From Paracoccus aminovorans (GTDB lineage Bacteria > Pseudomonadota > Alphaproteobacteria > Rhodobacterales > Rhodobacteraceae), in contig NZ_LN832559.1 in assembly GCF_900005615.1 (NCBI RefSeq), positions 960,837 through 1,024,836 on the forward strand: 64,000 bases of DNA, given 5' to 3'. The position numbers and the translations under genes are program-made. The notes below the pieces were generated by a model that saw nothing but the letters and a program-made list of their open reading frames with translations, searched no databases and had not been told where the DNA came from. Positions 1-64,000 of the stretch are shown here, one piece after another; the first letter of the stretch is position 1, and each line of letters starts with the position of its first letter.

Positions 1-1
1 C

Positions 2-703
2 GGCGCGGATGCGTCGCATTCCCCCGCGCTGGCAGCTGGTCCGGGTGACGCGGCGGTGCCCGCAACCGCCGGACCCGAAGAGGCACCGCCCGAGCCGCCT
101 GCAGCGACCTCCGGGCCCGCCGACGCGCCTGCTGTCTTGGCCGAGCGCGCGCCGGAGTCCGCGGCCGAGGCCACGACAGTGCCCCTTGCCGCCTCCGACC
201 CGCCTCCGCCTGCCGAGGCGCCTGTCGAACCCGCCGCCGCCGCATCGGTGACCGAGGCGCTGTCGGTTCCGGCGGGATCGGGTTTTGCCGAAGCCTCGGA
301 CCGGCAGCCGCAGGCACCGGCGCCCCTGGCCGCGGATGCTCCCCGCGTTGTCGCGCCCGCCGCCGCGCCGCGTCCGGCCGGCGAGACCGGCCCGGCCGGA
401 ACCGACGCCTCCGGCGCCCGCCCCGAGCCCCCGGCCCAATCCCCCGCCGCGCCCGAGATGGCGCTGCCCGGGCCCGATCCCATCGACCTGCCGGCGCCGG
501 CGGGCGAAGCGCCGATCCCGGTGCCTCCGCCCGGCATGGTGGTGACGCCGGGCCTGGACCGCGCCCCGGAACGCGGCCCGGCCGCCGCAGCCGCCACCGT
601 CGCGCAGGCCGCCGCCGCGGAACCGGCCCGGCAGGCGGCCGACGCCCGCGCCGCGCCAGACCTGTCGCTGCCGCCGGATCTCGGCGGCCTCGGGCTCGAA
701 TGA
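2..703 (+). CDS. C-terminal part of an Ala/Pro-rich protein (5' end outside window)
   Basis: The reading frame is open to the left edge and ends in a TGA that overlaps the start codon of the next gene (ATGA). An internal GTG at 56 could be read as a start, but the frame and composition continue upstream, so this is treated as a partial gene. The visible ~233 residues are almost entirely Ala, Pro, Glu and Gly with no folded motif, typical of a disordered linker or tail. No family can be named. Translational coupling suggests co-transcription with the aminotransferase that follows. Confidence 0.6.
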   Translation, partial: GADASHSPALAAGPGDAAVPATAGPEEAPPEPPAATSGPADAPAVLAERAPESAAEATTVPLAASDPPPPAEAPVEPAAAASVTEALSVPAGSGFAEASDRQPQAPAPLAADAPRVVAPAAAPRPAGETGPAGTDASGARPEPPAQSPAAPEMALPGPDPIDLPAPAGEAPIPVPPPGMVVTPGLDRAPERGPAAAAATVAQAAAAEPARQAADARAAPDLSLPPDLGGLGLE

Positions 704-1884
704 CCGCGCCGGGGCCGCTGAACCCGGCCATCGCCGTCACGCCCCGGCCCCCGGTCATGGAGGCGCGGCGCTGGCTTCAGGGCGTAGCCTTTCCGGCCGA
801 GCGTCCGCTGATCAACCTCAGCCAGGCCGCCCCGGCCGAGCCGCCGCCCGAACCGCTGCGCCGCGCCATGGCCGAGGCGGTGCTGAACCGGGCCGACGCC
901 CATCTCTATGGCCCGGTGCTGGGCCGGCCGGAGTTGCGCGAGGCGGTGGCGGACGCATGGTCCCGCGCCTATGCCGGCGCCATCCGCCCCGAAGAGGTCG
1001 CGATCACCCAGGGCTGCAACCAGGCCTTTTGCGCCGCCGTCCAGACCCTGGCGGCGGCGGGCGACGAGGTGATCCTGCCCGCGCCCTGGTATTTCAATCA
1101 CAAGATGTGGCTCGACATGCAGGGCATCCGCGCCGTGCCGCTGCGTTGCGGCCGGGGGATGCTGCCCGACCCGGCCGAGGCCGCGCGCCTGGTCACCGAC
1201 CGCAGCCGCGCCGTCGTGCTGGTCACCCCCAACAATCCGGCGGGCGCGGAATATCCGGCCGGGCTGCTGCGCGCTTTCCTGGATCTGGCCCGGTCGCGCG
1301 GCCTGGCGCTGATCGTGGACGAGACCTATCGCGACTTCGACTCGCGCCCGGGGGCGCCGCATGACCTGTTCGCCGATCCCGACTGGGGCGACACGCTGAT
1401 CCATCTCTACAGCTTCTCGAAGGCCTATCGGCTGACCGGCCACCGCGTCGGCGCGCTGATCGCCAGCCCCGCCCGCATGGTCCAGGTCGAGAAGTTCCTC
1501 GACACCGTCGCCATCTGCGCCAGCCAGATCGGCCAGATCGGCGCCGGCTGGGGGCTTGCGCATCTGCAGGACTGGCTGGCCGGCGAGCGCGCCGAGGTGC
1601 TGGCCCGGCGCGCGGCGATGGCGCGGGGCATGTCCGCGCTGCCGGACTGGCGTCTGGAGGGCTGCGGCGCCTATTTCGCCTGGGTCCGGCACCCGTTCGA
1701 CCTGCCCGCGCCGGAACTCGCCCGCCGGCTGGTGGCCGAGGCGGGGGTGCTGCTGCTGCCCGGCACGATGTTCATGCCCGGGGGCGATGCCGAGGCCGCG
1801 CGCCATGTCCGCATCGCCTTTGCCAATGCCGGCGCAGCCAGCATCGCCGCGCTGATCGAGCGGCTGCGCGGCTTTCGCCCCTGA
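700..1884 (+). CDS. Class I/II PLP-dependent aminotransferase
   Basis: 394 residues, full length for fold-type I aspartate/aromatic-type aminotransferases. The PLP-binding features are visible: the VTPNNPAG block near residues 175-182, the DETY motif near 207-210, and SFSKAYRLTGHRVG, in which Lys241 should form the Schiff base with PLP. It transfers an amino group between an amino acid and a 2-oxo acid in the cytoplasm; the exact substrate cannot be read from the sequence. The ATG overlaps the upstream stop codon, so the start is well supported. It is followed by 117 bp and then the PpiD-like gene. Confidence 0.85.
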   Translation: MTAPGPLNPAIAVTPRPPVMEARRWLQGVAFPAERPLINLSQAAPAEPPPEPLRRAMAEAVLNRADAHLYGPVLGRPELREAVADAWSRAYAGAIRPEEVAITQGCNQAFCAAVQTLAAAGDEVILPAPWYFNHKMWLDMQGIRAVPLRCGRGMLPDPAEAARLVTDRSRAVVLVTPNNPAGAEYPAGLLRAFLDLARSRGLALIVDETYRDFDSRPGAPHDLFADPDWGDTLIHLYSFSKAYRLTGHRVGALIASPARMVQVEKFLDTVAICASQIGQIGAGWGLAHLQDWLAGERAEVLARRAAMARGMSALPDWRLEGCGAYFAWVRHPFDLPAPELARRLVAEAGVLLLPGTMFMPGGDAEAARHVRIAFANAGAASIAALIERLRGFRP

Positions 1885-2001
1885 GCCTTGCGGCATTGTG
1901 AGGCGGTGCGGCCCGCCGCATCGGCCCGCGGCCCTTGCCGCCGGGGCCGCGGCACCCTAAAGACTCGCGACAGACAAGGACAAGGACAGGGCGGCATCAT
2001 C

Positions 2002-3966
2002 ATGCGCGGCAAGGGTAAATCCACGATCGTCTGGTTGCTGATGGGGATGCTGGTCCTGGGATTGGGCGGCTTCGGCGTGACCAATTTCTCGGGCGGAAGC
2101 GCGGATATCGGCAAGGTGGGCGGGGTCTCGATCTCGTCCCAGGACTATGCCCGCACGCTGCGCGCCGAAATGCAAGATTTCTCGGCCCGGACCGGGCGCC
2201 AGCTCAGCGGGGCCGAGGCGCGGGCCATGGGTATCGACCGCATGGCGCTGGCGCGGCTCTATACCTCGGCCGCGCTGGAAGCCGAGGCGAACCGGCTGGG
2301 CGTCTCGGTCGGCGACAAGGCGGTGGCCGAGCAGATCACCGGCGCCGCCGCCTTTCGCGGCATGAACGGCAAGTTCGACCGCGCCGTCTATGCCGATGTG
2401 CTGAAACGCGAGGGCATCCGCGAGAGCGAGTTCGAGCACGACCTGCGCATGGACCAGGCAAGGATGATCCTGCAATCGGCGGCGCTGGCCGGGGTGACCG
2501 CCCCCGAGGCCGTCACCGCGCTGACCCGGGGCTGGCTGCTGGAAACCCGCGACATCCATTGGCAAGAGCTGACCGCGGCCGACCTGCCGGCGCCCATCGC
2601 CACCCCGGACGAGGCGACGCTGGAGGCCTGGCACAAGGCCAATGCCGACCGCTTCACCGCGCCCGAGATCCGCAAGATCACCTATGTCTGGCTGACCCCC
2701 GAGATGCTGGAGGGCGAGGTCGAGGTCGACGAGCAGGCGCTGCGCGACCTCTATGAAAGCCGCATCGACGAATTCCAGCGCCCCGAGCGGCGCATGGTCG
2801 AACGGCTGGTGTTCCCGACCCTGGCCGCCGCCGAAGAGGCCAAGGCCCGCATCGACAAGGGCGAGGTCACCTTCGAGCAGCTGGCGGCCGAGCGCGGCCT
2901 GTCGCTTGCGGACATCGACCTGGGCGAGGTCACCAAGGCGCAGCTGGGCGCGGCGGGCGACGCCGTCTTCGCGCTGGACCAGCCGGGACTGGCGGGGCCG
3001 GCCGGTTCTGATCTGGGGCCGGCGCTGTTTTCCATGAACGCCATCCTCGAGCCGGTGGACATCCCCTTCGAGCAGGCCAAGGCCGACCTGCGCGTCGAGG
3101 CCGCGGTGGACCGCGCCCGCCGGGTGATCGAGGACAAGGCGGCCGAATTCGCCGACCTGCTGGCCGGCGGCGCCTCGCTGGAGGACATGGCCAAGGAGAC
3201 GCAGATGAAGCTGGGCCAGATCGACTGGAACGCCGGCGCCGAAGCCGCGCCCGACGGCATCGACGCCTATCCCGAATTCCGCCAGCACGCCGCCGAGGCG
3301 ACCGAGAAGGACTTTCCGGAACTCCTGACCCTAGAGGACGGCGGCGTCTTCGCGCTGCGGCTGGACAAGGTCAAGCCGCCGGCGCTGATCCCCTTCGCCG
3401 AGGTGCGCGACCGCGTGGCCGAGGACTGGACCCGCAACGAGACCCGCCGCCAGCTGCTGGCCCTGGCCGAGGAGCGCCGGGTCGCGGCCGAGGCGGCCGC
3501 CGCGCCCGGCATCGAGCCGGCCCCGGCGGCGGCGACCGCTCCGGTCGCCCAGGCGGTCGGCGCGGCCGCGGGCAATGCCGCCAGCACCCCGCAGCCGGCG
3601 GCGCCAAGCGCAGCCGCGGCGGCGGTCGTGGCCGACCCCGGCACGCCCGAGACCAACCTGGCCCGCGGCGGCTTCATCAAGGGCCTGCCGCAGGACGTCG
3701 TGGCCGGCGCCTTTGCCATCAAGGAGCCGGGCGAGACCGAGGTCGTCGATGCCGACAACCGGGTCTTCCTGGTCACGCTGGACCAGATCCGCCCCGCCGC
3801 CGCCGAAGGCGACGAGGCCGAGCAGATCCGCGACGGCATCGCCAACCGCCTGGCCGATTCCCTGCGCCAGGACGTGTTCGACTATTTCGCCCGGGCGCTG
3901 CAGGCGCAAAGCGGCACCACCGTCAACCAGACCGCCGTCGACGCGGTGAATGCGCAGGTCCAGTGA
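2002..3966 (+). CDS. PpiD-like membrane-anchored peptidyl-prolyl isomerase / SurA N-domain chaperone
   Basis: 654 residues from the ATG at 2002, chosen because a purine-rich AAGGACAGGG stretch precedes it and the protein then starts with a short basic segment and one membrane helix (about residues 8-28). The frame stays open to 1888, but that extension lacks a usable signal. The helix is followed by a SurA-N-like region (VGGVSISSQDYARTL) and weak parvulin-like segments. An Ala/Pro-rich disordered stretch of about 50 residues sits near residues 500-550. By family, such proteins help fold outer-membrane and periplasmic proteins from an inner-membrane anchor. The TGA shares one base with the trpE ATG, indicating an operon. 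Confidence 0.85.
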   Translation: MRGKGKSTIVWLLMGMLVLGLGGFGVTNFSGGSADIGKVGGVSISSQDYARTLRAEMQDFSARTGRQLSGAEARAMGIDRMALARLYTSAALEAEANRLGVSVGDKAVAEQITGAAAFRGMNGKFDRAVYADVLKREGIRESEFEHDLRMDQARMILQSAALAGVTAPEAVTALTRGWLLETRDIHWQELTAADLPAPIATPDEATLEAWHKANADRFTAPEIRKITYVWLTPEMLEGEVEVDEQALRDLYESRIDEFQRPERRMVERLVFPTLAAAEEAKARIDKGEVTFEQLAAERGLSLADIDLGEVTKAQLGAAGDAVFALDQPGLAGPAGSDLGPALFSMNAILEPVDIPFEQAKADLRVEAAVDRARRVIEDKAAEFADLLAGGASLEDMAKETQMKLGQIDWNAGAEAAPDGIDAYPEFRQHAAEATEKDFPELLTLEDGGVFALRLDKVKPPALIPFAEVRDRVAEDWTRNETRRQLLALAEERRVAAEAAAAPGIEPAPAAATAPVAQAVGAAAGNAASTPQPAAPSAAAAAVVADPGTPETNLARGGFIKGLPQDVVAGAFAIKEPGETEVVDADNRVFLVTLDQIRPAAAEGDEAEQIRDGIANRLADSLRQDVFDYFARALQAQSGTTVNQTAVDAVNAQVQ

Positions 3967-5477
3967 TGGACATCTCTCCCGACTTTCCCGCGTTCGAGCA
4001 GGGCTGGGCCCGGGGCCGCAACCAGCTTCTGACCATCCGCCTGGCGGCCGATCTGGACACGCCGGTCAGTCTGATGCTGAAGCTGGCCGAGGCGGCGCCG
4101 AACAGCTTCATGCTGGAATCCGTCACCGGGGGCGAGATCCGCGGCCGCTATTCCTTCGTCGGCATGAAGCCGGACCTGATCTGGGAATGCCGCGACGGCT
4201 GCGCCCGCATCAACCGCAGCGCCCGCTATTCCGAGGATTTCGCCGCCGACGACCGCCCGGCGCTGGACAGCCTGCGCGCCCTGATCGCGGAATCCCGCAT
4301 CGACATGCCCGAGGGCGTGCCGGCGGGCGCGGCCGGGCTGTTCGGTTACCTGGGCTATGACATGATCCGGCTGGTCGAGCGCCTGCCCGACGTGAACCCC
4401 GACCCGCTGGGCCTGCCGGACGCGATGATGCTGCGCCCCTCGGTCGTGGCGGTGCTGGACGGCGTCAAGGGCGAGGTCCTGCTCTGCGCCCCCGCCTGGA
4501 ACAACGGGGATACGCCGGCGCGCGCGGCCTATGCCCAGGCGGCCGAGCGGCTGATGGAGGCGTTGCGCGCGCTCGACCGCCAGCCCAGCGAGCCGCGCGC
4601 CCTGGGCCACGACCTGAAGGTCGGGGCATTGCGCAGCAATTTCACCAAACCCGCCTATCTGGCGGCGGTCGAGAAGGCCAAGGACTATATCCGCGCCGGC
4701 GACATCTTCCAGGTGGTGCCCAGCCAGCGCTGGTCGATGGATTTCCCGCTGCCGCCCTTTGCGCTGTATCGCAGCCTGCGGCGCACCAACCCGTCGCCCT
4801 TCATGTTCTACCTGAACTTCGGCGGTTTCCAGATCGTCGGCGCCTCGCCCGAGATCCTGGTGCGCCTGCGCGAGGGCCAGGTCACCGTCCGCCCCATCGC
4901 CGGCACCCGCCCGCGCGGCGCGACGCCCGAGGAGGATCGCGCGCTGGAGGCCGACCTGCTGGCCGACCAGAAGGAACTGGCCGAGCATCTGATGCTCTTG
5001 GACCTGGGCCGCAACGACGTCGGCCGCGTGGCCAAGATGGGCACCGTCACCCCCACCGAGCAGTTCATCGTCGAGCGCTATTCGCATGTCATGCACATCG
5101 TCTCGAACGTGGTGGGCGAATTGCGCGAGGGCGAGGATGCGCTGTCGGCGTTGCTGGCGGGGATGCCGGCCGGCACCGTCTCGGGCGCGCCGAAGGTCCG
5201 GGCGATGGAGATCATCGACGAGCTGGAACCCGAGAAGCGCGGGGTCTATGCCGGCGGCGTCGGCTATTTCGCCGCGAATGGCGAGATGGACATGTGCATC
5301 GCCCTGCGCACCGGCGTGATCAAGGACGGCCAGCTTTACATCCAGGCCGGTGGCGGCGTGGTCTATGACAGCGATCCCGAGGCCGAGTTCATGGAGACGG
5401 TGAACAAGAGCCGGGCCTTGCAGCGGGCGGCGGAAGAGGCGGCGCGGTTCGTCAGGGGGACGCGGAACGCGAACTAG
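3966..5477 (+). CDS. trpE: Anthranilate synthase component I
   Basis: 503 residues from the ATG at 3966 (TGATG overlap with the previous gene; a GTG three bases upstream is also in frame). The chorismate-binding half is clear: RPIAGTRPRG, ELAEHLMLLDLGRNDVGRV, GTVSGAPKVRAMEIIDELEP, and the C-terminal YIQAGGGVVYDSDPE block. With TrpG-supplied ammonia it converts chorismate to anthranilate, the first step of tryptophan synthesis. trpG, trpD and trpC do not follow here; a low-GC gap and a tRNA gene come next, so they must lie elsewhere. Confidence 0.95.
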   Translation: MDISPDFPAFEQGWARGRNQLLTIRLAADLDTPVSLMLKLAEAAPNSFMLESVTGGEIRGRYSFVGMKPDLIWECRDGCARINRSARYSEDFAADDRPALDSLRALIAESRIDMPEGVPAGAAGLFGYLGYDMIRLVERLPDVNPDPLGLPDAMMLRPSVVAVLDGVKGEVLLCAPAWNNGDTPARAAYAQAAERLMEALRALDRQPSEPRALGHDLKVGALRSNFTKPAYLAAVEKAKDYIRAGDIFQVVPSQRWSMDFPLPPFALYRSLRRTNPSPFMFYLNFGGFQIVGASPEILVRLREGQVTVRPIAGTRPRGATPEEDRALEADLLADQKELAEHLMLLDLGRNDVGRVAKMGTVTPTEQFIVERYSHVMHIVSNVVGELREGEDALSALLAGMPAGTVSGAPKVRAMEIIDELEPEKRGVYAGGVGYFAANGEMDMCIALRTGVIKDGQLYIQAGGGVVYDSDPEAEFMETVNKSRALQRAAEEAARFVRGTRNAN

Positions 5478-5704
5478 CTCTGGTGACGCTGCCGCTCTCG
5501 CCTCGCGCAAGGAATCCTGGCCAATGCCAGCATTATCGACACGAGAGGAAGGCGCGAGATCTCAAACTCGCTCACGCACAACGAAAAAGCCAGCAGAGGA
5601 ACTTCTACCGGCCTCGTATCTCCCCACAACCACAGATTTCCTAGTAAAATGGACAATCCGCTGTCATTAATGGAAGATCTATCTGGCACTTGCCAAGAAA
5701 TATT
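5478..5704. other. Gene-free, comparatively AT-rich gap between trpE and tRNA-Ala
   Basis: About 227 bp with visibly lower GC than the flanks and no convincing gene. The apparent minus-strand ORF over it begins inside the tRNA gene and is rejected. It abuts the 3' end of tRNA-Ala, a usual integration site for mobile elements, but no integrase or repeated tRNA end is present. Confidence 0.4.
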
Positions 5705-5780
<76 letters not shown>

Positions 5781-5823
5781 ACCGGAGGTCGCGGACGGCG
5801 TCTCCGTCGCCCGTGTGAGGGGT

Positions 5824-5852
5824 CGTATAGGAGGGCCTGCCGACGGGCGCAA
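5824..5852 (-). promoter_or_regulatory. Probable sigma70 promoter of tRNA-Ala
   Basis: Read on the minus strand: TTGCGC, 17 bp, TATACG, ending about 44 bp before the tRNA 5' end. Spacing is optimal and no gene intervenes. Confidence 0.55.
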
Positions 5853-5983
5853 GCGAAAAAATAAGGCCCGGAGGAAAAATTCCCTACCGGACCGAACAAC
5901 CTTGAAAAAACTGGACTTTCCGGCATTGCGCCTGGTCAGGAAGCGGCGGGTGGCGGCGATGCGCCCCCCCGCCGCGGGCAGGG

Positions 5984-6808
5984 TCAGCCCAGGCCCAGCT
6001 TGCCGCGCAGCGTGGCCAGGTCCTCGGCCAGGGTGTTGACCTTGGTCGACAACACGTTGCGGTCTTCGTCGGTCAGCTCTTCATAGGACACATAGCCGCC
6101 GTCCTTCTGGTATTTCGCCAGAACCTCGTCCACCGCCTTGAAATTGCCGTCCACCTTGGCGACGAAATCGGCCTCCTTGTCGGCGATCAGCGGGCGCAGA
6201 AGCTCGTAGATCTTCTGCGAACCCTCGAAGTTCGCGTCGAAATCCCACAGGTCGGTGTGCGAATAGCGATCTTCCTCGCCCGAGATCTTGGTCGCGGCGA
6301 CTTCCTCCATCAGCACGGCGGCGCCGCCCACCACCACCTCGGGCGGGAAGGTCAGGCCGTTGATGCGGCCGTCGAGGTCGGTCACGTCGGCCAGCAGCTT
6401 GTCGGCAAAGCCGTCCAGCCCCTCGGTCGAGCCCTTTTCCCACAGCCCGTATTCGATGCGGTGGAAGCCGGTGAAGGCGTCGTCGGCCTCGGCCTTTTCA
6501 AAGTCGTCGGCGCGGGCGTCGATCGACACGTCGAGGTCCGAGAACAGCTCGGCGATGGGCTCGACCTTTTCGTAGCTGGTGCGGGTCGGCGCGAAAAGCG
6601 CTTTCGCCTTCTCGACGTCGCCGGCCTTGATGGCGTCGGTGAAGGCCTTGGTGTCCTCGACCAGTTTCGCCGTGTTTTCAGCGACGTAGATCTTGTATTC
6701 GGCCAGCGGCTCGACCAGGTCCAGCGAGGGGTCCGCCGCATGGGCCAGCGCGCCCCAGCCGGTCATGGCCAGCGCCAGCGCCGTCGTCCTGAGATGTCTT
6801 CCGAGCAT
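5984..6808 (-). CDS. EfeM/EfeO-family periplasmic imelysin (M75) protein without cupredoxin domain
   Basis: 274 residues. The ATG at 6808 is chosen because AGGAG lies 8 nt before it; the in-frame GTG at 6814 is only 2 nt from that site. An N-terminal signal peptide (about 25 residues, ending ALAHA) is followed directly by an imelysin/M75 domain with the HxxE motif in GFHRIEYGLW. Unlike EfeO it has no N-terminal cupredoxin domain, and it has no lipobox Cys. It is the last gene of efeU-efeO-efeB, about 40 bp after efeB, so a periplasmic iron-binding role in the same uptake system is likely. Confidence 0.85.
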   Translation of the reverse strand: MLGRHLRTTALALAMTGWGALAHAADPSLDLVEPLAEYKIYVAENTAKLVEDTKAFTDAIKAGDVEKAKALFAPTRTSYEKVEPIAELFSDLDVSIDARADDFEKAEADDAFTGFHRIEYGLWEKGSTEGLDGFADKLLADVTDLDGRINGLTFPPEVVVGGAAVLMEEVAATKISGEEDRYSHTDLWDFDANFEGSQKIYELLRPLIADKEADFVAKVDGNFKAVDEVLAKYQKDGGYVSYEELTDEDRNVLSTKVNTLAEDLATLRGKLGLG

Positions 6809-6848
6809 GTTCACAACTCCTGTCAGTGCAGATTTTCGGCTTGGCGGA

Positions 6849-8144
6849 TCAACTCCGCCTGGCTGCGTTCACGAGGCTTGACCCGAGGTAGTCGCCCGGC
6901 TGCACGCCGGGCAGGGCGAAGAAATAGCCGCCGCCGATCGGCTTGATGTATTCTTCCAGCGGCTCGCCGTTCAGCTTTTCCTGCACGGCGATGAAGCCGG
7001 CTTCCAGATCGGCCTGCCAGGCGATGAACAGCAGGCCCTGGTCCAGCTGGCCGTTCTTCATCGCGCCGCGCGAATAGTTGAACGGCCGGCGGAGCATCAG
7101 GTTCTTCTGGCTGTCGGGCGTGCGCGGGTTGGCCAGCCGGATATGCGCGTTCATCGGCGTAGTCTCGCCCTCGGGATCGGCGGCGTAATCGGGCGTGTGC
7201 CGTTCGCTGCTGTCCGGCGCGTCCAGAGGCGCGCCATTGTGCTTCATCCGGCCGAAGATCCGCTCCTGCTCGCGCAGCGGGGTGCGGTCCCAGCGCTCGA
7301 CCAGGTTGCGGATGATGCGCACCGCCTGGTAGCTGCCGCCATGCGCCCATTCCGGCTCGTCCTTGCCGCCGGTCCAGACGATGCGGTCCATGGCCGCGGC
7401 GTCGGTGGCGTCGGGGTTGGCCGAGCCGTCGCGGAAGCCCAGGAAATTGCGCGCGCTGGGGGTGGTGCCGTCCGGGCCGGGCAGTTCGGGGGGCACCGAG
7501 CCCTCGACCATCCAGCGCAGCACCAGGAATTCCGACAGGTTCTTCAGGACGTCGCGCAGCGCATAAAGGCAGGTGTCCTGCAGGTTGGCGCAGAACTGGA
7601 TCGACAGGTCGCCATGGCACAGCGCGGGGTCCAGCGCGTCGTTGCGGAACTGAACCATGCGCTGCAGCCGCGCCGGCTTCAGACCGGAGAGCCAGGGCTG
7701 GCGCTCGAACAGCGAATCCCCCAGGGCCACGGTGACGGTCAGGTTGTCGGGCGAGACCATCGGTCCCAGCAGGCCGGAATCGGCCGGCGGCAGCTTGGGG
7801 TCGCGCTGCGGCACCGGGCCGCCGGCGGTCAGGAATTCGGCGCGCTGGGTCAGCAGCTGCAGCATCCGCTGGAAATCGTCGAGCGTGCCCAGCACCAGGT
7901 CGAAGGTGGCCAGGATGCCGTTCGCGGGCCGGGGCGTGGTGATGCCGGCCTGGTGGGGGCCGTGGAAGGGCACGCGCCGGGCCGCGGCCTCGGCCTGGCC
8001 ATGCGGGGCGGCATCGACGTTGCGGGCCTGGTCCGGCGGCTGGTCCTGGGCCAGGGCGGGCAGGGCGGCGAAAGCGCCGGCGGCGGCGCCCAGCCCTTTC
8101 AGCAGCTGGCGGCGAAAGACAGGGCGGGGCGCGTCGTCCTGCAT
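6849..8144 (-). CDS. efeB: Deferrochelatase/peroxidase EfeB (Dyp-type, Tat-exported)
   Basis: 431 residues. The N-terminus has a twin-arginine signal (FRRQLLKG then an Ala-rich stretch), as expected for a heme protein exported folded. The Dyp-type motif GFRDG with its distal Asp is present, and NAHIRLANPR carries the likely proximal heme His. By family it oxidises ferrous iron or extracts iron from heme in the periplasm, feeding EfeU. Its ATG follows the efeO stop after a single base (TGAGATG), so the two are translationally coupled. Confidence 0.95.
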   Translation of the reverse strand: MQDDAPRPVFRRQLLKGLGAAAGAFAALPALAQDQPPDQARNVDAAPHGQAEAAARRVPFHGPHQAGITTPRPANGILATFDLVLGTLDDFQRMLQLLTQRAEFLTAGGPVPQRDPKLPPADSGLLGPMVSPDNLTVTVALGDSLFERQPWLSGLKPARLQRMVQFRNDALDPALCHGDLSIQFCANLQDTCLYALRDVLKNLSEFLVLRWMVEGSVPPELPGPDGTTPSARNFLGFRDGSANPDATDAAAMDRIVWTGGKDEPEWAHGGSYQAVRIIRNLVERWDRTPLREQERIFGRMKHNGAPLDAPDSSERHTPDYAADPEGETTPMNAHIRLANPRTPDSQKNLMLRRPFNYSRGAMKNGQLDQGLLFIAWQADLEAGFIAVQEKLNGEPLEEYIKPIGGGYFFALPGVQPGDYLGSSLVNAARRS

Positions 8145-8145
8145 C

Positions 8146-9303
8146 TCAGTTGATCCCGATGGCGGGCTGCAGCTTGCGCAGCGTTTCCGAAAGCCGGTTC
8201 AGGTCGGCGGACAGCTGCTCGCGCTCGGGGCGGGGCACGTCGCCATAGCCGGCGAAACCGCGGTCGCGCAGCGCCGCCAGCCGGGCATCGACCGCCTGCA
8301 GGTCCTGGTCGATCACCTTGTCCAGCGCCGGATCGACGCCGGCCACCACCTGGCGCAACAGCCCCGCCAGCTTGCCGATGCCTTCCAGGCTGGCGCCGAA
8401 ATCCTGCAGGTCGTTGCCGGCATACAGGTTCTCGCCCTCGGGCACCTGGGCCTGGGCCATCTGCAGCGCGCTTTCGCCCGGCATCTCGATCAGCAGGCCG
8501 GGGTCCAGCGGTGCCTGCTTCAACCGCTGCGCCAGTTCCTTCAGGTCGGCGACCAGCGCATCGGCGACGGGCAGCAGGCCGTCGGTGCTGTCCTGGGCGA
8601 ACAGCCCGTATTCCAGCCGGTGATAGCCGGTGAAGGCCGGATCCTGCTCGCGCTTTTCCAGATAGGCCGCGCGCGGGTCGATCCGCTCTTCCAGGTCCGA
8701 GAAGCGATAGGCCAGCGGCTCGATCCGGCGATAGGGCAGGCGGGCCTGCCGCCACGCCGCGCGGGCGGCGTCGAGATCGCCCGCGGCGATGGCCTCGCGC
8801 AGCGCCTCGGCCGATTTCACCGCGGCATTGCCCTGCATGACCAGATAGACGCGGTATTCCGACAGCGGGCCCAGGAACTTGCGCAGCGTGACCTCCGAGG
8901 CGGCGGCGCTGGCCTCGTCCGAGGCGGTGACGGTCAGCGTGCCGCGCGGGTTCGACAGCAGGCCGCAGGTGATGGCATAGTCGCCGGGTTGCAGCTGCAC
9001 CTCCAGCGTGGCGCGAAAGCCGGGGGCGATGTTCTCGCGCTCTGCCACGACCATGACGCCGTCCAGGATCTCCCATTCGATGGGGCGGTCCGAGGCGTTC
9101 ACGATCTCGAAGCTGCGGCGGCCGCCGGGCACGGTGATGGCGTTCGGCGCGCAGGTGGTGGCGTTCACGGTGACCAGCTGGTCGGCGGTGCCGGGGCTGC
9201 CGGCGTTTTTCTGCGACGCATACCAGAAGGCGGCGCCGCCGGCCGCGGCCAGGACCGCGGCGCCGGCGATGGCAAGGTAGATGCCCGTGGAGGAAGAACT
9301 CAT
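8146..9303 (-). CDS. efeO: Iron uptake protein EfeO (cupredoxin + imelysin domains)
   Basis: 385 residues. A membrane or signal helix occupies about residues 8-28, followed by a cupredoxin-like domain to about residue 130, including a CAPNAITVPGG segment and a later Cys in YAITCGL. A C-terminal imelysin domain has the HxxE motif in GYHRLEYGLF. It is the periplasmic iron-binding partner of EfeU and EfeB. Its ATG overlaps the efeU stop by four bases (ATGA). Confidence 0.95.
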   Translation of the reverse strand: MSSSSTGIYLAIAGAAVLAAAGGAAFWYASQKNAGSPGTADQLVTVNATTCAPNAITVPGGRRSFEIVNASDRPIEWEILDGVMVVAERENIAPGFRATLEVQLQPGDYAITCGLLSNPRGTLTVTASDEASAAASEVTLRKFLGPLSEYRVYLVMQGNAAVKSAEALREAIAAGDLDAARAAWRQARLPYRRIEPLAYRFSDLEERIDPRAAYLEKREQDPAFTGYHRLEYGLFAQDSTDGLLPVADALVADLKELAQRLKQAPLDPGLLIEMPGESALQMAQAQVPEGENLYAGNDLQDFGASLEGIGKLAGLLRQVVAGVDPALDKVIDQDLQAVDARLAALRDRGFAGYGDVPRPEREQLSADLNRLSETLRKLQPAIGIN

Positions 9304-10145
9304 TTACGTCCCGCAGTCTGCGGCCGTGCCGGCAGGGCGCCGGAATGCGGCCTGAGGAAAAGGATCAGCGTCACCGCCAGGAAGGCGGCCCAGACCAGGG
9401 CCTCGCCCAGGGTCGGCGCCTCGCGATAGCCCAGAAGGCCCGACAGCACCGTGCCCAAGGGGCCGGTTTCCGGCAGCACGCGGCTGAGGTCGTAGACCCG
9501 GTCCTGCAAGCCGTTCCACAGCCCGGCCTCGTGCAGCGCCTTGACCGAGCCCGACAGCAGCCCGGCCGCGACCAGCAGGATGAAGATGCCGGTCCAGCGG
9601 AAGAAGCGGCGCAGGTCCAGCGTCAATGCGCCGGCATACAGCCCCCAGCCCGCGCCCACCGCGACCAGCACCCCCAGAAGCGCGCCGATGGGCGCGGCGC
9701 CGTCCCGGCTTTGCTGGAAGATCGCCAGCAGGAAGAACACCGATTCCAGCCCCTCGCGCGCGACGGCCAGGAACACCATGCCGATCAGCGCCCAGGTGCC
9801 GGCGCTGCCCCGGTGCGACAGCGCCTCGTCGATGCCGGCATGCAGCTCGGCCTTGATCGAGCGCGCGGCGCGGCGCATCCAGAACACCATCCCGGTCAGC
9901 ACCGCCACCGCGATCAGGCCGATCATCGCCTCGAACAGCTCCTGCGTCTTTTGCGGAAAGCCGCTGGCCAGCAGCTGGATCGCGGCGCCGGCGAACAGCG
10001 ACAGCGCGACGGCCAGGAACACGCCCACCCAGATCGCCGGCAGCCATCCCCGACGGCCGGTCTGGCGCAGGTAGCTGGCGATGATCCCGACGATCAGCGC
10101 GGCCTCCAGCCCCTCGCGCAGCATGATGAGAAACGGAGCGAGCAT
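9300..10145 (-). CDS. efeU: Iron permease EfeU (FTR1 family)
   Basis: 281 residues from the ATG at 10145; the frame is open further upstream but that extension is charged and unlike a membrane protein. Two REGLE motifs, one in the first helix (MLREGLEAALIVG) and one in AREGLESVFF, are the iron-coordinating signature of FTR1 permeases, and about seven membrane helices are visible. First gene of efeU-efeO-efeB-M75, which imports iron across the inner membrane. A sigma70-like promoter lies about 110 bp upstream. Confidence 0.95.
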   Translation of the reverse strand: MLAPFLIMLREGLEAALIVGIIASYLRQTGRRGWLPAIWVGVFLAVALSLFAGAAIQLLASGFPQKTQELFEAMIGLIAVAVLTGMVFWMRRAARSIKAELHAGIDEALSHRGSAGTWALIGMVFLAVAREGLESVFFLLAIFQQSRDGAAPIGALLGVLVAVGAGWGLYAGALTLDLRRFFRWTGIFILLVAAGLLSGSVKALHEAGLWNGLQDRVYDLSRVLPETGPLGTVLSGLLGYREAPTLGEALVWAAFLAVTLILFLRPHSGALPARPQTAGRK

Positions 10146-10254
10146 CGGCCTGTCCCCAGCTTGGTCGCGGTGCGGGTCCGGGTGGCGGTCGTGCGGGCCA
10201 GCCGGGCGGGCATCTCGGTCAACGTGCCCGTCCGACATGGCCGGGCAACCCGAG

Positions 10255-10282
10255 TCATTAAGGCGGAAATCGGCAAAGTCAA
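10255..10282 (-). promoter_or_regulatory. Probable promoter of the efeUOB operon
   Basis: Read on the minus strand: TTGACT, 16 bp, TAATGA, about 110 bp upstream of efeU. The long leader between it and the ATG is uncharacterised. No clear Fur, Irr or RirA box could be assigned by eye. Confidence 0.55.
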
Positions 10283-10322
10283 TCCAGACCGAAATGCTAG
10301 GAAAGCGCCGCGACCCTGTGTC

Positions 10323-11297
10323 TCAGCCGCGGCCGTGCGGCTGGTCCCAGTCGATCAGCGGGTTGATCGGGATGATGCCGTAAGGGTTTATGGTGGGATG
10401 GCTGCGATAGTAATGCCGCAGGATATGGTCGAAATGCACGGTCTCGGCGACGCCCGGCCATTGATACAGCTCGCGCGTCCAGCCCCAGAGGTTCGGATAT
10501 TCCCGCAGCCATTTGCGATTGCACTTGAAATGCGTGTGATAGACCGGATCGAAGCGCAGCATGGTGGTGAACAGCCGCCAGTCCGCCTCGGTGATGCGGG
10601 TGCCGCACAGATAGCGGTTCTGCGCCAGATGGGCGTCGAGCCAGTCCATGGTCTGGAACACCGGCACCACCGCCTCGTCATAGGCGGCCTGGGTGGTGGC
10701 GAAACCGGCCTTGTAGACGCCGTTGTTCACCGGCTCGTAGATCCGTTCGTTCATGGCGTCGATCCGCTCCAGCAGATCGGCCGGGCAATAGTCGTCGCGG
10801 TTGCCGGTGACGGCGTCGAAGGCGCTGCCCAACATGCGGATGATCTCGGCGCTTTCGTTGCTGACGATGGTGGCGCGGGTCTTGTCCCACAGCACCGGTA
10901 CCGTCACCTGCCCCGAGGTGCGGGGGTTCGCCTTGAGATAGAGGTCGCGCAGGAAGGGCAGGCCGTACAGCCGGTCGCCGGTCGCGCCGGGAAAATCGGT
11001 CGCGAAGGTCCAGCCCTCGGACAGCATGTCGGGATGCACCACCGAGACGCCGATATGCGGCGTCAGTTCCTTCAGCGCCCGATAGATCAGCGCCCGATGC
11101 GCCCAGGGGCAGGCGTAGGAGACATAGAGGTGATAGCGCCCGCTTTCGGCCGGAAAGCCGCCTTCGCCGCTGGGGCCGGGGCGGCCGTCGGCGGTGATCC
11201 AGTTGCGCCAGGCCGTTACGGTGCGCTGGAAGCGCCCGCCGCTGGTTTCGGTGTCGTACCAGTGGTCCTGCCAGATGCCGTCCACCAACCGTCCCAT
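10323..11297 (-). CDS. Glutathionyl-hydroquinone reductase (Xi-class GST, YqjG/ECM4 family)
   Basis: 324 residues, the usual family length. The N-terminal thioredoxin-like domain carries the CPWA motif (SYACPWAHRALIY) whose Cys is catalytic in Xi-class enzymes. The C-terminal helical domain contains LCGTRITEADWRLFTTMLRFDPVY-type sequence. It reduces glutathionyl-hydroquinones with glutathione in the cytoplasm. It stands alone, reading left, with its promoter presumably in the gap shared with the TonB receptor. Confidence 0.93.
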   Translation of the reverse strand: MGRLVDGIWQDHWYDTETSGGRFQRTVTAWRNWITADGRPGPSGEGGFPAESGRYHLYVSYACPWAHRALIYRALKELTPHIGVSVVHPDMLSEGWTFATDFPGATGDRLYGLPFLRDLYLKANPRTSGQVTVPVLWDKTRATIVSNESAEIIRMLGSAFDAVTGNRDDYCPADLLERIDAMNERIYEPVNNGVYKAGFATTQAAYDEAVVPVFQTMDWLDAHLAQNRYLCGTRITEADWRLFTTMLRFDPVYHTHFKCNRKWLREYPNLWGWTRELYQWPGVAETVHFDHILRHYYRSHPTINPYGIIPINPLIDWDQPHGRG

Positions 11298-11656
11298 ATC
11301 GTCCTCCGCTTGCCGTTTGCCGGCCCAGCATAGCCGATGAACTGCCGGCGATTAACAGGCTGCCGAAAAACTCCATCCGACACTGGACTTGGGCCAGAAG
11401 CCGGGAAATCCTCCTCAATTCGGCCGAAAACATTCCACTTTCGCGCCGATCCGCAACGATTCCGGGATGATTTCCGGGTCGGCATCTTATCAAGATCCTT
11501 TTTCATCAGCCTGTTATGGCCGAGCGGCCCCTGTCGCAGGCGGGCCTCCGCCGGGACTGGGCCGGCGCGGTTGACAATCACGAAACGGTGAGCCAAAGCG
11601 GCGGAACAGCCAGCCCGTGCCAGCACCGTGTTTTTCCTTCAGGAAAGGTGTGTTCC
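11298..11656. other. Intergenic region between divergent GST and TonB receptor genes
   Basis: About 360 bp with no supported gene. It must contain both start regions. A TTGACA hexamer at 11571-11576 points toward the receptor but has no good -10 at 17 bp. No iron-regulator box was recognised. Confidence 0.4.
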
Positions 11657-13774
11657 ATGGTCTGGAAACTGTCGTTGGCTGCCGGGCTGCTGGCCTCGGG
11701 CGCCGTCCTTCCCGCCTTTGCCCAGGACCGTCCGCTGGTGCTGGACGAGGTCGTCCTGACCACCGCGGCCGAGACCGCCACCGGCCCGGTCGAGGGCTTC
11801 GTCGCCACGCGAAGCGCAACCGCCAGCAAGACCGACACCCCGCTGCTGGAAACCCCGGCCTCGGTCAGCGTGGTCAGCGCCGCCGACGTCGCGGCGCGCG
11901 GCGGCGTCGCCAATGTCGGGCAGGCCCTGGCCTATGTGCCCGGCGTCTCGCTCTCGTCCTCCTTCGGCGTCACCACCGACAGCGATTTCTCGATCCGCGG
12001 CTTCAACAGCTGGGGCGGGAACTACCTGGACGGGCTGAAGGTCGGCACCGGCATGACCCGCGCCGGCCAGCCCACGGTCGAGCCCTACGGCATGGAGCGG
12101 TTCGAGGTCCTGCGCGGCCCGGCCTCGGTGCTTTACGGGCAGGTGACGCCCGGCGGCATGGTCAACACCGTCAGCAAGCGCCCCACCTTCCAGGACAGCC
12201 GCGAGACGATGCTGCGCTATGGCAGCTACGGCCAGGTGCAGACCGGGCTGGACCTGAACGGCGCCAATGGCGACGGCACGCTGGGCTGGCGCTTCGTCGG
12301 CTATGCGCAGTCGGGCGGCACGCAGATGGACGATGTGCAGGACGACCGCATCTATCTGGCGCCCAGTCTGACCTGGCGGCCGACAGACCGGACCGAGATC
12401 ACCTTCCTGGCCTCGTGGCGGCAGCTGCGCGGGCAGGAATGGGCCAATGAGGTGGACCGCGCGGTGCTGGAAACCGTGTCGCCGTCCTTCAACCCCGGCG
12501 AGCCGGGCTTCGACCGCCGCGATTCCGATCAATACGCCATCGGCTACGAGCTGACGCACCGCTTCGGCGACGACCTGAAGCTGGTGCAGAACCTGCGCTT
12601 CTATCGCATGGACGGCACCTATCATCAGGTCTTTGCCTGGAACGGCTCGACCGGCAACCCGGACCGGCCCTATGAGGTCGCGCGCGAGGCCTATCTTCAG
12701 GACATGACCGTCGACGTGTTCGACGTCGATACCCGGCTGCAATGGAACGCCCAGGCCGGGGCCACCCGCCACACGCTGCTGGCCGGGGTCGATTACTCGA
12801 ACATCAAGACCCGGATGAAGACGCAATGGGGCGCCGCGGCGCCCCTCGACTTCGCCGATCCGGTGCGCGGGCTGCCCATCGGCCCCTTCGACCCGGTGAT
12901 CCGCGACGACGAATGGAAGCGCGAGCTGGGCGTCTATCTGCAGGACAGCATCGAGGCCGGGCCGTGGCGCGCGACCCTGGGCGGGCGCTGGTCGCGGACC
13001 ACGAACGGCGAGGACGCCAGCGTCGCCGCCTGGAACTACGAGCGCAAGCAGAAGGCTTTCGTCGGCAATGCCGGGCTGCTCTACCTGACCGATACCGGCT
13101 TCGCGCCCTATGTCAGCTATGCCCAGTCCTTCCAGCCCGAGACCGGCACCGACTGGCAGGGCCGCCCCTTCGACCCGACCGAGGCCGAGCAATACGAGGT
13201 CGGCGTGAAATACCAGCCGCCGGGGACCGACGCGTTGCTGACGGTGTCCGCCTATCGCATCACCCAGCAGAACCTGCTGACCACCGACCCCGAGCACCCG
13301 GATTTCTCGCGCCAGACCGGCGAGGTGCAGGTCAAGGGCATCGACCTGGAAGGCCGGATGCGGCGCGGCGACTGGGACCTGTCGCTGGCCTGGACCTGGC
13401 TGGATTCCGAGATCACCAGCAACGAGGACGGCAACCAGGGCAACGAATACACCGTGCCGCGCCATACCGCCTCGGTCTGGGCGGATTACGCGCCGCAGCA
13501 GGGGGCGCTGGCGGGTTTCCACATCGGCGGCGGCCTGCGCTACACCGGGCGGAGCTGGGGGGACGACGCCAATACCGTGCGCAACGACTCGCTTCTGGAG
13601 GCGGATCTGGCGCTGGGCTACGACTTCGGCACCCGCGATCCGGCGCTGGACGGGCTGCGGCTGGACCTGAACGCGCGCAACCTGGGCGCGGGCAAGCACA
13701 CGCGCTGCACCGCCTGGGGCTGCTATTACAACGAACAGCCCTCGGCCAGCATGACCCTGGCCTGGAAGTTCTGA
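11657..13774 (+). CDS. TonB-dependent siderophore receptor
   Basis: 705 residues from the ATG at 11657, chosen because AGGAAAGG precedes it by 8 nt and the protein then starts with a classic signal peptide ending PAFAQ. A plug domain follows (ETPASVSVVSAADV to about residue 190, including RGFN and EVLRGPASVLYG), then a large beta barrel, ending ASMTLAWKF with the terminal Phe needed for outer-membrane insertion. By family it imports ferric siderophores using TonB energy. It lies next to efeUOB, suggesting a local iron-acquisition region. The ligand cannot be inferred. Confidence 0.93.
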   Translation: MVWKLSLAAGLLASGAVLPAFAQDRPLVLDEVVLTTAAETATGPVEGFVATRSATASKTDTPLLETPASVSVVSAADVAARGGVANVGQALAYVPGVSLSSSFGVTTDSDFSIRGFNSWGGNYLDGLKVGTGMTRAGQPTVEPYGMERFEVLRGPASVLYGQVTPGGMVNTVSKRPTFQDSRETMLRYGSYGQVQTGLDLNGANGDGTLGWRFVGYAQSGGTQMDDVQDDRIYLAPSLTWRPTDRTEITFLASWRQLRGQEWANEVDRAVLETVSPSFNPGEPGFDRRDSDQYAIGYELTHRFGDDLKLVQNLRFYRMDGTYHQVFAWNGSTGNPDRPYEVAREAYLQDMTVDVFDVDTRLQWNAQAGATRHTLLAGVDYSNIKTRMKTQWGAAAPLDFADPVRGLPIGPFDPVIRDDEWKRELGVYLQDSIEAGPWRATLGGRWSRTTNGEDASVAAWNYERKQKAFVGNAGLLYLTDTGFAPYVSYAQSFQPETGTDWQGRPFDPTEAEQYEVGVKYQPPGTDALLTVSAYRITQQNLLTTDPEHPDFSRQTGEVQVKGIDLEGRMRRGDWDLSLAWTWLDSEITSNEDGNQGNEYTVPRHTASVWADYAPQQGALAGFHIGGGLRYTGRSWGDDANTVRNDSLLEADLALGYDFGTRDPALDGLRLDLNARNLGAGKHTRCTAWGCYYNEQPSASMTLAWKF

Positions 13775-14538
13775 CACCGGCGCGGTCGTGCGGGCATGGG
13801 CGTGCCTCGCGCGGCCGCGAGATGGAGTTCCCAAGCAAGAGGGGATCGCAAGGCACTGGGCTTTCGCCGCGACTGCGCCGGCGCTCGGAGCAACCGACAC
13901 CGGCATAATGGGAGAGCAGACGCGCAGAATTCGCGGCGATTCTTGTCAGGGCAGCGGAACCGGCTAGAGGGTCGCCCATCGCCTCGACTGCCCCGCGACC
14001 GCCGCAGTTCTGATGCATCGTTCTGCGGCCTCCGAGCCGGGCTGTCGGTTGGAGCGGTGATGGCGGCGGCTACGATTGCATTCTGCGCCGTGGCGTCAAA
14101 GCGTCCGGGGTCGCACCGACGAAGGCGATGCCGACCTTGACCGCGGTTCCAGCGGTCCGCCCGCTGTCTCAAAACCGCCGTATCCGGGCCGGAACGCGGT
14201 TGGTGCGGGCTTGCTGCGGTGAAAAGGATCGCGTGCAGGAAAAGTTCTGTCCGGCCTACCCGGCATAAACGAATTCGTGGCCAACCCCGCGCGTCGCCGA
14301 GGCCGCCTCCGTCGAAGCGGGATCTTTTGCGGGGCCAAGCCGATGGGACCGTCCTCAGGCAAGCATCGGGATCGCAGAAGGACGCGCCCTGAAGGCACCA
14401 AGCGTGCCCCTGGCTTCGAAGGGCCGAGCCAGCCGTACCTTTTCCTGTGCCCGTATGCGTTGATGCAGACAGATGGCGGTTTGCATCCACCGCCACGCCG
14501 GTCCCATCCGGGGGGACTGCCACGGCGGTGGGCGCGGG
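13775..14538. other. About 760 bp without a recognisable gene
   Basis: Several ORFs of 95-115 codons cross this stretch on both strands, but none has a Shine-Dalgarno site, plausible composition or a familiar motif. It could be decayed coding sequence between the receptor and the sulfide module. No terminal inverted repeats or transposase motifs were seen. Confidence 0.4.
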
Positions 14539-14567
14539 TTGACGATATATTCGCATTCCTGTAGATA
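14539..14567 (+). promoter_or_regulatory. bigR promoter with BigR-like operator in the spacer
   Basis: TTGACG (14539-14544), 17 bp, TAGATA (14562-14567). The spacer begins ATATATTCGCAT, the same 12-mer found in the spacer of the pdo-operon promoter at 18581-18609. The predicted transcription start falls around 14574, that is, on the start codon of the regulator, implying a leaderless transcript and autoregulation. Confidence 0.65.
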
Positions 14568-14574
14568 TGCAGTG

Positions 14575-14907
14575 ATGATCGACGAAACCCAATCGCAACG
14601 CGCGCCGATGGACCCCGAGGCGATGCGTTCGGCCGCCGCCGAGGCCAGCGAGTTCCTGAAGTCGCTGGGCAATCCGCATCGGCTGATGATCCTTTGCGCG
14701 CTGAACACGGGCGAGCGGTCGGTAGGCCAGCTGGCCGAGTTCCTGGGCATCCGCGACTCGACCGTCTCGCAGCACCTGGCGCTCTTGCGCCGCGACCGCA
14801 TCATCGCCGGGCGGCGCGACGGGCAGGTGATCTGGTATCGCATCGCAAGCGAACCCGCCCGCCGGATGATGGCGGTGCTCTACGACAGTTTCTGCGCCGC
14901 GCCCTGA
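14575..14907 (+). CDS. bigR: BigR/SqrR-type ArsR-family persulfide-sensing repressor
   Basis: 110 residues from the ATG at 14575. A GTG just before it is in frame, and neither has a Shine-Dalgarno site. Winged-helix ArsR fold with recognition helix DSTVSQHLALLRRDRI. Cys41 (MILCAL) and Cys107 (YDSFCAAP) sit where BigR and SqrR repressors have their redox pair, which forms a di- or polysulfide bridge on exposure to sulfide and releases DNA. Convergent with the sulP gene, their 3' ends overlapping by 28 bp. The shared operator suggests it represses both itself and the operon starting at 18535. Confidence 0.85.
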   Translation: MIDETQSQRAPMDPEAMRSAAAEASEFLKSLGNPHRLMILCALNTGERSVGQLAEFLGIRDSTVSQHLALLRRDRIIAGRRDGQVIWYRIASEPARRMMAVLYDSFCAAP

Positions 14908-16619
14908 GCCTCGGCGCCGCGCAGCCGGCAGATCGCCTCGTGCTGGGACAGGAACACCTGGCCCGACAGGTGATGCAGGAAATCGCTGCGCTTGAGCCGG
15001 TCCATCACCGGCCCCTTGACCTCGGACAGATGGAACCTCACCCCGCTTTCGGCCAGGCGGCGGTTGATCTCTTCCAGGCTTTTCAGCGCGCTGGCGTCGA
15101 TGTCGCTGACGGCGGGACACATCAGCACCACATGCCGCAGCCGCGGATGCTCGGCCACCAGCGCGGCGATGCGATCCTCCAGGAAGCGGGAATTGGCGAA
15201 ATATAGGCTTTCGTCCACGCGCAGGGACAGGATCTCGGGCCAGGTGACGACCTCGTGGCGCAGGACGTTGCGGAAATGCTCGGTCCCCGGCACCTGCCCG
15301 ACCACCGCCATATGCGGGCGCGCGCTGCGATACAGCTGCATGACCAGCGACAGGGCGACGCCGGTGCCGATGCCCTGTTCCACCCCCAGCGCCAGCGTGA
15401 CCAGAATGGTCGCGGCCATGGCGGCGAAATCCTGCCGCGAATAGGCCAGCACCCGCAGGACGGCCCGCAGATCCACCAGCGACAGCACCGCCAGGATGAT
15501 GGTCGCGGCCAGCACCGCCTGCGGCAGATCGGCCAGCAGCGGCGTCAGGAACAGCGCCGCGCCGGCGATGCCGATGGCGGTGAAGATGCCGGCCGCCGGG
15601 GTGCGGGCGCCCGCATCCTCGTTCACCACCGAACGCGCGAAGCCGCCCGTAACCGGGAAGCCGCCGCTCAGCCCGGCGGCAATGTTGGCGGCGCCCAGGC
15701 CGACCAGCTCCTGGTCGGGGGCGATGCGCTCGCGCCGCCGGGCGGCGAGCGTCTGCCCGACCGAGACCGACTCGACGAAGCCCACGACCGAGATCAGCGC
15801 CGCCGCCGGCGCCAGCGCGGCCAGCAGGTCGATAGACAGCGCCGGCAGGCCGGGCACCGGCAAGCCCTGCGGGATGCTGCCGACCAGCGCCACGCCCTTG
15901 GCGCCCAGGTCAAGCGCCCGCGCCAGCAGGATCGAGACCGCGATGGCCAGGATCGGCGCCGCCCGCGCCAGCATGTCGGCCAGCCAGCCCGGCAGGCCGG
16001 CGGCGGTCAGTCCGCGCCGGGCCCAGCGGCGCGCGGCGTAAAGAAACGCCAGCGCGCCCAGGCCGACCGCCAGGGTCCAGCCGTTGACCCGTCCGGCCTG
16101 CGCCAGCAGCGCCGGGACGATCTCGGCCAGGGTGGTGCCGCCGGCCTGGATGCCCAGGATATGCTTGACCTGACCGGCCGCGATCAGCAGGCCCGAGGCG
16201 GTGATGAAGCCCGACATCACCGGATGGCTGAGGAAATTCGCCAGGAATCCCAGCCGGAACAGGCCTGCGCCGACCAGCATCGCCCCCGACAGCAGCGCCA
16301 GCGTCATGGCCGCCGCCTGCGGGCTGGCCAGCCCCTGCGCCGCCACCGGCGCGACGGCCGAGGCCGTCATCAGCGACACCACCGCCACCGGCCCGACCGC
16401 CAGAACCCGCGAGGTGCCGAAGGCGGCATAGGCGACCAGCGGCAGGATCGAGGCGTAAAGCCCGGCCTCGGGCGGCAGGCCGGCCAGCATGGCATAGGCC
16501 AGGCTCTGCGGGATCAGCATGATGGTGACGATGACCGCCGCCAGCAGGTCGGCGGCCAGCGTCCCGCCGTCATAGCCCCGCGCCCATTGCAGCGCGGGCA
16601 GGCGTCCCGACCGGCTCAT
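14880..16619 (-). CDS. SulP-family anion permease with STAS domain
   Basis: 579 residues. The N-terminal ~400 residues form a multi-helix SLC26/SulP transporter (IPQSLAYAMLAGLPPEAGLY signature near residue 37). The C-terminal STAS domain has VVLMCPAVSDIDASALKSL near residues 495-515. The family carries sulfate, sulfite or other anions. As last gene of a persulfide-detoxification operon, moving oxidised sulfur such as sulfite or sulfate is the likely job. Its start overlaps the upstream gene's stop by four bases. Confidence 0.9.
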   Translation of the reverse strand: MSRSGRLPALQWARGYDGGTLAADLLAAVIVTIMLIPQSLAYAMLAGLPPEAGLYASILPLVAYAAFGTSRVLAVGPVAVVSLMTASAVAPVAAQGLASPQAAAMTLALLSGAMLVGAGLFRLGFLANFLSHPVMSGFITASGLLIAAGQVKHILGIQAGGTTLAEIVPALLAQAGRVNGWTLAVGLGALAFLYAARRWARRGLTAAGLPGWLADMLARAAPILAIAVSILLARALDLGAKGVALVGSIPQGLPVPGLPALSIDLLAALAPAAALISVVGFVESVSVGQTLAARRRERIAPDQELVGLGAANIAAGLSGGFPVTGGFARSVVNEDAGARTPAAGIFTAIGIAGAALFLTPLLADLPQAVLAATIILAVLSLVDLRAVLRVLAYSRQDFAAMAATILVTLALGVEQGIGTGVALSLVMQLYRSARPHMAVVGQVPGTEHFRNVLRHEVVTWPEILSLRVDESLYFANSRFLEDRIAALVAEHPRLRHVVLMCPAVSDIDASALKSLEEINRRLAESGVRFHLSEVKGPVMDRLKRSDFLHHLSGQVFLSQHEAICRLRGAEAQGAAQKLS

Positions 16620-17023
16620 CCCCGCAGCCAGCGGGCCAGCACCAGCCCGCCCAGCATGGCGCCGACAAAGATCACCGCGTCGGGCTGGCCCAGGCCAAGC
16701 GCCGGGATCGCGCCGCCCGGGCAGAAGCCGGCGATGCCCCAGCCCACCCCGAACAGCGCCGAGCCGCCGATCAGCCTGGGGTCGAGGTCGCGCCGCGTCG
16801 GCAGGTGGAAGCGGATGTCGAACAGCGGCTCGGCGCGGCGCAGCACCAGCCGGTAGCCGACGAAGGTCACGGCCAGCGCGCCGGCCATGACGAAGGCCAG
16901 CGACGGGTCCCAGGTCCCGGCCAGGTCGAAGAAGTCCAGCACCTTGGCGGGGTTGATCATGCCCGACAGCGCGATGCCGGCGCCGAAGATCAGCCCGGCC
17001 AGCAGGGCAGAGAGCAGCCGCAT
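16616..17023 (-). CDS. YeeE/YedE-family transporter, C-terminal half (DUF6691-type)
   Basis: 135 residues with about four membrane helices. It contains SGMINPAKVLDFFDLAGTWD and GIAGFCPGGAIPALG; the Cys in GFCPGG matches the conserved Cys of thiosulfate/sulfur-carrying YeeE/YedE proteins. It follows its partner half after one base (TGAGATG), so the pair together makes the equivalent of one full YeeE/YedE channel in the inner membrane. Likely moves a sulfur compound in the persulfide pathway. Confidence 0.88.
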   Translation of the reverse strand: MRLLSALLAGLIFGAGIALSGMINPAKVLDFFDLAGTWDPSLAFVMAGALAVTFVGYRLVLRRAEPLFDIRFHLPTRRDLDPRLIGGSALFGVGWGIAGFCPGGAIPALGLGQPDAVIFVGAMLGGLVLARWLRG

Positions 17024-17024
17024 C

Positions 17025-17444
17025 TCAGAACCCCCCGATCACATGGCGGATGGTGAAGACCGTGGCAAAGGCCGCCAGCATGAAGCTGGCCGTCGCCACC
17101 AGCGACCGCGGCGACAGCCGGGCATTGCCGCAGACCCCGTGGCCCGAGGTGCAGCCGCCGGCATGGCTGGCGCCGATCCCGGCCAGCAGCCCGCCGATCA
17201 CCAGCCAGGGCTGCGGCACCGGGCTGTCGAAGGGCACCCGCGCGCCAAGCGCCAGCATCAGCGCCGGCGCGGCCATGGCGCCCAGCAGGAAGGCCAGCCG
17301 CCAGCCGCGGCCGGGCTCGAAAAGCGCGCCGGACAGCATGCCGGTCATGCCCGCGATCCTGCCCAGCGCCGCCATCAGCCAGACGGCGGCCAATCCGATC
17401 AGAGCTCCGCCCAGGGCGGATTGCAGCGGCGTGAACGCGGTCAT
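17025..17444 (-). CDS. YeeE/YedE-family transporter, N-terminal half
   Basis: 139 residues from the ATG at 17444, which overlaps the upstream DUF2892 stop (ATGA). The long upstream extension of this frame is out-of-frame sequence of the neighbours. Four membrane helices are visible, plus HAGGCTSGHGVCGNARLSPRS, the Cys-containing signature of YeeE/YedE transporters. It pairs with the next gene in a split two-subunit arrangement, common in BigR-regulated operons. Confidence 0.88.
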   Translation of the reverse strand: MTAFTPLQSALGGALIGLAAVWLMAALGRIAGMTGMLSGALFEPGRGWRLAFLLGAMAAPALMLALGARVPFDSPVPQPWLVIGGLLAGIGASHAGGCTSGHGVCGNARLSPRSLVATASFMLAAFATVFTIRHVIGGF

Positions 17445-17644
17445 TTCCGGCCGCAGCTGCTGATGCCGAACAGCGCATAGGCCGGGCAGAACCGGGACAG
17501 GGCGGTCAGCACCAGCACGGCCCCCACCAGCAGCGCCGCCCATTGGCCCCAGCCCGTCAGCCCGGCCAGCAGGCCCAGCAGGATCAGCGCCACGCCCAGC
17601 ACGGCGCGCAGGCCGCGGTCGATATTGCCGAGATTCGCTTTCAT
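17441..17644 (-). CDS. DUF2892 (YgaP-like transmembrane) protein
   Basis: 67 residues: NIDRGLRAVLGVALILLG, a second hydrophobic helix, then FCPAYALFGISSC. This is the two-helix domain found fused to rhodanese in YgaP and alone in many persulfide operons. The two C-terminal Cys residues are conserved in the family and could handle sulfane sulfur, which is inference. It lies 12 bp after the hydrolase gene and overlaps the next gene by four bases. Confidence 0.88.
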   Translation of the reverse strand: MKANLGNIDRGLRAVLGVALILLGLLAGLTGWGQWAALLVGAVLVLTALSRFCPAYALFGISSCGRK

Positions 17645-17656
17645 CGGGTCTCTCCT

Positions 17657-18535
17657 TCAGTCCCAGGCCGCGTCGAGCAGGTCGAGCGGGATTTTCAGAT
17701 AGCGCCGGCCGTTCGATTCGGGCTCGGGCAGGCGTCCGGCGTTGGTGTTCACCTGCAGGGCGTGCAGGATCAGCCGGGGCATGGGCAGGGTGCGGTCGCG
17801 CGCCTCGCGGGCGGCGATGAATTCGGCTTCGGTCCGGTATTGCGCCATGTGGACATTGCCGGCCTTCTGCTCGGCCACCGTGGATTCCCAGCGCGGATCG
17901 CGCCCGCCCTGGCAATAATCGTGGCCGGTGAAGATGCGCGTCCGGTCTGGCAGCGCCAGGATGTCCTGGATCGAACGCCACAGCGCCGCGGCGCTGCCGC
18001 CGGGAAAATCGGCCCGGGCGGTGCCGCTGTCGGGCATGAACAGCGTGTCGTGCACGAAAGCCGCGTCGCCGATGACATAGGTGATCGAGGCCAGCGTATG
18101 CCCGGGCGAGAACATCACCCGCGCCGGAATCTCCCCCACCATGAAGCGGTCGCCATCGGCGAAGAGCCGGTCCCACTGGCTGCCGTCGGCCGGCAGATCG
18201 GGCCGGTTGTAAAAGCCGTTCCACAGCTTCTGGACCTCGGTCACCCTTTCGCCGATGGCGGTCGGCGCCCCGGTGCGGCGCTTGAGATAGTCCGCGGCCG
18301 AGAAGTGGTCGGCATGGGGATGGGTGTCGAGGATCCATTCCACGCGGTAGCCCTTGCCCTCGACGAAGCTCAGAATGCGGTCGGCCTCGATGGTCGCGGT
18401 GGCACCGGATTTCTCGTCGTAATCCAGCACCGGGTCGATGATGGCGCATCGGCCGATCTTCGGGTCGGCCACGACATATTGCACCGAGCCGGTCCGGCTC
18501 TCGTAGAACCCCGTTACTTCCGGACGTGCATCCAT
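17657..18535 (-). CDS. Metallo-beta-lactamase-fold persulfide dioxygenase-like protein (ETHE1/Blh type)
   Basis: 292 residues from the ATG at 18535, preceded by an AGAGGT ribosome site. THPHADH at residues 71-77 is the metal-binding signature; further ligands are FSPGHT and FTGHDYC. Family members with this architecture oxidise glutathione persulfide to sulfite using one iron, or are the Blh proteins of BigR operons. No fused rhodanese domain is present. First gene of an operon ending in sulP, under the operator at 18582-18605. Confidence 0.88.
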   Translation of the reverse strand: MDARPEVTGFYESRTGSVQYVVADPKIGRCAIIDPVLDYDEKSGATATIEADRILSFVEGKGYRVEWILDTHPHADHFSAADYLKRRTGAPTAIGERVTEVQKLWNGFYNRPDLPADGSQWDRLFADGDRFMVGEIPARVMFSPGHTLASITYVIGDAAFVHDTLFMPDSGTARADFPGGSAAALWRSIQDILALPDRTRIFTGHDYCQGGRDPRWESTVAEQKAGNVHMAQYRTEAEFIAAREARDRTLPMPRLILHALQVNTNAGRLPEPESNGRRYLKIPLDLLDAAWD

Positions 18536-18580
18536 GGGAAAACCTCTTGCCTGGCGGGTGAAAGCTGGAATTTCATCCGT

Positions 18581-18609
18581 TATATATTCGATTATGCGAA
18601 TATATGCAA
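18581..18609 (-). promoter_or_regulatory. Promoter of the persulfide operon with palindromic BigR-like operator
   Basis: On the minus strand: TTGCAT (18609-18604), 17 bp, TATATA (18586-18581). A perfect palindrome ATATATTCG-n6-CGAATATAT (18582-18605) fills the space from -35 to -10, so a bound repressor would occlude RNA polymerase. The 12-mer ATATATTCGCAT recurs in the bigR promoter. Confidence 0.75.
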
Positions 18610-18654
18610 CAGGCCGCTTCCACCCTGCGCGCCTGCGCCGCAGCAGGCATGAGA

Positions 18655-18685
18655 AAGGGCCGGCTGCGCGCGGCAACCGGCCCTT
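18655..18685 (-). terminator. Intrinsic terminator of pyc
   Basis: Perfect 9-bp stem AAGGGCCGG/CCGGCCCTT with a 13-nt loop, about 20 bp after the pyc stop, followed on the minus strand by a short T-rich stretch (TTTCT). Confidence 0.7.
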
Positions 18686-18706
18686 GTCCGCTGGCGGGAA
18701 AACCGC

Positions 18707-21700
18707 CTATTCCAGTTCGACCATCAGGTCCTTGGCGTCGATCTGCTCGCCGGCGCGGACGTGCAGGGCCTTGACGGTGCCCTTGCGGTCGGCGTGGATG
18801 CCGGTTTCCATCTTCATCGCCTCGATGGTCAGCAGCAGGTCGCCGACATTGACCTTCTGGCCGGCCGAAACCGCGACCGAGGCGACGACGCCCGGCATCG
18901 GCGCACCCAGATGGCCCTCGTTCGCCGGGTCGGCCTTGGGGCGGGCGGCGGTCTGCGCCTTGACCAGGCGGTTCGGCACCCGGATCACCCGGGGCTGGCC
19001 GTTCAGCTCGAAGAACACCTTGACCTCGCCCAGGTCGTCGGTGTCGCCGACGGTCTGCAACCGGATCTCCAGCGTCTTGCCGGGGTCGATCTCGGCCTCG
19101 ATCTCTTCGCCCGGCTCCATGCCGTAAAAGAAGGTCCGCGTCGGCAGCGTCCGCACCGGGCCGTATTGCCGGTGTCGGCCCATGTAGTCCAGGAAGACCT
19201 TGGGATACATCAGGTAGCCGTTCAGGTCCTCGTCGTCGATCGCCTTGCCTTCCAGCTTGTCGATCACCTCGGCCCGCACCGCTTCCAGATCCACCGGCGG
19301 CATCGAGGCGCCGGGGCGGGTGGTCAGCGGCGGCTCGCCCTTCAGCACCTTGCGTTGCAGCGCCTCGGGCCAGCCCCCGGGCGGCTGGCCCAGGTTGCCC
19401 TTCATCATGTCGACGACGCTGTCGGGGAAGGCGACCTCGACGGCCGGGTCCTCGACCTGCGCCCGCGTCAGCCCCTGCGCCACCATCATCAGCGCCATGT
19501 CGCCGACGACCTTGGACGAGGGCGTGACCTTGACGATGTCGCCGAACATCTGGTTCGCCTCGGCATAGGCCTGGGCGACTTCGTGCCAGCGGTCCTCCAG
19601 CCCCAGCGAACGCGCCTGCGCCTTGAGGTTGGTGAACTGGCCCCCGGGCATCTCGTGCAGCCAGACCTCGGAGGCCGGGGCCTGCAGGCCCGACTCGAAG
19701 GCGGCATATTGCTCGCGCACGGCCTCCCAGTAGTTCGAGATCTCGCGGATGGCGCGGATGTCCAGGCCGGTGTCGCGGTCGGTGTGGCGCAGCGCCTCGA
19801 CCACCGAGCCCAGGCAAGGCTGCGAGGTATTGCCCGAGAAGGCGTCCATGGCGCAATCGACCGCATCGACGCCGGCGGCGCTGGCGGCCAGGATCGTCGC
19901 CCCGCTGATGCCGCCGGTGTCATGGGTGTGGAAATGCACCGGCAGGCCGATCTCGTCCTTCAGCGCCTTCACGAGGATCGAGGCCGAGGCGGGCTTCAGC
20001 AGCCCGGCCATGTCCTTCAGCCCCAGCACATGCGCGCCGGCGTCGCGCAGGGCGCGCCCCATGCTGACATAATAGTTCAGGTCGTATTTCGCCCGCGTCG
20101 GGTCCAACAGGTCGCCGGTATAGCAGATCGTGCCCTCGCAGATCTTGCCGCTCTCGATCACCGCGTCCATGGCGACGCGCATGTTCTCGACCCAGTTCAG
20201 GCTGTCAAAGACCCGGAACACGTCCACGCCGGTCTTGGCCGCCTGGCGGACGAATTCCTGCACCACATTGTCGGGATAGTTGGTATAGCCGACGCCGTTC
20301 GAGGCCCGCAGCAGCATCTGCGTCATCAGGTTCGGCATCCGCGCCCGCAGGTCGCGCAACCGCTGCCAGGGGCATTCCTGCAGGAAGCGATAGGCGACGT
20401 CGAAGGTCGCGCCGCCCCAGCATTCGACCGAGAACAGCCCGGGCAGGTTCGCGGCATAGCTGGGCGCGACCCGGATCATGTCGATCGAGCGCATCCGCGT
20501 CGCCAGCAGCGACTGGTGCCCGTCGCGCATCGAGGTGTCGGTGATCAGCAGCCGCTTCTGCTCCAGCATCCAGTCGGCGACGGCCTTGGCCCCGTTTTCC
20601 TCGAGCAGCTGCCGGGTGCCGCGGGCCGGATCGGTCCTGGGCTTCGGCGGCACCAGGGCGCGGGCCTCGGCCGGCGGCAGCGGGCGGCCGGCGGTCTCGG
20701 GATGGCCGTTCACGGTGATGTCGGCGATATAGATCAGCAGCTTCGTCGCCCGGTCGCGGCGCTTCCTGAACGCGAACAGGTCCGGCGTGGTGTCGATGAA
20801 CTTGGTCGTATAGGTGTCGTCCAGGAAGGTCGGGTGCTTGAGCAGGTTGATGACGAATTCGATGTTCGTCGCCACGCCGCGCACCCGGAATTCGCGCAGC
20901 GCGCGGTCCATGCGGGCGATGGCCTTTTCCGGCGTCTGGGCATGGGCGGTGACCTTGACCAGCAGGCTGTCGTAATAGCGGGTGATGACCCCGCCGGCAT
21001 AGGCGGTGCCGCCGTCCAGCCGGATGCCGTTGCCGGTGGCCGAGCGATAGGCGGTGATGCGGCCGTAGTCGGGGATGAAGTTGTTCAGCGGGTCCTCGGT
21101 CGTGACCCGGCATTGCAGGGCGTGGCCGTTCAGGTGCACGTCCTCTTGGCGGGCGATGCCGGTGGCCTGGGCCAGGGTCGCGCCCTCGGCGATCATGATC
21201 TGGGACTGGACGATGTCGATGCCGGTGACCTCTTCGGTCACGGTATGCTCGACCTGGACGCGCGGGTTCACCTCGATGAAGTAGAACTGCTGGCTGTCCA
21301 TATCCATCAGGAATTCGACGGTGCCGGCGTTCTGATAGCCGACGGCGCGGCCGATCTTCAGCGCTAGGCCGCAGACCTCGGCGCGCTGCTCTTCGGTCAG
21401 ATAGGGGGCGGGGGCGCGCTCGACGACCTTCTGGTTGCGGCGCTGCACGGTGCAGTCGCGTTCATAGAGATGGTAAAGCCCGCCGTGGCTGTCGCCCAGG
21501 AGCTGCACCTCGACGTGGCGGGCGCGCAGGATCATCTTTTCCAGATAGCCCTCGCCGTTGCCGAAGGCGGCCTCGGCCTCGCGCCGGCCCTCGCGGACCT
21601 TCTCGGGCAGCTCCTCGGGGTTGGCGATGGGGCGCATGCCGCGGCCGCCGCCGCCCCACGAGGCTTTCAGCATCAGCGGATAGCCGATCTCGGCGGCCTC

Positions 21701-22141
21701 ACGCTTGATGGCGTCCATGTCGTCGCCCAGCACCTCGGTCGCCGGGATCACCGGCACGCCGGCCTGGATCGCGACGCGCCGCGCGCTGGCCTTGTCGCCC
21801 AGCGCCCGCATCGTGTCCGACGACGGGCCGATGAAGGTGATACCAGCCTCGGTGCAGGCATCGACGAAATCGGGGTTTTCCGACAGCAGGCCATAGCCCG
21901 GATGGATGGCGTCCGCGCCGGATTCCCGGGCGACGCGGATGATCTCGGGGATCGACAGATAGGCCGCGACCGGGCCCAAGCCCCCGCCGATGCGGTAAGC
22001 CTCGTCCGCCTTGAAGCGGTGCAGGCTCAGCTTGTCCTCTTCCGCATAGACCGCAACCGTCTTCTTCCCAAGCTCGTTGGCTGCCCGCATCACGCGGATC
22101 GCGATCTCGCCGCGGTTCGCTACCAGAATCTTTCGGAACAT
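18707..22141 (-). CDS. pyc: Pyruvate carboxylase
   Basis: 1144 residues from the ATG at 22141 (GGGGGA about 6 nt upstream), the family's usual ~1150. Domain order is biotin carboxylase with ATP-grasp (starting FRKILVANRGEIAIR; the glycine-rich loop KASWGGGGRGM lies near residue 160), a carboxyltransferase barrel (ITDTSMRDGHQSL onward), and a biotinyl domain with the lysine of AMKM near residue 1110. It carboxylates pyruvate to oxaloacetate, refilling the TCA cycle. A terminator follows and tadA lies 74 bp upstream in the same direction. Confidence 0.97.
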   Translation of the reverse strand: MFRKILVANRGEIAIRVMRAANELGKKTVAVYAEEDKLSLHRFKADEAYRIGGGLGPVAAYLSIPEIIRVARESGADAIHPGYGLLSENPDFVDACTEAGITFIGPSSDTMRALGDKASARRVAIQAGVPVIPATEVLGDDMDAIKREAAEIGYPLMLKASWGGGGRGMRPIANPEELPEKVREGRREAEAAFGNGEGYLEKMILRARHVEVQLLGDSHGGLYHLYERDCTVQRRNQKVVERAPAPYLTEEQRAEVCGLALKIGRAVGYQNAGTVEFLMDMDSQQFYFIEVNPRVQVEHTVTEEVTGIDIVQSQIMIAEGATLAQATGIARQEDVHLNGHALQCRVTTEDPLNNFIPDYGRITAYRSATGNGIRLDGGTAYAGGVITRYYDSLLVKVTAHAQTPEKAIARMDRALREFRVRGVATNIEFVINLLKHPTFLDDTYTTKFIDTTPDLFAFRKRRDRATKLLIYIADITVNGHPETAGRPLPPAEARALVPPKPRTDPARGTRQLLEENGAKAVADWMLEQKRLLITDTSMRDGHQSLLATRMRSIDMIRVAPSYAANLPGLFSVECWGGATFDVAYRFLQECPWQRLRDLRARMPNLMTQMLLRASNGVGYTNYPDNVVQEFVRQAAKTGVDVFRVFDSLNWVENMRVAMDAVIESGKICEGTICYTGDLLDPTRAKYDLNYYVSMGRALRDAGAHVLGLKDMAGLLKPASASILVKALKDEIGLPVHFHTHDTGGISGATILAASAAGVDAVDCAMDAFSGNTSQPCLGSVVEALRHTDRDTGLDIRAIREISNYWEAVREQYAAFESGLQAPASEVWLHEMPGGQFTNLKAQARSLGLEDRWHEVAQAYAEANQMFGDIVKVTPSSKVVGDMALMMVAQGLTRAQVEDPAVEVAFPDSVVDMMKGNLGQPPGGWPEALQRKVLKGEPPLTTRPGASMPPVDLEAVRAEVIDKLEGKAIDDEDLNGYLMYPKVFLDYMGRHRQYGPVRTLPTRTFFYGMEPGEEIEAEIDPGKTLEIRLQTVGDTDDLGEVKVFFELNGQPRVIRVPNRLVKAQTAARPKADPANEGHLGAPMPGVVASVAVSAGQKVNVGDLLLTIEAMKMETGIHADRKGTVKALHVRAGEQIDAKDLMVELE

Positions 22142-22215
22142 CAGATCCCCCATGTTCACCCCGCCGGCATCCTTAGCCATGCCGCGCTGCAGCGCAAGCA
22201 TTCTTGGCGACGGTT

Positions 22216-22686
22216 TCATGTCGCGGTTTTTTCATTTCCGCGGCGCTGGCGAAAGAAGTCTTGCAGAAGGCGGCGCGAATCTTCTGCGGAAATGCCGTCG
22301 ACGATCTCGGGCCGGTGGTGGCATTGCGGATGGTCGAAGACCCGCGCCCCATGGCGCACCCCGCCCATGCGCGGGTCGTCGGCGCCGTAATACAGCACCG
22401 CGATCCGCGCGGCCGAGATGGCGGCGGCGCACATCGGGCAGGGCTCCAGCGTCACCCAAAGCCGCGCCCCCGGCAGGCGTTCCGAACCGGCGGCGGCGCA
22501 GGCGGCGCGGATCGCCAGGATCTCGGCATGGGCGGTGGGGTCGGCCAGTTCGCGGGTGCGGTTGCCGGCGCGGGCCAGCACCGTGCCGTCGGCGCCGACC
22601 AGCACCGCGCCCACCGGCACCTCGCCGCGCCGGGCGGCGGCGCGGGCCTGGGCCAGGGCGTCGGGCATGTGCGAGGCGAAGTCCAT
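22216..22686 (-). CDS. tadA: tRNA-specific adenosine(34) deaminase
   Basis: 156 residues from the ATG at 22686; the frame is open far upstream but only as a shadow of rluB. Catalytic zinc-deaminase motifs are intact: HAE at residues 53-55 and PCPMC at 82-86. It converts A34 to inosine in tRNA-Arg(ACG), an essential activity in most bacteria. Divergent from rluB, with 108 bp between their starts. Confidence 0.93.
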   Translation of the reverse strand: MDFASHMPDALAQARAAARRGEVPVGAVLVGADGTVLARAGNRTRELADPTAHAEILAIRAACAAAGSERLPGARLWVTLEPCPMCAAAISAARIAVLYYGADDPRMGGVRHGARVFDHPQCHHRPEIVDGISAEDSRRLLQDFFRQRRGNEKTAT

Positions 22687-22794
22687 GCGCGCTTTTCGCC
22701 CGCGCCCGGCGCGCGCGCAAGAACTGCTTTCCATCGCGCCGCGTTGGGCGTAGAAACGCCGCTTTGCCACCGCAGAGATGCGCAGGAGATCGCC

Positions 22795-24201
22795 ATGACC
22801 GAAGACCGCCCCGAATCGACCCCGCAATCGCAATCCGACCGCATCGCCAAGGTGATGGCGCGCGCCGGCGTCGCCAGCCGCCGCGAGGCCGAGCGCATGA
22901 TCGTCGAGGGCCGCGTGACCGTGAACGGGCAGAAGATCGACAGCCCGGCGCTGGACGTGACGCCCGCCGACAAGATCCGCGTCGACGGCAAACCGCTGGA
23001 GGCGCCGCAAGAGACGCGGCTGTGGCTGTATTACAAGCCCCTGGGCCTGGTCACCACCGAAAGCGACGAGAAGGGGCGCCAGACCGTGTTCGACGCCCTG
23101 CCGCGCGACCTGCCACGGGTGATGACCGTGGGCCGGCTGGACCTGAACTCGGAAGGGCTCTTGCTGCTGACCAACGACGGCGAGCTGAAGCGGCGGCTGG
23201 AGCTGCCGACCACCGGCTGGCTGCGCCGCTATCGCGTGCGGGTGAACGGCACGCCGAACGACCTGACCTTCGCGCCGCTGCGCCGGGGCGTCACCATCGA
23301 GGGCGAGGAATTCGCGCCGATGGAGATCAGCCTCGACAGCCAGCAGGGCGCCAATGCCTGGCTGACCGTCGGCATCCGCGAGGGCAGGAACCGCGAGATC
23401 CGCCGCGCCATGACCCATGTCGGGCTGATCGTGAACCGGCTGATCCGCATCGGCTACGGCCCGTTCAAGCTGAGCGGGCTTGAGGAAAACGAGGTGCGCG
23501 AGGTCAAGCGCAAGGTGCTGCGCGACCAACTGGGCGGCCTTCTGACCGGCGACACCGAAGAGAAGCCGCGCAGCTTCCGCGACCGCGGCGCCGCGACGTC
23601 CGGCAATGACGCGGGTCCCCGCAGCGAAAGCGGCCGCAAGCCCTATGCCCGCCGCGAGGATGGCGAACGCAAGCCGTTTGCCCGCCGCGAGGACGGGGAC
23701 CGCAAGCCCTATGCGAAACGGGAGGATGGCGAGCGTAAGCCCTATGCTCGCCGCGAGGATGGCGAACGCAAGCCGTTTGCCCGCCGCGAGGACGGGGACC
23801 GCAAGCCCTATGCGAAGCGGGAAGATGGCGAGCGAAAGCCCTACGCCAGGCGCGAGGACGGCGAGCGCAAGCCGTTTGCCCGCCGCGAGGATGGGGACCG
23901 CAAGCCCCATGCGAAGCGCGAGGACGGCCCGCGCAAGCCCTATGCCCGGCGCGACGAGGGCGAGCGCACGGACCGCCCCGGCAAGCCCGGCTTCAAGGGC
24001 GCGAAACCGGCCGAAGGCGGGCGGGGCTTCAAGCCGCGTGGCGACCGGCCCGAGGGTGGTTTCAAGCCGCGGGGCGAGGGCAAGCCGGCGCGCGGCCCTC
24101 GGCCCGGCGGCAAGCCCGGTCCCAAATCCGGCCCCGCCAAAAGCGGACGCGCCCCCGGGAAGGGAGCGCGGCCAGAGGGAAGGGGTCCCAAGCGCGGCTG
24201 A
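22795..24201 (+). CDS. rluB: 23S rRNA pseudouridine synthase RluB-type with long basic repeat tail
   Basis: 468 residues from the ATG at 22795, behind AGGAGA. An S4 RNA-binding domain (about residues 15-60, RIAKVMARAGVASRREAE) precedes the RsuA/RluB catalytic domain with GRLDLNSEGLLLLTNDGE; Asp116 is the nucleophile. Residues from about 260 to the end are disordered and strongly basic, including ten copies of an 11-residue unit RKPxAxREDGx (residues 281-390), then a Gly/Pro/Arg/Lys-rich end. By family it makes pseudouridine 2605 in 23S rRNA. The tail probably binds RNA, which is inference. Distinguishing RluB from RluE/RsuA rests on domain layout. Confidence 0.88.
   Translation: MTEDRPESTPQSQSDRIAKVMARAGVASRREAERMIVEGRVTVNGQKIDSPALDVTPADKIRVDGKPLEAPQETRLWLYYKPLGLVTTESDEKGRQTVFDALPRDLPRVMTVGRLDLNSEGLLLLTNDGELKRRLELPTTGWLRRYRVRVNGTPNDLTFAPLRRGVTIEGEEFAPMEISLDSQQGANAWLTVGIREGRNREIRRAMTHVGLIVNRLIRIGYGPFKLSGLEENEVREVKRKVLRDQLGGLLTGDTEEKPRSFRDRGAATSGNDAGPRSESGRKPYARREDGERKPFARREDGDRKPYAKREDGERKPYARREDGERKPFARREDGDRKPYAKREDGERKPYARREDGERKPFARREDGDRKPHAKREDGPRKPYARRDEGERTDRPGKPGFKGAKPAEGGRGFKPRGDRPEGGFKPRGEGKPARGPRPGGKPGPKSGPAKSGRAPGKGARPEGRGPKRG
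23635..23964 (+). repeat. Ten in-frame 33-bp tandem repeats in rluB, with 99-bp higher-order period
   Basis: Each 33-bp unit encodes RKPxAxREDGx. Variants occur in the order YAR-FAR-YAK, repeated three times (the last as YAR-FAR-HAK), then a final YAR unit, so the array grew by duplication of a three-unit block. Synonymous differences between copies are few. Confidence 0.9.
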
Positions 24202-24350
24202 CCGCGCTTTCAGAGGGGATAAGGCGCATGGAATGGCGCCCGAAGGAATCGTCCAAGCCGGCGCGACATGCCGCGCCGTAGAAAGCATGATCGAAAAGCG
24301 GCGGCGCCGGTGCCGTCCCGGGTCCGTGCCGGGACAGGCCCGGCGACCGG

Positions 24351-24527
24351 TTACTTGGTGAGGATCAGCTTGCCGGCGCGGGTGATGCGCAGGTTGTAGA
24401 CTTGGTCGCCCAGAACGATCAGCGCCTGATTACCGCCGGCGGTCAGCAATTCGGCATCATATTCGGGCAGGCGTTGCAGGGCGGTCACGCCGGGACGCGT
24501 GAATTCAGCGGGGCGGGTCGCGGTCAT
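24351..24527 (-). CDS. hemP: Hemin uptake protein HemP
   Basis: 58 residues from the ATG at 24527 (AGGA just upstream); an upstream ATG giving 77 residues lacks such a site. The C-terminal half NQALIVLGDQVYNLRITRAG-KLILTK is the HemP signature. HemP/HmuP proteins are small regulators or helpers of heme-uptake genes in alphaproteobacteria. No heme transport genes are adjacent; it sits between rluB (convergent) and the znu genes. Confidence 0.9.
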   Translation of the reverse strand: MTATRPAEFTRPGVTALQRLPEYDAELLTAGGNQALIVLGDQVYNLRITRAGKLILTK

Positions 24528-24567
24528 GTCCTGTTCCTCGTTTTCGGTGTCTCTGTCGCGGTGACTG

Positions 24568-24597
24568 TAACCTGACAAATTCACTCCGGGATGTCAA
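24568..24597 (-). promoter_or_regulatory. Possible hemP promoter
   Basis: Minus strand TTGACA, 18 bp, AGGTTA, about 40 bp upstream of the hemP ATG. The -35 is consensus, the -10 weak. No definite iron-responsive box was identified. Confidence 0.35.
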
Positions 24598-24651
24598 AGG
24601 AAAATAGTCGGGTATTACGCAGATTCTTTAACACCCCGTTATGAAACGAAA

Positions 24652-24674
24652 ACGGGCGCCCGACAGGCGCCCGT
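24652..24674 (-). terminator. Intrinsic terminator of znuA
   Basis: Perfect 9-bp stem ACGGGCGCC/GGCGCCCGT with a 5-nt loop, followed on the minus strand by TTTTCGTTTC, 27 bp after the znuA stop. Confidence 0.85.
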
Positions 24675-24700
24675 CCTTGTCGATCCCGACTGCTCTCGGG

Positions 24701-25666
24701 TTAATTCTGCCCCAGGCAATCGGCCAGCGTGCCGGCCATGCCGCGCAGCAGTTCGGCGTAAAGCCCGGGGCCTGGGGCGGCGGCGCTGCCCTCGGGGTCC
24801 AGCGCGCCGCCGCTGCGCACTGCGCTGCCCTCGGTCACGGCGGCGATCAGCCGGGGATCGTGATTCGCCTCGGGAAAGGCGCAGGCCGCGCCCTCGGCGC
24901 CGATCTCGGCGCGAATCGCCTTGAGCCGTGCGGCCGAGGGGGTCGAGGCATCGCCCAGGCTGACCGCAATGGCCGGCTCCAATCCGAAATGGCTGGTGAA
25001 ATAGCCATAGGCGTCGTGAAAGACCACGAAGCGCTTGCCCTTGGCCGGCGCCAGGGCGGCCTGAAGCTCGCCGTCCAGGGCCGCGATCCCCGCCGCCGCC
25101 TGTTCGGCATTGGCGGCATAGGTCGCGGCATGTTCGGGATCGCGCGCGGACAGGGCCTGGGCGATGGCCTGGACCCAGGCGGCGCCGTTGCCCGGGTCCA
25201 GCCAGGCATGGGGGTCGACGCCGCTGTGGTGGTGGCCTTCCTCGCCATGCGCATGGTCGTGACCTTCATGGTCATGGTCATGGTCATGGATGTCATCGTC
25301 GTGGTCATGCGCCCCGCCGGCGAAATCCTGGCGCCGGGTGCCGGGCTGGTCCAGCAGCGCCAATGCATTGCCCTTGGCGGCCAGATCCGCGGCCGGGCGT
25401 TCCAGCCAGGGGGTCAGCGCCGGGCCGACCCAGACCAGCAGGTCGGCTTCCTGCAGGCTGCGGGCGTCGCTGGGGCGCAGCTGATAGTGATGCGGGTCGC
25501 CTCCGGCCGCCAGCAGCAGCGCGGGCTGGCCAAGCGTGCCCATGACCTGCTGGACCAGCGAATGCACCACCGGGATGTCGGTCACCACGCGCGGCACCTC
25601 GGCCAGGGCGGGCAGGGCGGTCGCGCCAAGTGCGGCGGAAAGGAAAAGAAGGGTGTGTCGGTTCAT
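24701..25666 (-). CDS. znuA: Zinc ABC transporter substrate-binding protein ZnuA
   Basis: 321 residues with a signal peptide ending PALA. Family features are GGDPHHYQLRPSDARSLQ near residue 55 (a zinc His), a His/Asp-rich mobile loop at about residues 118-150, VFHDAYGYF and a Cys near the C-terminus. It captures periplasmic zinc for ZnuBC. It is separated from zur-znuCB and transcribed divergently across an 80-bp region containing Zur-like sites; a good terminator follows it. Confidence 0.95.
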   Translation of the reverse strand: MNRHTLLFLSAALGATALPALAEVPRVVTDIPVVHSLVQQVMGTLGQPALLLAAGGDPHHYQLRPSDARSLQEADLLVWVGPALTPWLERPAADLAAKGNALALLDQPGTRRQDFAGGAHDHDDDIHDHDHDHEGHDHAHGEEGHHHSGVDPHAWLDPGNGAAWVQAIAQALSARDPEHAATYAANAEQAAAGIAALDGELQAALAPAKGKRFVVFHDAYGYFTSHFGLEPAIAVSLGDASTPSAARLKAIRAEIGAEGAACAFPEANHDPRLIAAVTEGSAVRSGGALDPEGSAAAPGPGLYAELLRGMAGTLADCLGQN

Positions 25667-25693
25667 GTCGGGCTCACTTGCGGAAACGGCAGG

Positions 25694-25744
25694 GTTATTT
25701 ATGTTATATCGTAGCGCGTCAAGAGAAATTGTAATGGTATAACA
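25694..25744. promoter_or_regulatory. Divergent znuA/zur control region with Zur-like operators
   Basis: znuA promoter on the minus strand: TTGACG (25722-25717) with -10 candidates at 25694-25701. TGTTATA (25702-25708) lies inside this promoter. TGTAATGGTATAACA (25730-25744), a close match to the palindromic Zur consensus TGTTATAnnATAACA, lies just before the zur ATG. One regulator could thus control both directions. Confidence 0.65.
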
Positions 25745-25746
25745 TC

Positions 25747-26241
25747 ATGCCGGATGATTCCGCCCCCGCCGATCCGTTCCATGACCACGACCACGGCCAT
25801 TGCGCCGCCGCCGTGCTGCGCCGGGCCGAGGCGCAGGCCCGGGACGAGGGCGTGCGCCTGACCCCGGTGCGCCGCCGCGCGCTTGAGATCCTGCTGGAAT
25901 CGCATCGGGCCATGGGCGCCTACGAGGTGCTGGAGCGGCTGTCGGCCGAGGGGTTCGGCAAGCAGCCCCCCGTCGCCTATCGCGCGCTGGATTTCCTGGT
26001 GGAACAGGGGCTTGCCCATCGCGTTCAGCGCCTGAACGCCTATGCCGCCTGCCTGTCGGCCGAGCGCGACCATTCTCCCGCCTTCCTGATCTGCCGCGGC
26101 TGCGAACAGGTGGCCGAGGCCGATTCGCCCGAACTGCGCGCGGCGCTGGCGGATCTTTCCGCCGCCGCCGGCTTCCGCATCGAGCGCCGCACCGTCGAGC
26201 TGCTGGGCCTGTGCGCCCGCTGCACCGAGGCCGGGCTGTGA
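25747..26241 (+). CDS. zur: Zinc uptake regulator Zur (Fur family)
   Basis: 164 residues. Winged-helix region GVRLTPVRRRALEILLE to about residue 90, then a dimerisation domain with the structural zinc site CRGC (116-119) and CARC (156-159). The N-terminus carries an unusual FHDHDHGHC stretch. With zinc bound, Zur represses znu genes. No Shine-Dalgarno sequence is visible before the ATG, and the operator abuts the start. Its stop overlaps the znuC start. Confidence 0.93.
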   Translation: MPDDSAPADPFHDHDHGHCAAAVLRRAEAQARDEGVRLTPVRRRALEILLESHRAMGAYEVLERLSAEGFGKQPPVAYRALDFLVEQGLAHRVQRLNAYAACLSAERDHSPAFLICRGCEQVAEADSPELRAALADLSAAAGFRIERRTVELLGLCARCTEAGL

Positions 26242-27005
26242 CGGCGCTGATCCGCGCGCAGGACCTGTCGGTCAGCCATGCCGGCACCGATCTGCCGGTG
26301 CTGCGCCACGTCGATTTCCGCATCGCCCCGGCCGAGATCGTCACCGTGGTCGGACCCAACGGCTCGGGCAAGTCGACGCTGGTGCGGGCGCTGCTGGGCC
26401 ATCTGGCGCTGGATTCCGGCCGGGTCGAGCGCGCGCCGGGCCTGCGCATCGGCTATGTGCCGCAGCGGGTGAACATCGAGCGGGCGATGCCGATGACCGT
26501 CCGCCGCTTCCTGTCGCTGCCCCACAGGGTCTCGGATGCCGATGCCAAGGCGGTGCTCGACCGCACCGGCGTCCCCGGGCTGCAGGCGCGCCAGATCACC
26601 CAGCTGTCGGGCGGGCAATTGCAGCGGGTGCTGCTGGCGCGGGCGTTGCTCAACGACCCGCAGCTGCTGGTGCTGGACGAGCCGACGCAGGGCCTGGACC
26701 AGCCCGGCATCGTCGCCTTCTACAAGCTGATCGAAGAGGTCCGGGCCGAGACCGGCGCCGCGGTGCTGATGGTCAGCCACGACCTCCTGGTGGTGATGCG
26801 GGCCTCGGACCGGGTGATGTGCCTGAACGGCCATGTCTGCTGCGAGGGCACGCCGCAGGCGGTCAGCGCCGCCCCCGCCTATCGCGCCATGTTCGGCGCG
26901 GAATCGCAGGGCACGCTGGCGCTTTACCAGCACCATCACGACCATGACCACGACCATGTCGCAGAGGGCCACGTCCACGGCCCCGACTGCGCCCATACGC
27001 ATTGA
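26238..27005 (+). CDS. znuC: Zinc ABC transporter ATP-binding protein ZnuC
   Basis: 255 residues from the GTG at 26238, which overlaps the zur TGA (GTGA); an in-frame ATG at 26211 lies inside zur and would add a basic non-family extension. Walker A GPNGSGKST (39-47), signature LSGGQLQR and Walker B LLVLDEP are intact. The C-terminus ends in a His/Asp-rich tail (HHHDHDHDHV and HVHGPDCAHTH), probably a zinc-binding extension. It powers ZnuB. Confidence 0.93.
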   Translation: MTALIRAQDLSVSHAGTDLPVLRHVDFRIAPAEIVTVVGPNGSGKSTLVRALLGHLALDSGRVERAPGLRIGYVPQRVNIERAMPMTVRRFLSLPHRVSDADAKAVLDRTGVPGLQARQITQLSGGQLQRVLLARALLNDPQLLVLDEPTQGLDQPGIVAFYKLIEEVRAETGAAVLMVSHDLLVVMRASDRVMCLNGHVCCEGTPQAVSAAPAYRAMFGAESQGTLALYQHHHDHDHDHVAEGHVHGPDCAHTH

Positions 27006-27011
27006 GGCCCC

Positions 27012-27794
27012 ATGCTTGACGATTTCCTGACCCGCGCCGTGCTGGCCGGGCTCGGCCTTGTGCTGGCGACCGGCGCGCTGGGGTCCTTCGTGGTCTGGCG
27101 CCGCATGGCCTATTTCGGCGATTCGACCTCGCATGCGGCGATCCTGGGGGTGGCGCTGAGCTTCGCCTTCTCGCTGCCGGTCTATCTGGGCACGCTGGGC
27201 GTGGCGCTGGCCATGGCGCTGGCGGTGGCGCAGCTGACCGGGCGCGGCCAGTCCATGGACACGGTGCTGGGGGTGCTGGCGCATAGCGCGCTGGCGCTGG
27301 GGCTGGTGGCGGTCAGCTTCGTGCCGTCGCTGCGCACCGGGCTCGATGCGTTCCTGTTCGGCGACATCCTGGCGGTGGGCAAGGCGGACTTGGCCTGGAT
27401 CTGGGGCGGCGCCGCGGCGGTGCTTGCGCTGCTGGCCTGGCGCTGGCAGCGGCTGGTGACCGCCTCGGTGAACGAGGAACTGGCGATGGCGGCGGGAATC
27501 GATCCCGCGCGCGAACGGCTGATCCTGTCGCTGGCGCTGGCGCTGGTGGTGGCCATCGCGATTCGGATCGTCGGCGCCCTGCTGATCTCGGCCATGCTGA
27601 TCATTCCGGCCGCGGCGGCACGGGGATTCTCTGCAACGCCCGAACAGATGGCCGGTTCCGCCACAGCGATCGGCGCGATCGCGGTCCTGGGCGGGCTTTG
27701 GGCCAGCCTGTGGCTCGATACCCCGGCGGGCCCGTCCATCGTGGCGATTTCTGCGATAATTTATGCTTTGGTGCTAGTGGTTTGCAGGAAATGA
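27012..27794 (+). CDS. znuB: Zinc ABC transporter permease ZnuB
   Basis: 260 residues, seven to nine hydrophobic helices, ABC-3 family. FGDSTSHAAILGVALSF and the coupling-type segment EELAMAAGIDPARERL are visible. It forms the inner-membrane zinc channel with ZnuC. It begins 6 bp after znuC as the last gene of zur-znuC-znuB. Confidence 0.95.
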   Translation: MLDDFLTRAVLAGLGLVLATGALGSFVVWRRMAYFGDSTSHAAILGVALSFAFSLPVYLGTLGVALAMALAVAQLTGRGQSMDTVLGVLAHSALALGLVAVSFVPSLRTGLDAFLFGDILAVGKADLAWIWGGAAAVLALLAWRWQRLVTASVNEELAMAAGIDPARERLILSLALALVVAIAIRIVGALLISAMLIIPAAAARGFSATPEQMAGSATAIGAIAVLGGLWASLWLDTPAGPSIVAISAIIYALVLVVCRK

Positions 27795-28008
27795 CCCGCC
27801 GGACAACATCCGGTGCGGGCGGCGGGTTTCGGCCTGCCTGCCGGCGGCTTCTCGCCTAGGGCGCGAGGTGTTGGCTAATATGCAACAGTTGCCTGTGGCG
27901 CGCATGACCCGACGATCAAGACCGCTTTCCAAGCCCTTGGCTTTATGCGACTGTCGCGAGGATGTTGCTGGAAACGGCAACCTTCAAAGTACTGAACGGA
28001 GCATGATC

Positions 28009-28212
28009 ATGACCAAATTCGCTACCTTCGCCCTGGCCCTCGGCCTGACGGCTTCGTCGGCTCTGGCCGGCGGTTACGTTGCCCCCGTCGTGGAAGTCGA
28101 GCCGGTCGTCGTCGACGAGAAGCCCGCTTCGTCGAACGCTGGCCTCGTCGTCCCGGCCCTGCTGCTGCTGGGCGTCATCGCCGCCGTCGCTTCGGACGAC
28201 GACGACAGCTAA
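28009..28212 (+). CDS. Small exported/membrane protein with acidic C-terminus
   Basis: 67 residues from the ATG at 28009, preferred over the ATG at 28003 because CGGAG lies 7 nt before it. An N-terminal signal (TKFATFALALGLTASSALAG), a Val/Glu/Pro-rich middle, one membrane helix (LVVPALLLLGVIAAVA) and an end DDDDS. Codon usage is strong and a clean terminator follows, both suggesting a genuinely expressed small gene. The function is unknown; similar small proteins occur in Rhodobacterales, from memory. Confidence 0.75.
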   Translation: MTKFATFALALGLTASSALAGGYVAPVVEVEPVVVDEKPASSNAGLVVPALLLLGVIAAVASDDDDS

Positions 28213-28245
28213 TAGCCCAACGGAACCTCGGTTCCGTAAGCTTTC

Positions 28246-28278
28246 AGGGGCTGGCCTCGTGCCGGCCCCTTTACTTTT
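28246..28278 (+). terminator. Intrinsic terminator of the small membrane protein gene
   Basis: 10-bp stem AGGGGCTGGC/GCCGGCCCCT (one G-T pair) with loop CTCGT, then TTTACTTTT. A smaller hairpin CGGAAC-CTCG-GTTCCG lies just upstream at 28221-28236. Confidence 0.8.
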
Positions 28279-28296
28279 GCGCGGACCGTGTTCGCG

Positions 28297-28317
28297 CTTT
28301 CCGTTTTCCAAATACCC
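28297..28317 (+). repeat. Dispersed 21-bp element, copy 1
   Basis: CTTTCCGTTTTCCAAATACC followed by C. It lies 19 bp after the T-run of the preceding terminator. One of seven intergenic copies in the window. Confidence 0.75.
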
Positions 28318-28416
28318 AATCCGGCCGCGCCACGGCCGCTGCGCCGCGGACAGAGGCGCAACCATGAAAAAAGCCGGCCCCTCGGGACCGGCTTTTCGTG
28401 TCCTGCCCCGCCCCTG

Positions 28417-29085
28417 TCAGGGCCGCAGGGTCTGGAGGGTGACATAGCCCAGCTGCGGCCCCAGCCATTGCCGCGACACCGGAAGGTGCCCACCCTGGGG
28501 GGCGTAATTGTTCTGGAAGCTGGCGCCATGGCCCTCGCAGCTTTCCACCACCACGCCCGCCTTGGGGCCGGGGGCGACGCTGCAGGTGAAATTCAGCGGC
28601 CGCTCCAGCCCGTCGCCGCTGAAATAGCGCATGACCCGCGGCGCGCTGCCGGCACGGCCGGCGCGGATCAGGGGCTCGGTCTGCGGCTCGGCGACCGACA
28701 GGTCGTGACCCAGGCCGCGGGTGCCGACCACCATGCCGTCGCGCAGGATCAGCGCCTCTTTCGAGGGCGCCATATAGGTGCGCAGGCTGCCGTTCTGCCC
28801 GGTCATCGCCATGACCTGGGTGCGGCCCAGCGATTCGAAGCCGACCATGACCAGCGGGCCCTGGTTCACCCGCAGCGCCTCGGCCGCCATCTGCTCGGGC
28901 GTGCGCGGGGCTTCGGCGGGCGCTTCGGCCTTGCCGCCACGGATCTTGGCCGCGGTGCCGCCGGCCGCCTTGGCGGCGATCAGCAGCGGGTTGGTCTGGT
29001 TGCCGCTGTCGTCGTTGCCGCAGGCGGCAAGGCCGGCGACCAGCAGCGCCGACAGCGCCGCCTTGTGGATGCGGGCCATGATCAT
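28417..29085 (-). CDS. YjbF/GfcB-family lipoprotein
   Basis: 222 residues from the ATG at 29085, which overlaps the upstream YjbH stop (ATGA). The signal ends LAACG, a lipobox, so it is probably an outer-membrane lipoprotein. The C-terminal part (EESLGRTQVMAM-like, RVMRYFSGDGLERPLNFTC, GHGASFQNNYAP) matches the YjbF/GfcB family linked to group 4 capsule or exopolysaccharide export. It partners with the YjbH-like protein encoded immediately upstream. Confidence 0.85.
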   Translation of the reverse strand: MIMARIHKAALSALLVAGLAACGNDDSGNQTNPLLIAAKAAGGTAAKIRGGKAEAPAEAPRTPEQMAAEALRVNQGPLVMVGFESLGRTQVMAMTGQNGSLRTYMAPSKEALILRDGMVVGTRGLGHDLSVAEPQTEPLIRAGRAGSAPRVMRYFSGDGLERPLNFTCSVAPGPKAGVVVESCEGHGASFQNNYAPQGGHLPVSRQWLGPQLGYVTLQTLRP

Positions 29086-31316
29086 CGCCAGAACCTCCCC
29101 CAGCCTTGATAGAGTTTGACGGATTGCGCGTCCCGCACCTTGTCGTACAGTCGACCGTCCACGTTCACGCGGGCGCCGCCGTCGCGGGAAAGCGAGCGCA
29201 GCGTGCTGCCGGCGCGGTCGCGCGACGGCGTGCCCATCGCCCAGGACACCGGGATCGAGATGGTGATGCCCTTGTCGAACGAGCCTTCGCCGAATTCCTC
29301 GTCGCTGAGGTCGGTCTTGGTCGCGAAGGCGCCGACGCGCCAGCCATTGGCGAATTCGCGGGTCAGGGTGAAGGTCGCGCCCTTGTCGCCGGCCAGGTAT
29401 TTGCCGACGTCCAGCTGCGCGGTGAAGCCGTTGGCGAATTCGTAATAGGCCGAAACATGGCCGGTGGTGACCTCGTAGTCGCGGAAGGCGAAGACATCCT
29501 CGAAGTCGCGCTTCCTGACCCGGTTGATCTCGGCGCCCAGGGCCAGCGGCGAATTCGCGGGCTTCCACAGCAGCTCGCCCGAGACGCCGCCATAGGCGCG
29601 CTCCAGCAGGCCGACGGTGACGCGGGAATAGACCGCCTCGGTCGGCTGGGCATACCAGGCCAGCGTCAGCTCGGGAATCGTCGGGCTGTCGTTGCCGGTA
29701 TACATGCGGGTGTCAGAACGCACCCGCGGTATCGAAGAGCACGTGCTGCACGCCTGGTAATATTCATTCGCCGGGTCCGAGACATATTCCTCGGGCGTGT
29801 AATGATCGCCGCGCTCGCCACCGTTCAGCCAAGCTGGAATGCCGGGGCCGCGTTGCTCCATGCTGCCGAAGGCGCGCTGGCGGACGGTGCCCGAGACGAT
29901 CAGCCCCGGCATGATCTCGTAGCTGGCCTTCAGTTGCGCCCCGGTCTCATAGCGCAGCGGGTCCTGCGGATCGAACAGCCCGATCTCCAGATAGGGCGCC
30001 AGGTTCCAGCGGAAGCGCGGGAACAGGCCCGGCGTCGTCACCAGGTCGCCCGGGCGCGGATCGGCATCGACCAGCTGCGAGGCGCTGGCGATGCGGCCGG
30101 CCTCGGTATTCTCCAGCCGCTCGACGTCCGAGCGTTTCAGCACCACCGAGGAGGTCGCCATGCCGTCGGTGTTCGAGGTGATGACCAGCGTCTCGACCGA
30201 AGGCGGCAGGGCGCGGGTCATCAGCCGGGCGGTGCGGCCCACGGCCTCGGACTGCTGGATATAGCGGGTGTTGCGGATGCGGACCTCGGCCCGGTTCCCG
30301 GACAGGGACATGGATTCGAGGATCTGCCCCTCGTCCTTCAACGCGCCGGCCAGCGCGGTCTGGATCGCCGGCTGCGCGGTCGGATCGGCCGACCAGGCGC
30401 CCGACCAGCCCTCGGGATCGGCCGAGGGCGCGGGCCGCGGCTTGACCGGCGCCGGCGCCTTTTCCAGGCCCGAGGGGAAGGGCGCGTTGCGCGGGTTCAG
30501 CGCGAAGCTGAACTGGGCGCCGAACATGTCGCCGCCGATGGTATAGAGCCCGACCTGGTAGCTGGGGCTGAAGGTGTAGTAGGCGCCCAGGTTCAGCTTG
30601 CTGCCCGGCTCGCCGTCGCCCTGCGGGATCTCCTCGATCCTGCCGTTGGGAAAGACGTTGCGGACCAGGTATTTGTCGTTGGAATATTCCGCCACCAGCC
30701 GCAGCTTGTCGGTGGCCTGCCAGGTGACCGAGCCGAAGGGCCGGGCCTTGCCGCGGAACCATTCGTCCACATTGGGCTTGCCGCCGGTATCGCCGACCTT
30801 GATCAGGCGCGGATCGCCCGCCAGCGTGCCCCAGCCGACGCCCAGGCTGGCGCGGAGCCGGGGGGTGATGGTGTTGGTGGCGACGATATATTCGCCGGAA
30901 TAGATGCCGGTGCCCAGGAAGTCCTGCAGGCCCACCGCCATCGCCGGGCGCCAGCCGTCCTCGTCCAGGAACTGGAAGCGCAGGTCGAACGAGCGGTCCC
31001 AGAGATGGCCCAGCTCGTTGTGGTCGTTGATGCCTTCGACGCGCGAATAGCGCAGGACGGTGGTCAGGCGCGGATGCAGCTGGAAGACCACGTCGTGCCG
31101 CCGCGCCGCCTTGTTGTAGGACACGGTGCCGCCCAGCGTCGCGTCGGGCAGCATCTCGGCGGTCGGGGTCTCGACGCCGCCGGCCAGGCCGTAGCTGTTC
31201 ATCACGTCGCCGATCATGGGATCGGTGCGCGCCGGACCGGCGGCCAGGCCGATGAGCAGCAGCGCGGGCGCGGTCGAGGCCAGCAGGCGGCGGGTAAGGA
31301 TCGAATGGGCGCGCAT
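29082..31316 (-). CDS. YjbH/GfcD-family outer-membrane protein
   Basis: 744 residues with a signal peptide. The N-terminal region contains SYGLAGGVETPTAEMLPDAT and repeated beta-strand patterns. The C-terminal part resembles a second beta barrel with TLTREFANGWRVGAFATKTD. YjbH proteins are predicted to form an outer-membrane exopolysaccharide export barrel with YjbF. The genes for YjbG and YjbE are not adjacent. Starts about 93 bp after the lipoprotein gene upstream. Confidence 0.88.
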   Translation of the reverse strand: MRAHSILTRRLLASTAPALLLIGLAAGPARTDPMIGDVMNSYGLAGGVETPTAEMLPDATLGGTVSYNKAARRHDVVFQLHPRLTTVLRYSRVEGINDHNELGHLWDRSFDLRFQFLDEDGWRPAMAVGLQDFLGTGIYSGEYIVATNTITPRLRASLGVGWGTLAGDPRLIKVGDTGGKPNVDEWFRGKARPFGSVTWQATDKLRLVAEYSNDKYLVRNVFPNGRIEEIPQGDGEPGSKLNLGAYYTFSPSYQVGLYTIGGDMFGAQFSFALNPRNAPFPSGLEKAPAPVKPRPAPSADPEGWSGAWSADPTAQPAIQTALAGALKDEGQILESMSLSGNRAEVRIRNTRYIQQSEAVGRTARLMTRALPPSVETLVITSNTDGMATSSVVLKRSDVERLENTEAGRIASASQLVDADPRPGDLVTTPGLFPRFRWNLAPYLEIGLFDPQDPLRYETGAQLKASYEIMPGLIVSGTVRQRAFGSMEQRGPGIPAWLNGGERGDHYTPEEYVSDPANEYYQACSTCSSIPRVRSDTRMYTGNDSPTIPELTLAWYAQPTEAVYSRVTVGLLERAYGGVSGELLWKPANSPLALGAEINRVRKRDFEDVFAFRDYEVTTGHVSAYYEFANGFTAQLDVGKYLAGDKGATFTLTREFANGWRVGAFATKTDLSDEEFGEGSFDKGITISIPVSWAMGTPSRDRAGSTLRSLSRDGGARVNVDGRLYDKVRDAQSVKLYQGWGRFWR

Positions 31317-31409
31317 CGGCGGGTCCTTTCAGGTCATGGCGCGCAGCCTGTGCTGGCGGAAAGGGCGGCGCCGCGCGGGGATGGCCACGCGGCGCCGGGA
31401 TCGTCCGGC

Positions 31410-32312
31410 TTACTCCGAGGTCGGCGGCAGCACCGGGGCCGGCGTGGCGCCGCCTTCGGTCGCGTTGCCGGCGGGGGCAGCCGGGGTCTCGGTCTTGGTG
31501 CCGCTGTCCGCGGGGGCCGAGGTCGCGCCGCTTTCGGCCGGGGCCGGCGTGGTCGCGCTCGACCCGGTTTCCGGCGCGGTGACGGTGGTCGCGGTGGAGG
31601 CGGCCGGCGCGGTCGCGGCACCGGTCTCGGGCGCGGCCGGCGCGGTCGTCGGCGCCGCGGGCGTGGTCGTCGACGGCGCGCTGGTCTCGGGTGCGGAGGT
31701 CGCGGGCGTGGTCGTGCTCGCCGGGGTCTCGGCCGCGGGTTTGGGCGCGGCCGGTTTCGCGGCCGGCGCGGCGGGCTTGGCCGCGGCCTTGGGCTTCGGC
31801 CCGGCGGACGAGGCCTTGACCTGCGCCTTGGGCATGCTGTCGGTCGGCGCGGCGCAGCCGGTCAGGCGCTGGCTGCCGACGCGCAGATTGGCCGTGAAGG
31901 GGGTCTTCTGCCCGCCGATCTCGCAGGCCTCGGCGCGGATGTTCAGCGCAAAGACCTGGCCGTTCATGTTGCCGATGAACTCGGCGCCGCGCGCATAGGC
32001 CATGCGGCGCACCGAGACGCCCACGGATTTCGCGCCGGGACGCTCATAGACCGCGGATTTGTCGGCGGCGGTGACCGTCCAGCCGGCACCGGCGGCGCGG
32101 AACATGGCGGTGGCCATGGTGCTGGCCTCGGCGGTGGCGACGGGCCTTGCCTCGGCGCCGGTCTCGATCGGCTGCTCCAGCGGCGAGACCGTGGGCGGGC
32201 CGGAATGGGAGGGGGTGTCGGCCGCGCGCTCTTCCTGCTGGAAGGGCAGGTTGCCGCAGGCGGCAAGGGCCACAGTCATCGAGAGGACGGCGAAAGCCGA
32301 ACGGAATTTCAT
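31410..32312 (-). CDS. Lipoprotein with COG3650-like domain and Ala/Pro/Thr-rich tail
   Basis: 300 residues from the ATG at 32312. The signal ends ALAACG (lipobox). Residues ~75-155 form a compact domain (GWTVTAADKSAVYERPG, MAYARGAEFIGNMNGQVFAL, a Cys pair) reminiscent of COG3650/HslJ-like envelope proteins; this is a weak family call. Residues ~165-300 are a Thr/Ala/Pro/Glu disordered tail. It may belong to the YjbH-YjbF group downstream, which runs in the same direction. Confidence 0.7.
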   Translation of the reverse strand: MKFRSAFAVLSMTVALAACGNLPFQQEERAADTPSHSGPPTVSPLEQPIETGAEARPVATAEASTMATAMFRAAGAGWTVTAADKSAVYERPGAKSVGVSVRRMAYARGAEFIGNMNGQVFALNIRAEACEIGGQKTPFTANLRVGSQRLTGCAAPTDSMPKAQVKASSAGPKPKAAAKPAAPAAKPAAPKPAAETPASTTTPATSAPETSAPSTTTPAAPTTAPAAPETGAATAPAASTATTVTAPETGSSATTPAPAESGATSAPADSGTKTETPAAPAGNATEGGATPAPVLPPTSE

Positions 32313-32389
32313 CTGCTCTGTCCCGGTTCCATGGGTTTTGCTTATGAAATATTGGCTACAGGAAGGCCCGGGCTTCGGCAAGCGCAGAC

Positions 32390-32417
32390 AGGCCCCGCAG
32401 CCATCGGCGCGGGGCCT
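32390..32417 (-). terminator. Terminator-like hairpin after sdaA
   Basis: Perfect 9-bp stem AGGCCCCGC/GCGGGGCCT with a 10-nt loop, 20 bp after the sdaA stop. There is no strong T-run on the minus strand, so efficiency is uncertain. Confidence 0.5.
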
Positions 32418-32437
32418 TGCGCGGAACTTTGCAACAG

Positions 32438-33820
32438 TCAGCAGTTGGGGACGTTGACCGCCAGCCCGCCCAGCGAGGTTTCCTTGTATTTGTCCATCAT
32501 GTCGCGGCCGGTCTGGCGCATGGTCTCGATGGCGACGTCCAGCGGCACGAAATGCTTGCCGTCGCCGCGCAGCGCCAGGCTGGCGGCGCTGACCGCCTTG
32601 ATCGCGCCCAGGCCGTTCCTTTCGATGCAGGGCACCTGCACCAGCCCCTTCACCGGGTCGCAGGTCATGCCCAGGTGATGCTCCAGCGCGATCTCGGCCG
32701 CGTTCTCGACCTGCTCGGCGGTGCCGCCCAGCACGGCGCACAGCCCCGCCGCCGCCATGGCGCTGGCGGAGCCCACCTCGGCCTGGCAGCCGCATTCCGC
32801 GCCCGAGATGCTGGCATTGTGCTTGATCAGCCCGCCCACGGCGGCGGCGGTCAGCAGGAAGTCGTCCAGCTGGCGCTCCGAGGCGCCGGGCACATGGTCC
32901 AGCCAATAGCGGATGACGGCCGGCACCACGCCCGCCGCGCCGTTGGTGGGGGCGGTGACCACCTGGCCGCCGGCGGCGTTTTCCTCGTTCACCGCCATGG
33001 CATACATCGACATCCAGTCGTTGATGACATGGGGCGCGGTCTGGTTCAGGCCGGATTCGGCCTGCAGCGCCTCGTGGATGCCGGCGGCGCGGCGGCGGAT
33101 CGACAGCCCGCCCGGCAGGATGCCGCGCGTCGCCAGGCCGCGGTCCATGCAGTCGCGCATCACCTGCCAGATCCGGTGGATGCCGGCGGTGATCTCGGCG
33201 TCGCTGCGGAAGACGCGCTCGTTCTCGCGCTTCATCTGGGCGATGGACTTGTCGGTCTTCGCCGCCATCTCCAGCATTTCCGAGGCATGGGCGAAGGCGA
33301 AGGGCACCTTGGGCGAGGCGTCGCTGCGGGTCTCGTCCCCGCGCGCGGCCATCTCGCCCGCGGTCAGCACGAAGCCGCCGCCGATGGAGTAATAGGTCTC
33401 GCTGAAGATCACGTCGCCCTGGGCGTCGGTCGCCATCAGGATCATGCCGTTGGCGTGGCCGGACAAGGCCCGGTCGAAATCGAAGATCAGGTCCTGCGCG
33501 GGATCGAAATGCAGCTCGCCCAGGTCGCGCGGGGTCAGCACGCGGGTCTGGCGGTTCAGCTCCAGCGCGGCCTCGGCGGCCTCGGCGTCCATGGTCTCGG
33601 GCAGGAAGCCGGCAAGACCCAGGATGGTGGCGCGGTCGGTCGCGTGGCCCTTGCCGGTAAAGGCCAGGCTGCCGTGCAGGCTGGCGCGCAGCCCGTGGGC
33701 CTTGAAAGGCTGTTCGCGCAGCGCGTCCAGGAAGCGCCCGCCGGCGACCATCGGACCCATCGTGTGCGACGAGGAAGGACCGACCCCGATCTTGAAGATG
33801 TCGAAGACCGAAAGAAACAT
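32438..33820 (-). CDS. sdaA: L-serine ammonia-lyase (iron-sulfur type)
   Basis: 460 residues, single-chain SdaA type. [20 protein letters not shown] opens the beta domain. [37 protein letters not shown] and the C-terminal NVPNC supply the [4Fe-4S] cysteines and the C-terminal Cys typical of the family. It deaminates L-serine to pyruvate and ammonia in the cytoplasm. Monocistronic and divergent from the dusB-ntr operon. Confidence 0.95.
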
Positions 33821-33919
33821 GGGGGCAGGGCTCCTCGTGGCAAGTGGCCCTTCATCCTAGTCGGCCCGCCGGTTTGCCGCCAGAGCCGCTGCGACGCCGC
33901 TTAGGGACCTTCGCGACAT

Positions 33920-33948
33920 TTGACGAGTCGCGAACTGCACGCTACTTG
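33920..33948 (+). promoter_or_regulatory. Candidate promoter of dusB-ntrBC
   Basis: TTGACG (33920-33925), 17 bp, TACTTG (33943-33948), about 108 bp before the dusB ATG. The -10 is imperfect. No sigma54 -24/-12 (GG-n10-GC) element was seen. Confidence 0.4.
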
Positions 33949-34055
33949 GGCAGAGAGCGCAAGATCAAGGCAAACCGCGGCCGATGCGGCGCCCGCCGAT
34001 CGGGCAAACGCCGTTTTCTTTCGCATTTCCCGGAAGCCGGCCTACGAGTTCCTCC

Positions 34056-35090
34056 ATGAGACTGCCCGAACCCATCACCCTTGGTCCCGTGCGGCTTGGC
34101 CCGCCGGTCTTTCTGGCGCCCATGGCCGGGATCACCGACCTGCCGTTCCGCCGCGCCGTCCAGCGCCACGGCGGCGCCGGGCTGATGGTCAGCGAGATGG
34201 TCGCCTCGACCGAGATGGTGACGCCGCGCCCCTCGACCCGCGCCGCGGTGCGCGCCAAGGCCCTGACCGAGGGCGCGGCCCCGGTCAGCGTCCAGATCGC
34301 CGGGCGCGAGGCCGGCGCCATGGCCGAGACCGCCCGCATCGTCGCCGGCATGGGCGCGCGCATCGTCGACATCAACATGGGCTGCCCGGCCAAGAAGGTG
34401 ACGGGCGGGCTGTCCGGCGCAGCGCTGATGCGCGATCTCGACCATGCGCTGGGTCTGGTCGAGGCGGTGGTCGCCGCCGTGCCCGACCTGCCGGTGACGT
34501 TGAAGATGCGGCTGGGCTGGGACGCGGATTGCCTGAACGCGCCGGAACTGGCGGCCCGCGCCGCCGCGGCAGGGGTGCGGATGCTGACCGTGCACGGCCG
34601 GACGCGGGCGCAGTTCTATACCGGCAGCGCCGACTGGGCCGCGATCCGCGCGGTGGCGAACCTGCCGGGCCGGCCGCCGCTGGTCGCCAACGGCGACGTG
34701 GTCGATGCGGCCTCGGCGCGTCTGGCGCTGGCGCGCTCGGGCGCCGATGCGGTCATGGTCGGGCGCGGCGCCCAGGGCGCGCCCTGGCGTCTGGCGCAGA
34801 TCGCGCATGAGCTGTGGGCCACGCCCGCGCCGCGGGTGCCGCAAGGCGCCGCGCTGGCCGATGCCGTGGCCGAGCATTACGACGACATCCTGTCGCTCTA
34901 CGGCCGCGAACTGGGCCTGCGCGTCGCCCGCAAGCACCTGGGCTGGTATGCCGAGGCGAACGGCGCCCCGAACCGCGCCGAACTGCTGCGCGCGCCCACG
35001 CCCGAGGCGGCGCTGGCCGCGATCCGCGCCGGCTTCGGCGATGCCGACGCCGTCCACGCCAATGCCCGGGCGACGGAGGTGCCTTCATGA
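34056..35090 (+). CDS. dusB: tRNA-dihydrouridine synthase DusB (NifR3)
   Basis: 344 residues from the ATG at 34056. FMN-barrel start FLAPMAGITDLPFRR. INMGCPAKKVTGG holds the catalytic Cys110. LTVHGRTRAQFYTGSADW and ANGDVVDAASA follow. It reduces specific uridines in the tRNA D-loop using NADPH/FMN. As in Rhodobacter, Rhizobium and Azospirillum, it is the first gene of the ntrBC operon (historic name nifR3) and overlaps ntrB by four bases. Confidence 0.95.
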   Translation: MRLPEPITLGPVRLGPPVFLAPMAGITDLPFRRAVQRHGGAGLMVSEMVASTEMVTPRPSTRAAVRAKALTEGAAPVSVQIAGREAGAMAETARIVAGMGARIVDINMGCPAKKVTGGLSGAALMRDLDHALGLVEAVVAAVPDLPVTLKMRLGWDADCLNAPELAARAAAAGVRMLTVHGRTRAQFYTGSADWAAIRAVANLPGRPPLVANGDVVDAASARLALARSGADAVMVGRGAQGAPWRLAQIAHELWATPAPRVPQGAALADAVAEHYDDILSLYGRELGLRVARKHLGWYAEANGAPNRAELLRAPTPEAALAAIRAGFGDADAVHANARATEVPS

Positions 35091-36244
35091 CCAGCCGGGC
35101 CGGCCCCGACCCGCTGCCCGATCCCGAGGTGGAGGCCGGCAGCGGTTTCGTCCCGGCCGAGGTCGGGCCGAACTGGTCGGCGCTGCCGCTGCCCGCGCTG
35201 ATCCTGGACGCCGAGGGACGCATCGCCGCGATCAACGACCTGGCCGAGGCGTTCCTGAACATCTCGCGCCGCTCGTCGCTGGGCCAGGCGCTGGAAGGGG
35301 CCGAGATGCGCAAGCGGCTGCGCATCGTGCCGACGCTGGGCGGGGTCCTGGAGCGCATGCGCGCGGGGCACGAGGCGCTGAACCGCGCCGGGGTGCGCTT
35401 CGAGATCGGCGACCGCTCGGGCGGGCATATCGATCGCATCGCCAGCGTCCATGCCGGCCGCGCCCCCAGCCCCGAGGGCGGCACCGTCATCCTGCTGGCG
35501 CCGGCCGACGGCACCGGCAGGCTGGGGCAGGGGCAGGCGGCGCGCTCGGCCGCGCGCTCGGCCATCGGCATGGCCGAGATGCTGGCGCATGAGATCAAGA
35601 ACCCGCTGGCCGGCATCCGCGGCGCCGCGCAGCTGATCGGCATGAACCTGACGGCCGAGGACCGCGATCTCGCCGACCTGATCGTGGCGGAATCGCGCCG
35701 CATCGTCGAATTGCTGGAGCAGGTCGAGCGTTTCGGCGACACCTCGGCGCCGCGGCTGGCGGCGGTCAACGTGCACGACGTGCTGGAGCGGGTGCGCCGC
35801 CTGGCCGCGGTCGGCTTTGGCAAGGGGCTGCGCCTTCTGCCCGATTACGACCCGTCGCTGCCGCCGGCGCTGGCCGATGCCGACCAGCTGGTGCAGGTCT
35901 GCCTGAACCTGGTCAAGAACGCCGCCGAGGCCATCGGCCGGTCGGGACAGGGCGGCATCATCCGCATCCGCAGCTTCTACGACGGCACCCTGCGCCTGGC
36001 GCCGACCGAGGCCGAGCCGCAGGGCCGCAGCCTGCCCTTGCAGGTCGAGATCGAGGACGACGGCCCCGGCATCCCGGACACGCTGATCGCCGAGGTCTTC
36101 GAGCCCTTCGTCTCGGGGCGCGAGAACGGCACCGGCCTGGGGCTGGCGCTGGTTTCCAAGATCGTGGCCGACCACGGCGCCTGGATCGCGCTCGACTCGC
36201 GCCCCGGCCGCACCGTTTTCCGCATTTCATTGCCCAAAGCCTGA
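35087..36244 (+). CDS. ntrB: Nitrogen regulation sensor kinase NtrB
   Basis: 385 residues from the ATG at 35087 (ATGA overlap with dusB). An N-terminal PAS domain (LPALILDAEGRIAAINDLAE), the phospho-acceptor H-box AHEIKNPLAGIRGAAQLI and an ATPase domain with NLVKNAAEAI and GTGLGLALVSKIV. No membrane helix, so it is a cytosolic sensor, by family controlled by PII proteins, that phosphorylates or dephosphorylates NtrC. Confidence 0.95.
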   Translation: MTSRAGPDPLPDPEVEAGSGFVPAEVGPNWSALPLPALILDAEGRIAAINDLAEAFLNISRRSSLGQALEGAEMRKRLRIVPTLGGVLERMRAGHEALNRAGVRFEIGDRSGGHIDRIASVHAGRAPSPEGGTVILLAPADGTGRLGQGQAARSAARSAIGMAEMLAHEIKNPLAGIRGAAQLIGMNLTAEDRDLADLIVAESRRIVELLEQVERFGDTSAPRLAAVNVHDVLERVRRLAAVGFGKGLRLLPDYDPSLPPALADADQLVQVCLNLVKNAAEAIGRSGQGGIIRIRSFYDGTLRLAPTEAEPQGRSLPLQVEIEDDGPGIPDTLIAEVFEPFVSGRENGTGLGLALVSKIVADHGAWIALDSRPGRTVFRISLPKA

Positions 36245-36252
36245 GGTTTTCC

Positions 36253-37707
36253 ATGGACGGCACCGTTCTGATCGCCGACGACGACCGCACCATCCGCACC
36301 GTGCTGACCCAGGCCCTGACCCGCGCCGGCTGCCGGGTCCATGCCACCGGCGCGCTGGCGCAGCTGCAGCGCTGGGTCGAGGAGGGGCGGGGCGATCTGG
36401 TCATCACCGACGTGATCATGCCCGACGGCAACGGCATCGACCTGATCCCGGCGATCCGCAAGGCCCGGCCCGACCTGCCGGTGATCGTGATCTCGGCCCA
36501 GAACACCATCGTCACCGCGATCCGGGCCACCGAGGCGGCGGCCTTCGACTATCTGCCCAAGCCCTTCGACCTGCCCGACCTGATGACGCGGGCCGGGCAG
36601 GCGCTGTCGCGGCGGGTGCGCAAGTCGGACCCGGCGCCGGCGCCCGCCATCACCTCGCCTGAAAGCGCGGCCGATCCGGCGCTGCCGCTGATCGGCCATG
36701 CGCCGGCGATGCAGAACCTGTTCCGCATGGTCGCCCGGGTGCTGAACGCCGACCTGCCGGTGATGATCGCGGGCGAGGCGGGGGCGGGCAAGACCGTGGT
36801 CGCGCGCTCGTTCCACGACCTCTCGGACCGGCGGGCGGCGGGTTTCGTGGTGCTGACCTCGGCCGATCTTTCCGAAGAGGCGATCCACCGCGCCGGCGAG
36901 CGCGCCCAGGGCGGCACGCTGCTGATCGAGGACCCCGCCGGCTTCGACGCCGCCGCCCAGGCCCGGCTGATCGGCATGATCGAGGCCTGGGAGATCGGGC
37001 CCGGCCGCCATCAGATGCCGCGGCTGGTCGCCACCACCGGCCCCGACCCGCAGGCCGAGGTGCAGGCGGGGCGGCTGCGCGCCGACCTTTACTATCGCCT
37101 GGCCGGGGTCACGGTCACGGTGCCGCCGCTGCGGGCGCGGGTGGACGACATCCCGCCGCTGGCACGCCACCTGCTGGCGCGCGCCGCCGCCCAGGGCCTG
37201 CCGCAGCGCAGCCTGTCGGATGCCGCGACCGCGCTGATCCGCGCCTGGCCGTTTCCGGGCAACGTGCGCGAGCTGGAAAACCTGATGCGCCGGCTGGCGC
37301 TGACCGCCGCCGGTCCCCAGATCACCGAGGACGAGGCCCGCGCCGCCCTGGCCGAATCCGCGCCCCAGGCTGCGCCAGCCCCCGCCGCGCAGGCCCGCCC
37401 GCAGCCCGGCGCCGCCCCCGGCGGGCACGCACCCGCGCTGGTCGAGCCCGCGAACATGCGGCTGGCGCAATCGGTGGAAATGCATCTGCAGCGCTATTTC
37501 GACCTGCATGGCGACGACCTGCCGCCGCCCGGCCTCTACGACCGCATCCTGCGCGAGATCGAGAAGCCGCTGCTGGAAATCGCGCTGGACGCCACCGGCG
37601 GCAATCAGCTGAGATGTGCCGATCTGCTGGGCATCAACCGCAATACGCTGCGCAAGAAACTGACCGAGCTGAATATCGAAGTGACAAGACGCCGCAAGCT
37701 GATGTAA
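36253..37707 (+). CDS. ntrC: Nitrogen regulator NtrC, Rhodobacter type lacking the GAFTGA loop
   Basis: 484 residues. Receiver domain with phospho-Asp53 (VITDVIMPDGNG) and Lys102 (LPKPF). The AAA+ domain has a Walker A GEAGAGKT (174-181), but the segment between LTSADLSEEAI and GGTLLIED is about 25-30 residues shorter than in sigma54 activators and has no ESELFGH or GAFTGA. Walker B is LLIED rather than LFLDE. A Fis-type helix-turn-helix ends the protein (NQLRCADLLGINRNTLRKKL). R. capsulatus NtrC, which has the same deletion, activates sigma70 holoenzyme, so this one should too. Confidence 0.95.
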   Translation: MDGTVLIADDDRTIRTVLTQALTRAGCRVHATGALAQLQRWVEEGRGDLVITDVIMPDGNGIDLIPAIRKARPDLPVIVISAQNTIVTAIRATEAAAFDYLPKPFDLPDLMTRAGQALSRRVRKSDPAPAPAITSPESAADPALPLIGHAPAMQNLFRMVARVLNADLPVMIAGEAGAGKTVVARSFHDLSDRRAAGFVVLTSADLSEEAIHRAGERAQGGTLLIEDPAGFDAAAQARLIGMIEAWEIGPGRHQMPRLVATTGPDPQAEVQAGRLRADLYYRLAGVTVTVPPLRARVDDIPPLARHLLARAAAQGLPQRSLSDAATALIRAWPFPGNVRELENLMRRLALTAAGPQITEDEARAALAESAPQAAPAPAAQARPQPGAAPGGHAPALVEPANMRLAQSVEMHLQRYFDLHGDDLPPPGLYDRILREIEKPLLEIALDATGGNQLRCADLLGINRNTLRKKLTELNIEVTRRRKLM

Positions 37708-37788
37708 AACGGCCACAGATGGCCGCGCGTTCGTCGCTGAACGGCCACAGCAAGGCCGCGAAACAGCGGCGAGGCGAAGGCGGGCACA

Positions 37789-40047
37789 GTGGCAGGCACA
37801 TTGTCCAGACACACATGGGAGCGCGTCGCGCATTTGCGGCGCCTGCGTTGGTATCGCAATGCCGCGACGCTGGGGCTGGCGCTGCTGGGCCCGGCGCTGG
37901 CGGCGCTGACCTTCGCGGTGATGGGGCCGTTTTCCCATGTCATGCCCGGCGGCACGGCGCTGCGGCTGGTGCTGCTGGCGGACCTAATCTACCTGATCGT
38001 GCTGACCGGGCTGGTCGTGGCGCGCATGGCCCGGATCGTGGCGGCGCGGCGGCAGTCGGCGGCGGGCTCGCGGCTGCACATGCGGCTGGTGGGCGTCTTC
38101 GCCACCATCGCGCTGGTGCCCACGGTGCTGGTGGCGCTGTTCGCGGGCCTGACGGTGAACATCGGGCTTGAGGGCTGGTTCTCGAACCGGGTGCAACAGG
38201 TGGTCTCGACCTCGCTCTCGGCGGCCGAGGCCTATCAGGAGGAACACCGCCGCGACCTGACCAACGACGCGCGGCTGCTGGCCGGGGCGCTGACCCAGGC
38301 GGCGCGGCAGAACCCGCGGCTGGACGACGGCGACCTGCGGTCGCTGCTGGGCCAGGGCCAGGCGCTGATCCAGCGCGGCTTGCGCGAGGCCTATATCATC
38401 GACGGCCGTGGCAATATCCGCGCCCGGGGCGAACGCAGCTATCAGTTCTGGTACGAACAGCCCAGCCTGGCCCAGTTCGACGAGGCGGCGACCCGCGGGC
38501 TGGCGCTGATCGAGGACTGGCAGAACAACGAGTTCCGCGCGCTGGTGCCGCTGACGCCGCTCGCCGACCGCTACCTTTACGTCACCCGCGACGTGGACGG
38601 CAGCCTGCTGGGCCTGCTGGACGATACCCGCCAGACCGTGGGCGAATACCAGCGGCTGGAACAGGAACGCGGGCGGGTGCTGTTCGAGTTCTCGCTGCTC
38701 TACCTGGGCTTCGCGCTCTTGCTGGTGGCGGCGGCGATGTGGCTGGGACTGTGGTTCGCCGACCGGCTGTCGCGGCCGATCGGCCGGCTGGCCGAGGCGT
38801 CCGAGCAGGTGGGCGAGGGCAATCTGGACTTCCAGATCCCCGCCCCCGACACCGGCGACGAGATCCAGACCCTGGGCGAAAGCTTCAACCGCATGACCCG
38901 GCAGCTGAAGCAGCAGCGTCAGGAGCTTGTCGAAAGCTATCGCGCCGCCGACGACCAGCGCCGGCTGTTCGATTCGGTGCTGTCCTCGGTCACCGCCGGG
39001 GTGATCGGCCTGGATGCGGCGGGCGAGATCGACTTCCTGAACCGGTCGGCCGCGCGGCTTCTCGGGCTGGATCCGGCCACGGCGCACGACCGGCTGCTGT
39101 CCGAGGCGGCGCCGGAATTCGCGCCGCTGTTCGACAAGCTGGCGCAATCGGTGAACGAATCGGTTCAGGACGAGATCCGCCTGACCCGCGAGGGCCGCGT
39201 CGAAAGCCTGCTGGTGCGCATGGCGATCCGGCGCGGCGCCGCCGGAGGGCTGGAAGGCTATGTGGTGGCGCTGGACGACGTGACCGATCTCGTCTCGGCG
39301 CAGCGCATGGCGGCCTGGGGCGACGTCGCCCGCCGCGTCGCGCATGAGATCAAGAACCCGCTGACCCCGATCCAGCTGTCGGCCGAGCGGCTGAAGCGCA
39401 AATTCGCCCCCGTCGCCGGCGACGAGGCCGAGGCGCTGGAGCAACTGACCGGCGTCATCATCCGCCAGACCAACGACCTGCGCCGGATCGTGGACGAGTT
39501 CAGCCGCTTCGCCCGCATGCCCGAGCCGGACCGCAAGGAAACCGACATCGGGAAACTCTTGCGCGATGCCGAGCTGATGCAGCGCGACGCGCTGCAGGGC
39601 GCGCTGGTCTCGGACATCCCCGACGCGCCGGTGATCGTCGATGCCGATGCCGGGATGATGCGGCAGGTGTTCACCAACCTCTTGAAGAACGCGGGCGAGG
39701 CGCTGGACGAGCTGCGCGCCGACCCGCCCCCGGGCTGGACGCCCGAGGTTCGGGTCACGCTGCGCGTCGCCCCCGATGCGGTGACCATCCGCATCGCCGA
39801 CAACGGTCCCGGCCTGCCCCAGGACCGCACCCGGCTCTTCGAGCCCTATGTCACGATGAAGCCCGGCGGCACCGGCCTGGGCCTGCCCATCGTCAAGAAG
39901 ATCGTCGAGGAACACGGCGGCAGCCTGTCCCTGAACGACGCCCCCGAAGGACGCGGCGCCATGGCCGAGATCCGTCTGCCGCGCGAGCGCCAGCCGGTCC
40001 GCCTGTCCGCGCGCCGCCACAAACACGAGCAGGAAACGATAAAATGA
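37789..40047 (+). CDS. ntrY: Membrane sensor kinase NtrY
   Basis: 752 residues from a GTG at 37789. Several N-terminal membrane helices flank a periplasmic region. A HAMP segment follows the last helix (RLSRPIGRLAEASEQVGEGNL), then a PAS domain (SSVTAGVIGLDAAGEIDFLN), H-box AHEIKNPLTPIQLSAERLK and an ATPase domain (NLLKNAGEAL, GTGLGLPIVKKIV). By family it phosphorylates NtrX in response to nitrogen, oxygen or redox cues. The 81-bp gap after ntrC contains the 10-mer ACGGCCACAG twice, 31 bp apart. Confidence 0.95.
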   Translation: MAGTLSRHTWERVAHLRRLRWYRNAATLGLALLGPALAALTFAVMGPFSHVMPGGTALRLVLLADLIYLIVLTGLVVARMARIVAARRQSAAGSRLHMRLVGVFATIALVPTVLVALFAGLTVNIGLEGWFSNRVQQVVSTSLSAAEAYQEEHRRDLTNDARLLAGALTQAARQNPRLDDGDLRSLLGQGQALIQRGLREAYIIDGRGNIRARGERSYQFWYEQPSLAQFDEAATRGLALIEDWQNNEFRALVPLTPLADRYLYVTRDVDGSLLGLLDDTRQTVGEYQRLEQERGRVLFEFSLLYLGFALLLVAAAMWLGLWFADRLSRPIGRLAEASEQVGEGNLDFQIPAPDTGDEIQTLGESFNRMTRQLKQQRQELVESYRAADDQRRLFDSVLSSVTAGVIGLDAAGEIDFLNRSAARLLGLDPATAHDRLLSEAAPEFAPLFDKLAQSVNESVQDEIRLTREGRVESLLVRMAIRRGAAGGLEGYVVALDDVTDLVSAQRMAAWGDVARRVAHEIKNPLTPIQLSAERLKRKFAPVAGDEAEALEQLTGVIIRQTNDLRRIVDEFSRFARMPEPDRKETDIGKLLRDAELMQRDALQGALVSDIPDAPVIVDADAGMMRQVFTNLLKNAGEALDELRADPPPGWTPEVRVTLRVAPDAVTIRIADNGPGLPQDRTRLFEPYVTMKPGGTGLGLPIVKKIVEEHGGSLSLNDAPEGRGAMAEIRLPRERQPVRLSARRHKHEQETIK

Positions 40048-41432
40048 GCGATATTCTGATTGTCGACGACGAGCGGGACATCCGCGAACTGATTTCCGAC
40101 ATCCTGCGCGACGAAGGCTTCTCGACCCGCCTCGCCGCCAATTCCGACCAGGCGATGGCCGAGATGAACACGGCCGAACCGACGCTGATGATCCTCGACA
40201 TCTGGCTGAAGGACAGCAAGATGGACGGGATCGACATCCTCAAGCAGGTCAAGCGCAACAATCCGGACGTGCCCGTGGTCATCATCTCGGGCCACGGCAA
40301 TATCGAGATCGCGGTGGCGGCGATCAAGCAGGGCGCCTACGACTTCATCGAGAAGCCCTTCAACATCGACCAGCTGCTGGTGGTGATCCGCCGGGCGATG
40401 GAAACGGCGCGGCTGCGGCGCGAGAACTCGACCCTCAAGCGGGGCGAGGCGCGCGGGGGCGAGATGCTGGGCAATTCCGCGCCCTTCCGCCGGCTGCGCG
40501 AACAGCTCGACAAGGTGGCGAAATCGAACGGCCGGGTGATGCTGACCGGCGAGCCCGGCGCGGGCAAGGAAATCGCCGCCCGCTACGTCCACGCCCAAAG
40601 CCCGCGCGCGCGCGAACCCTTCATCACCGTGCCCTGCGCCACCATCGAGCCCGACCACCTGGAAGAGGTGCTCTTCGGCCGCGAGACCACCGAGCGCGGC
40701 ATCGAGCCGGGGCTCTTGGAACAGGCCCATGGCGGGGTGATCTATTTCGACGAGGTGGCGGACATGCCGCTGGGCACCCAGCCCAAGATCCTGCGGGTGC
40801 TGACCGAGCAGCAGTTCCAGCGTTCGGGCGGCACCGACAAGGTGCGGGTCGACCTGCGGGTGATCTCCTCGACCAACCGCGATCTCGCGGCGGAAATCGC
40901 CGCCGGCCGCTTCCGCCAGGAACTCTACGACCGGCTGAACGTGGTCCCGGTGGCCGTGCCCTCGCTGGCCGAACGCCGCGACGACATCCCGATGCTGGCC
41001 GGCCATTTCATCGAGATCTTCCATGCCACCCAAGGCCTGCCGCAACGCATCCTGCCCGAGGAAACCTGCGCGGCGCTGCAGGCGATGAACTGGCCGGGCA
41101 ACATCCGCCAGCTGCGCAACGTGATCGAGCGGGTGCTGATCCTGGGCGACGGCACCGGACCCATCCTGCCCTCGGAACTGGAAACCCAGAACGGCGGCGC
41201 CAGCACCGGCGAGGCCCTGGCGCTGGGTCCGCAGATCACCAGCCTGGCACTGCGCGAGGCGCGCGAACTCTTCGAGCGGGAATACCTGCTGGCGCAGATC
41301 AACCGCTTCGGCGGCAACATCAGCCGCACGGCGCAATTCGTCGGCATGGAACGCTCGGCGCTGCATCGCAAGCTGAAGTCGCTGGGCGTGGTCGGCGGCA
41401 TGCGCGTCGAGGAAGAGATGATGGGGAAATGA
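40044..41432 (+). CDS. ntrX: Response regulator NtrX
   Basis: 462 residues, ATG overlapping the ntrY stop. Receiver domain with Asp52 (MILDIWLKDSKMDGID) and KPF at 103-105. AAA+ domain with Walker A-like GEPGAGKE (168-175; Glu where Thr/Ser is usual) and Walker B VIYFDE. The region EEVLFGRETTERGIEPGLLE has no GAFTGA, as reported for other alphaproteobacterial NtrX. The Fis-type helix-turn-helix at the C-terminus is complete. A 21-bp dispersed element starts about 24 bp after the stop. Confidence 0.95.
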   Translation: MSDILIVDDERDIRELISDILRDEGFSTRLAANSDQAMAEMNTAEPTLMILDIWLKDSKMDGIDILKQVKRNNPDVPVVIISGHGNIEIAVAAIKQGAYDFIEKPFNIDQLLVVIRRAMETARLRRENSTLKRGEARGGEMLGNSAPFRRLREQLDKVAKSNGRVMLTGEPGAGKEIAARYVHAQSPRAREPFITVPCATIEPDHLEEVLFGRETTERGIEPGLLEQAHGGVIYFDEVADMPLGTQPKILRVLTEQQFQRSGGTDKVRVDLRVISSTNRDLAAEIAAGRFRQELYDRLNVVPVAVPSLAERRDDIPMLAGHFIEIFHATQGLPQRILPEETCAALQAMNWPGNIRQLRNVIERVLILGDGTGPILPSELETQNGGASTGEALALGPQITSLALREARELFEREYLLAQINRFGGNISRTAQFVGMERSALHRKLKSLGVVGGMRVEEEMMGK

Positions 41433-41450
41433 TCGCCTGAGCTGCGGTGC

Positions 41451-41476
41451 CGCATGAGTATTTGAAGAACGAAGAA
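41451..41476 (-). repeat. Dispersed element, copy 2: left arm of perfect 26-bp inverted repeat
   Basis: On the plus strand CGCATGAGTATTTGAAGAAC continues with GAAGAA. It is the exact reverse complement of 41629-41654. The 21-bp core is 41456-41476. It lies just after the ntrX stop. Confidence 0.85.
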
Positions 41477-41628
41477 ACGCGCGGGTTGCGCCCCGGCCAA
41501 CCCCGCTGTTCAGGCGGGACAGGTTGTCGCCAAATGACCGGGGCGGCTTCTCCGTTCACGGTCATCGGCTCTCCAGCCTGTACCGTGCGTTGATTCTGGC
41601 ATGGAAAGATTAAGCGCAGCCTAACGGC
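41477..41628. other. 152-bp segment enclosed by the inverted repeat
   Basis: Part of the 333-bp gap between ntrX and trkA. Contains no supported gene. The two 26-bp arms flanking it could pair in RNA or mark the ends of a small non-autonomous element; no target-site duplication was found by eye. Confidence 0.4.
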
Positions 41629-41654
41629 TTCTTCGTTCTTCAAATACTCATGCG
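41629..41654 (+). repeat. Dispersed element, copy 3: right arm of perfect 26-bp inverted repeat
   Basis: TTCTTCGTTCTTCAAATACT continues CATGCG. Exact reverse complement of 41451-41476; the core is 41629-41649. Confidence 0.85.
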
Positions 41655-41765
41655 ACGGTTCGAGGGGCGCGGCGGCCCGGGTTCCGGCGCGGCGCTTTCG
41701 CTGTTTCGGGCATGCGCGGTCCACGCTAGGATGATGCGTCGCGAGGCGCATCAACCGAGGTCGGA

Positions 41766-43142
41766 ATGAAGATCATCATCTGCGGGGCGGGGCAGGTCGG
41801 CTGGCATATCGCCCGCCATCTCTCGGGCGAGCGCAACGATGTCACCATCATCGACACCAACGCCGAGTTGATCCGCCGCGCCACCGATGCGCTGGACGTG
41901 CAGGGCGTGACCGGCTTCGCCAGCCATCCCGACGTCTTGGACCGCGCCGGCGCCCGCGACGCCGACCTGATCATCGCCGCCACCCATTCCGACGAGGTGA
42001 ACATGGTCACCTGCCAGGTCGCGCATTCCGTCTTCCAGGTGCCGAGGAAGATCGCACGGCTGCGCGCCCCTGCCTATCTGGACGCGATCTGGTCCGATCT
42101 CTACCGCACCGACCATCTGCCGATCGACGTGGTGATCAGCCCCGAGCGCGAGGTGGCCCGGGCGGCGATCCAGCGGTTGTCCGCGCCTTCGACCTTCGAT
42201 GCCGAGACCTTCCTGGAAGGGCGGCTGCATCTGCTGGGCATCCTGCTAGATCCCGACAGCCCGGTGCTGAACACGCCCCTGCGGCAGCTGAACGAGATGT
42301 TCACCAGCCTCAGCGCCATCGTGGCCGGGGTGCGGCGCGGCGGACGACTGTTCGCCCCCGAGCCGGGCGACCAGCTGTTCGAGGGCGACCAGGTCTATGT
42401 CTTCACCCGCACCGAGGACGTGCCGCGCACGCTGGAGATCTTCGGCAAGCCCGCCGCCAAGCAGGAAAGCGTCGTCATCATCGGCGCCGGCCATGTCGGC
42501 TTGGCCGTGGCCCAGGCGCTGGAGGCCCGTGCCGAGCGGGTGCGGGTCAAGCTGATCGAGCGCAGCCGCGCCCGGGCCGAGGATGCCGCCGACGCGCTGA
42601 ACCGCACCATCGTGCTGAACGGCGACGGGCTTTCGGCGGAACTGCTGGAAGAGGCCGCGGTGCCGCGCGCCGATGCGGTGCTGGCGATCACCGACGACGA
42701 CAAGACCAATATCTTGGCCGCCGTGCGCGCCAAGCAGGCGGGCGCCAAGCTGGCGATCTCGCTGGTGAACGACCCGACGCTGATGTCGCTGATGGAGCCG
42801 CTGGACATCGACGCCTTCATCAACCCGCGCGCCAGCACGGTCTCGACCATCCTGCGCCACATTCGGCACGGGCGGGTGCGCGACATCTATTCCATCGGCG
42901 ATGCCGAGGCCGAGGTGATCGAGGCGCAGGTGCTTTCGACCTCGCCCATCGCGGGACGGCTCCTGCGCGACATCGAGTTCCCCGAGGGCGCGCTGGTGGG
43001 TGCGGTGCAGAAGGCCGGCCGCGTGGTCAAGCCCATCGGCGACCTGCGCATCGAAGAGGGCGACCTGGTGGTGATCTTTGCCCTGACGTCCGACGTTCCC
43101 GAGGTCGAGCGCCTGCTTCAGGTCTCGATCGATTTCTTCTGA
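41766..43142 (+). CDS. trkA: Trk system potassium transporter TrkA
   Basis: 458 residues, two RCK/TrkA-N NAD-binding halves: KIIICGAGQVGWHIARHLSG at the N-terminus and VVIIGAGHVGLAVAQALEA near residue 235, each followed by a TrkA-C segment. It gates the TrkH potassium channel from the cytoplasmic face in response to nucleotides. GAGG precedes the ATG. It forms an operon with trkH, 8 bp apart. Confidence 0.95.
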   Translation: MKIIICGAGQVGWHIARHLSGERNDVTIIDTNAELIRRATDALDVQGVTGFASHPDVLDRAGARDADLIIAATHSDEVNMVTCQVAHSVFQVPRKIARLRAPAYLDAIWSDLYRTDHLPIDVVISPEREVARAAIQRLSAPSTFDAETFLEGRLHLLGILLDPDSPVLNTPLRQLNEMFTSLSAIVAGVRRGGRLFAPEPGDQLFEGDQVYVFTRTEDVPRTLEIFGKPAAKQESVVIIGAGHVGLAVAQALEARAERVRVKLIERSRARAEDAADALNRTIVLNGDGLSAELLEEAAVPRADAVLAITDDDKTNILAAVRAKQAGAKLAISLVNDPTLMSLMEPLDIDAFINPRASTVSTILRHIRHGRVRDIYSIGDAEAEVIEAQVLSTSPIAGRLLRDIEFPEGALVGAVQKAGRVVKPIGDLRIEEGDLVVIFALTSDVPEVERLLQVSIDFF

Positions 43143-43150
43143 GGCCGGGC

Positions 43151-44773
43151 ATGGCGATCCTGCTGCGCCTGCCGCTGATGGTGATCCTGGCCGGAATCGG
43201 CGGGGCGGCGATGATCCTGCCCGGGCTTTACGCCCATGCCACCGACCAGCACAGGATCGGCGCCATCTTCCTGGGCTGCGCCGGGCTTACCGTGCTGCTC
43301 TCGGCCGTCCTGGGGCTGGCCACGGCCGAACGGCCGGCCGGCCCGCAGGCGCGCAGCGTGCTCTTGACCATGCTGGGCACCATGGCGCTGCTGCCGGCGG
43401 CGCTGGCGGTGCCCTTTGCGCTGGCGCTGCCCGACACCGGCTTTTTCAACGCCTGGTGGGAGATGATCTCTTGCCTGACCACCACCGGGGCCTCGCTCTA
43501 TGCCGCCGACCTGCTGCCGGCGCCCCTGCATCTGTGGCGGGCGCTGGTCGGCTGGATGGGCGGGCTGTTCATGCTGGTCGCCGCGGTGGCGCTGCTCGCG
43601 CCGCTGCGGGTCGGCGGGTTCGAGATCCTGTCCTCGCCCTATGGCCGCAGCGAGCGGTTCGAGCGGCTGCCGCGCTCGGCCGAATCGGCGCCGGTGGTGA
43701 CGCATCTGTCGGCGCCGGCCTTCCAGACCGAGCTGGTCGATCCGGTGCATCGGGTGATCCGCGCCGCGCGGGCGGTATTTCCGCTTTATGCCGGGTTGAC
43801 GCTGGCGATGTGGATGCTGCTCTTGATGCTGGGCGAAAACGGGCTCGTCGCGCTGACCCGGGCGCTGGGCACGCTGTCGACCAGCGGCATCAGCCCTGTG
43901 GCCGGCGCGGCGGGACAGGGCAGCGGCATCGCCGGCGAGGCGGTGATCTTTCTGTTCCTGATCCCGGCCTTGTCGCGGCGGTTCTGGCCCGGGGGCGGCG
44001 AATTGTCCGTCAGCGACAGCTGGCAGGGCGATCCCGAGCTGCAGATGGCGGCGGGGGTGGTGCTGCTGGTCTCGGCCATGCTGTTCGTGCGGCATTTCGT
44101 CGGGGCCATCGACGTGGCCCCCGCGGGCGCCAAGGGCGTGTTCGAGACGCTGGACAGCGCCGCCTCGGCCGCCTGGGGCGGTATCTTCAACGGGCTGAGC
44201 TATCTGACCACGACCGGCTGGAACTCGGTCGAATGGCAGGGCGCGCGCAGCTGGTCGGGGCTCAGTTCGCCCGGGCTGATGCTGGCGGGGCTGGCCATGA
44301 TGGGCGGCGGCGTCGCCACCACCGCCGGCGGGGTCAAGCTCCTGCGCGTCTATGCGCTGGCGCGGCATTCCGAGCGCGAGCTGGAACGGATCGTACATCC
44401 CAGCTCGGTCGGCGGCGGCGGGCTGATGGCGCGGCGGCTGCGGCGCGAGGGCGCCTATCTGGCCTTCATCTTCTTCATGCTCTTCGCCAGTTCGATCGCG
44501 GTCACGGTCATGCTGATCTCGCTGCAGCAGATCGAGTTCGACAGCGCCACCATCCTCTCGATCTCGGCGCTGACCAACACCGGCCCCCTGGCCGGCGCGA
44601 TTCCGCTGAGCCCGACCTTCCAGGGTTCGGCCGGGATGGCCGGCGCGCCCTGGGAGGGCTGGGCCGGCCTGCCCGCGATGACCAAGGCGGTGCTGGCCGG
44701 GGCGATGATCGTCGGCCGGCTCGAAACCCTGGCGATCCTGGCGCTGTTCTCGCCGGAATACTGGCGCCGCTGA
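43151..44773 (+). CDS. trkH: Potassium uptake protein TrkH
   Basis: 540 residues, about ten to twelve membrane helices in the TrkH/KtrB superfamily. Selectivity-filter-like segments are SCLTTTGASLY, GTLSTSGISPV, LSYLTTTGWNSVE and SALTNTGPLAG, each with the critical Gly. It carries K+ through the inner membrane with TrkA. It directly precedes hfq, with 76 bp between them. Confidence 0.95.
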   Translation: MAILLRLPLMVILAGIGGAAMILPGLYAHATDQHRIGAIFLGCAGLTVLLSAVLGLATAERPAGPQARSVLLTMLGTMALLPAALAVPFALALPDTGFFNAWWEMISCLTTTGASLYAADLLPAPLHLWRALVGWMGGLFMLVAAVALLAPLRVGGFEILSSPYGRSERFERLPRSAESAPVVTHLSAPAFQTELVDPVHRVIRAARAVFPLYAGLTLAMWMLLLMLGENGLVALTRALGTLSTSGISPVAGAAGQGSGIAGEAVIFLFLIPALSRRFWPGGGELSVSDSWQGDPELQMAAGVVLLVSAMLFVRHFVGAIDVAPAGAKGVFETLDSAASAAWGGIFNGLSYLTTTGWNSVEWQGARSWSGLSSPGLMLAGLAMMGGGVATTAGGVKLLRVYALARHSERELERIVHPSSVGGGGLMARRLRREGAYLAFIFFMLFASSIAVTVMLISLQQIEFDSATILSISALTNTGPLAGAIPLSPTFQGSAGMAGAPWEGWAGLPAMTKAVLAGAMIVGRLETLAILALFSPEYWRR

Positions 44774-44849
44774 TTCCGATCACACGCTTGCAAGCGCCCG
44801 GCGCCTCGCCTAAGTCTTGAAAACCAGCGATAAGAACAAGGTGCATCGA

Positions 44850-45083
44850 ATGGCCGGCGACAAACAGAACCTTCAGGACGCTTTTCTGAACCATGTCCGC
44901 AAGGGCAAGGTTCCGGTGACGATCTTTCTTATCAATGGTGTGAAACTGCAGGGTGTCATCACCTGGTTCGACAATTTCTGCGTGCTGCTGCGCCGCGACG
45001 GCCAGTCGCAGCTGGTCTACAAGCACGCGATTTCCACGATCATGCCGGGCCAGCCGATCAGCCTCTACGACGGCGAGGACTGA
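44850..45083 (+). CDS. hfq: RNA chaperone Hfq
   Basis: 77 residues from the ATG at 44850; an in-frame TTG at 44817 would add 11 residues absent from the family. Sm1 ([26 protein letters not shown] in two pieces) and Sm2 ([10 protein letters not shown]) motifs are intact. It binds small RNAs and mRNAs and, in photosynthetic and nitrogen-fixing relatives, affects nitrogen-fixation gene expression. It sits directly in front of hflX with no gap. Confidence 0.96.
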
Positions 45084-46391
45084 TTGGCCGAGCTGTCCGA
45101 GACGCGGGAACGCCCGACCCGCGCTTATGTGATCCACCCCGACCTGGGCAATGCACGCACCCGCCGCTCGCCCGAGCTGGCGCTGGACGAGGCCGTGGCC
45201 CTGGCCCATGCGCTGCCCGCCATCGAGGTGACGGGCGCCGAGGTGGCGCGGCTGCGCAACCCCGATGCCGGCATGCTGTTTTCCAAGGGCAAGCGCGAAG
45301 AGATCGGCGAACACCTGAAGGCCGTCGCCGAGGGCGAGGGCGCCGAGCTGGTGCTGATCGACGGGCCGGTGACGCCGGTCCAGCAGCGCAACCTGGAAAA
45401 GGACTGGGGCGTCAAGATCCTGGACCGCACCGGGCTGATCCTGGAGATCTTCGCCGACCGCGCCCAGACCCGCGAGGGCGTGCTGCAGGTGGAACTGGCG
45501 GCGCTGGCCTATCAGCGCACGCGGCTGGTCCGGGCCTGGACGCACCTGGAGCGCCAGCGCGGCGGATTGGGCTTCGTCGGCGGCCCCGGCGAGACCCAGA
45601 TCGAGGCCGACCGCCGCGCCATCGACGAGCAGATGGTGCGGCTGCGCCGGCAGCTGGAGCGGGTGGTCAAGACCCGCGAGCTGCACCGCAAGGCCCGCGC
45701 CAAGGTGCCCTATCCCATCGTGGCGCTGGTGGGTTACACCAACGCCGGCAAGTCCACGCTGTTCAACAGGCTGACCGGGGCCGAGGTGCTGGCTCAGGAC
45801 CAGCTTTTCGCCACGCTGGACCCGACCATGCGGCAGATGGTGCTGCCGGGCGGGCGCCAGGTGATCCTCTCCGACACCGTGGGCTTCATCAGCGACCTGC
45901 CGCATGAGCTGGTCGCCGCCTTCCGCGCCACGCTGGAAGAAGTGCTGGCCGCCGACCTGATCCTGCACGTCCGCGACATCTCGCACCCCGAGACCGAGGA
46001 ACAGGCAGGCGATGTGGGCGAGATCCTCGAATCGCTGGGCGTCGAGGAGGACGTGCCGCTGATCGAGGTCTGGAACAAGATCGACGCCCTGTCGCCCGAA
46101 ACCCGCGCCGCCCTGCGCCGCACCGACGCCCGCACCGAGGGCGTGCAGGCGATCTCGGCCCTGTCGGGCGAGGGGCTGGACGAATTGCTCCGCTCCGTCG
46201 ACGCACATCTGGCCGAGGCGCTGGACGAGCCGGTGGAAGAGGCCGAACTGCGCCTGCCCGCCGAGGACGGCCGCCGCCGCGCCTGGCTGCATCGCCAGGG
46301 CATCGTCGTCTCCGAGGAGATGACCGAGACCGGCGTGCACCTGCTGGTGCGCTGGACCGCCCGGCAGAAGGCAGAATTCGAGGCGCTGTGA
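45084..46391 (+). CDS. hflX: GTPase HflX
   Basis: 435 residues from a TTG that follows the hfq stop directly, with GGCGAGGA upstream as ribosome site. The N-terminal HflX domain includes GPGETQIEADRR. G domain motifs are GYTNAGKSTLFN (G1), DTVGFISDLP (G3) and NKID (G4). By family it splits stalled or stressed 70S ribosomes. The hfq-hflX pairing is the conserved bacterial arrangement. Confidence 0.95.
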   Translation: MAELSETRERPTRAYVIHPDLGNARTRRSPELALDEAVALAHALPAIEVTGAEVARLRNPDAGMLFSKGKREEIGEHLKAVAEGEGAELVLIDGPVTPVQQRNLEKDWGVKILDRTGLILEIFADRAQTREGVLQVELAALAYQRTRLVRAWTHLERQRGGLGFVGGPGETQIEADRRAIDEQMVRLRRQLERVVKTRELHRKARAKVPYPIVALVGYTNAGKSTLFNRLTGAEVLAQDQLFATLDPTMRQMVLPGGRQVILSDTVGFISDLPHELVAAFRATLEEVLAADLILHVRDISHPETEEQAGDVGEILESLGVEEDVPLIEVWNKIDALSPETRAALRRTDARTEGVQAISALSGEGLDELLRSVDAHLAEALDEPVEEAELRLPAEDGRRRAWLHRQGIVVSEEMTETGVHLLVRWTARQKAEFEAL

Positions 46392-46430
46392 TCGGCGGGA
46401 ACGGTGCCGGTCTCGCGTAACGCAGATACT

Positions 46431-46501
46431 CTTTCCGTTTCTTAAATACCCATGCGGCGGTGCGAGCGGCGATGTCCTATGGGTATTTGGAAAACGGAAA
46501 G
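46431..46501. terminator. Probable bidirectional terminator built from two dispersed elements (copies 4 and 5)
   Basis: Copy 4 (46431-46451, CTTTCCGTTTCTTAAATACC+C) and copy 5 (46481-46501, reverse orientation) are near-perfect inverted repeats 29 bp apart. They form a roughly 20-bp stem between the converging ends of hflX and the fructokinase gene, with pyrimidine/T-rich exits on both strands. Confidence 0.6.
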
Positions 46502-46536
46502 AACCAACGGCCGCTACCGGGGCGGCCGTTTCGGCA

Positions 46537-47457
46537 TCAGGCGGGCAGGGCGTCCAGTTCGTGCTGCCAGGGCGGGTTGGCGCCGGGGCGCGAGACGGTG
46601 ATCGCCGCCGCGCGGGTGCCGAGTGTCAGGGCCTGAAGCAGGGTCTCGGGCGTGAGGTCCGCCATGCCATCGCGGCTGAGCGCGCCCGACCGGTGCAGTG
46701 CCGCCAGCACTCCGGCGTTGAAGGTGTCGCCGGCGCCGATGGTGTCGGCGACCTCGACCCGCGTGGCGGGTGCGTCGAGCGGCGCGCCCTGCCAATGCGC
46801 CCGGGCGCCGGCCGAGCCGCCGGTCTGCAGCACCACCTTCGCCCCCTTGGCGAGGATGGCGGCGGCGGCTTCCTCGAAGCTCGCCCTCGGCATCAGCCAT
46901 TCCAGGTCGTCGCCCGAGAGCTTGACCAGGTCGGCCCGCGCCAGCAGGCGTTCCAGCCGGGCGCGATAGGCGGTCTCGTCGCTGATGAAGAAGGGGCGGA
47001 TGTTCGGGTCGAGCATGACCGGGACGCGGGGGTGCAGCCGTTCGACCAGCGCCTCGATCGCCGCGCCGCAGGGGTCGGGTACCAGGCTGATGCCGCCCAC
47101 GAACAGGGCCGAGACCGATTCGGGGATCTCGGGCAGGTCTTCGGGCGCCAGCATCCGGCCGGCGGAGCCTTCGTCGTAGAAGGCATAGCGCGCCTCGCCC
47201 CCGGTCAGGGTGACGAAGGCCAAGGTGGTCAGCCGGTCGCTGCGCGGGCAGAGGCCGGTGTCGACATTCGCCTCGGCCAGCGGGCGCAGCAGCATCTCGC
47301 CGAAGCCGTCGCGCGAGATCGGCCACAGGTAGCCGGTCGGGGCGCCGATGCGGCCCAGGGCGATGGCGGTGTTGTAGACCGCGCCGCCGGGCAGCGGGCG
47401 GTAATGGGCGCCCTCGGGCACCATGTCGATCAGCGATTCACCGGCGCACAGTATCAT
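46537..47457 (-). CDS. PfkB-family carbohydrate kinase (fructokinase-like)
   Basis: 306 residues, ribokinase/PfkB fold. LCAGESLIDMVPEG opens the protein, GGAVYNTAIALGRIG binds sugar, and the signature DTIGAGDTFNAG with its catalytic Asp lies near residue 245. Phosphorylates a sugar, probably fructose, with ATP; substrate is inferred from overall resemblance. It follows the zinc-ribbon gene by 13 bp on the same strand, so it may be co-transcribed with that module, though function gives no obvious link. Confidence 0.88.
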   Translation of the reverse strand: MILCAGESLIDMVPEGAHYRPLPGGAVYNTAIALGRIGAPTGYLWPISRDGFGEMLLRPLAEANVDTGLCPRSDRLTTLAFVTLTGGEARYAFYDEGSAGRMLAPEDLPEIPESVSALFVGGISLVPDPCGAAIEALVERLHPRVPVMLDPNIRPFFISDETAYRARLERLLARADLVKLSGDDLEWLMPRASFEEAAAAILAKGAKVVLQTGGSAGARAHWQGAPLDAPATRVEVADTIGAGDTFNAGVLAALHRSGALSRDGMADLTPETLLQALTLGTRAAAITVSRPGANPPWQHELDALPA

Positions 47458-47470
47458 GACGCCCCCTCCC

Positions 47471-48754
47471 TCAAGGTCCGTTGTCCGACTGATAGCGGTA
47501 ACTGCCGCTGATGGAAATATCCGGCGTGAGCGGGCCGGCCCCGATCCGCACGTAGCCGCCGCGTTCGTTCAGCCAGATGAGCCCCGCCAGCAGCGCCAGC
47601 GCCAGCAACACCGCCAGCGCGATCTTCCACACCGACCAGGGCCGTTCGCCCTGCACGCGGCCGGATTGGCCGTTGACCACGAAGCGGTAGCTCTGGCCGT
47701 TGTAGCGATAGGCGGCGGTCCAGACCGGCAGCAGGATATGCTTGAAGCTTTCCTCGGCGTAGCGGGTCTGGATGCCGGTGATCTGCTGTTCGTTGCCGCC
47801 GATGGCGCGACGCACGTCCATGGCGATCACGCCGGCCATTTCCTGGCGCGCGATGTCATGGCCGGCGGCCAGCGGGATGGTGTAGCCCTCGGCCAGGAAG
47901 CCCGCGAGATATTCCGGGCTGTAGGGCATCAGGTGCGACAGGTCCCAGGGCGCCAGCGCGTCGGTGATGCGGCGCGGCAGGGCGCTGGCCGCCAGCACCA
48001 GCACGTCGTCGAAATTCCGCGCCACCTGGCCCGAGACCGGCGTCCAGCGGGTGCGGCGCACCTGCTGCGCCACGCGCTGCTGGCGGCCGTCGACCGTCTG
48101 CGTGACGTAGACGGTTTCGTAATACCAGTCGCCGCGCGCGCCGCTGTATTGCGAGCGCGTGTCGGCGTCGAAGGTCCAGAACGGCGAATAGACCCCGTTC
48201 ATCCGCTTGCCGCGCCTTGCATAGGCGGTCAGGCCCGAGGGCGCGAACCACAAGCCCTTCATCCAGTCGTCCAGCGCCGATTTCGCCTGCGCCTCGGTGA
48301 TGACGAAGGGCAGCACGCCCTGCGGCTTCAGCTGCCTTGTGGCGCCGGTATCGGTGACCACGGGCGTGGCGCAGAACGGGCAGGTCGAGGCGTGCTGGTC
48401 CGAGGTGATCTCGACCTTGGCGCCGCAGTTCGGGCAGGAGAGGGTGCGGACGGTCTCGGTCAGGTCGGAGCCTGCGTCGAGGCGCAGCCCCTGTTCCAGC
48501 GGGATCTCGCGCAGGTCGGACTTGTGGCCGCTGTCCCATTGCAGCGCGCGACCGGTCGAGGGGTCGTTCAGGATGACCCGGTCGCCCCAGGGCCCCTGCG
48601 CCGTCTGCCGGGCGGGCGCGCGGGCGGGGCCGGGGCCGATATGCTGCTCATGCCCGCAATAGGGGCAGACCAGGCTTTGCTGCCCGGGCGAGAATTCCAG
48701 GCTCGCGCCGCAATTCTCGCACGGGTAGCGGTATTCCGAAGGCGGTGTCGGCAT
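47471..48754 (-). CDS. Zinc-ribbon membrane protein (TFIIB-type ribbon; YdjG-like)
   Basis: 427 residues. Two zinc ribbons near the N-terminus: CENCG with CPYCG (about residues 12-33) and CPNCG with CPFC (about 108-129). A long beta-rich central region includes a WTFDADTRSQYSGARGDWYYE patch. One membrane helix lies near the C-terminus (WKIALAVLLALALLAGLIWL). The ribbon-plus-helix plan resembles YdjG of Bacillus subtilis, which recruits a PspA homologue to membranes. It follows the SPFH gene after 3 bp. Confidence 0.78.
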   Translation of the reverse strand: MPTPPSEYRYPCENCGASLEFSPGQQSLVCPYCGHEQHIGPGPARAPARQTAQGPWGDRVILNDPSTGRALQWDSGHKSDLREIPLEQGLRLDAGSDLTETVRTLSCPNCGAKVEITSDQHASTCPFCATPVVTDTGATRQLKPQGVLPFVITEAQAKSALDDWMKGLWFAPSGLTAYARRGKRMNGVYSPFWTFDADTRSQYSGARGDWYYETVYVTQTVDGRQQRVAQQVRRTRWTPVSGQVARNFDDVLVLAASALPRRITDALAPWDLSHLMPYSPEYLAGFLAEGYTIPLAAGHDIARQEMAGVIAMDVRRAIGGNEQQITGIQTRYAEESFKHILLPVWTAAYRYNGQSYRFVVNGQSGRVQGERPWSVWKIALAVLLALALLAGLIWLNERGGYVRIGAGPLTPDISISGSYRYQSDNGP

Positions 48755-48757
48755 GCG

Positions 48758-49900
48758 TCAGCCCTTGGGCACCGGGGGCGGCGGCGGGGGCGGGGCGATG
48801 GTGAAGAGCTGGGCCAGTTCGGCCACGTCCTCGGCCGGTTTCCAGCCGTCCTGGCCCGGGGTCCAGACCAGGGTTTCGCGGGTGAAGCCGCCCTGCTGCG
48901 CCAGCCGGCCCAGATGGGCGCGGCCATAGGGCCCTTGCGCGGCGCCGTCGACGGCGATGTGCCAGACGGTTTCGGGATGCAGCGGCGGCGGGGTTTGCGG
49001 GGCCTGTTGTGGCGCCTGTTGGCCGGGGATCGCGCCCCAGGGACCGCGCCCGGCCATCGCCGCGCCAAGGCCGGCGCCCAGCCCGGCGCCGAGGCCCGCG
49101 CCCATGCCCGCACCCGCGCCGCCCGGCTGTTGCGAGGCGTTCAGCATCGCCTCGGAGGCGGCGTATTGGCCGAAGCGGTTCAGGTCGCCGACGATGCCCA
49201 TCGAGGTGCGCTTGTCGAGCATCTTTTCCACCTCGTCCGGCAGGCTGATGTTCTCGACATAGAATTCGGGGATGGTCAGGCCGTATTCGGCGACCGTCGG
49301 GCTGATCGCCTTGGCGACCATCTGGCCGAATTGCGCCGTGTTCGCCGCCATGTCGAGGACGGGGATGCCCGAGCCCGCGATCATGCGCGAGAATTCCTGC
49401 ACGATGATGTTGCGCAGCTGGAAGGTGATTTCGTCCTTGGTGAATTCGCCGTCGGTGCCGACGATCTCGGTCATGAAGCGGCCGGGGTCGGTCACGCGCA
49501 TGGAATAGGTGCCGAAGGCGCGGATGCGCACCGGGCCGAATTCGGGGTCGCGGGCTATGACCGGGTTCTTGGTGCCCCATTTCAGGTCGTTGAAGCGGGT
49601 GGTGTTGACGAAATAGATTTCCGACTTGAAGGGGCTGCGGAAGCCGTGGTCCCAATGCTGCAGCCGGGTCAGGATCGGCAGGTTGTTGGTTTCCAGCATG
49701 TAGAGGCCGGGCTGGAACACGTCGGCAAGCTGGCCCTCGTGGATGAAGACGGCGGCCTGGCCTTCGCGCACGGTCAGCTTGGCGCCGTATTTGATGGCGC
49801 GGCCGACGGTCGGGAAGCGATAGACCATGGTGTCGCGGCTGTCGTCGGTCCATTCGATGATCTCGATGAACTCGCCGCCGAGGATGTTGAAGAGCGACAT
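48758..49900 (-). CDS. SPFH-domain protein with C-terminal GYF_2 domain (YdjI/virion-core-like)
   Basis: 380 residues. SPFH/band-7-like region from about 20 to 230 (PTVGRAIKYGAKLTVREGQA, AFGTYSMRVTDPGRFM). A Gly/Ala-rich linker carries repeated GAGLGAGLGAG. A C-terminal GYF_2 domain (WHIAVDGAAQGPYGRAHLGR, TLVWTPGQDGWKPA) suggests protein-protein contacts. No signal peptide or helix, so it acts in the cytosol or at the inner membrane face. It sits between a secreted protein gene and the zinc-ribbon gene. Confidence 0.82.
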   Translation of the reverse strand: MSLFNILGGEFIEIIEWTDDSRDTMVYRFPTVGRAIKYGAKLTVREGQAAVFIHEGQLADVFQPGLYMLETNNLPILTRLQHWDHGFRSPFKSEIYFVNTTRFNDLKWGTKNPVIARDPEFGPVRIRAFGTYSMRVTDPGRFMTEIVGTDGEFTKDEITFQLRNIIVQEFSRMIAGSGIPVLDMAANTAQFGQMVAKAISPTVAEYGLTIPEFYVENISLPDEVEKMLDKRTSMGIVGDLNRFGQYAASEAMLNASQQPGGAGAGMGAGLGAGLGAGLGAAMAGRGPWGAIPGQQAPQQAPQTPPPLHPETVWHIAVDGAAQGPYGRAHLGRLAQQGGFTRETLVWTPGQDGWKPAEDVAELAQLFTIAPPPPPPPVPKG

Positions 49901-49924
49901 GGGAGCCTCGTCCTTGGGATTTCC

Positions 49925-50590
49925 CTAGACGTTAGCGCAGGGCGGCGGGTCGATCCATTCCCCTTTGCGGTCGCCGAGGAAGTCCAGATAGAACGCGACC
50001 GTCTGGCCCTGCGCGTCGCCGAGACGAAAGAACTGGTAACCGCCGTCGCCGTAACCGCTTGAGGAGACCGCCATGCGCGTCCCATCGGGCAGGGTCACGA
50101 AGCTGGCGAAGGTTTGCAGCGGCAATTGCGGTTCGAGCGCGGTATAGGGGTCGCTGGCCTGGGCCTGCAACGAGTCGTAATAGAGGCTCATCGCCTCAAG
50201 GCCGGATCGGGTCACGATTGCGGCGAGGCCGGTATCCACGCCGACGACGCCCAGGGATTCGCCGCGGGCCGGCATGCCGTCAGCGGTGACCAGCGCGATG
50301 GCGGCTGCATAGGCGTAGCCGTCCTCACGCGCCAGCACGGCATAGAAACGCGCCTCCGGCGCTGCCGGGGTCGGCGCGGGCTTGGTGGCGAAGCCGGTCA
50401 GCGGGTCCAGCGCGACGATGCCGCTGCCGTCCAGCGGATAGGGGCCGATGTCGCGGCCGATGCGGTCGGGGTCGCCCGAACGGTCGATCAGCCATTGCAC
50501 CGCGCCCGGCAGCGCATCGGCCGCCGCTGGGCCGGTGCCGAGAAGGCAGGCGGTCAGCAGCAGCGCCGGCAGCGCGGCGCTTCGCGTCAA
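49925..50590 (-). CDS. Secreted protein of unknown function
   Basis: 221 residues with a signal peptide (about 24 residues, ending AAADA). The mature part contains PYPLDGSGIVALDPLTGF and a YGDGGYQFFRLGDAQGQTV region, with a single Cys three residues from the end. The family is not recognised. Its start overlaps the DUF2927 lipoprotein stop by four bases, so both belong to the telA-led operon. Confidence 0.7.
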   Translation of the reverse strand: MTRSAALPALLLTACLLGTGPAAADALPGAVQWLIDRSGDPDRIGRDIGPYPLDGSGIVALDPLTGFATKPAPTPAAPEARFYAVLAREDGYAYAAAIALVTADGMPARGESLGVVGVDTGLAAIVTRSGLEAMSLYYDSLQAQASDPYTALEPQLPLQTFASFVTLPDGTRMAVSSSGYGDGGYQFFRLGDAQGQTVAFYLDFLGDRKGEWIDPPPCANV

Positions 50591-51603
50591 ACCTCGGTCC
50601 CCAGCAGTTCGCGGGCGATCTGCAAGACGATGGGGCGGGCCTCGGCCTCGGTCATGCCGGGGCGCAGGCGCGGGTCGTAGAGGATTTTCAGCAACAGCTC
50701 GTCGTGGCGGGTCAGATAGGCGAATTCCTCGTCGTCGTTGAAGACCGAGGGCCGCGCGCGCGGGCTGTCGTTGGCAAGGCCCATGCCCTGCGCCAGTTCC
50801 TCATGCACGCAGGAGCGGCGCAGGCGGGGCGGCAGCTCGGCCCGGATCAGCGCCACCGCCTGCGAATAGACCGGCGAGTTGCCGCTGGAATAGGCGAAGA
50901 CCGTGCAATAGTTCTGCGGCGCCAGGTCGCGCAGGGCGGCGATGTCCCCTTCGGGGATGCCGGGGACCAGGCTGGCGAGCCTGGGGCCGATGGCGCGGCG
51001 CTCGTCCTCGTTGAGGATCAGCACGTTGAAATTGCCGGCGGCGCCGGTCAGCCCGACCGGATGGCCGCTGACCCGCTGCAGCCGGGCGGCGAAATCGGCG
51101 ATATCGGCGCGGTCGCGCGTGCGCTGCACCGGGGCGACCGAGTCGCCGAACTCCAGCCGGATCGCCACCGGCTGCTGCCAGCGGCGCAGCGGCGCGGGCG
51201 TCGGGCGCGAGATCAGCTTGCCGCCCTGGCGCAGGTATTCGTCATAGAGCGCGACCTCGACGAAATCCTCGGCCAGCTTCTCGGGAGTCATCGCGATGTC
51301 GCTGCCGTCGTCGGTGCGCAGACGGCCGCGTGCGATCAGCGCCTGTTCGACGCCGGCAAGATGGTCGCGCATGGTGCGGCTGGCGGGGCTGTTGGCGGCC
51401 ACCTCGGCCCTGGCGGCGGCCTCGCGCGCGGTTTCGGCGCGTTCGCGGCGCAGCGCGGCTTGGTCGGGGCGGGGTGTTTCGGGGCGCTGGGGCGGCGGCG
51501 CCTCGGCCGCGGGCGGCGGGGTCTGGGCCGGCGGCTGGTCCGAGCAGGCGGCCAGCGCCGCCAGCAGCGCGAGCGCCAGGCAGGGGCGGGCGATCCGGGT
51601 CAC
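50587..51603 (-). CDS. DUF2927-domain lipoprotein
   Basis: 338 residues from the GTG at 51603, which overlaps the telA stop (GTGA). The signal ends LAALAACS (lipobox). A Pro/Arg/Glu-rich linker to about residue 75 precedes the DUF2927 region, with NYCTVFAYSSGNSPVYSQAVALIRAELPPRLRRSCVHEELAQG in two pieces; the HEE motif in CVHEELAQ suggests a metallopeptidase-like site, though activity is unproven. DUF2927 proteins are common in Rhodobacterales envelopes. Confidence 0.8.
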   Translation of the reverse strand: MTRIARPCLALALLAALAACSDQPPAQTPPPAAEAPPPQRPETPRPDQAALRRERAETAREAAARAEVAANSPASRTMRDHLAGVEQALIARGRLRTDDGSDIAMTPEKLAEDFVEVALYDEYLRQGGKLISRPTPAPLRRWQQPVAIRLEFGDSVAPVQRTRDRADIADFAARLQRVSGHPVGLTGAAGNFNVLILNEDERRAIGPRLASLVPGIPEGDIAALRDLAPQNYCTVFAYSSGNSPVYSQAVALIRAELPPRLRRSCVHEELAQGMGLANDSPRARPSVFNDDEEFAYLTRHDELLLKILYDPRLRPGMTEAEARPIVLQIARELLGTEV

Positions 51604-52772
51604 GACGCTTGCGCCGGACTGGGGTTGCGGGCGCTGGCCGAGGCCAGGGTCTTGCGCAATTCGGCCTCCATGGCCTTGAGGTCCTCTTCGGCGGCGGCGC
51701 GGCGCGAGCGGCCTTCGTCGGCGATGCGCAGGCTGTCCTCGATGGTCGAGACCAGCTCGGCATTGGCGGTGCGCACGGCCTCGATGTCGAAGACGCCGCG
51801 TTCCAGCTGGGTGCGGATCTGGGCGTTCGCCTGGCGCAGGTTCTTGGCATTGGCCGTCAGCAGGTCGTTGGTCAGGTCGTTCGCCTCTTTGACCGCGCGG
51901 GCGGCCTCGGCGCTGCGCTGGATGGTGACGGCCTGCGCCAGCTGGGTTTCCCACAACGGCACCGTGTTCACCAGCGTGGAATTGATCTTGGTGACCAGCG
52001 ACTTGTCGTTTTCCTGCACCAGCCGGATCGAGGGCAGCGATTGCATGGTCACCTGCCGCGTCAGCTTCAGGTCGTGCACGCGCCGTTCCAGATCGTCGCG
52101 GGCAGACCGCAGGTCGCGCAGTTCCTGCGCGGCCATGACCTGGTCGGGCTCGGGCGCGGCCTCGACGGCGGCCTGCTTGGCGGGAAGGTCGTCGCGGTCG
52201 ATCCTTGCGAGCTTTTCCTCGCCCGCCGCGATATAGAGCGCGAGTTCGTCATAGAAGTTCAGCGTGCGGTCATAAAGCAGGTCCAGCGACTTGATGTCTT
52301 TCAACAGCCGGTGCTGGTGCTGGTCCAACTCGATGGTGATGCGGTCGATCTGGCCCTGCACCTGTTCGTAATTCGCGACGAATTTGGCGAAGGGCGCGGC
52401 GCGGCCCGTCAGCTTTTCCCACCAGCTGCGCTGGCGGCGCACGTCGAGCTCGCTGATGGAAAAGCCGCGGATGGTGGTCACGATCTGGCGCAGCGACTCG
52501 CCCGCGGGGCCGACGTCCTTGTTCCTGACGTCGGCCAGCATGGCTTGGCTGATTTCCTGCAGCTCGTTCTGGGCGCGGGCGCCGAAATGCACGATCGAGC
52601 CGGTGTCCTTCAGGTCGATCTCGTCCATGCGCCGGCGGATCGCCTCGGCGGTGGCGGCGTCGGCCTGCGCCAGCGAGGGCGCGGCGGCGGGCGGCTCGGG
52701 CAGGATCACGGAGGTCACGGTCTGGATCTCGTCCAGGGCAGCTGCGGCATTGGCCTGCGTCTGGGAGGTCAT
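51600..52772 (-). CDS. telA: TelA-family toxic-anion resistance protein
   Basis: 390 residues, almost all helical, full-length TelA. Diagnostic stretches are GFSISELDVRRQRSWWEKLTG, the NYEQVQGQIDRITIELDQHQ coiled coil and LVNTVPLWETQLAQAVTIQR. TelA is linked to tellurite and membrane-active antimicrobial resistance; the mechanism is not settled. First gene of a leftward run telA, DUF2927 lipoprotein, secreted protein, SPFH-GYF, zinc-ribbon. Confidence 0.9.
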   Translation of the reverse strand: MTSQTQANAAAALDEIQTVTSVILPEPPAAAPSLAQADAATAEAIRRRMDEIDLKDTGSIVHFGARAQNELQEISQAMLADVRNKDVGPAGESLRQIVTTIRGFSISELDVRRQRSWWEKLTGRAAPFAKFVANYEQVQGQIDRITIELDQHQHRLLKDIKSLDLLYDRTLNFYDELALYIAAGEEKLARIDRDDLPAKQAAVEAAPEPDQVMAAQELRDLRSARDDLERRVHDLKLTRQVTMQSLPSIRLVQENDKSLVTKINSTLVNTVPLWETQLAQAVTIQRSAEAARAVKEANDLTNDLLTANAKNLRQANAQIRTQLERGVFDIEAVRTANAELVSTIEDSLRIADEGRSRRAAAEEDLKAMEAELRKTLASASARNPSPAQAS

Positions 52773-52987
52773 CCGGTGTCGTCCTTTCCTGTGAAACTTG
52801 GGCGCGGTCGCAGAATAAGCCGATTCCCGGCGAGTTCAACGCGAGCGGGCGGCGAAAGTTGCCGTCGTCGCCGGGGTGTGGCGATCATGCCGGGCAGGTC
52901 CCTGGCCGCCGGTCCGCTTTGGGTTTGCGCGACCGGCGGGCGGCGTGTAGAACCTGCGCGATTGAGCCTTGGGAAGGAGCCCCTTGC

Positions 52988-54250
52988 ATGCGCAGAGTTG
53001 TCGTCACCGGATTGGGGATGGTCACGCCGCTGGCCTGCGGAGTCGAAGAGACCTGGACCCGGCTGCTGGCCGGAGAATCCGGCGCCGGACCGATCACCCG
53101 CTTCGACACCTCGGGCGTGCAGACGAAATACGCCTGCGAGATTCCCTTTGGCGACGGCACGGACGGCACCTTCAACCCCGACGAGTGGATGGAGCCCAAG
53201 GACCGGCGCAAGGTCGATGATTTCATCCTCTACGGCATGGCGGCCGCGACCCAGGCGGTGCGCGATTCCGGCTGGGAGCCGATGAGCGAGGCCGATTGCG
53301 AGCGCACCGGCGTGCTGATCGGTTCGGGCATCGGCGGGCTGTCGTCCATCGCCGACACCGCCGTGCTGATCAAGGAACGCGGCGCGAAGCGGGTCTCGCC
53401 CTTCTTCATTCCCGGGGCGCTGATCAACCTGGTCTCGGGCCAGGTGTCGATCCGCTTCGGCTTCAAGGGGCCGAACCATGCGGTGGTCACCGCCTGCTCG
53501 ACCGGCGCCCATGCCATCGGCGACGCGGCGCGGCTGATCATGCTGGGCGATGCCGACGTCATGGTCGCGGGCGGCACCGAAAGCCCGATCTGCGAGATCG
53601 GCATCGCCGGCTTCAACGCCTGCAAGGCGCTGTCGACCAAGCGCGAGGCCGACCCCAAGGCCGCCAGCCGCCCCTGGGACGAGGACCGCGACGGCTTCGT
53701 CATGGGCGAGGGCGCCGGCGTCGTCGTGCTCGAGGAATACGAGCACGCCAAGGCCCGCGGCGCCAAGATCTATGCCGAGATCCTGGGCTATGGCATGTCG
53801 GGCGACGCCTATCACATCACCGCCCCCAGCGAGGACGGCGACGGCGGTTTCCGCAGCATGACCAATGCCTTGGCGCGCGCGAACCTGTCGCCGGCCGATA
53901 TAGACTACATCAATGCGCATGGTACCTCGACCATGGCCGACGTGATCGAGCTGGGCGCGGTCGAGCGGCTCTTGGGCGATGCGGCGGGCAATGTGGTGAT
54001 GTCCTCGACCAAGTCGAGCATCGGGCACCTCTTGGGCGCGGCCGGTGCGGTCGAGGCGATCTTCTGCATTCTGGCGCTGCGCGACCAGATCTGCCCGCCG
54101 ACGATCAACCTGGACAACCAGGCGCGCGAATCCGCCATCGACCTGGCTGCCAATGCCGCCGTGCGCCGCAAGGTCGATTACGTGCTGTCGAACAGCTTCG
54201 GCTTCGGCGGCACCAACGCCAGCCTGGTGATGGGGCGGGTCCAGGAATGA
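52988..54250 (+). CDS. fabF: Beta-ketoacyl-ACP synthase II
   Basis: 420 residues from the ATG at 52988 (GGAAGGAG upstream). Thiolase fold with catalytic Cys170 (VTACSTGAHAIGDA) and the two His in NAHGTSTMADV and SIGHLLGAAG, plus the C-terminal NSFGFGGTNAS. It elongates acyl-ACP with malonyl-ACP in fatty-acid synthesis. Its stop overlaps the mltG start (ATGA), a common alphaproteobacterial pairing. Confidence 0.96.
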   Translation: MRRVVVTGLGMVTPLACGVEETWTRLLAGESGAGPITRFDTSGVQTKYACEIPFGDGTDGTFNPDEWMEPKDRRKVDDFILYGMAAATQAVRDSGWEPMSEADCERTGVLIGSGIGGLSSIADTAVLIKERGAKRVSPFFIPGALINLVSGQVSIRFGFKGPNHAVVTACSTGAHAIGDAARLIMLGDADVMVAGGTESPICEIGIAGFNACKALSTKREADPKAASRPWDEDRDGFVMGEGAGVVVLEEYEHAKARGAKIYAEILGYGMSGDAYHITAPSEDGDGGFRSMTNALARANLSPADIDYINAHGTSTMADVIELGAVERLLGDAAGNVVMSSTKSSIGHLLGAAGAVEAIFCILALRDQICPPTINLDNQARESAIDLAANAAVRRKVDYVLSNSFGFGGTNASLVMGRVQE

Positions 54251-55425
54251 TCTGGCGCCACATCGCGTCGAATTTCCTGACGCTGCTGATCGTGATCCTG
54301 ATCGCGGTCGCGGCGGCCATCGCCTGGGCCAAGCATCAATACGTGGCCCCGGGTCCCAGCGCCACCGCCGCCTGCGTGCGGGTGGCGCCGGGCGCCAGCC
54401 TGAGCGCGGTCAGCGAGCAGCTGGCCGATCAGGGCGTGGTCTCGAACGCCTATATCTTTCGGGCGGGCGCGGATTACGCCGGGAAATCGCGCGATCTGAA
54501 ATACGGCTCCTACCTGGTGCCGCCGAAGAGCAGCATGGAGGAGGTGGTGCGGGTCATCACCTCGGGCGGGCCTTCGACCTGCGGCACCGAGGTGATCTAT
54601 CGCATCGGCGTGCGCGAGAATTCGGTGATCCTGCGCGATACCGATGCCGAGACCGGCCAGATGGCCGAGCAGGCGAAATACAACCCCGCCACCGAGCCGG
54701 CGCCCGAACCCATCGCGGCTGCCGAGGCCAAGACCGACGTGCGGCTGCGCATCACCGTCGCCGAGGGGGTGACCAGCTGGCAGGTGGTCGAGGGGCTGAA
54801 GCAGGCCGGGTTCATGGCCGGCACGGTCGCCAAGCCGCCGGCCGAGGGCAGCCTCGCCCCCGACACCTACGACGTGCAGAAAGGCGCCGACCGCGCCGAA
54901 TTGCTGGCCGAAATGGCCCGGCGGCAGGCGGCGAACCTGGCTGCGGCCTGGGAGACGCGCCAGCCGGATCTGCCCTACAAGACGCCGCAAGAGGCGCTGA
55001 TCATGGCCTCGATCATCGAGAAGGAGACCGCGGTCCCCGACGAGCGCCGGCTGGTGGCCAGCGTCTTCGTCAACCGGATGCGGCGGGGGATGCGGCTGGA
55101 GACCGACCCGACGGTGATCTACGGCATCACCAAGGGCGAGGGCGTGTTGGACCGCGGCATCCGCGGCAGCGAACTGCGCCGCCGCACCCCCTATAACACC
55201 TACCAGGTCGACGGCCTGCCGCCAACGCCGATCGCCAACCCCGGCAAGGCTTCCATCGCGGCGGCGATGAACCCCGAGGATGCGGATTACGTATTCTTCG
55301 TCGCCGACGGCTCGGGCGGCCATGCCTTTGCGCGCACGCTCGAAGAGCACACCCAGAACGTGAAGCGCTGGCGGGAAATCGAGAAGCAACGCGGCCAGGC
55401 GATGTCTCCGGTGCAAGGGGACTAA
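54247..55425 (+). CDS. mltG: Endolytic murein transglycosylase MltG (YceG-like)
   Basis: 392 residues from the ATG at 54247. One N-terminal membrane helix (about 9-28), a LysM-like region, then the YceG domain with ALIMASIIEKETAV containing catalytic Glu258, LETDPTVIYGI and SPYNTY-type RTPYNTYQVDGLPPTPIANP. It cleaves nascent glycan strands at the inner membrane. Last housekeeping gene before the GTA cluster. Confidence 0.95.
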   Translation: MIWRHIASNFLTLLIVILIAVAAAIAWAKHQYVAPGPSATAACVRVAPGASLSAVSEQLADQGVVSNAYIFRAGADYAGKSRDLKYGSYLVPPKSSMEEVVRVITSGGPSTCGTEVIYRIGVRENSVILRDTDAETGQMAEQAKYNPATEPAPEPIAAAEAKTDVRLRITVAEGVTSWQVVEGLKQAGFMAGTVAKPPAEGSLAPDTYDVQKGADRAELLAEMARRQAANLAAAWETRQPDLPYKTPQEALIMASIIEKETAVPDERRLVASVFVNRMRRGMRLETDPTVIYGITKGEGVLDRGIRGSELRRRTPYNTYQVDGLPPTPIANPGKASIAAAMNPEDADYVFFVADGSGGHAFARTLEEHTQNVKRWREIEKQRGQAMSPVQGD

Positions 55426-55453
55426 CCGGGCAGCTGCGGGCCCGGGCTTGCGG

Positions 55454-55474
55454 CTTTCCGTTTTTCAAATACCC
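55454..55474 (+). repeat. Dispersed 21-bp element, copy 6
   Basis: CTTTCCGTTTTTCAAATACC followed by C, 28 bp after the mltG stop. CCGGGC and GCCCGG just upstream could pair, making hairpin plus element the mltG terminator. Confidence 0.75.
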
Positions 55475-55609
55475 CGGCGGCAGGATTCGCAGGCGATTCC
55501 GGGGCCGATTGCGCCCTGTTGCGCGCAGCGCACGCCGGGGTGTTGCGCGGCACAATTCACTGATTATGAAAGGAATTTAACGCGAGATTAATCAACCATT
55601 GGTTTTGCG

Positions 55610-55638
55610 TTGACTCAGCGAACGCCCTAAAGTAGAAA
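55610..55638 (+). promoter_or_regulatory. GTA cluster promoter
   Basis: TTGACT (55610-55615), 17 bp, TAGAAA (55633-55638), within an AT-rich stretch that contrasts with its flanks. Predicted start near 55645, about 100 bp before g1. The AT-rich upstream segment 55555-55609 is where activator sites would be expected. The 320-bp gap 55426-55745 holds no gene. Confidence 0.7.
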
Positions 55639-55662
55639 TTATCCATGCTGGGAGAAATGGGC

Positions 55663-55697
55663 AAGCGGCCGGGTCGGTGACCCGAGGCCGCTTTTTT
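55663..55697 (+). terminator. Intrinsic terminator in the GTA leader
   Basis: AAGCGGCC-g-GGTC-ggt-GACC-cga-GGCCGCTT followed by six T: a strong stem and uridine tract lying between the promoter (start about 55645) and g1 (55746). Transcription would stop after roughly 50 nt unless anti-termination occurs. Confidence 0.85.
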
Positions 55698-55745
55698 CAT
55701 GTCTCGCTCGTGCGGACAGGCACACGAGGGCAGGGCGACACACGA

Positions 55746-56108
55746 ATGACGATGAATTTCGATCCGGGGCCGGAGGCTCCGGAAGGGCCTTTCGTGCCCG
55801 GCGCCGGCATGGCGCCTGACATGAGCGTGGTCGAGATCGCGGATGGGCTGTTCTGGTCCTATGCGGCGGATCTGGACCGGCTTCGCCGCAAGATCACGGC
55901 GGGCGAGACCGACGATTTGAAGGAATCCGGCAAGCTGGTGCGCGCCCTGCGGGACGCGACCCAGATGGTGCTGGAGGAAAGGAACAAGGTTGACAAGCTT
56001 CGCAAGGATGCTGCCGGACAGGTCGGTGCAGGCGCACTCGACCTTGTCGCGGCACGAGATGAAATCGGGCGCCGCCTGGCTTGCCTCCGCCGAGCCGGAG
56101 GAAGTTGA
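55746..56108 (+). CDS. GTA small terminase subunit (g1)
   Basis: 120 residues from the ATG at 55746 (second ATG at 55752). Acidic N-terminus, then a helical region with LFWSYAADLDRLRRKI and a coiled coil (MVLEERNKVDKLRKDAA). It matches GTA gp1, the TerS-like DNA-packaging protein, by position and composition. The large terminase start lies inside its 3' end. Confidence 0.82.
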   Translation: MTMNFDPGPEAPEGPFVPGAGMAPDMSVVEIADGLFWSYAADLDRLRRKITAGETDDLKESGKLVRALRDATQMVLEERNKVDKLRKDAAGQVGAGALDLVAARDEIGRRLACLRRAGGS

Positions 56109-57399
56109 CGAATTCCTGGGGGGCCTCAGCGACAATGCCTTGGCCGCCTTGCCCTGGTTGTTCGAGTTCTGGGCGCTGCCGCATCAGCTGCCGCCCGAGG
56201 GCGACTGGAAGACCTGGGTCATCATGGGCGGGCGCGGCGCGGGCAAGACCCGGGCCGGGTCCGAATGGGTGCGCGCGCAGGTCGAGGGGCCGACGCCGGA
56301 CGCGCCGGGCCTGGCGCATCGCGTGGCGCTGGTGTCCGAGACCTTCGATCAGGCGCGGGACGTGATGGTCTTTGGCGAGTCGGGCATTCTGGCCTGCTCG
56401 CCCCCCGACCGGCGCCCGGTCTGGGAGGCCGGGCGGCGCCGGCTGCTCTGGCCGAATGGCGCGACCGCGCAGGTCTATTCGGCGCATGAGCCCGAGGCGT
56501 TGCGCGGGCCTCAGTTCGACGCGGCCTGGGTCGACGAGTTGGCGAAGTGGAAGAAGGCCGATGACAGCTGGGACATGCTGCAATTCGCGCTGCGGCTCGG
56601 GCAGCATCCGCAGCAGGTCGTCACCACCACGCCGAAGAACGTCGGGGTGCTGAAGCGGATTCTGGGCAATGCCTCGACAGTCACGACCTATGCGCCGACC
56701 GATGCGAACCGCGCCTATCTGGCCGAGAGCTTCCTGGCCGAGGTCGAGGCGCGCTATGCCGGCACGCGGCTGGGCCGGCAGGAGCTGGAAGGCCTGCTGC
56801 TGGAGGATGTCGAGGGGGCGCTGTGGACCACCGGAATGGTCGAGCGCTGTCGGGTCGAGGCTTGCCCGAAGCTGTCGCGCATCGTGGTCGCGGTCGATCC
56901 GGCGGTGACCTCGGGCGCGGCTTCGGACGAATGCGGCATCGTCGTGGCGGGCGTGGTCAGCGAGGGGCCGGTCACCGACTGGCGGGCCTATGTGCTGGAG
57001 GACGCCTCGATCCGGGGCGGGCCGGTGGACTGGGCGCGGGCCGTCATCGCAGCGATGCAGCGCCACGGTGCCGAGCGGCTGGTGGCCGAGGTCAACCAGG
57101 GCGGCGACCTGGTCGAGAGCGTGATCCGCCAGGTCGATCCGCTGGTGCCGTTCCGGGCCTTGCGGGCCGGGCGCGGAAAGGGCTTGCGGGCCGAGCCGGT
57201 CGCGGCGCTTTACGAGCAGGGCCGGGTGCATCACCTGCGGGGCCTGGGCGCGCTGGAGGACCAGATGTGCCGCATGAGCGTCGCGGGCTATGAGGGCAAG
57301 GGCTCGCCCGACCGGCTGGATGCCCTGGTCTGGGCGATCCACGAGCTGGTGATCGAGCCGGGAGCGGCCTGGCGGCGGCCGGCGGTGCGGGGCCTTTAG
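56059..57399 (+). CDS. GTA large terminase (g2)
   Basis: 446 residues if started at the ATG 56059; other in-frame starts are the ATG at 56008 and TTG at 55990, all inside g1. The chosen start gives the short N-terminus usual for GTA gp2. ATPase domain: Walker A GGRGAGKT (57-64) and Walker B AAWVDE (Glu160). Nuclease domain begins IVVAVDPAVTSG. It packages host DNA into GTA particles. Confidence 0.92.
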   Translation: MKSGAAWLASAEPEEVDEFLGGLSDNALAALPWLFEFWALPHQLPPEGDWKTWVIMGGRGAGKTRAGSEWVRAQVEGPTPDAPGLAHRVALVSETFDQARDVMVFGESGILACSPPDRRPVWEAGRRRLLWPNGATAQVYSAHEPEALRGPQFDAAWVDELAKWKKADDSWDMLQFALRLGQHPQQVVTTTPKNVGVLKRILGNASTVTTYAPTDANRAYLAESFLAEVEARYAGTRLGRQELEGLLLEDVEGALWTTGMVERCRVEACPKLSRIVVAVDPAVTSGAASDECGIVVAGVVSEGPVTDWRAYVLEDASIRGGPVDWARAVIAAMQRHGAERLVAEVNQGGDLVESVIRQVDPLVPFRALRAGRGKGLRAEPVAALYEQGRVHHLRGLGALEDQMCRMSVAGYEGKGSPDRLDALVWAIHELVIEPGAAWRRPAVRGL

Positions 57400-57413
57400 G
57401 GGGCTCTGCCCCC

Positions 57414-57450
57414 ACGTTTCGGTGGCCCCTCGATGGGGCCGCCGAAACGT
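57414..57450. repeat. Long near-perfect hairpin after g2
   Basis: ACGTTTCGG-t-GGCCCC, 5-nt loop, GGGGCC-g-CCGAAACGT: 16 paired positions including one T-G. No T-run directly follows; instead CCCCCGGGG and a dispersed element do. It is symmetric enough to act on either strand. Confidence 0.8.
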
Positions 57451-57457
57451 TCCCCCG

Positions 57458-57478
57458 GGGTATTTGGCAAACGGAAAG
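57458..57478 (-). repeat. Dispersed 21-bp element, copy 7 (inside the GTA cluster)
   Basis: Plus-strand GGGTATTTGGCAAACGGAAA followed by G. Same family as the copies in ordinary intergenic regions, here between g2 and g3. Confidence 0.75.
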
Positions 57479-57524
57479 AAGGGCCTTGCGGGGCCCGCGG
57501 AGGGTCGCGGTTGCGGCCCTTTTT
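57479..57524 (+). terminator. Terminator-like structure between g2 and g3
   Basis: Outer stem AAGGGCC/GGCCCTT (57479-57485 with 57515-57521) enclosing an inner CCGCG/CGCGG stem, followed by TTTTTC. It precedes the portal gene by 23 bp. Confidence 0.6.
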
Positions 57525-57547
57525 CATTGGACATTCAGGAGGGACCG

Positions 57548-58732
57548 ATGGCATTTCCCTGGTTCGGGCGAGCGGCTGCGCCCGCTGTCGAGGTCGAGAG
57601 AAAGGCCAGCGCCGCGGGCAAGGTGGTGGCGCTGGCGGCAGGCTCGGGGCGGGTGGTCTGGTCGCCGCGCGACACGGTCAGCCTGACCCATGCCGGTTTT
57701 GTCGGCAATCCGGTCGGGTTCCGTGCCGTGCGGCTGATCGCCGAGGCCGCCGCCGCCGTGCCGCTGGTCTGCCAGGACCGCGAGCGGCGCTATGACATGC
57801 ATCCGGTCCTGGACCTGTTGCGGCGGCCCAATGCCGGGCAGGGCCGGGCCGAGCTGTTCGAGGCGCTGTTCGGGCAGGTCCTGCTGAGCGGCAACGGCTA
57901 TCTGGAGGCCGTGGGCGAGGGCGCCAAGGGGCTGCCGGCCGAGCTGCATGTGCTGCGCTCGGACCGGATGGCGGTGGTGCCGGGCGAGGATGGCTGGCCC
58001 TCGGCCTATGAATATGCGGTGGGCGGGCGCAAGTACCGTTTCGACATGGCGGGCAGTCCGGATCCGATCTGCCATATCCGCAGCTTCCATCCGCTGGACG
58101 ATCATTACGGCTTGTCGCCGATGCAGGCGGCGGCGGTGGCGGTGGATGTGCACAACAGCGCGTCGGGCTGGTCGAAGGCGCTGCTGGACAACGCGGCGCG
58201 GCCGAGCGGGGCCATCGTATACAAGGGGGCGGATGGGCAGGGCAGCCTGTCGCCCGACCAGTATGACCGGCTGGTGACCGAGATGGAGATGCACCACCAG
58301 GGCGCGCGGAACGCCGGGCGGCCGATGCTGCTGGAGGGCGGGCTCGACTGGAAGCCGATGGGGTTCTCGCCCAGCGACATGGAGTTTCACGAGACGAAGC
58401 TGGCGGCGGCGCGGGAGATTGCGCAGGCCTTTGGCGTGCCGCCGATGCTGATCGGCATTCCGGGCGAGGCGACCTATGCCAATTACGCCGAGGCGCATCG
58501 GGCGTTTTACCGGCTGACCGTGCTGCCTCTGGTGGCGCGGGTGGCGAGTGCGGTGGCCTGGTGGTTGTCCGAGCATCTGGGCGCCGAGATCGATCTGCGG
58601 GCCGATCCGGACCAGGTTCCGGCCCTGGCCGAGGAGCGCGACAGCCATTGGCGGCGGATCGATGCGGCGAGTTTCCTGACCGAGGCCGAGAAGCGCGCCG
58701 CCTTGGGGCTGCCGCCGCTGGCGGAGGGCTGA
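57548..58732 (+). CDS. GTA portal protein (g3)
   Basis: 394 residues from the ATG at 57548 (AGGAGGG 6-8 nt before). HK97-type portal: VGFRAVRLIAEAAAAVPLV, a GNGYLEAVGEG strand, HIRSFHPLDDHYGLSPMQAA, and IAQAFGVPPMLIGIPGEATYANYAEAHRAFYRLT in two pieces. It forms the dodecameric DNA gate of the capsid. The preceding 148-bp gap carries hairpins unlike the otherwise tightly packed cluster. Confidence 0.95.
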   Translation: MAFPWFGRAAAPAVEVERKASAAGKVVALAAGSGRVVWSPRDTVSLTHAGFVGNPVGFRAVRLIAEAAAAVPLVCQDRERRYDMHPVLDLLRRPNAGQGRAELFEALFGQVLLSGNGYLEAVGEGAKGLPAELHVLRSDRMAVVPGEDGWPSAYEYAVGGRKYRFDMAGSPDPICHIRSFHPLDDHYGLSPMQAAAVAVDVHNSASGWSKALLDNAARPSGAIVYKGADGQGSLSPDQYDRLVTEMEMHHQGARNAGRPMLLEGGLDWKPMGFSPSDMEFHETKLAAAREIAQAFGVPPMLIGIPGEATYANYAEAHRAFYRLTVLPLVARVASAVAWWLSEHLGAEIDLRADPDQVPALAEERDSHWRRIDAASFLTEAEKRAALGLPPLAEG

Positions 58733-58733
58733 G

Positions 58734-58967
58734 ATGGAGGGCTCGCGCTTCGTCAAGGAGCCCTTCGACTGGCACGACCAGCGCTTCGACACGCAGGAGC
58801 GGATCATGGCGCTGCAATTCGGCCAGGTCGAGCGGCGGCTGGAGCGGATCGAGGGGCTGATCGAGGGGCTGGAGCGGCGGCTGTGGATGACGGTCTATGG
58901 CGTCGTCGCCGTGATCCTGACCCAGGCGGTGCAGTCGATCCTGAGTTTTACGCCGAAAGGAGGCTGA
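58734..58967 (+). CDS. GTA gp3.5-like small protein
   Basis: 77 residues, one base after the portal stop. An acidic/aromatic start, a charged coiled coil (QVERRLERIEGLIEGLERRL) and a C-terminal membrane helix (WMTVYGVVAVILTQAVQSIL). It occupies the position of RcGTA orfg3.5, whose role is unclear; the coiled coil plus helix is holin- or anchor-like, an inference only. Confidence 0.78.
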   Translation: MEGSRFVKEPFDWHDQRFDTQERIMALQFGQVERRLERIEGLIEGLERRLWMTVYGVVAVILTQAVQSILSFTPKGG

Positions 58968-58968
58968 C

Positions 58969-59508
58969 ATGGATTCAAAGGATTACGGGCTGGAGCTGAA
59001 ATATGCGGCCGGCGCGGCGCTGGTGTCGGACGGCACGCAGCTTGAGGGCTATGCGAGCCTGTTCGGCCTGACCGACCAGGGCGGCGACATTGTCGTCAGG
59101 GGCGCCTATGCCACCAGTCTGAAGCGGCTGCAGGCGCGCGGCGACAAGGTGCGGATGCTGTGGCAGCACGATCCCGCCCGGCCTATCGGCGTCTGGGACG
59201 AGATCCGCGAGGACGACAAGGGGTTGTGGGTCAAGGGGCGGCTTCTGCCCGAGGTGGCGCAGGCCCGCGAGGCGGCGGCGCTGATCGAGGCGGGTGCCAT
59301 CGACGGGCTGTCGATCGGCTATCGCACCGTCGCGGCCGAGCGCGACGGCAAGGGCCGGCGGATGCTTTCCGAGGTCGAGCTGTGGGAGGTGTCGCTGGTC
59401 ACCTTCCCGATGCTGGCCGAGGCCAAGGTCGGGCGTAAGGCCGATGCGGGGCTGAACGAGATGGCGGCGGCCTTTCGGGCCGCGACCAAGGCGCTGCGCG
59501 CCGAGTGA
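58969..59508 (+). CDS. GTA HK97-family prohead protease (g4)
   Basis: 179 residues. Family motifs GYASLFGLTDQGGD, MLWQHDPARPIGVW with catalytic His67, and GLSIGYRT with catalytic Ser115 are intact. It removes the capsid protein's N-terminal scaffold domain during head maturation. It follows g3.5 immediately and precedes the capsid gene by 22 bp. Confidence 0.93.
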   Translation: MDSKDYGLELKYAAGAALVSDGTQLEGYASLFGLTDQGGDIVVRGAYATSLKRLQARGDKVRMLWQHDPARPIGVWDEIREDDKGLWVKGRLLPEVAQAREAAALIEAGAIDGLSIGYRTVAAERDGKGRRMLSEVELWEVSLVTFPMLAEAKVGRKADAGLNEMAAAFRAATKALRAE

Positions 59509-59530
59509 GTTTCACCAAACGGAGGGGACG

Positions 59531-60697
59531 ATGACCGAGGTGAAAGCCGCGGCCGGGGCGGACATGCCCGGCGACCTGGGGGCCGAGATACTGGGGTTCG
59601 TGAACGAACTCAAGGTTTTCCGCACCGACATTCAGAAACGACTGGAAGCACAGGAACAACGCATGACCATGCTGGACCGCAAGACCCTTTCCCGCGCCCG
59701 CGCCCCTCTGTCGGCCGAGGCCGATCAGGGCGCGCCGCATCAGAAGGCCTTCGACGCCTATATCCGCCATGGCGACGACGGTGCGCTGCGCGGCCTGCCG
59801 CTGGAAGGCAAGGCGATGACCTCGACCTCGGACGGCGGCTTCCTGGCGGCGCCGACGGTGGCCTTGCAGGTGCAGGACGCGCTGAACGTCACCGCCTCGT
59901 TGCGCCGGGTGGCCAATGTCGTGGCCGTCGAGTCCGCCACCTTCGAGATGCTGGTCGACATGGGAGACATCGCCAGCGGCTGGGCGACCGAGACCGGCGC
60001 GCAGGCCGAGACCGGCACCTCGACCGTGCAGCGCGTGGTGATCCCGGTGCATGAGCTGTCGGCCATGCCCAAGGCCAGCCAGCGCCTGCTGGACGACGCG
60101 GCCTTCGACGTGGAAAGCTGGCTGGCCGGCCGCATCGCCGAGAAATTCGCCCGCGCCGAGGCCACGGCATTCATCAGCGGCGACGGCGTCAATAAGCCCA
60201 AGGGTTTCCTGACCCATGCCAAGGCCGCCAATGCCAGCGCGACCAATGTGCAGATCGGCACCATTCCTTCGGGTGGCGACGGCGATTTCGCGGCGACCAA
60301 CCCGGCCAATGCGCTGATCGATCTGGTCTATGCGCTGGGTGCGCAATACCGCGCCAATGCGAGCTTCGTGATGAACTCGAAAACCGCCGCCGCCGTGCGC
60401 AAGATGCGCGATACCGACGGCCGCTTCCTGTGGGCCGACAGCCTGGCGATGGGCCAGCCGCCGCAACTGCTGGGCTATCCGGTGCTGCTGTGCGAGGACA
60501 TGCCGGATATCGCGCGCGGGTCGTTCTCGATCGCCTTCGGTGACTTCCGCTCGGCCTATACCATCGTTGAGCGTCCGGATCTGCGGGTGCTGCGCGATCC
60601 CTTCTCGGCCAAGCCGCATGTGCTGTTCTATGCCACCAAGCGTGTCGGCGGGGGCGTGACCGATGCCCGCGCCATCAAGCTGATGGTCTTCGGCTGA
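59531..60697 (+). CDS. GTA major capsid protein (g5)
   Basis: 388 residues, HK97 fold. The N-terminal ~100 residues form the coiled-coil delta domain (ELKVFRTDIQKRLEAQEQRM) cleaved by the protease. The mature part begins around the Ala/Gly-rich STSDGGFLAAPTV and contains VIPVHELSAMPKASQRLLDD and the C-terminal FYATKRVGGGVTDARAIKLM. Builds the capsid shell. A very strong terminator-like hairpin follows. Confidence 0.95.
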   Translation: MTEVKAAAGADMPGDLGAEILGFVNELKVFRTDIQKRLEAQEQRMTMLDRKTLSRARAPLSAEADQGAPHQKAFDAYIRHGDDGALRGLPLEGKAMTSTSDGGFLAAPTVALQVQDALNVTASLRRVANVVAVESATFEMLVDMGDIASGWATETGAQAETGTSTVQRVVIPVHELSAMPKASQRLLDDAAFDVESWLAGRIAEKFARAEATAFISGDGVNKPKGFLTHAKAANASATNVQIGTIPSGGDGDFAATNPANALIDLVYALGAQYRANASFVMNSKTAAAVRKMRDTDGRFLWADSLAMGQPPQLLGYPVLLCEDMPDIARGSFSIAFGDFRSAYTIVERPDLRVLRDPFSAKPHVLFYATKRVGGGVTDARAIKLMVFG

Positions 60698-60711
60698 TCC
60701 AAGGCCGAAGC

Positions 60712-60793
60712 GGGGGCCGCGCGGGCGATGCCCGACGAACCGGCCAAGCAACTGTCCGCACGCGCGACGGCGGGCATGCGCGGCCCCCTTTTT
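60712..60793 (+). terminator. Strong terminator-like hairpin between g5 and g6
   Basis: Perfect 11-bp stem GGGGGCCGCGC (60712-60722) / GCGCGGCCCCC (60778-60788), extended inward by ATGCCCG/CGGGCAT and followed by TTTTT (60789-60793). Outer CCAAGG/CCTTGG can also pair. It begins 14 bp after the capsid stop. Confidence 0.82.
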
Positions 60794-60836
60794 CCGCCCT
60801 TGGGATGCAGGTTCCGTGCGAACGGGAGAGATGAAG

Positions 60837-61451
60837 ATGATGCTTGTGGAATTGACGGCGCCCGCCATAGAGGCGCTGCCCGTCGCAGGATTGCGCGACC
60901 ACCTGCGGTTGGGAACCGGCTTTGACATGGCCGTGGACGCGGCCGAGACCGCCGCGCTGGCGGGCTTCCTGCGCGCCGCCATCGCCACCATCGAGGCGCG
61001 GACCGGCAAGGTGCTGCTGACGCGGCAGTTCCGGCTGCGGCTGGAGGAGTGGCGCGACCCGGAGGGCCAGCCCTTGCCGCTGGCGCCGGTCGGCAGCGTC
61101 GAGCGGGTCGAGATCACCGATGCGGCCGGCGTCGTCGTGCCGGTCGAGGGGGGCTGGCGGCTGGTGCAGGACACGCAGCGGCCGATGCTGCTGCCGGTCG
61201 GAGCATGGCTGCCGACCGTCCCGAGCGGCGGCTTCGTGACGGTGACCTTTTCGGCCGGGTTCGGACCCTGGTGGGACTCGGTGCCGGCGGACCTGGCGCA
61301 GGCGGTGCTGATGCTCGCCGCGCGCTATCACGAGGATCGCAGCTTCGAGGGCAGCCAGGGCGCGATGCCTTTCGGCGTCAGCGCGCTGATCGAGCGCTGG
61401 CGCTCGGTGCGGGTGCTGGGAGGGCGCGGTGGTTCGCGCGGCCGGGCATGA
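60837..61451 (+). CDS. GTA head-tail connector protein (g6)
   Basis: 204 residues from the ATG at 60837, 8 nt after GGGAG; nearby ATGs at 60831 and 60840 are also in frame. Features of phage connector gp6 families: an N-terminal LRDHLRLGTGFD helix, a middle beta region, and VTFSAGFGPWWDSVPADLAQAVLMLAARYHEDR in two pieces. It joins portal and tail. It is the first gene after the internal hairpin and overlaps g7 by four bases. Confidence 0.88.
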   Translation: MMLVELTAPAIEALPVAGLRDHLRLGTGFDMAVDAAETAALAGFLRAAIATIEARTGKVLLTRQFRLRLEEWRDPEGQPLPLAPVGSVERVEITDAAGVVVPVEGGWRLVQDTQRPMLLPVGAWLPTVPSGGFVTVTFSAGFGPWWDSVPADLAQAVLMLAARYHEDRSFEGSQGAMPFGVSALIERWRSVRVLGGRGGSRGRA

Positions 61452-61798
61452 GCGCGCCGCGGCTGACGGTGCCGCTGGTGGTCGAGACGCCGGTGCGCGA
61501 GCCGGACGGGATGGGCGGGTTCCGGCTGGCCTGGCAGGATGTCGGGCAGCTTTGGGCCGAGATGCGGTCGGGCGCGGGGGCCGAGCGTTTCGCCGAGGTG
61601 GGGGCGCAGAGCGTCGTCGCCTGGCGGATCACCGTCAGGGCGGCGCCTGCCGGCGACGCGCGGCGCCCGCGCCCGGAGCAGAGGTTCCGCATGGGCGAGG
61701 GGGCCGCAGCGCGGCGCTTTCGCATCGAGGCGGTGGCCGAGGCGGATACCTTGGGCCGCTGGCTGGTCTGCGTCGCGAAAGAGGAGTCCCTGGCATGA
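61448..61798 (+). CDS. GTA head-tail adaptor (g7)
   Basis: 116 residues from the ATG at 61448 (ATGA overlap with g6). Head-closure/adaptor fold (phage_H_T_join type): a beta-rich small protein with DGMGGFRLAWQDVGQLWAEM and the closing RFRIEAVAEADTLGRWLVC. Closes the connector above g6. Overlaps g8 by four bases. Confidence 0.87.
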   Translation: MSAPRLTVPLVVETPVREPDGMGGFRLAWQDVGQLWAEMRSGAGAERFAEVGAQSVVAWRITVRAAPAGDARRPRPEQRFRMGEGAAARRFRIEAVAEADTLGRWLVCVAKEESLA

Positions 61799-62214
61799 GC
61801 TATGCAGCGACAGCCGCGCTTCAGGCGGCGGTCTATGAGGCCCTGCGCGGCAGCACACCGCTGCACGACCTGGTCGGCGACGCGATCTATGACGCAATGC
61901 CGGTCGCGGCGCCCACCGGCACCTATGTCGCGCTGGGCCCCGAGGAGGTCCGCGACGCCGGCGACATGACGGCGGCGGGGGCGAACCATGATTTCGTGGT
62001 CTCGGTCCTGTCGGGATCGGACGAGGCGAGCGGCTTCGGCTCGATCAAGGCGGCGGCGGTCGCGGTCTCGGATGCGCTGGAGGCGGCAGAGATCGGGCTG
62101 AGCCGCGGGCATCTGGTGGCGCTGTGGTTCCTGCGCGCCCGCGCGCGGCGGGCCGAGAATGGCGCGGGGCGGCGGGTCGACCTGACCTTTCGCGCGCGCA
62201 TTGACCTGGGTTGA
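61795..62214 (+). CDS. GTA tail terminator-like DUF3168 protein (g8)
   Basis: 139 residues. LQAAVYEALRGSTPLHDLVG and AIYDAMPVAAPTGTYVALGP are the DUF3168 signature; members cap the tail tube in tailed phages. The start overlaps g7 and a 12-bp gap precedes g9. Confidence 0.88.
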   Translation: MSYAATAALQAAVYEALRGSTPLHDLVGDAIYDAMPVAAPTGTYVALGPEEVRDAGDMTAAGANHDFVVSVLSGSDEASGFGSIKAAAVAVSDALEAAEIGLSRGHLVALWFLRARARRAENGAGRRVDLTFRARIDLG

Positions 62215-62226
62215 GGAGAGACGGAC

Positions 62227-62640
62227 ATGGCGGTGCAGAACGGACGCGACCTGCTGATCAAGATGGACATGACCGGCGACGGCCAGTTCGAGACCATCGC
62301 GGGCCTGCGCGCGACCCGGCTGGGGTTCAATGCCGAGACGGTGGATGTGACGAGCCTGGAGAGCGAGGGCCGCTGGCGCGAGCTGCTGGGCGGTGCGGGC
62401 GTGCGCTCGGCCAGCATCTCGGGCTCGGGCGTGTTCCGGGACGGGACCACGGACGAGCGGGCGCGGCAGGTTTTCTTTGACGGCGAGGTGCCGCGATTCC
62501 AGGTGGTGATCCCGGATTTCGGCGTGGTCGAGGGGGCGTTCCAGATCACCTCTCTGGAATATGCGGGCAGTTACAATGGCGAGGCGACCTATGAGATTTC
62601 CATGGCCAGCGCGGGCGTCATCAGCTTCGTCGCGTTCTGA
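62227..62640 (+). CDS. GTA major tail protein (g9)
   Basis: 137 residues of the TP901-1-like tail-tube family: AVQNGRDLLIKMDMTGDGQF, EGRWRELLGGAGVRSASISG and EYAGSYNGEATYEISMASAG. Polymerises into the tail tube. Followed by g10 after a single base. Confidence 0.92.
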   Translation: MAVQNGRDLLIKMDMTGDGQFETIAGLRATRLGFNAETVDVTSLESEGRWRELLGGAGVRSASISGSGVFRDGTTDERARQVFFDGEVPRFQVVIPDFGVVEGAFQITSLEYAGSYNGEATYEISMASAGVISFVAF

Positions 62641-62641
62641 T

Positions 62642-62959
62642 ATGGTCAATCCGCTGGCGGGCGAGGTCGAGGTCGTGCTGGACGGCCGGGCGCATGTCGC
62701 CAAGTTGACCTTGGGCGCCTTGGCGGTGCTTGAGGCCGAATTGGGCGCCGAGAGCATGATCGCGCTGGTCGAGCGGTTCGAGAGCGGCCGCTTTTCCAGC
62801 CGCGACGTGCTGGCCGTCCTGGTCGCGGGCCTGCGCGGCGGCGGCTGGGCGGGCGGCATGGACGAGCTGATAGCGACCGAGTTCAAGGGCGGGCCGGTGG
62901 GCGCCGCCCATGCAGCGGCGGCGCTGCTGGCGCGGGCCTTTCGCATCGAGGGCACATGA
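62642..62959 (+). CDS. GTA tail assembly protein (g10)
   Basis: 105 residues from the ATG at 62642. AGEVEVVLDGRAHVAKLTLG and ALAVLEAELGAESMIALVER fit the GTA gp10 tail-chaperone family. Its end overlaps g10.1 by four bases, an arrangement reminiscent of the G/GT tail chaperone pair, but no slippery frameshift heptamer was seen. Confidence 0.85.
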   Translation: MVNPLAGEVEVVLDGRAHVAKLTLGALAVLEAELGAESMIALVERFESGRFSSRDVLAVLVAGLRGGGWAGGMDELIATEFKGGPVGAAHAAAALLARAFRIEGT

Positions 62960-63168
62960 GCGCCGGGCTGGACTGGCCCGGCCTGTTGCGCATGGGCATC
63001 GGGCCGGCGCGGCTGGGCGGGCTGGGGCTGACTCCTGCCGCGTTCTGGGCGCTGACCCCGGCCGAGCTGGCGCTGATGCTGGGGATCGAGCCGGGCAAGG
63101 GCGGTGCGATGACCCGCAATCGCCTGGCCGAGCTGGTCGCGCGCTATCCCGACCGGCCAGCAGGCTGA
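62956..63168 (+). CDS. GTA tail assembly chaperone (g10.1)
   Basis: 70 residues: LRMGIGPARLGGLGLTPAAF, WALTPAELALMLGI, then NRLAELVARYP. This is the DUF2376-type phage tail assembly chaperone found between g10 and g11. It is coupled to g10 by the ATGA overlap. Confidence 0.87.
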   Translation: MSAGLDWPGLLRMGIGPARLGGLGLTPAAFWALTPAELALMLGIEPGKGGAMTRNRLAELVARYPDRPAG

Positions 63169-63192
63169 AACATCCAAGAAGGAGGCGCCGTC

Positions 63193-63861
63193 GTGGCGAA
63201 CAAGGACGGATTCGACCGGCTGGACGAGGACGGCCCGGTGAACCTGGGCAAGAGCATGGACCAGACCGGCCGCATGACGGCGGAGTTCGAGGCCGAGCTG
63301 GCCCGGCTGCGCGAGTCGATGGTCTATACTGGCCGCGAGGTCGGCACGCTGACCCAGGGCATCGGCAGCGGGCTGCGCCGGGCGTTCTCGGGGCTGGTCT
63401 TCGACGGGCTGAAACTGAGCGACGCCTTGAAGGGTATCGCGCGCAGCATGGCGGACACGGCGTTTTCCGTGGCGATGAAGCCGATCGAGCAGGCCCTGGC
63501 GGGGGCGATCGCGCAGGGGGTGAACGGTATGGTTTCCGGCGCGCTGCCCTTTGCCAATGGCGGGGCGTTCTCGCAGGGGCGGGTGCTGCCGTTCGCCAAG
63601 GGTGGCGTGGTCAGCCAGCCGACCTATTTCCCGATGCGCGGCGCGACCGGGCTGATGGGCGAGGCTGGGGCCGAAGCGATCATGCCACTGCGGCGCGGTG
63701 CCGATGGCCGGCTGGGCGTCGCCTCGGCAGGGGGCGGGGGCCGGGCGGTGAACGTGACCTTCAATGTCTCGACCCCCGATGTGTCGGGGTTCCAGCGCAG
63801 CCAAAGCCAGATCGCCTCGCAACTGGGGCGGTTGTTGGCGCGCGGCGAAAGGAACGGGTGA
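63193..63861 (+). CDS. GTA tape-measure protein (g11)
   Basis: 222 residues from a GTG at 63193 with GGAGG upstream. A helical N-terminal half (AEFEAELARLRESMVYTGRE), then Gly-rich blocks FANGGAFSQGRVLPFAKGGV and GLMGEAGAEAIMPLRRGADG typical of tape-measure C-termini. The short length fits the very short tail of GTAs. Confidence 0.9.
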   Translation: MANKDGFDRLDEDGPVNLGKSMDQTGRMTAEFEAELARLRESMVYTGREVGTLTQGIGSGLRRAFSGLVFDGLKLSDALKGIARSMADTAFSVAMKPIEQALAGAIAQGVNGMVSGALPFANGGAFSQGRVLPFAKGGVVSQPTYFPMRGATGLMGEAGAEAIMPLRRGADGRLGVASAGGGGRAVNVTFNVSTPDVSGFQRSQSQIASQLGRLLARGERNG

Positions 63862-63864
63862 TCC

Positions 63865-64000
63865 ATGGCTTTTCACGAGATCAGGTTCCCGGCGAACCTG
63901 TCCTTCGGCTCGGTCGGCGGGCCGGAACGGCGGACCGAAATCGTCGCACTGACCAACGGCCACGAAGAACGCCGCACGCCCTGGGCGCATTCGCGTCGGC
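63865..64000 (+). CDS. GTA g12 (DUF2460 family), 5' part only
   Basis: Starts at the ATG 63865, 3 bp after g11, and runs off the right edge. The first ~45 residues, AFHEIRFPANLSFGSVGGPE followed by RRTEIVALTNG, match the N-terminus of DUF2460 (TIGR02217) proteins, the distal tail component encoded by GTA orfg12. Confidence 0.88.
   Translation, partial: MAFHEIRFPANLSFGSVGGPERRTEIVALTNGHEERRTPWAHSRR

Follow-up and report, generated by a model that had tools for sequence, protein, structure and literature searches.

We analysed a 64,000-nucleotide stretch of Paracoccus aminovorans DNA (contig NZ_LN832559.1, positions 960,837 to 1,024,836; hereafter the window), which we take to hold a GTA cluster because the product of its g5 gene matches the solved GTA capsid of Rhodobacter capsulatus (6tba, E 8.3e-150). 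Read directly, the sequence before the cluster holds a promoter (TTGACT-N17-TAGAAA), a hairpin, six T residues and g1, in that order. A sequence-only reading of the same DNA had placed the promoter here, a start near 55645, the hairpin and T6 at 55663-55697 and g1 at 55746, and we found each of them where it had put them. The features are as follows.

55426 to 55609, plus strand: gap between mltG and the promoter, in which a scan found a separate terminator-like hairpin for mltG (stem 55432-55455, T-rich tail next; –21.5 kcal/mol in L001)
55610 to 55615, plus strand: –35 element TTGACT (of the first 110 homologous regions, 100 have TTGAC at the equivalent position)
55616 to 55632, plus strand: 17-nt spacer with a conserved CGNNCG (55619-55624), a candidate GafA-binding element by analogy with ZBE, ABE and QBE
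55633 to 55638, plus strand: –10 element TAGAAA (first two bases T 0.95, A 0.98)
55644 to 55649, plus strand: –10-like hexamer CATGCT at –1 to +5, a candidate sigma-dependent pause element; the predicted +1 is A55645
55645 to 55662, plus strand: conserved initially transcribed region ATGCTGGGAGAAATGGGC, from sequence comparison
55663 to 55697, plus strand: intrinsic terminator, a bulged GC-rich hairpin (55663-55693) and T6 (55692-55697)
55707 to 55728, plus strand: second inverted repeat, CTCGTG...CACGAG, just before g1, recurring in many leaders
55746 to 56108, plus strand: g1, the first GTA gene, ATG at 55746, taken as the small terminase (TerS; name as in PMC9638019; tblastn against relatives)
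55990 to 57399, plus strand: g2, terminase large subunit (ORF as listed, with the start given in the ORF list)
59531 to 60697, plus strand: g5, GTA major capsid protein

From 55663 the hairpin reads AAGCGGCCGGGTC-GGT-GACCC-GA-GGCCGCTT; it had been described as uninterrupted, which does not hold, as the stem carries a 2-nt bulge (GA). The stem has a folding energy of –21.6 kcal/mol, and a 56-nt RNA from +1 folds at –25.3 kcal/mol (z = –2.55; equalled by 4 of 200 dinucleotide shuffles). A simple promoter and terminator scan returned no promoters and nine terminator-like sites in 50000-64000, none of them at 55663, probably because of the GA bulge and a –10 element without T at its sixth base. 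mltG ends at 55425, 238 bp upstream of the hairpin (earlier put at about 240 bp), with the separate mltG hairpin in between. The leader element has a single strong copy in the window's genome (93.2 bits in a covariance model, as compared to 16.9 for the runner-up), and the exact sequence TTGACTNNNCGAACG is found there once. When we compared the window with the curated covariance models of Rfam, no riboswitch or small-RNA family was found at the leader; the sole match in the window is a tRNA gene (5708-5780, minus strand).

Related leaders came from a terminase search of 61 relatives (48 matched) and 198 family genomes (174 matched). The first set comprised 110 upstream regions, 30 from relatives and 80 from family genomes, with 35 belonging to Paracoccus and 75 to other genera; because these 75 were hand-picked from the terminase matches, leaning to better matches and finished genomes, we added 60 further genera, and 135 of the 172 other-genus genomes with a terminase match are now covered. 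One rule was applied to all 170 regions, and the architecture was counted as whole when TTGAC, CANGNT at the start site, a hairpin and a T-tract were present. In this census, the architecture was whole in 33 of 35 leaders from Paracoccus, 93 of 135 from other genera and none of 675 shuffled regions; by batch, it was present in 60 of the first 75 other genera as compared to 33 of the 60 further ones. For nine first-batch loci TTGAC was picked by hand, and an automatic rescan gave identical totals (33/35, 60/75). TTGAC with a hairpin, whether or not CANGNT is present, is found in 34 of 35 leaders from Paracoccus and 103 of 135 from other genera (shuffled regions 2/675), with 1 of 35 and 10 of 135, respectively, having both without CANGNT. 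The other 32 of the 135 do not have TTGAC plus hairpin (23 neither, 9 TTGAC only), in a count where L126, L130 and L395 qualify through hairpins that do not resemble the leader hairpin and where L389, lying just outside the scanned zone, is entered as none, yet is matched by the covariance model. That model matches 40 of the 60 further genera (E < 1e-5).

Among the first 110 regions, TTGAC is missing from L108, L115, L131, L133, L136-L139, L141 and the truncated L147; L115 and L131 have a hairpin with a T-tract despite this, and L084 and L144 are TTGAC-anchored without a good hairpin. A hairpin at least as stable as –15 kcal/mol followed by a T-tract is present in 98 of the 100 TTGAC-anchored leaders as compared to 28 of 500 dinucleotide shuffles. 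The T-run has 4-7 residues in 94 of 98 leaders measured, and its end lies at a median of +53 (range +40 to +57). The leader element is the common state of the family, and between about one quarter and one third of the sampled genera have lost or replaced it. The sequence-only reading had proposed to check whether the order of promoter, hairpin and T-tract is conserved in other GTA leaders, and it is so in the 34 Paracoccus and 103 other-genus leaders and in two strains of R. capsulatus (DSM 1710 and SP108, where promoter, CATGCT, hairpin and T6 are present), which argues that promoter and terminator are a conserved unit.

An independent set was drawn with a pattern for the promoter and start region from which the hairpin was excluded; it matched 77 IMG/VR records, and 75 of the 77 then show a hairpin (–12 kcal/mol or better) and a T-tract (74 distinct stretches). 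The covariance model R1 matches 71 of 73 named GTA loci (E < 1e-5), the two R. capsulatus strains included; L284 and L294 have no match and L246 is matched at an unexpected place. These 73 are what was searched of 80 named loci, with L241, L251, L252, L279, L289, L298 and L306 omitted because their sequence upstream of the capsid gene is shorter than 3 kb. In the family survey, the leader model matches 23 genomes, with a single copy in each. In a class-wide sample of 142 genomes, the model matches the window's genome and, weakly, one other, and none of 11 regions upstream of GTA-like terminases outside the family has TTGAC-N16..19-TA. In the samples examined, the leader element belongs to this family, the Rhodobacteraceae. 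The weak match is in a genome of another alphaproteobacterial family (G382; L338:6001-6099, minus strand, E 4e-4), about 0.7 kb before the terminase. Terminator-like hairpins in four of the outside-family regions (L341, L343, L344 and L347) were set aside, as they are unlinked to such a promoter.

To describe how the stem varies, we used two alignments. In a MAFFT alignment of 50 leaders (hand-chosen from the 100 anchored ones, ten of them Paracoccus, with L084, L105, L126, L130 and L144 dropped as outliers), 98.0% of cells are paired in the six-pair lower stem, four of the six pairs change on both sides, and the covariation score is 0.216 as compared to 0.120 when shuffled and a maximum of 0.151 when slid. 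In a model-fitted alignment of 70 divergent leaders (matched out of 71 loci chosen to enrich divergent stems, so that pair counts lean towards the model), 98.1% of cells pair and all six pairs show two-sided change; 74 cells have such change as compared to 14.9 in shuffles, and the score is 0.644 as compared to 0.210 shuffled and at most 0.193 when slid by 1-3 columns. The bare count of two-sided pairs is less telling (6 as compared to 4.4, a value of 6 being reached by 59 of 500 shuffles). Examples of compensating stems are AAGCGGCC/GGCCGCTT in the window, AAGCGCAA/TTGCGCTT in R. capsulatus, AAGCAGTC/GGCTGCTT and AAGCCGCC/GGCGG. An arm-swap test was set aside in favour of these two alignments, as some right arms were mis-registered where a later T-run was chosen.

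Upstream of the terminator, two further stretches are conserved. The four fixed bases of the spacer CGNNCG stand at 0.88-0.96 over 218 leaders, which is notable because a plain spacer should vary. The start-site hexamer has the consensus CAWGCT at –1 to +5, with +1 counted seven bases after the –10 element; over the same 218 leaders its C is at 0.97 and its A at 0.98, with G and T close to 1.00, to which the selecting pattern contributes by fixing them in part. Selection of these leaders relied in part on patterns in which TTGAC and portions of the start region were set; the C and A at –1 and +1 and the spacer bases were free. When the 50-leader alignment is anchored on TTGAC, the C, A, G and T of the hexamer are invariant, which holds for that set, where several divergent leaders are omitted. 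L135 (CATACT) and L145 (CAGACT) fail CANGNT yet keep A+1 and T+5. By sequence, CANGNT accompanies promoter and hairpin in the same 33 Paracoccus and 93 other-genus leaders counted above as whole.

The spacer and hexamer resemble elements of known antitermination systems. In AlpA and Q systems, the binding element lies between –35 and –10, and an early-transcribed –10-like hexamer holds sigma70 and pauses polymerase (PMC9371919). The alpB promoter of Pseudomonas aeruginosa has CACGAT at –1 to +5, changes of A+1 or T+5 harm antitermination, and an intrinsic terminator lies downstream; AlpA and its promoter are like the present leader in hexamer with A+1 and T+5 and in terminator, and its binding element has a candidate counterpart in the spacer here (PMC9371919). 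Lambda Q with PR'-tR' would be alike in its short early RNA, promoter-proximal terminator, sigma-dependent pause and promoter-loaded antiterminator (PMC9371919). The lambda Q protein is unrelated to GafA. The lambda terminator also lies farther from the start than the leader terminator here (about +53), and we know of no relation between GafA and AlpA.

Also close is the GTA cluster promoter P-gtaT of Caulobacter crescentus with its activators GafY and GafZ, which correspond to the N- and C-terminal portions of GafA (DUF6456); that system has a binding element in the spacer, for which the present leader has a candidate, and uses anti-termination, as proposed here (PMC11150451). GafZ requires an element located between –35 and –10 and enables polymerase to run past terminators, and according to Tran and Le the predicted GafZ resembles none of the known antiterminators that they name (PMC11150451). 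In contrast to the Paracoccus leader, which has a near-consensus –35 and an intrinsic terminator before g1, the Caulobacter –35 is degenerate and the terminator is made up of three direct repeats, each ~150 bp long and GC-rich, that follow the first gene (PMC11150451). We found no such repeats in the window (no direct repeat of at least 40 bp in 55600-57500). When the Caulobacter –35 was made near-consensus, activity was about sixfold lower and the promoter was active with or without GafYZ (PMC11150451); given this swap, the near-consensus –35 in the window points to control after initiation.

Taken together, these data suggest, with a probability of roughly 0.63, that the leader is a promoter-proximal termination and anti-termination switch of the Q, AlpA and GafZ working type. 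RNA would start at A55645 from a sigma70-type promoter whose –35 is near consensus, and RNA polymerase would pause where the –10-like hexamer surrounds the start site. If GafA is absent, polymerase would stop at 55692-55697 and give a short RNA of ~53 nt; with GafA on the spacer element, the paused polymerase would be modified, read through the hairpin and continue into g1 and the rest of the GTA cluster. What speaks for this switch are the promoter-like elements, the conserved spacer and hexamer, the covarying terminator, the single strong copy and the presence of a GafA gene. The anti-termination proposed in the sequence-only reading is thereby supported in part: promoter and terminator are a conserved unit with an antiterminator-type start-site hexamer and spacer element, neither of which that reading mentions, and we infer that the promoter has basal activity, that polymerase pauses and terminates there in vivo, and that GafA is what overrides the stop. 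The –10 element departs strongly from consensus and may support only weak basal initiation, which counts against the switch, as do the 32 other-genus leaders lacking TTGAC plus hairpin and the leaders kept without a capsid match; the 60 further genera, which fared worse in the census, lowered our confidence slightly, from 0.66 to 0.63. If true, the switch would account for the silence, in most cells, of a lethal gene cluster whose –35 is near consensus.

Read-through might instead be set independently of GafA, either by translation of a leader peptide or by alternative RNA pairing that involves the start region, the hairpin and the second inverted repeat. The sequence after the T-tract, CATTTCTC in many leaders and CATGTCTC in the window (55698-55705), complements the start region GAGAAATG (window 55652-55659; one mismatch in the window), and this pairing can lengthen the terminator stem. 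Many leaders carry the second inverted repeat in the form CTCTCGTGC...GCATGAGAG just before g1, near the presumed ribosome-binding site. Folding energy gives no support to an alternative fold through either of these, as the post-terminator region, second inverted repeat included, folds no better than shuffles (median z –0.12). A leader peptide from +1, MLGEMGKRPGR*, which looked plausible in Paracoccus, was rejected, since its ATG is not conserved (CATGCT is in only 60 of 100 anchored leaders), and the absence of an Rfam riboswitch match also speaks against such attenuation, which we consider very improbable.

The switch assigns the overriding role to GafA, which in the window's genome is a protein of 394 aa with DUF6456, 89% identical to a protein of Paracoccus sp. 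N5. DUF6456 is present in 269 of 295 family genomes. By hand count over 48 family genomes, the leader model matches 22 of 34 with DUF6456 and 0 of 14 without, a comparison that ignores kinship and in which 34 of the 48 were chosen for having no good terminase match; one genome with a leader and no DUF6456 match (G174, leader L073) is an exception. A DUF6456 match is present in each of the 15 first-batch genera whose architecture is not whole, indicating that GafA does not require the leader architecture. In leader-less genomes, the DUF6456 match is weaker (median –log10 E 50.3, n = 11, as compared to 61.9, n = 61), in a hand-collated comparison of the first batch only that ignores kinship, leaves out L115, L131 and G174 and counts L126 as leader-less.

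Of five R. capsulatus probes, GafA was reported to bind a single one; it lies 76-125 bp upstream of g1 and includes the –10 and the transcription start site reported by RNA-seq, with binding resolved to the probe and not to single bases (PMC6363796, PMC9638019). When we mapped this probe (–125 to –76 of g1), we found that it takes in the final two bases of TTGACA at one end and reaches the base of the hairpin at the other, with the hairpin and T-run at –76 to –45; the mapping takes the ATG at offset 129 as the g1 start, in a sequence that is not of the papers' strain. PMC9638019 states that the bound fragment also contains the –35, which fits our mapping only in part. With the start site anywhere inside the probe, the RNA must cross the terminator. 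The RcGTA promoter is the same element as the one in the window, published as an activator-bound promoter (PMC6363796, PMC9638019); the main texts of these two papers contain no word beginning with 'terminat'. Among the matches listed from titles and abstract openings in the open-licence literature, we found no description of a terminator in a Rhodobacterales GTA leader. The roles so far given to GafA are those of activator, possible sigma factor and omega-subunit partner, with anti-termination suggested only by the Caulobacter analogy: the discussion section of PMC11150451 already raises it as a possibility for R. capsulatus GafA and, in the portion cited, describes no leader terminator. With a conserved covarying terminator and a start-site element in the style of Q and AlpA, this idea can now be tested by specific base changes.

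GafA has been reported as a promoter-binding activator that works through the omega subunit (PMC11150451, PMC6363796, PMC9638019), and this would suit an insulating role for the hairpin, in which it blocks read-through from mltG and leaky starts while GafA only activates the promoter and overwhelms a leaky terminator. Only 28 of 100 leaders have a second terminator-like hairpin between mltG and the promoter, which may leave the leader hairpin as the sole barrier in many of them, and some GTA clusters manage without the hairpin. However, the hairpin lies downstream of the start at a nearly fixed distance, so that it would cut the promoter's own RNA, the window has its separate mltG hairpin, and insulation leaves the conserved start-site hexamer and spacer unexplained. 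We therefore consider insulation unlikely. Activation through the omega subunit could nonetheless account for GTA control with no part played by the terminator, which counts against the switch.

Natural cases in which GTA control without the stop could be studied are L360, L368 and L372, in which the start region is recognisable and the T-tract or hairpin is lost. The genome with L360 (G099) matches the model though its T-tract is gone, so a model match does not prove a working terminator. L137, L138, L139, L141, L401 and L404 have no leader terminator and share another conserved leader stretch, ACAGGCAANNAAGGTRTCGAG, before g1.

We also examined 17 family genomes chosen for an absent, weak or broken terminase together with a leader match. 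In 16 of the 17 the hairpin is intact (it is disrupted in L333), and these hairpins differ in sequence and still pair. For the capsid, 11 of the genomes have no match, five have only distant ones (at most 42% identity) and G168 has one at 60%. By tblastn, g1 or terminase sequence still lies downstream of the leader in 14 of the 17 loci; L334 and L337 have an apparent g1 start after the leader and L333 has none. Leaders kept without a capsid match indicate that the element can persist after the particle is lost. This weakens the case for a purely GTA-structural role; the leader may serve functions that are not specific to GTAs, and the question of other controlled targets is raised.

This retention also keeps alive the idea that the leader is a small-RNA gene, the ~53-nt RNA being the main product that acts in trans and GTA read-through being secondary, as hairpins of varying sequence go on pairing in genomes where the terminase is defective and the capsid match absent or distant. 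Yet g1 or terminase sequence follows the leader in most of these loci, so a role in cis is possible, and there is a single copy per genome (23 genomes), no Rfam family match and a hairpin whose sequence varies freely, unlike the seed of a base-pairing small RNA; we rate this idea as improbable.

In some of the loci read, the GTA leader is followed by a fusion gene that joins the N-terminal ~185 residues of the terminase large subunit to the C-terminal half of the GTA 'megatron' (g15). Its positions within the numbered loci are:

L322, 614 to 3151: terminase-megatron fusion gene
L330, 630 to 3128: terminase-megatron fusion gene
L325, from 648: terminase-megatron fusion gene

The fusion gene is widespread and lies under the GTA leader in the loci read. 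More tentatively, and with more doubt than belief on our part, much of the family, RcGTA included, might be gated after initiation, with GafA as a GafZ-like processive antiterminator acting at a sigma-dependent pause and a ~53-nt terminated RNA made constitutively; capsid-less lineages would then keep the leader for the fused terminase-ATPase/megatron gene or as the RNA itself.

The junction VDE-x-GCA is common to three of seven loci checked, all from genomes without a capsid match. The terminase domain PF03237 occurs together with PF13550 and PF13547 in 118 of the 120 matches listed (of 5200), and the fusion-gene hosts among the matches listed include Ruegeria, Roseovarius, Thioclava, Sulfitobacter and others.
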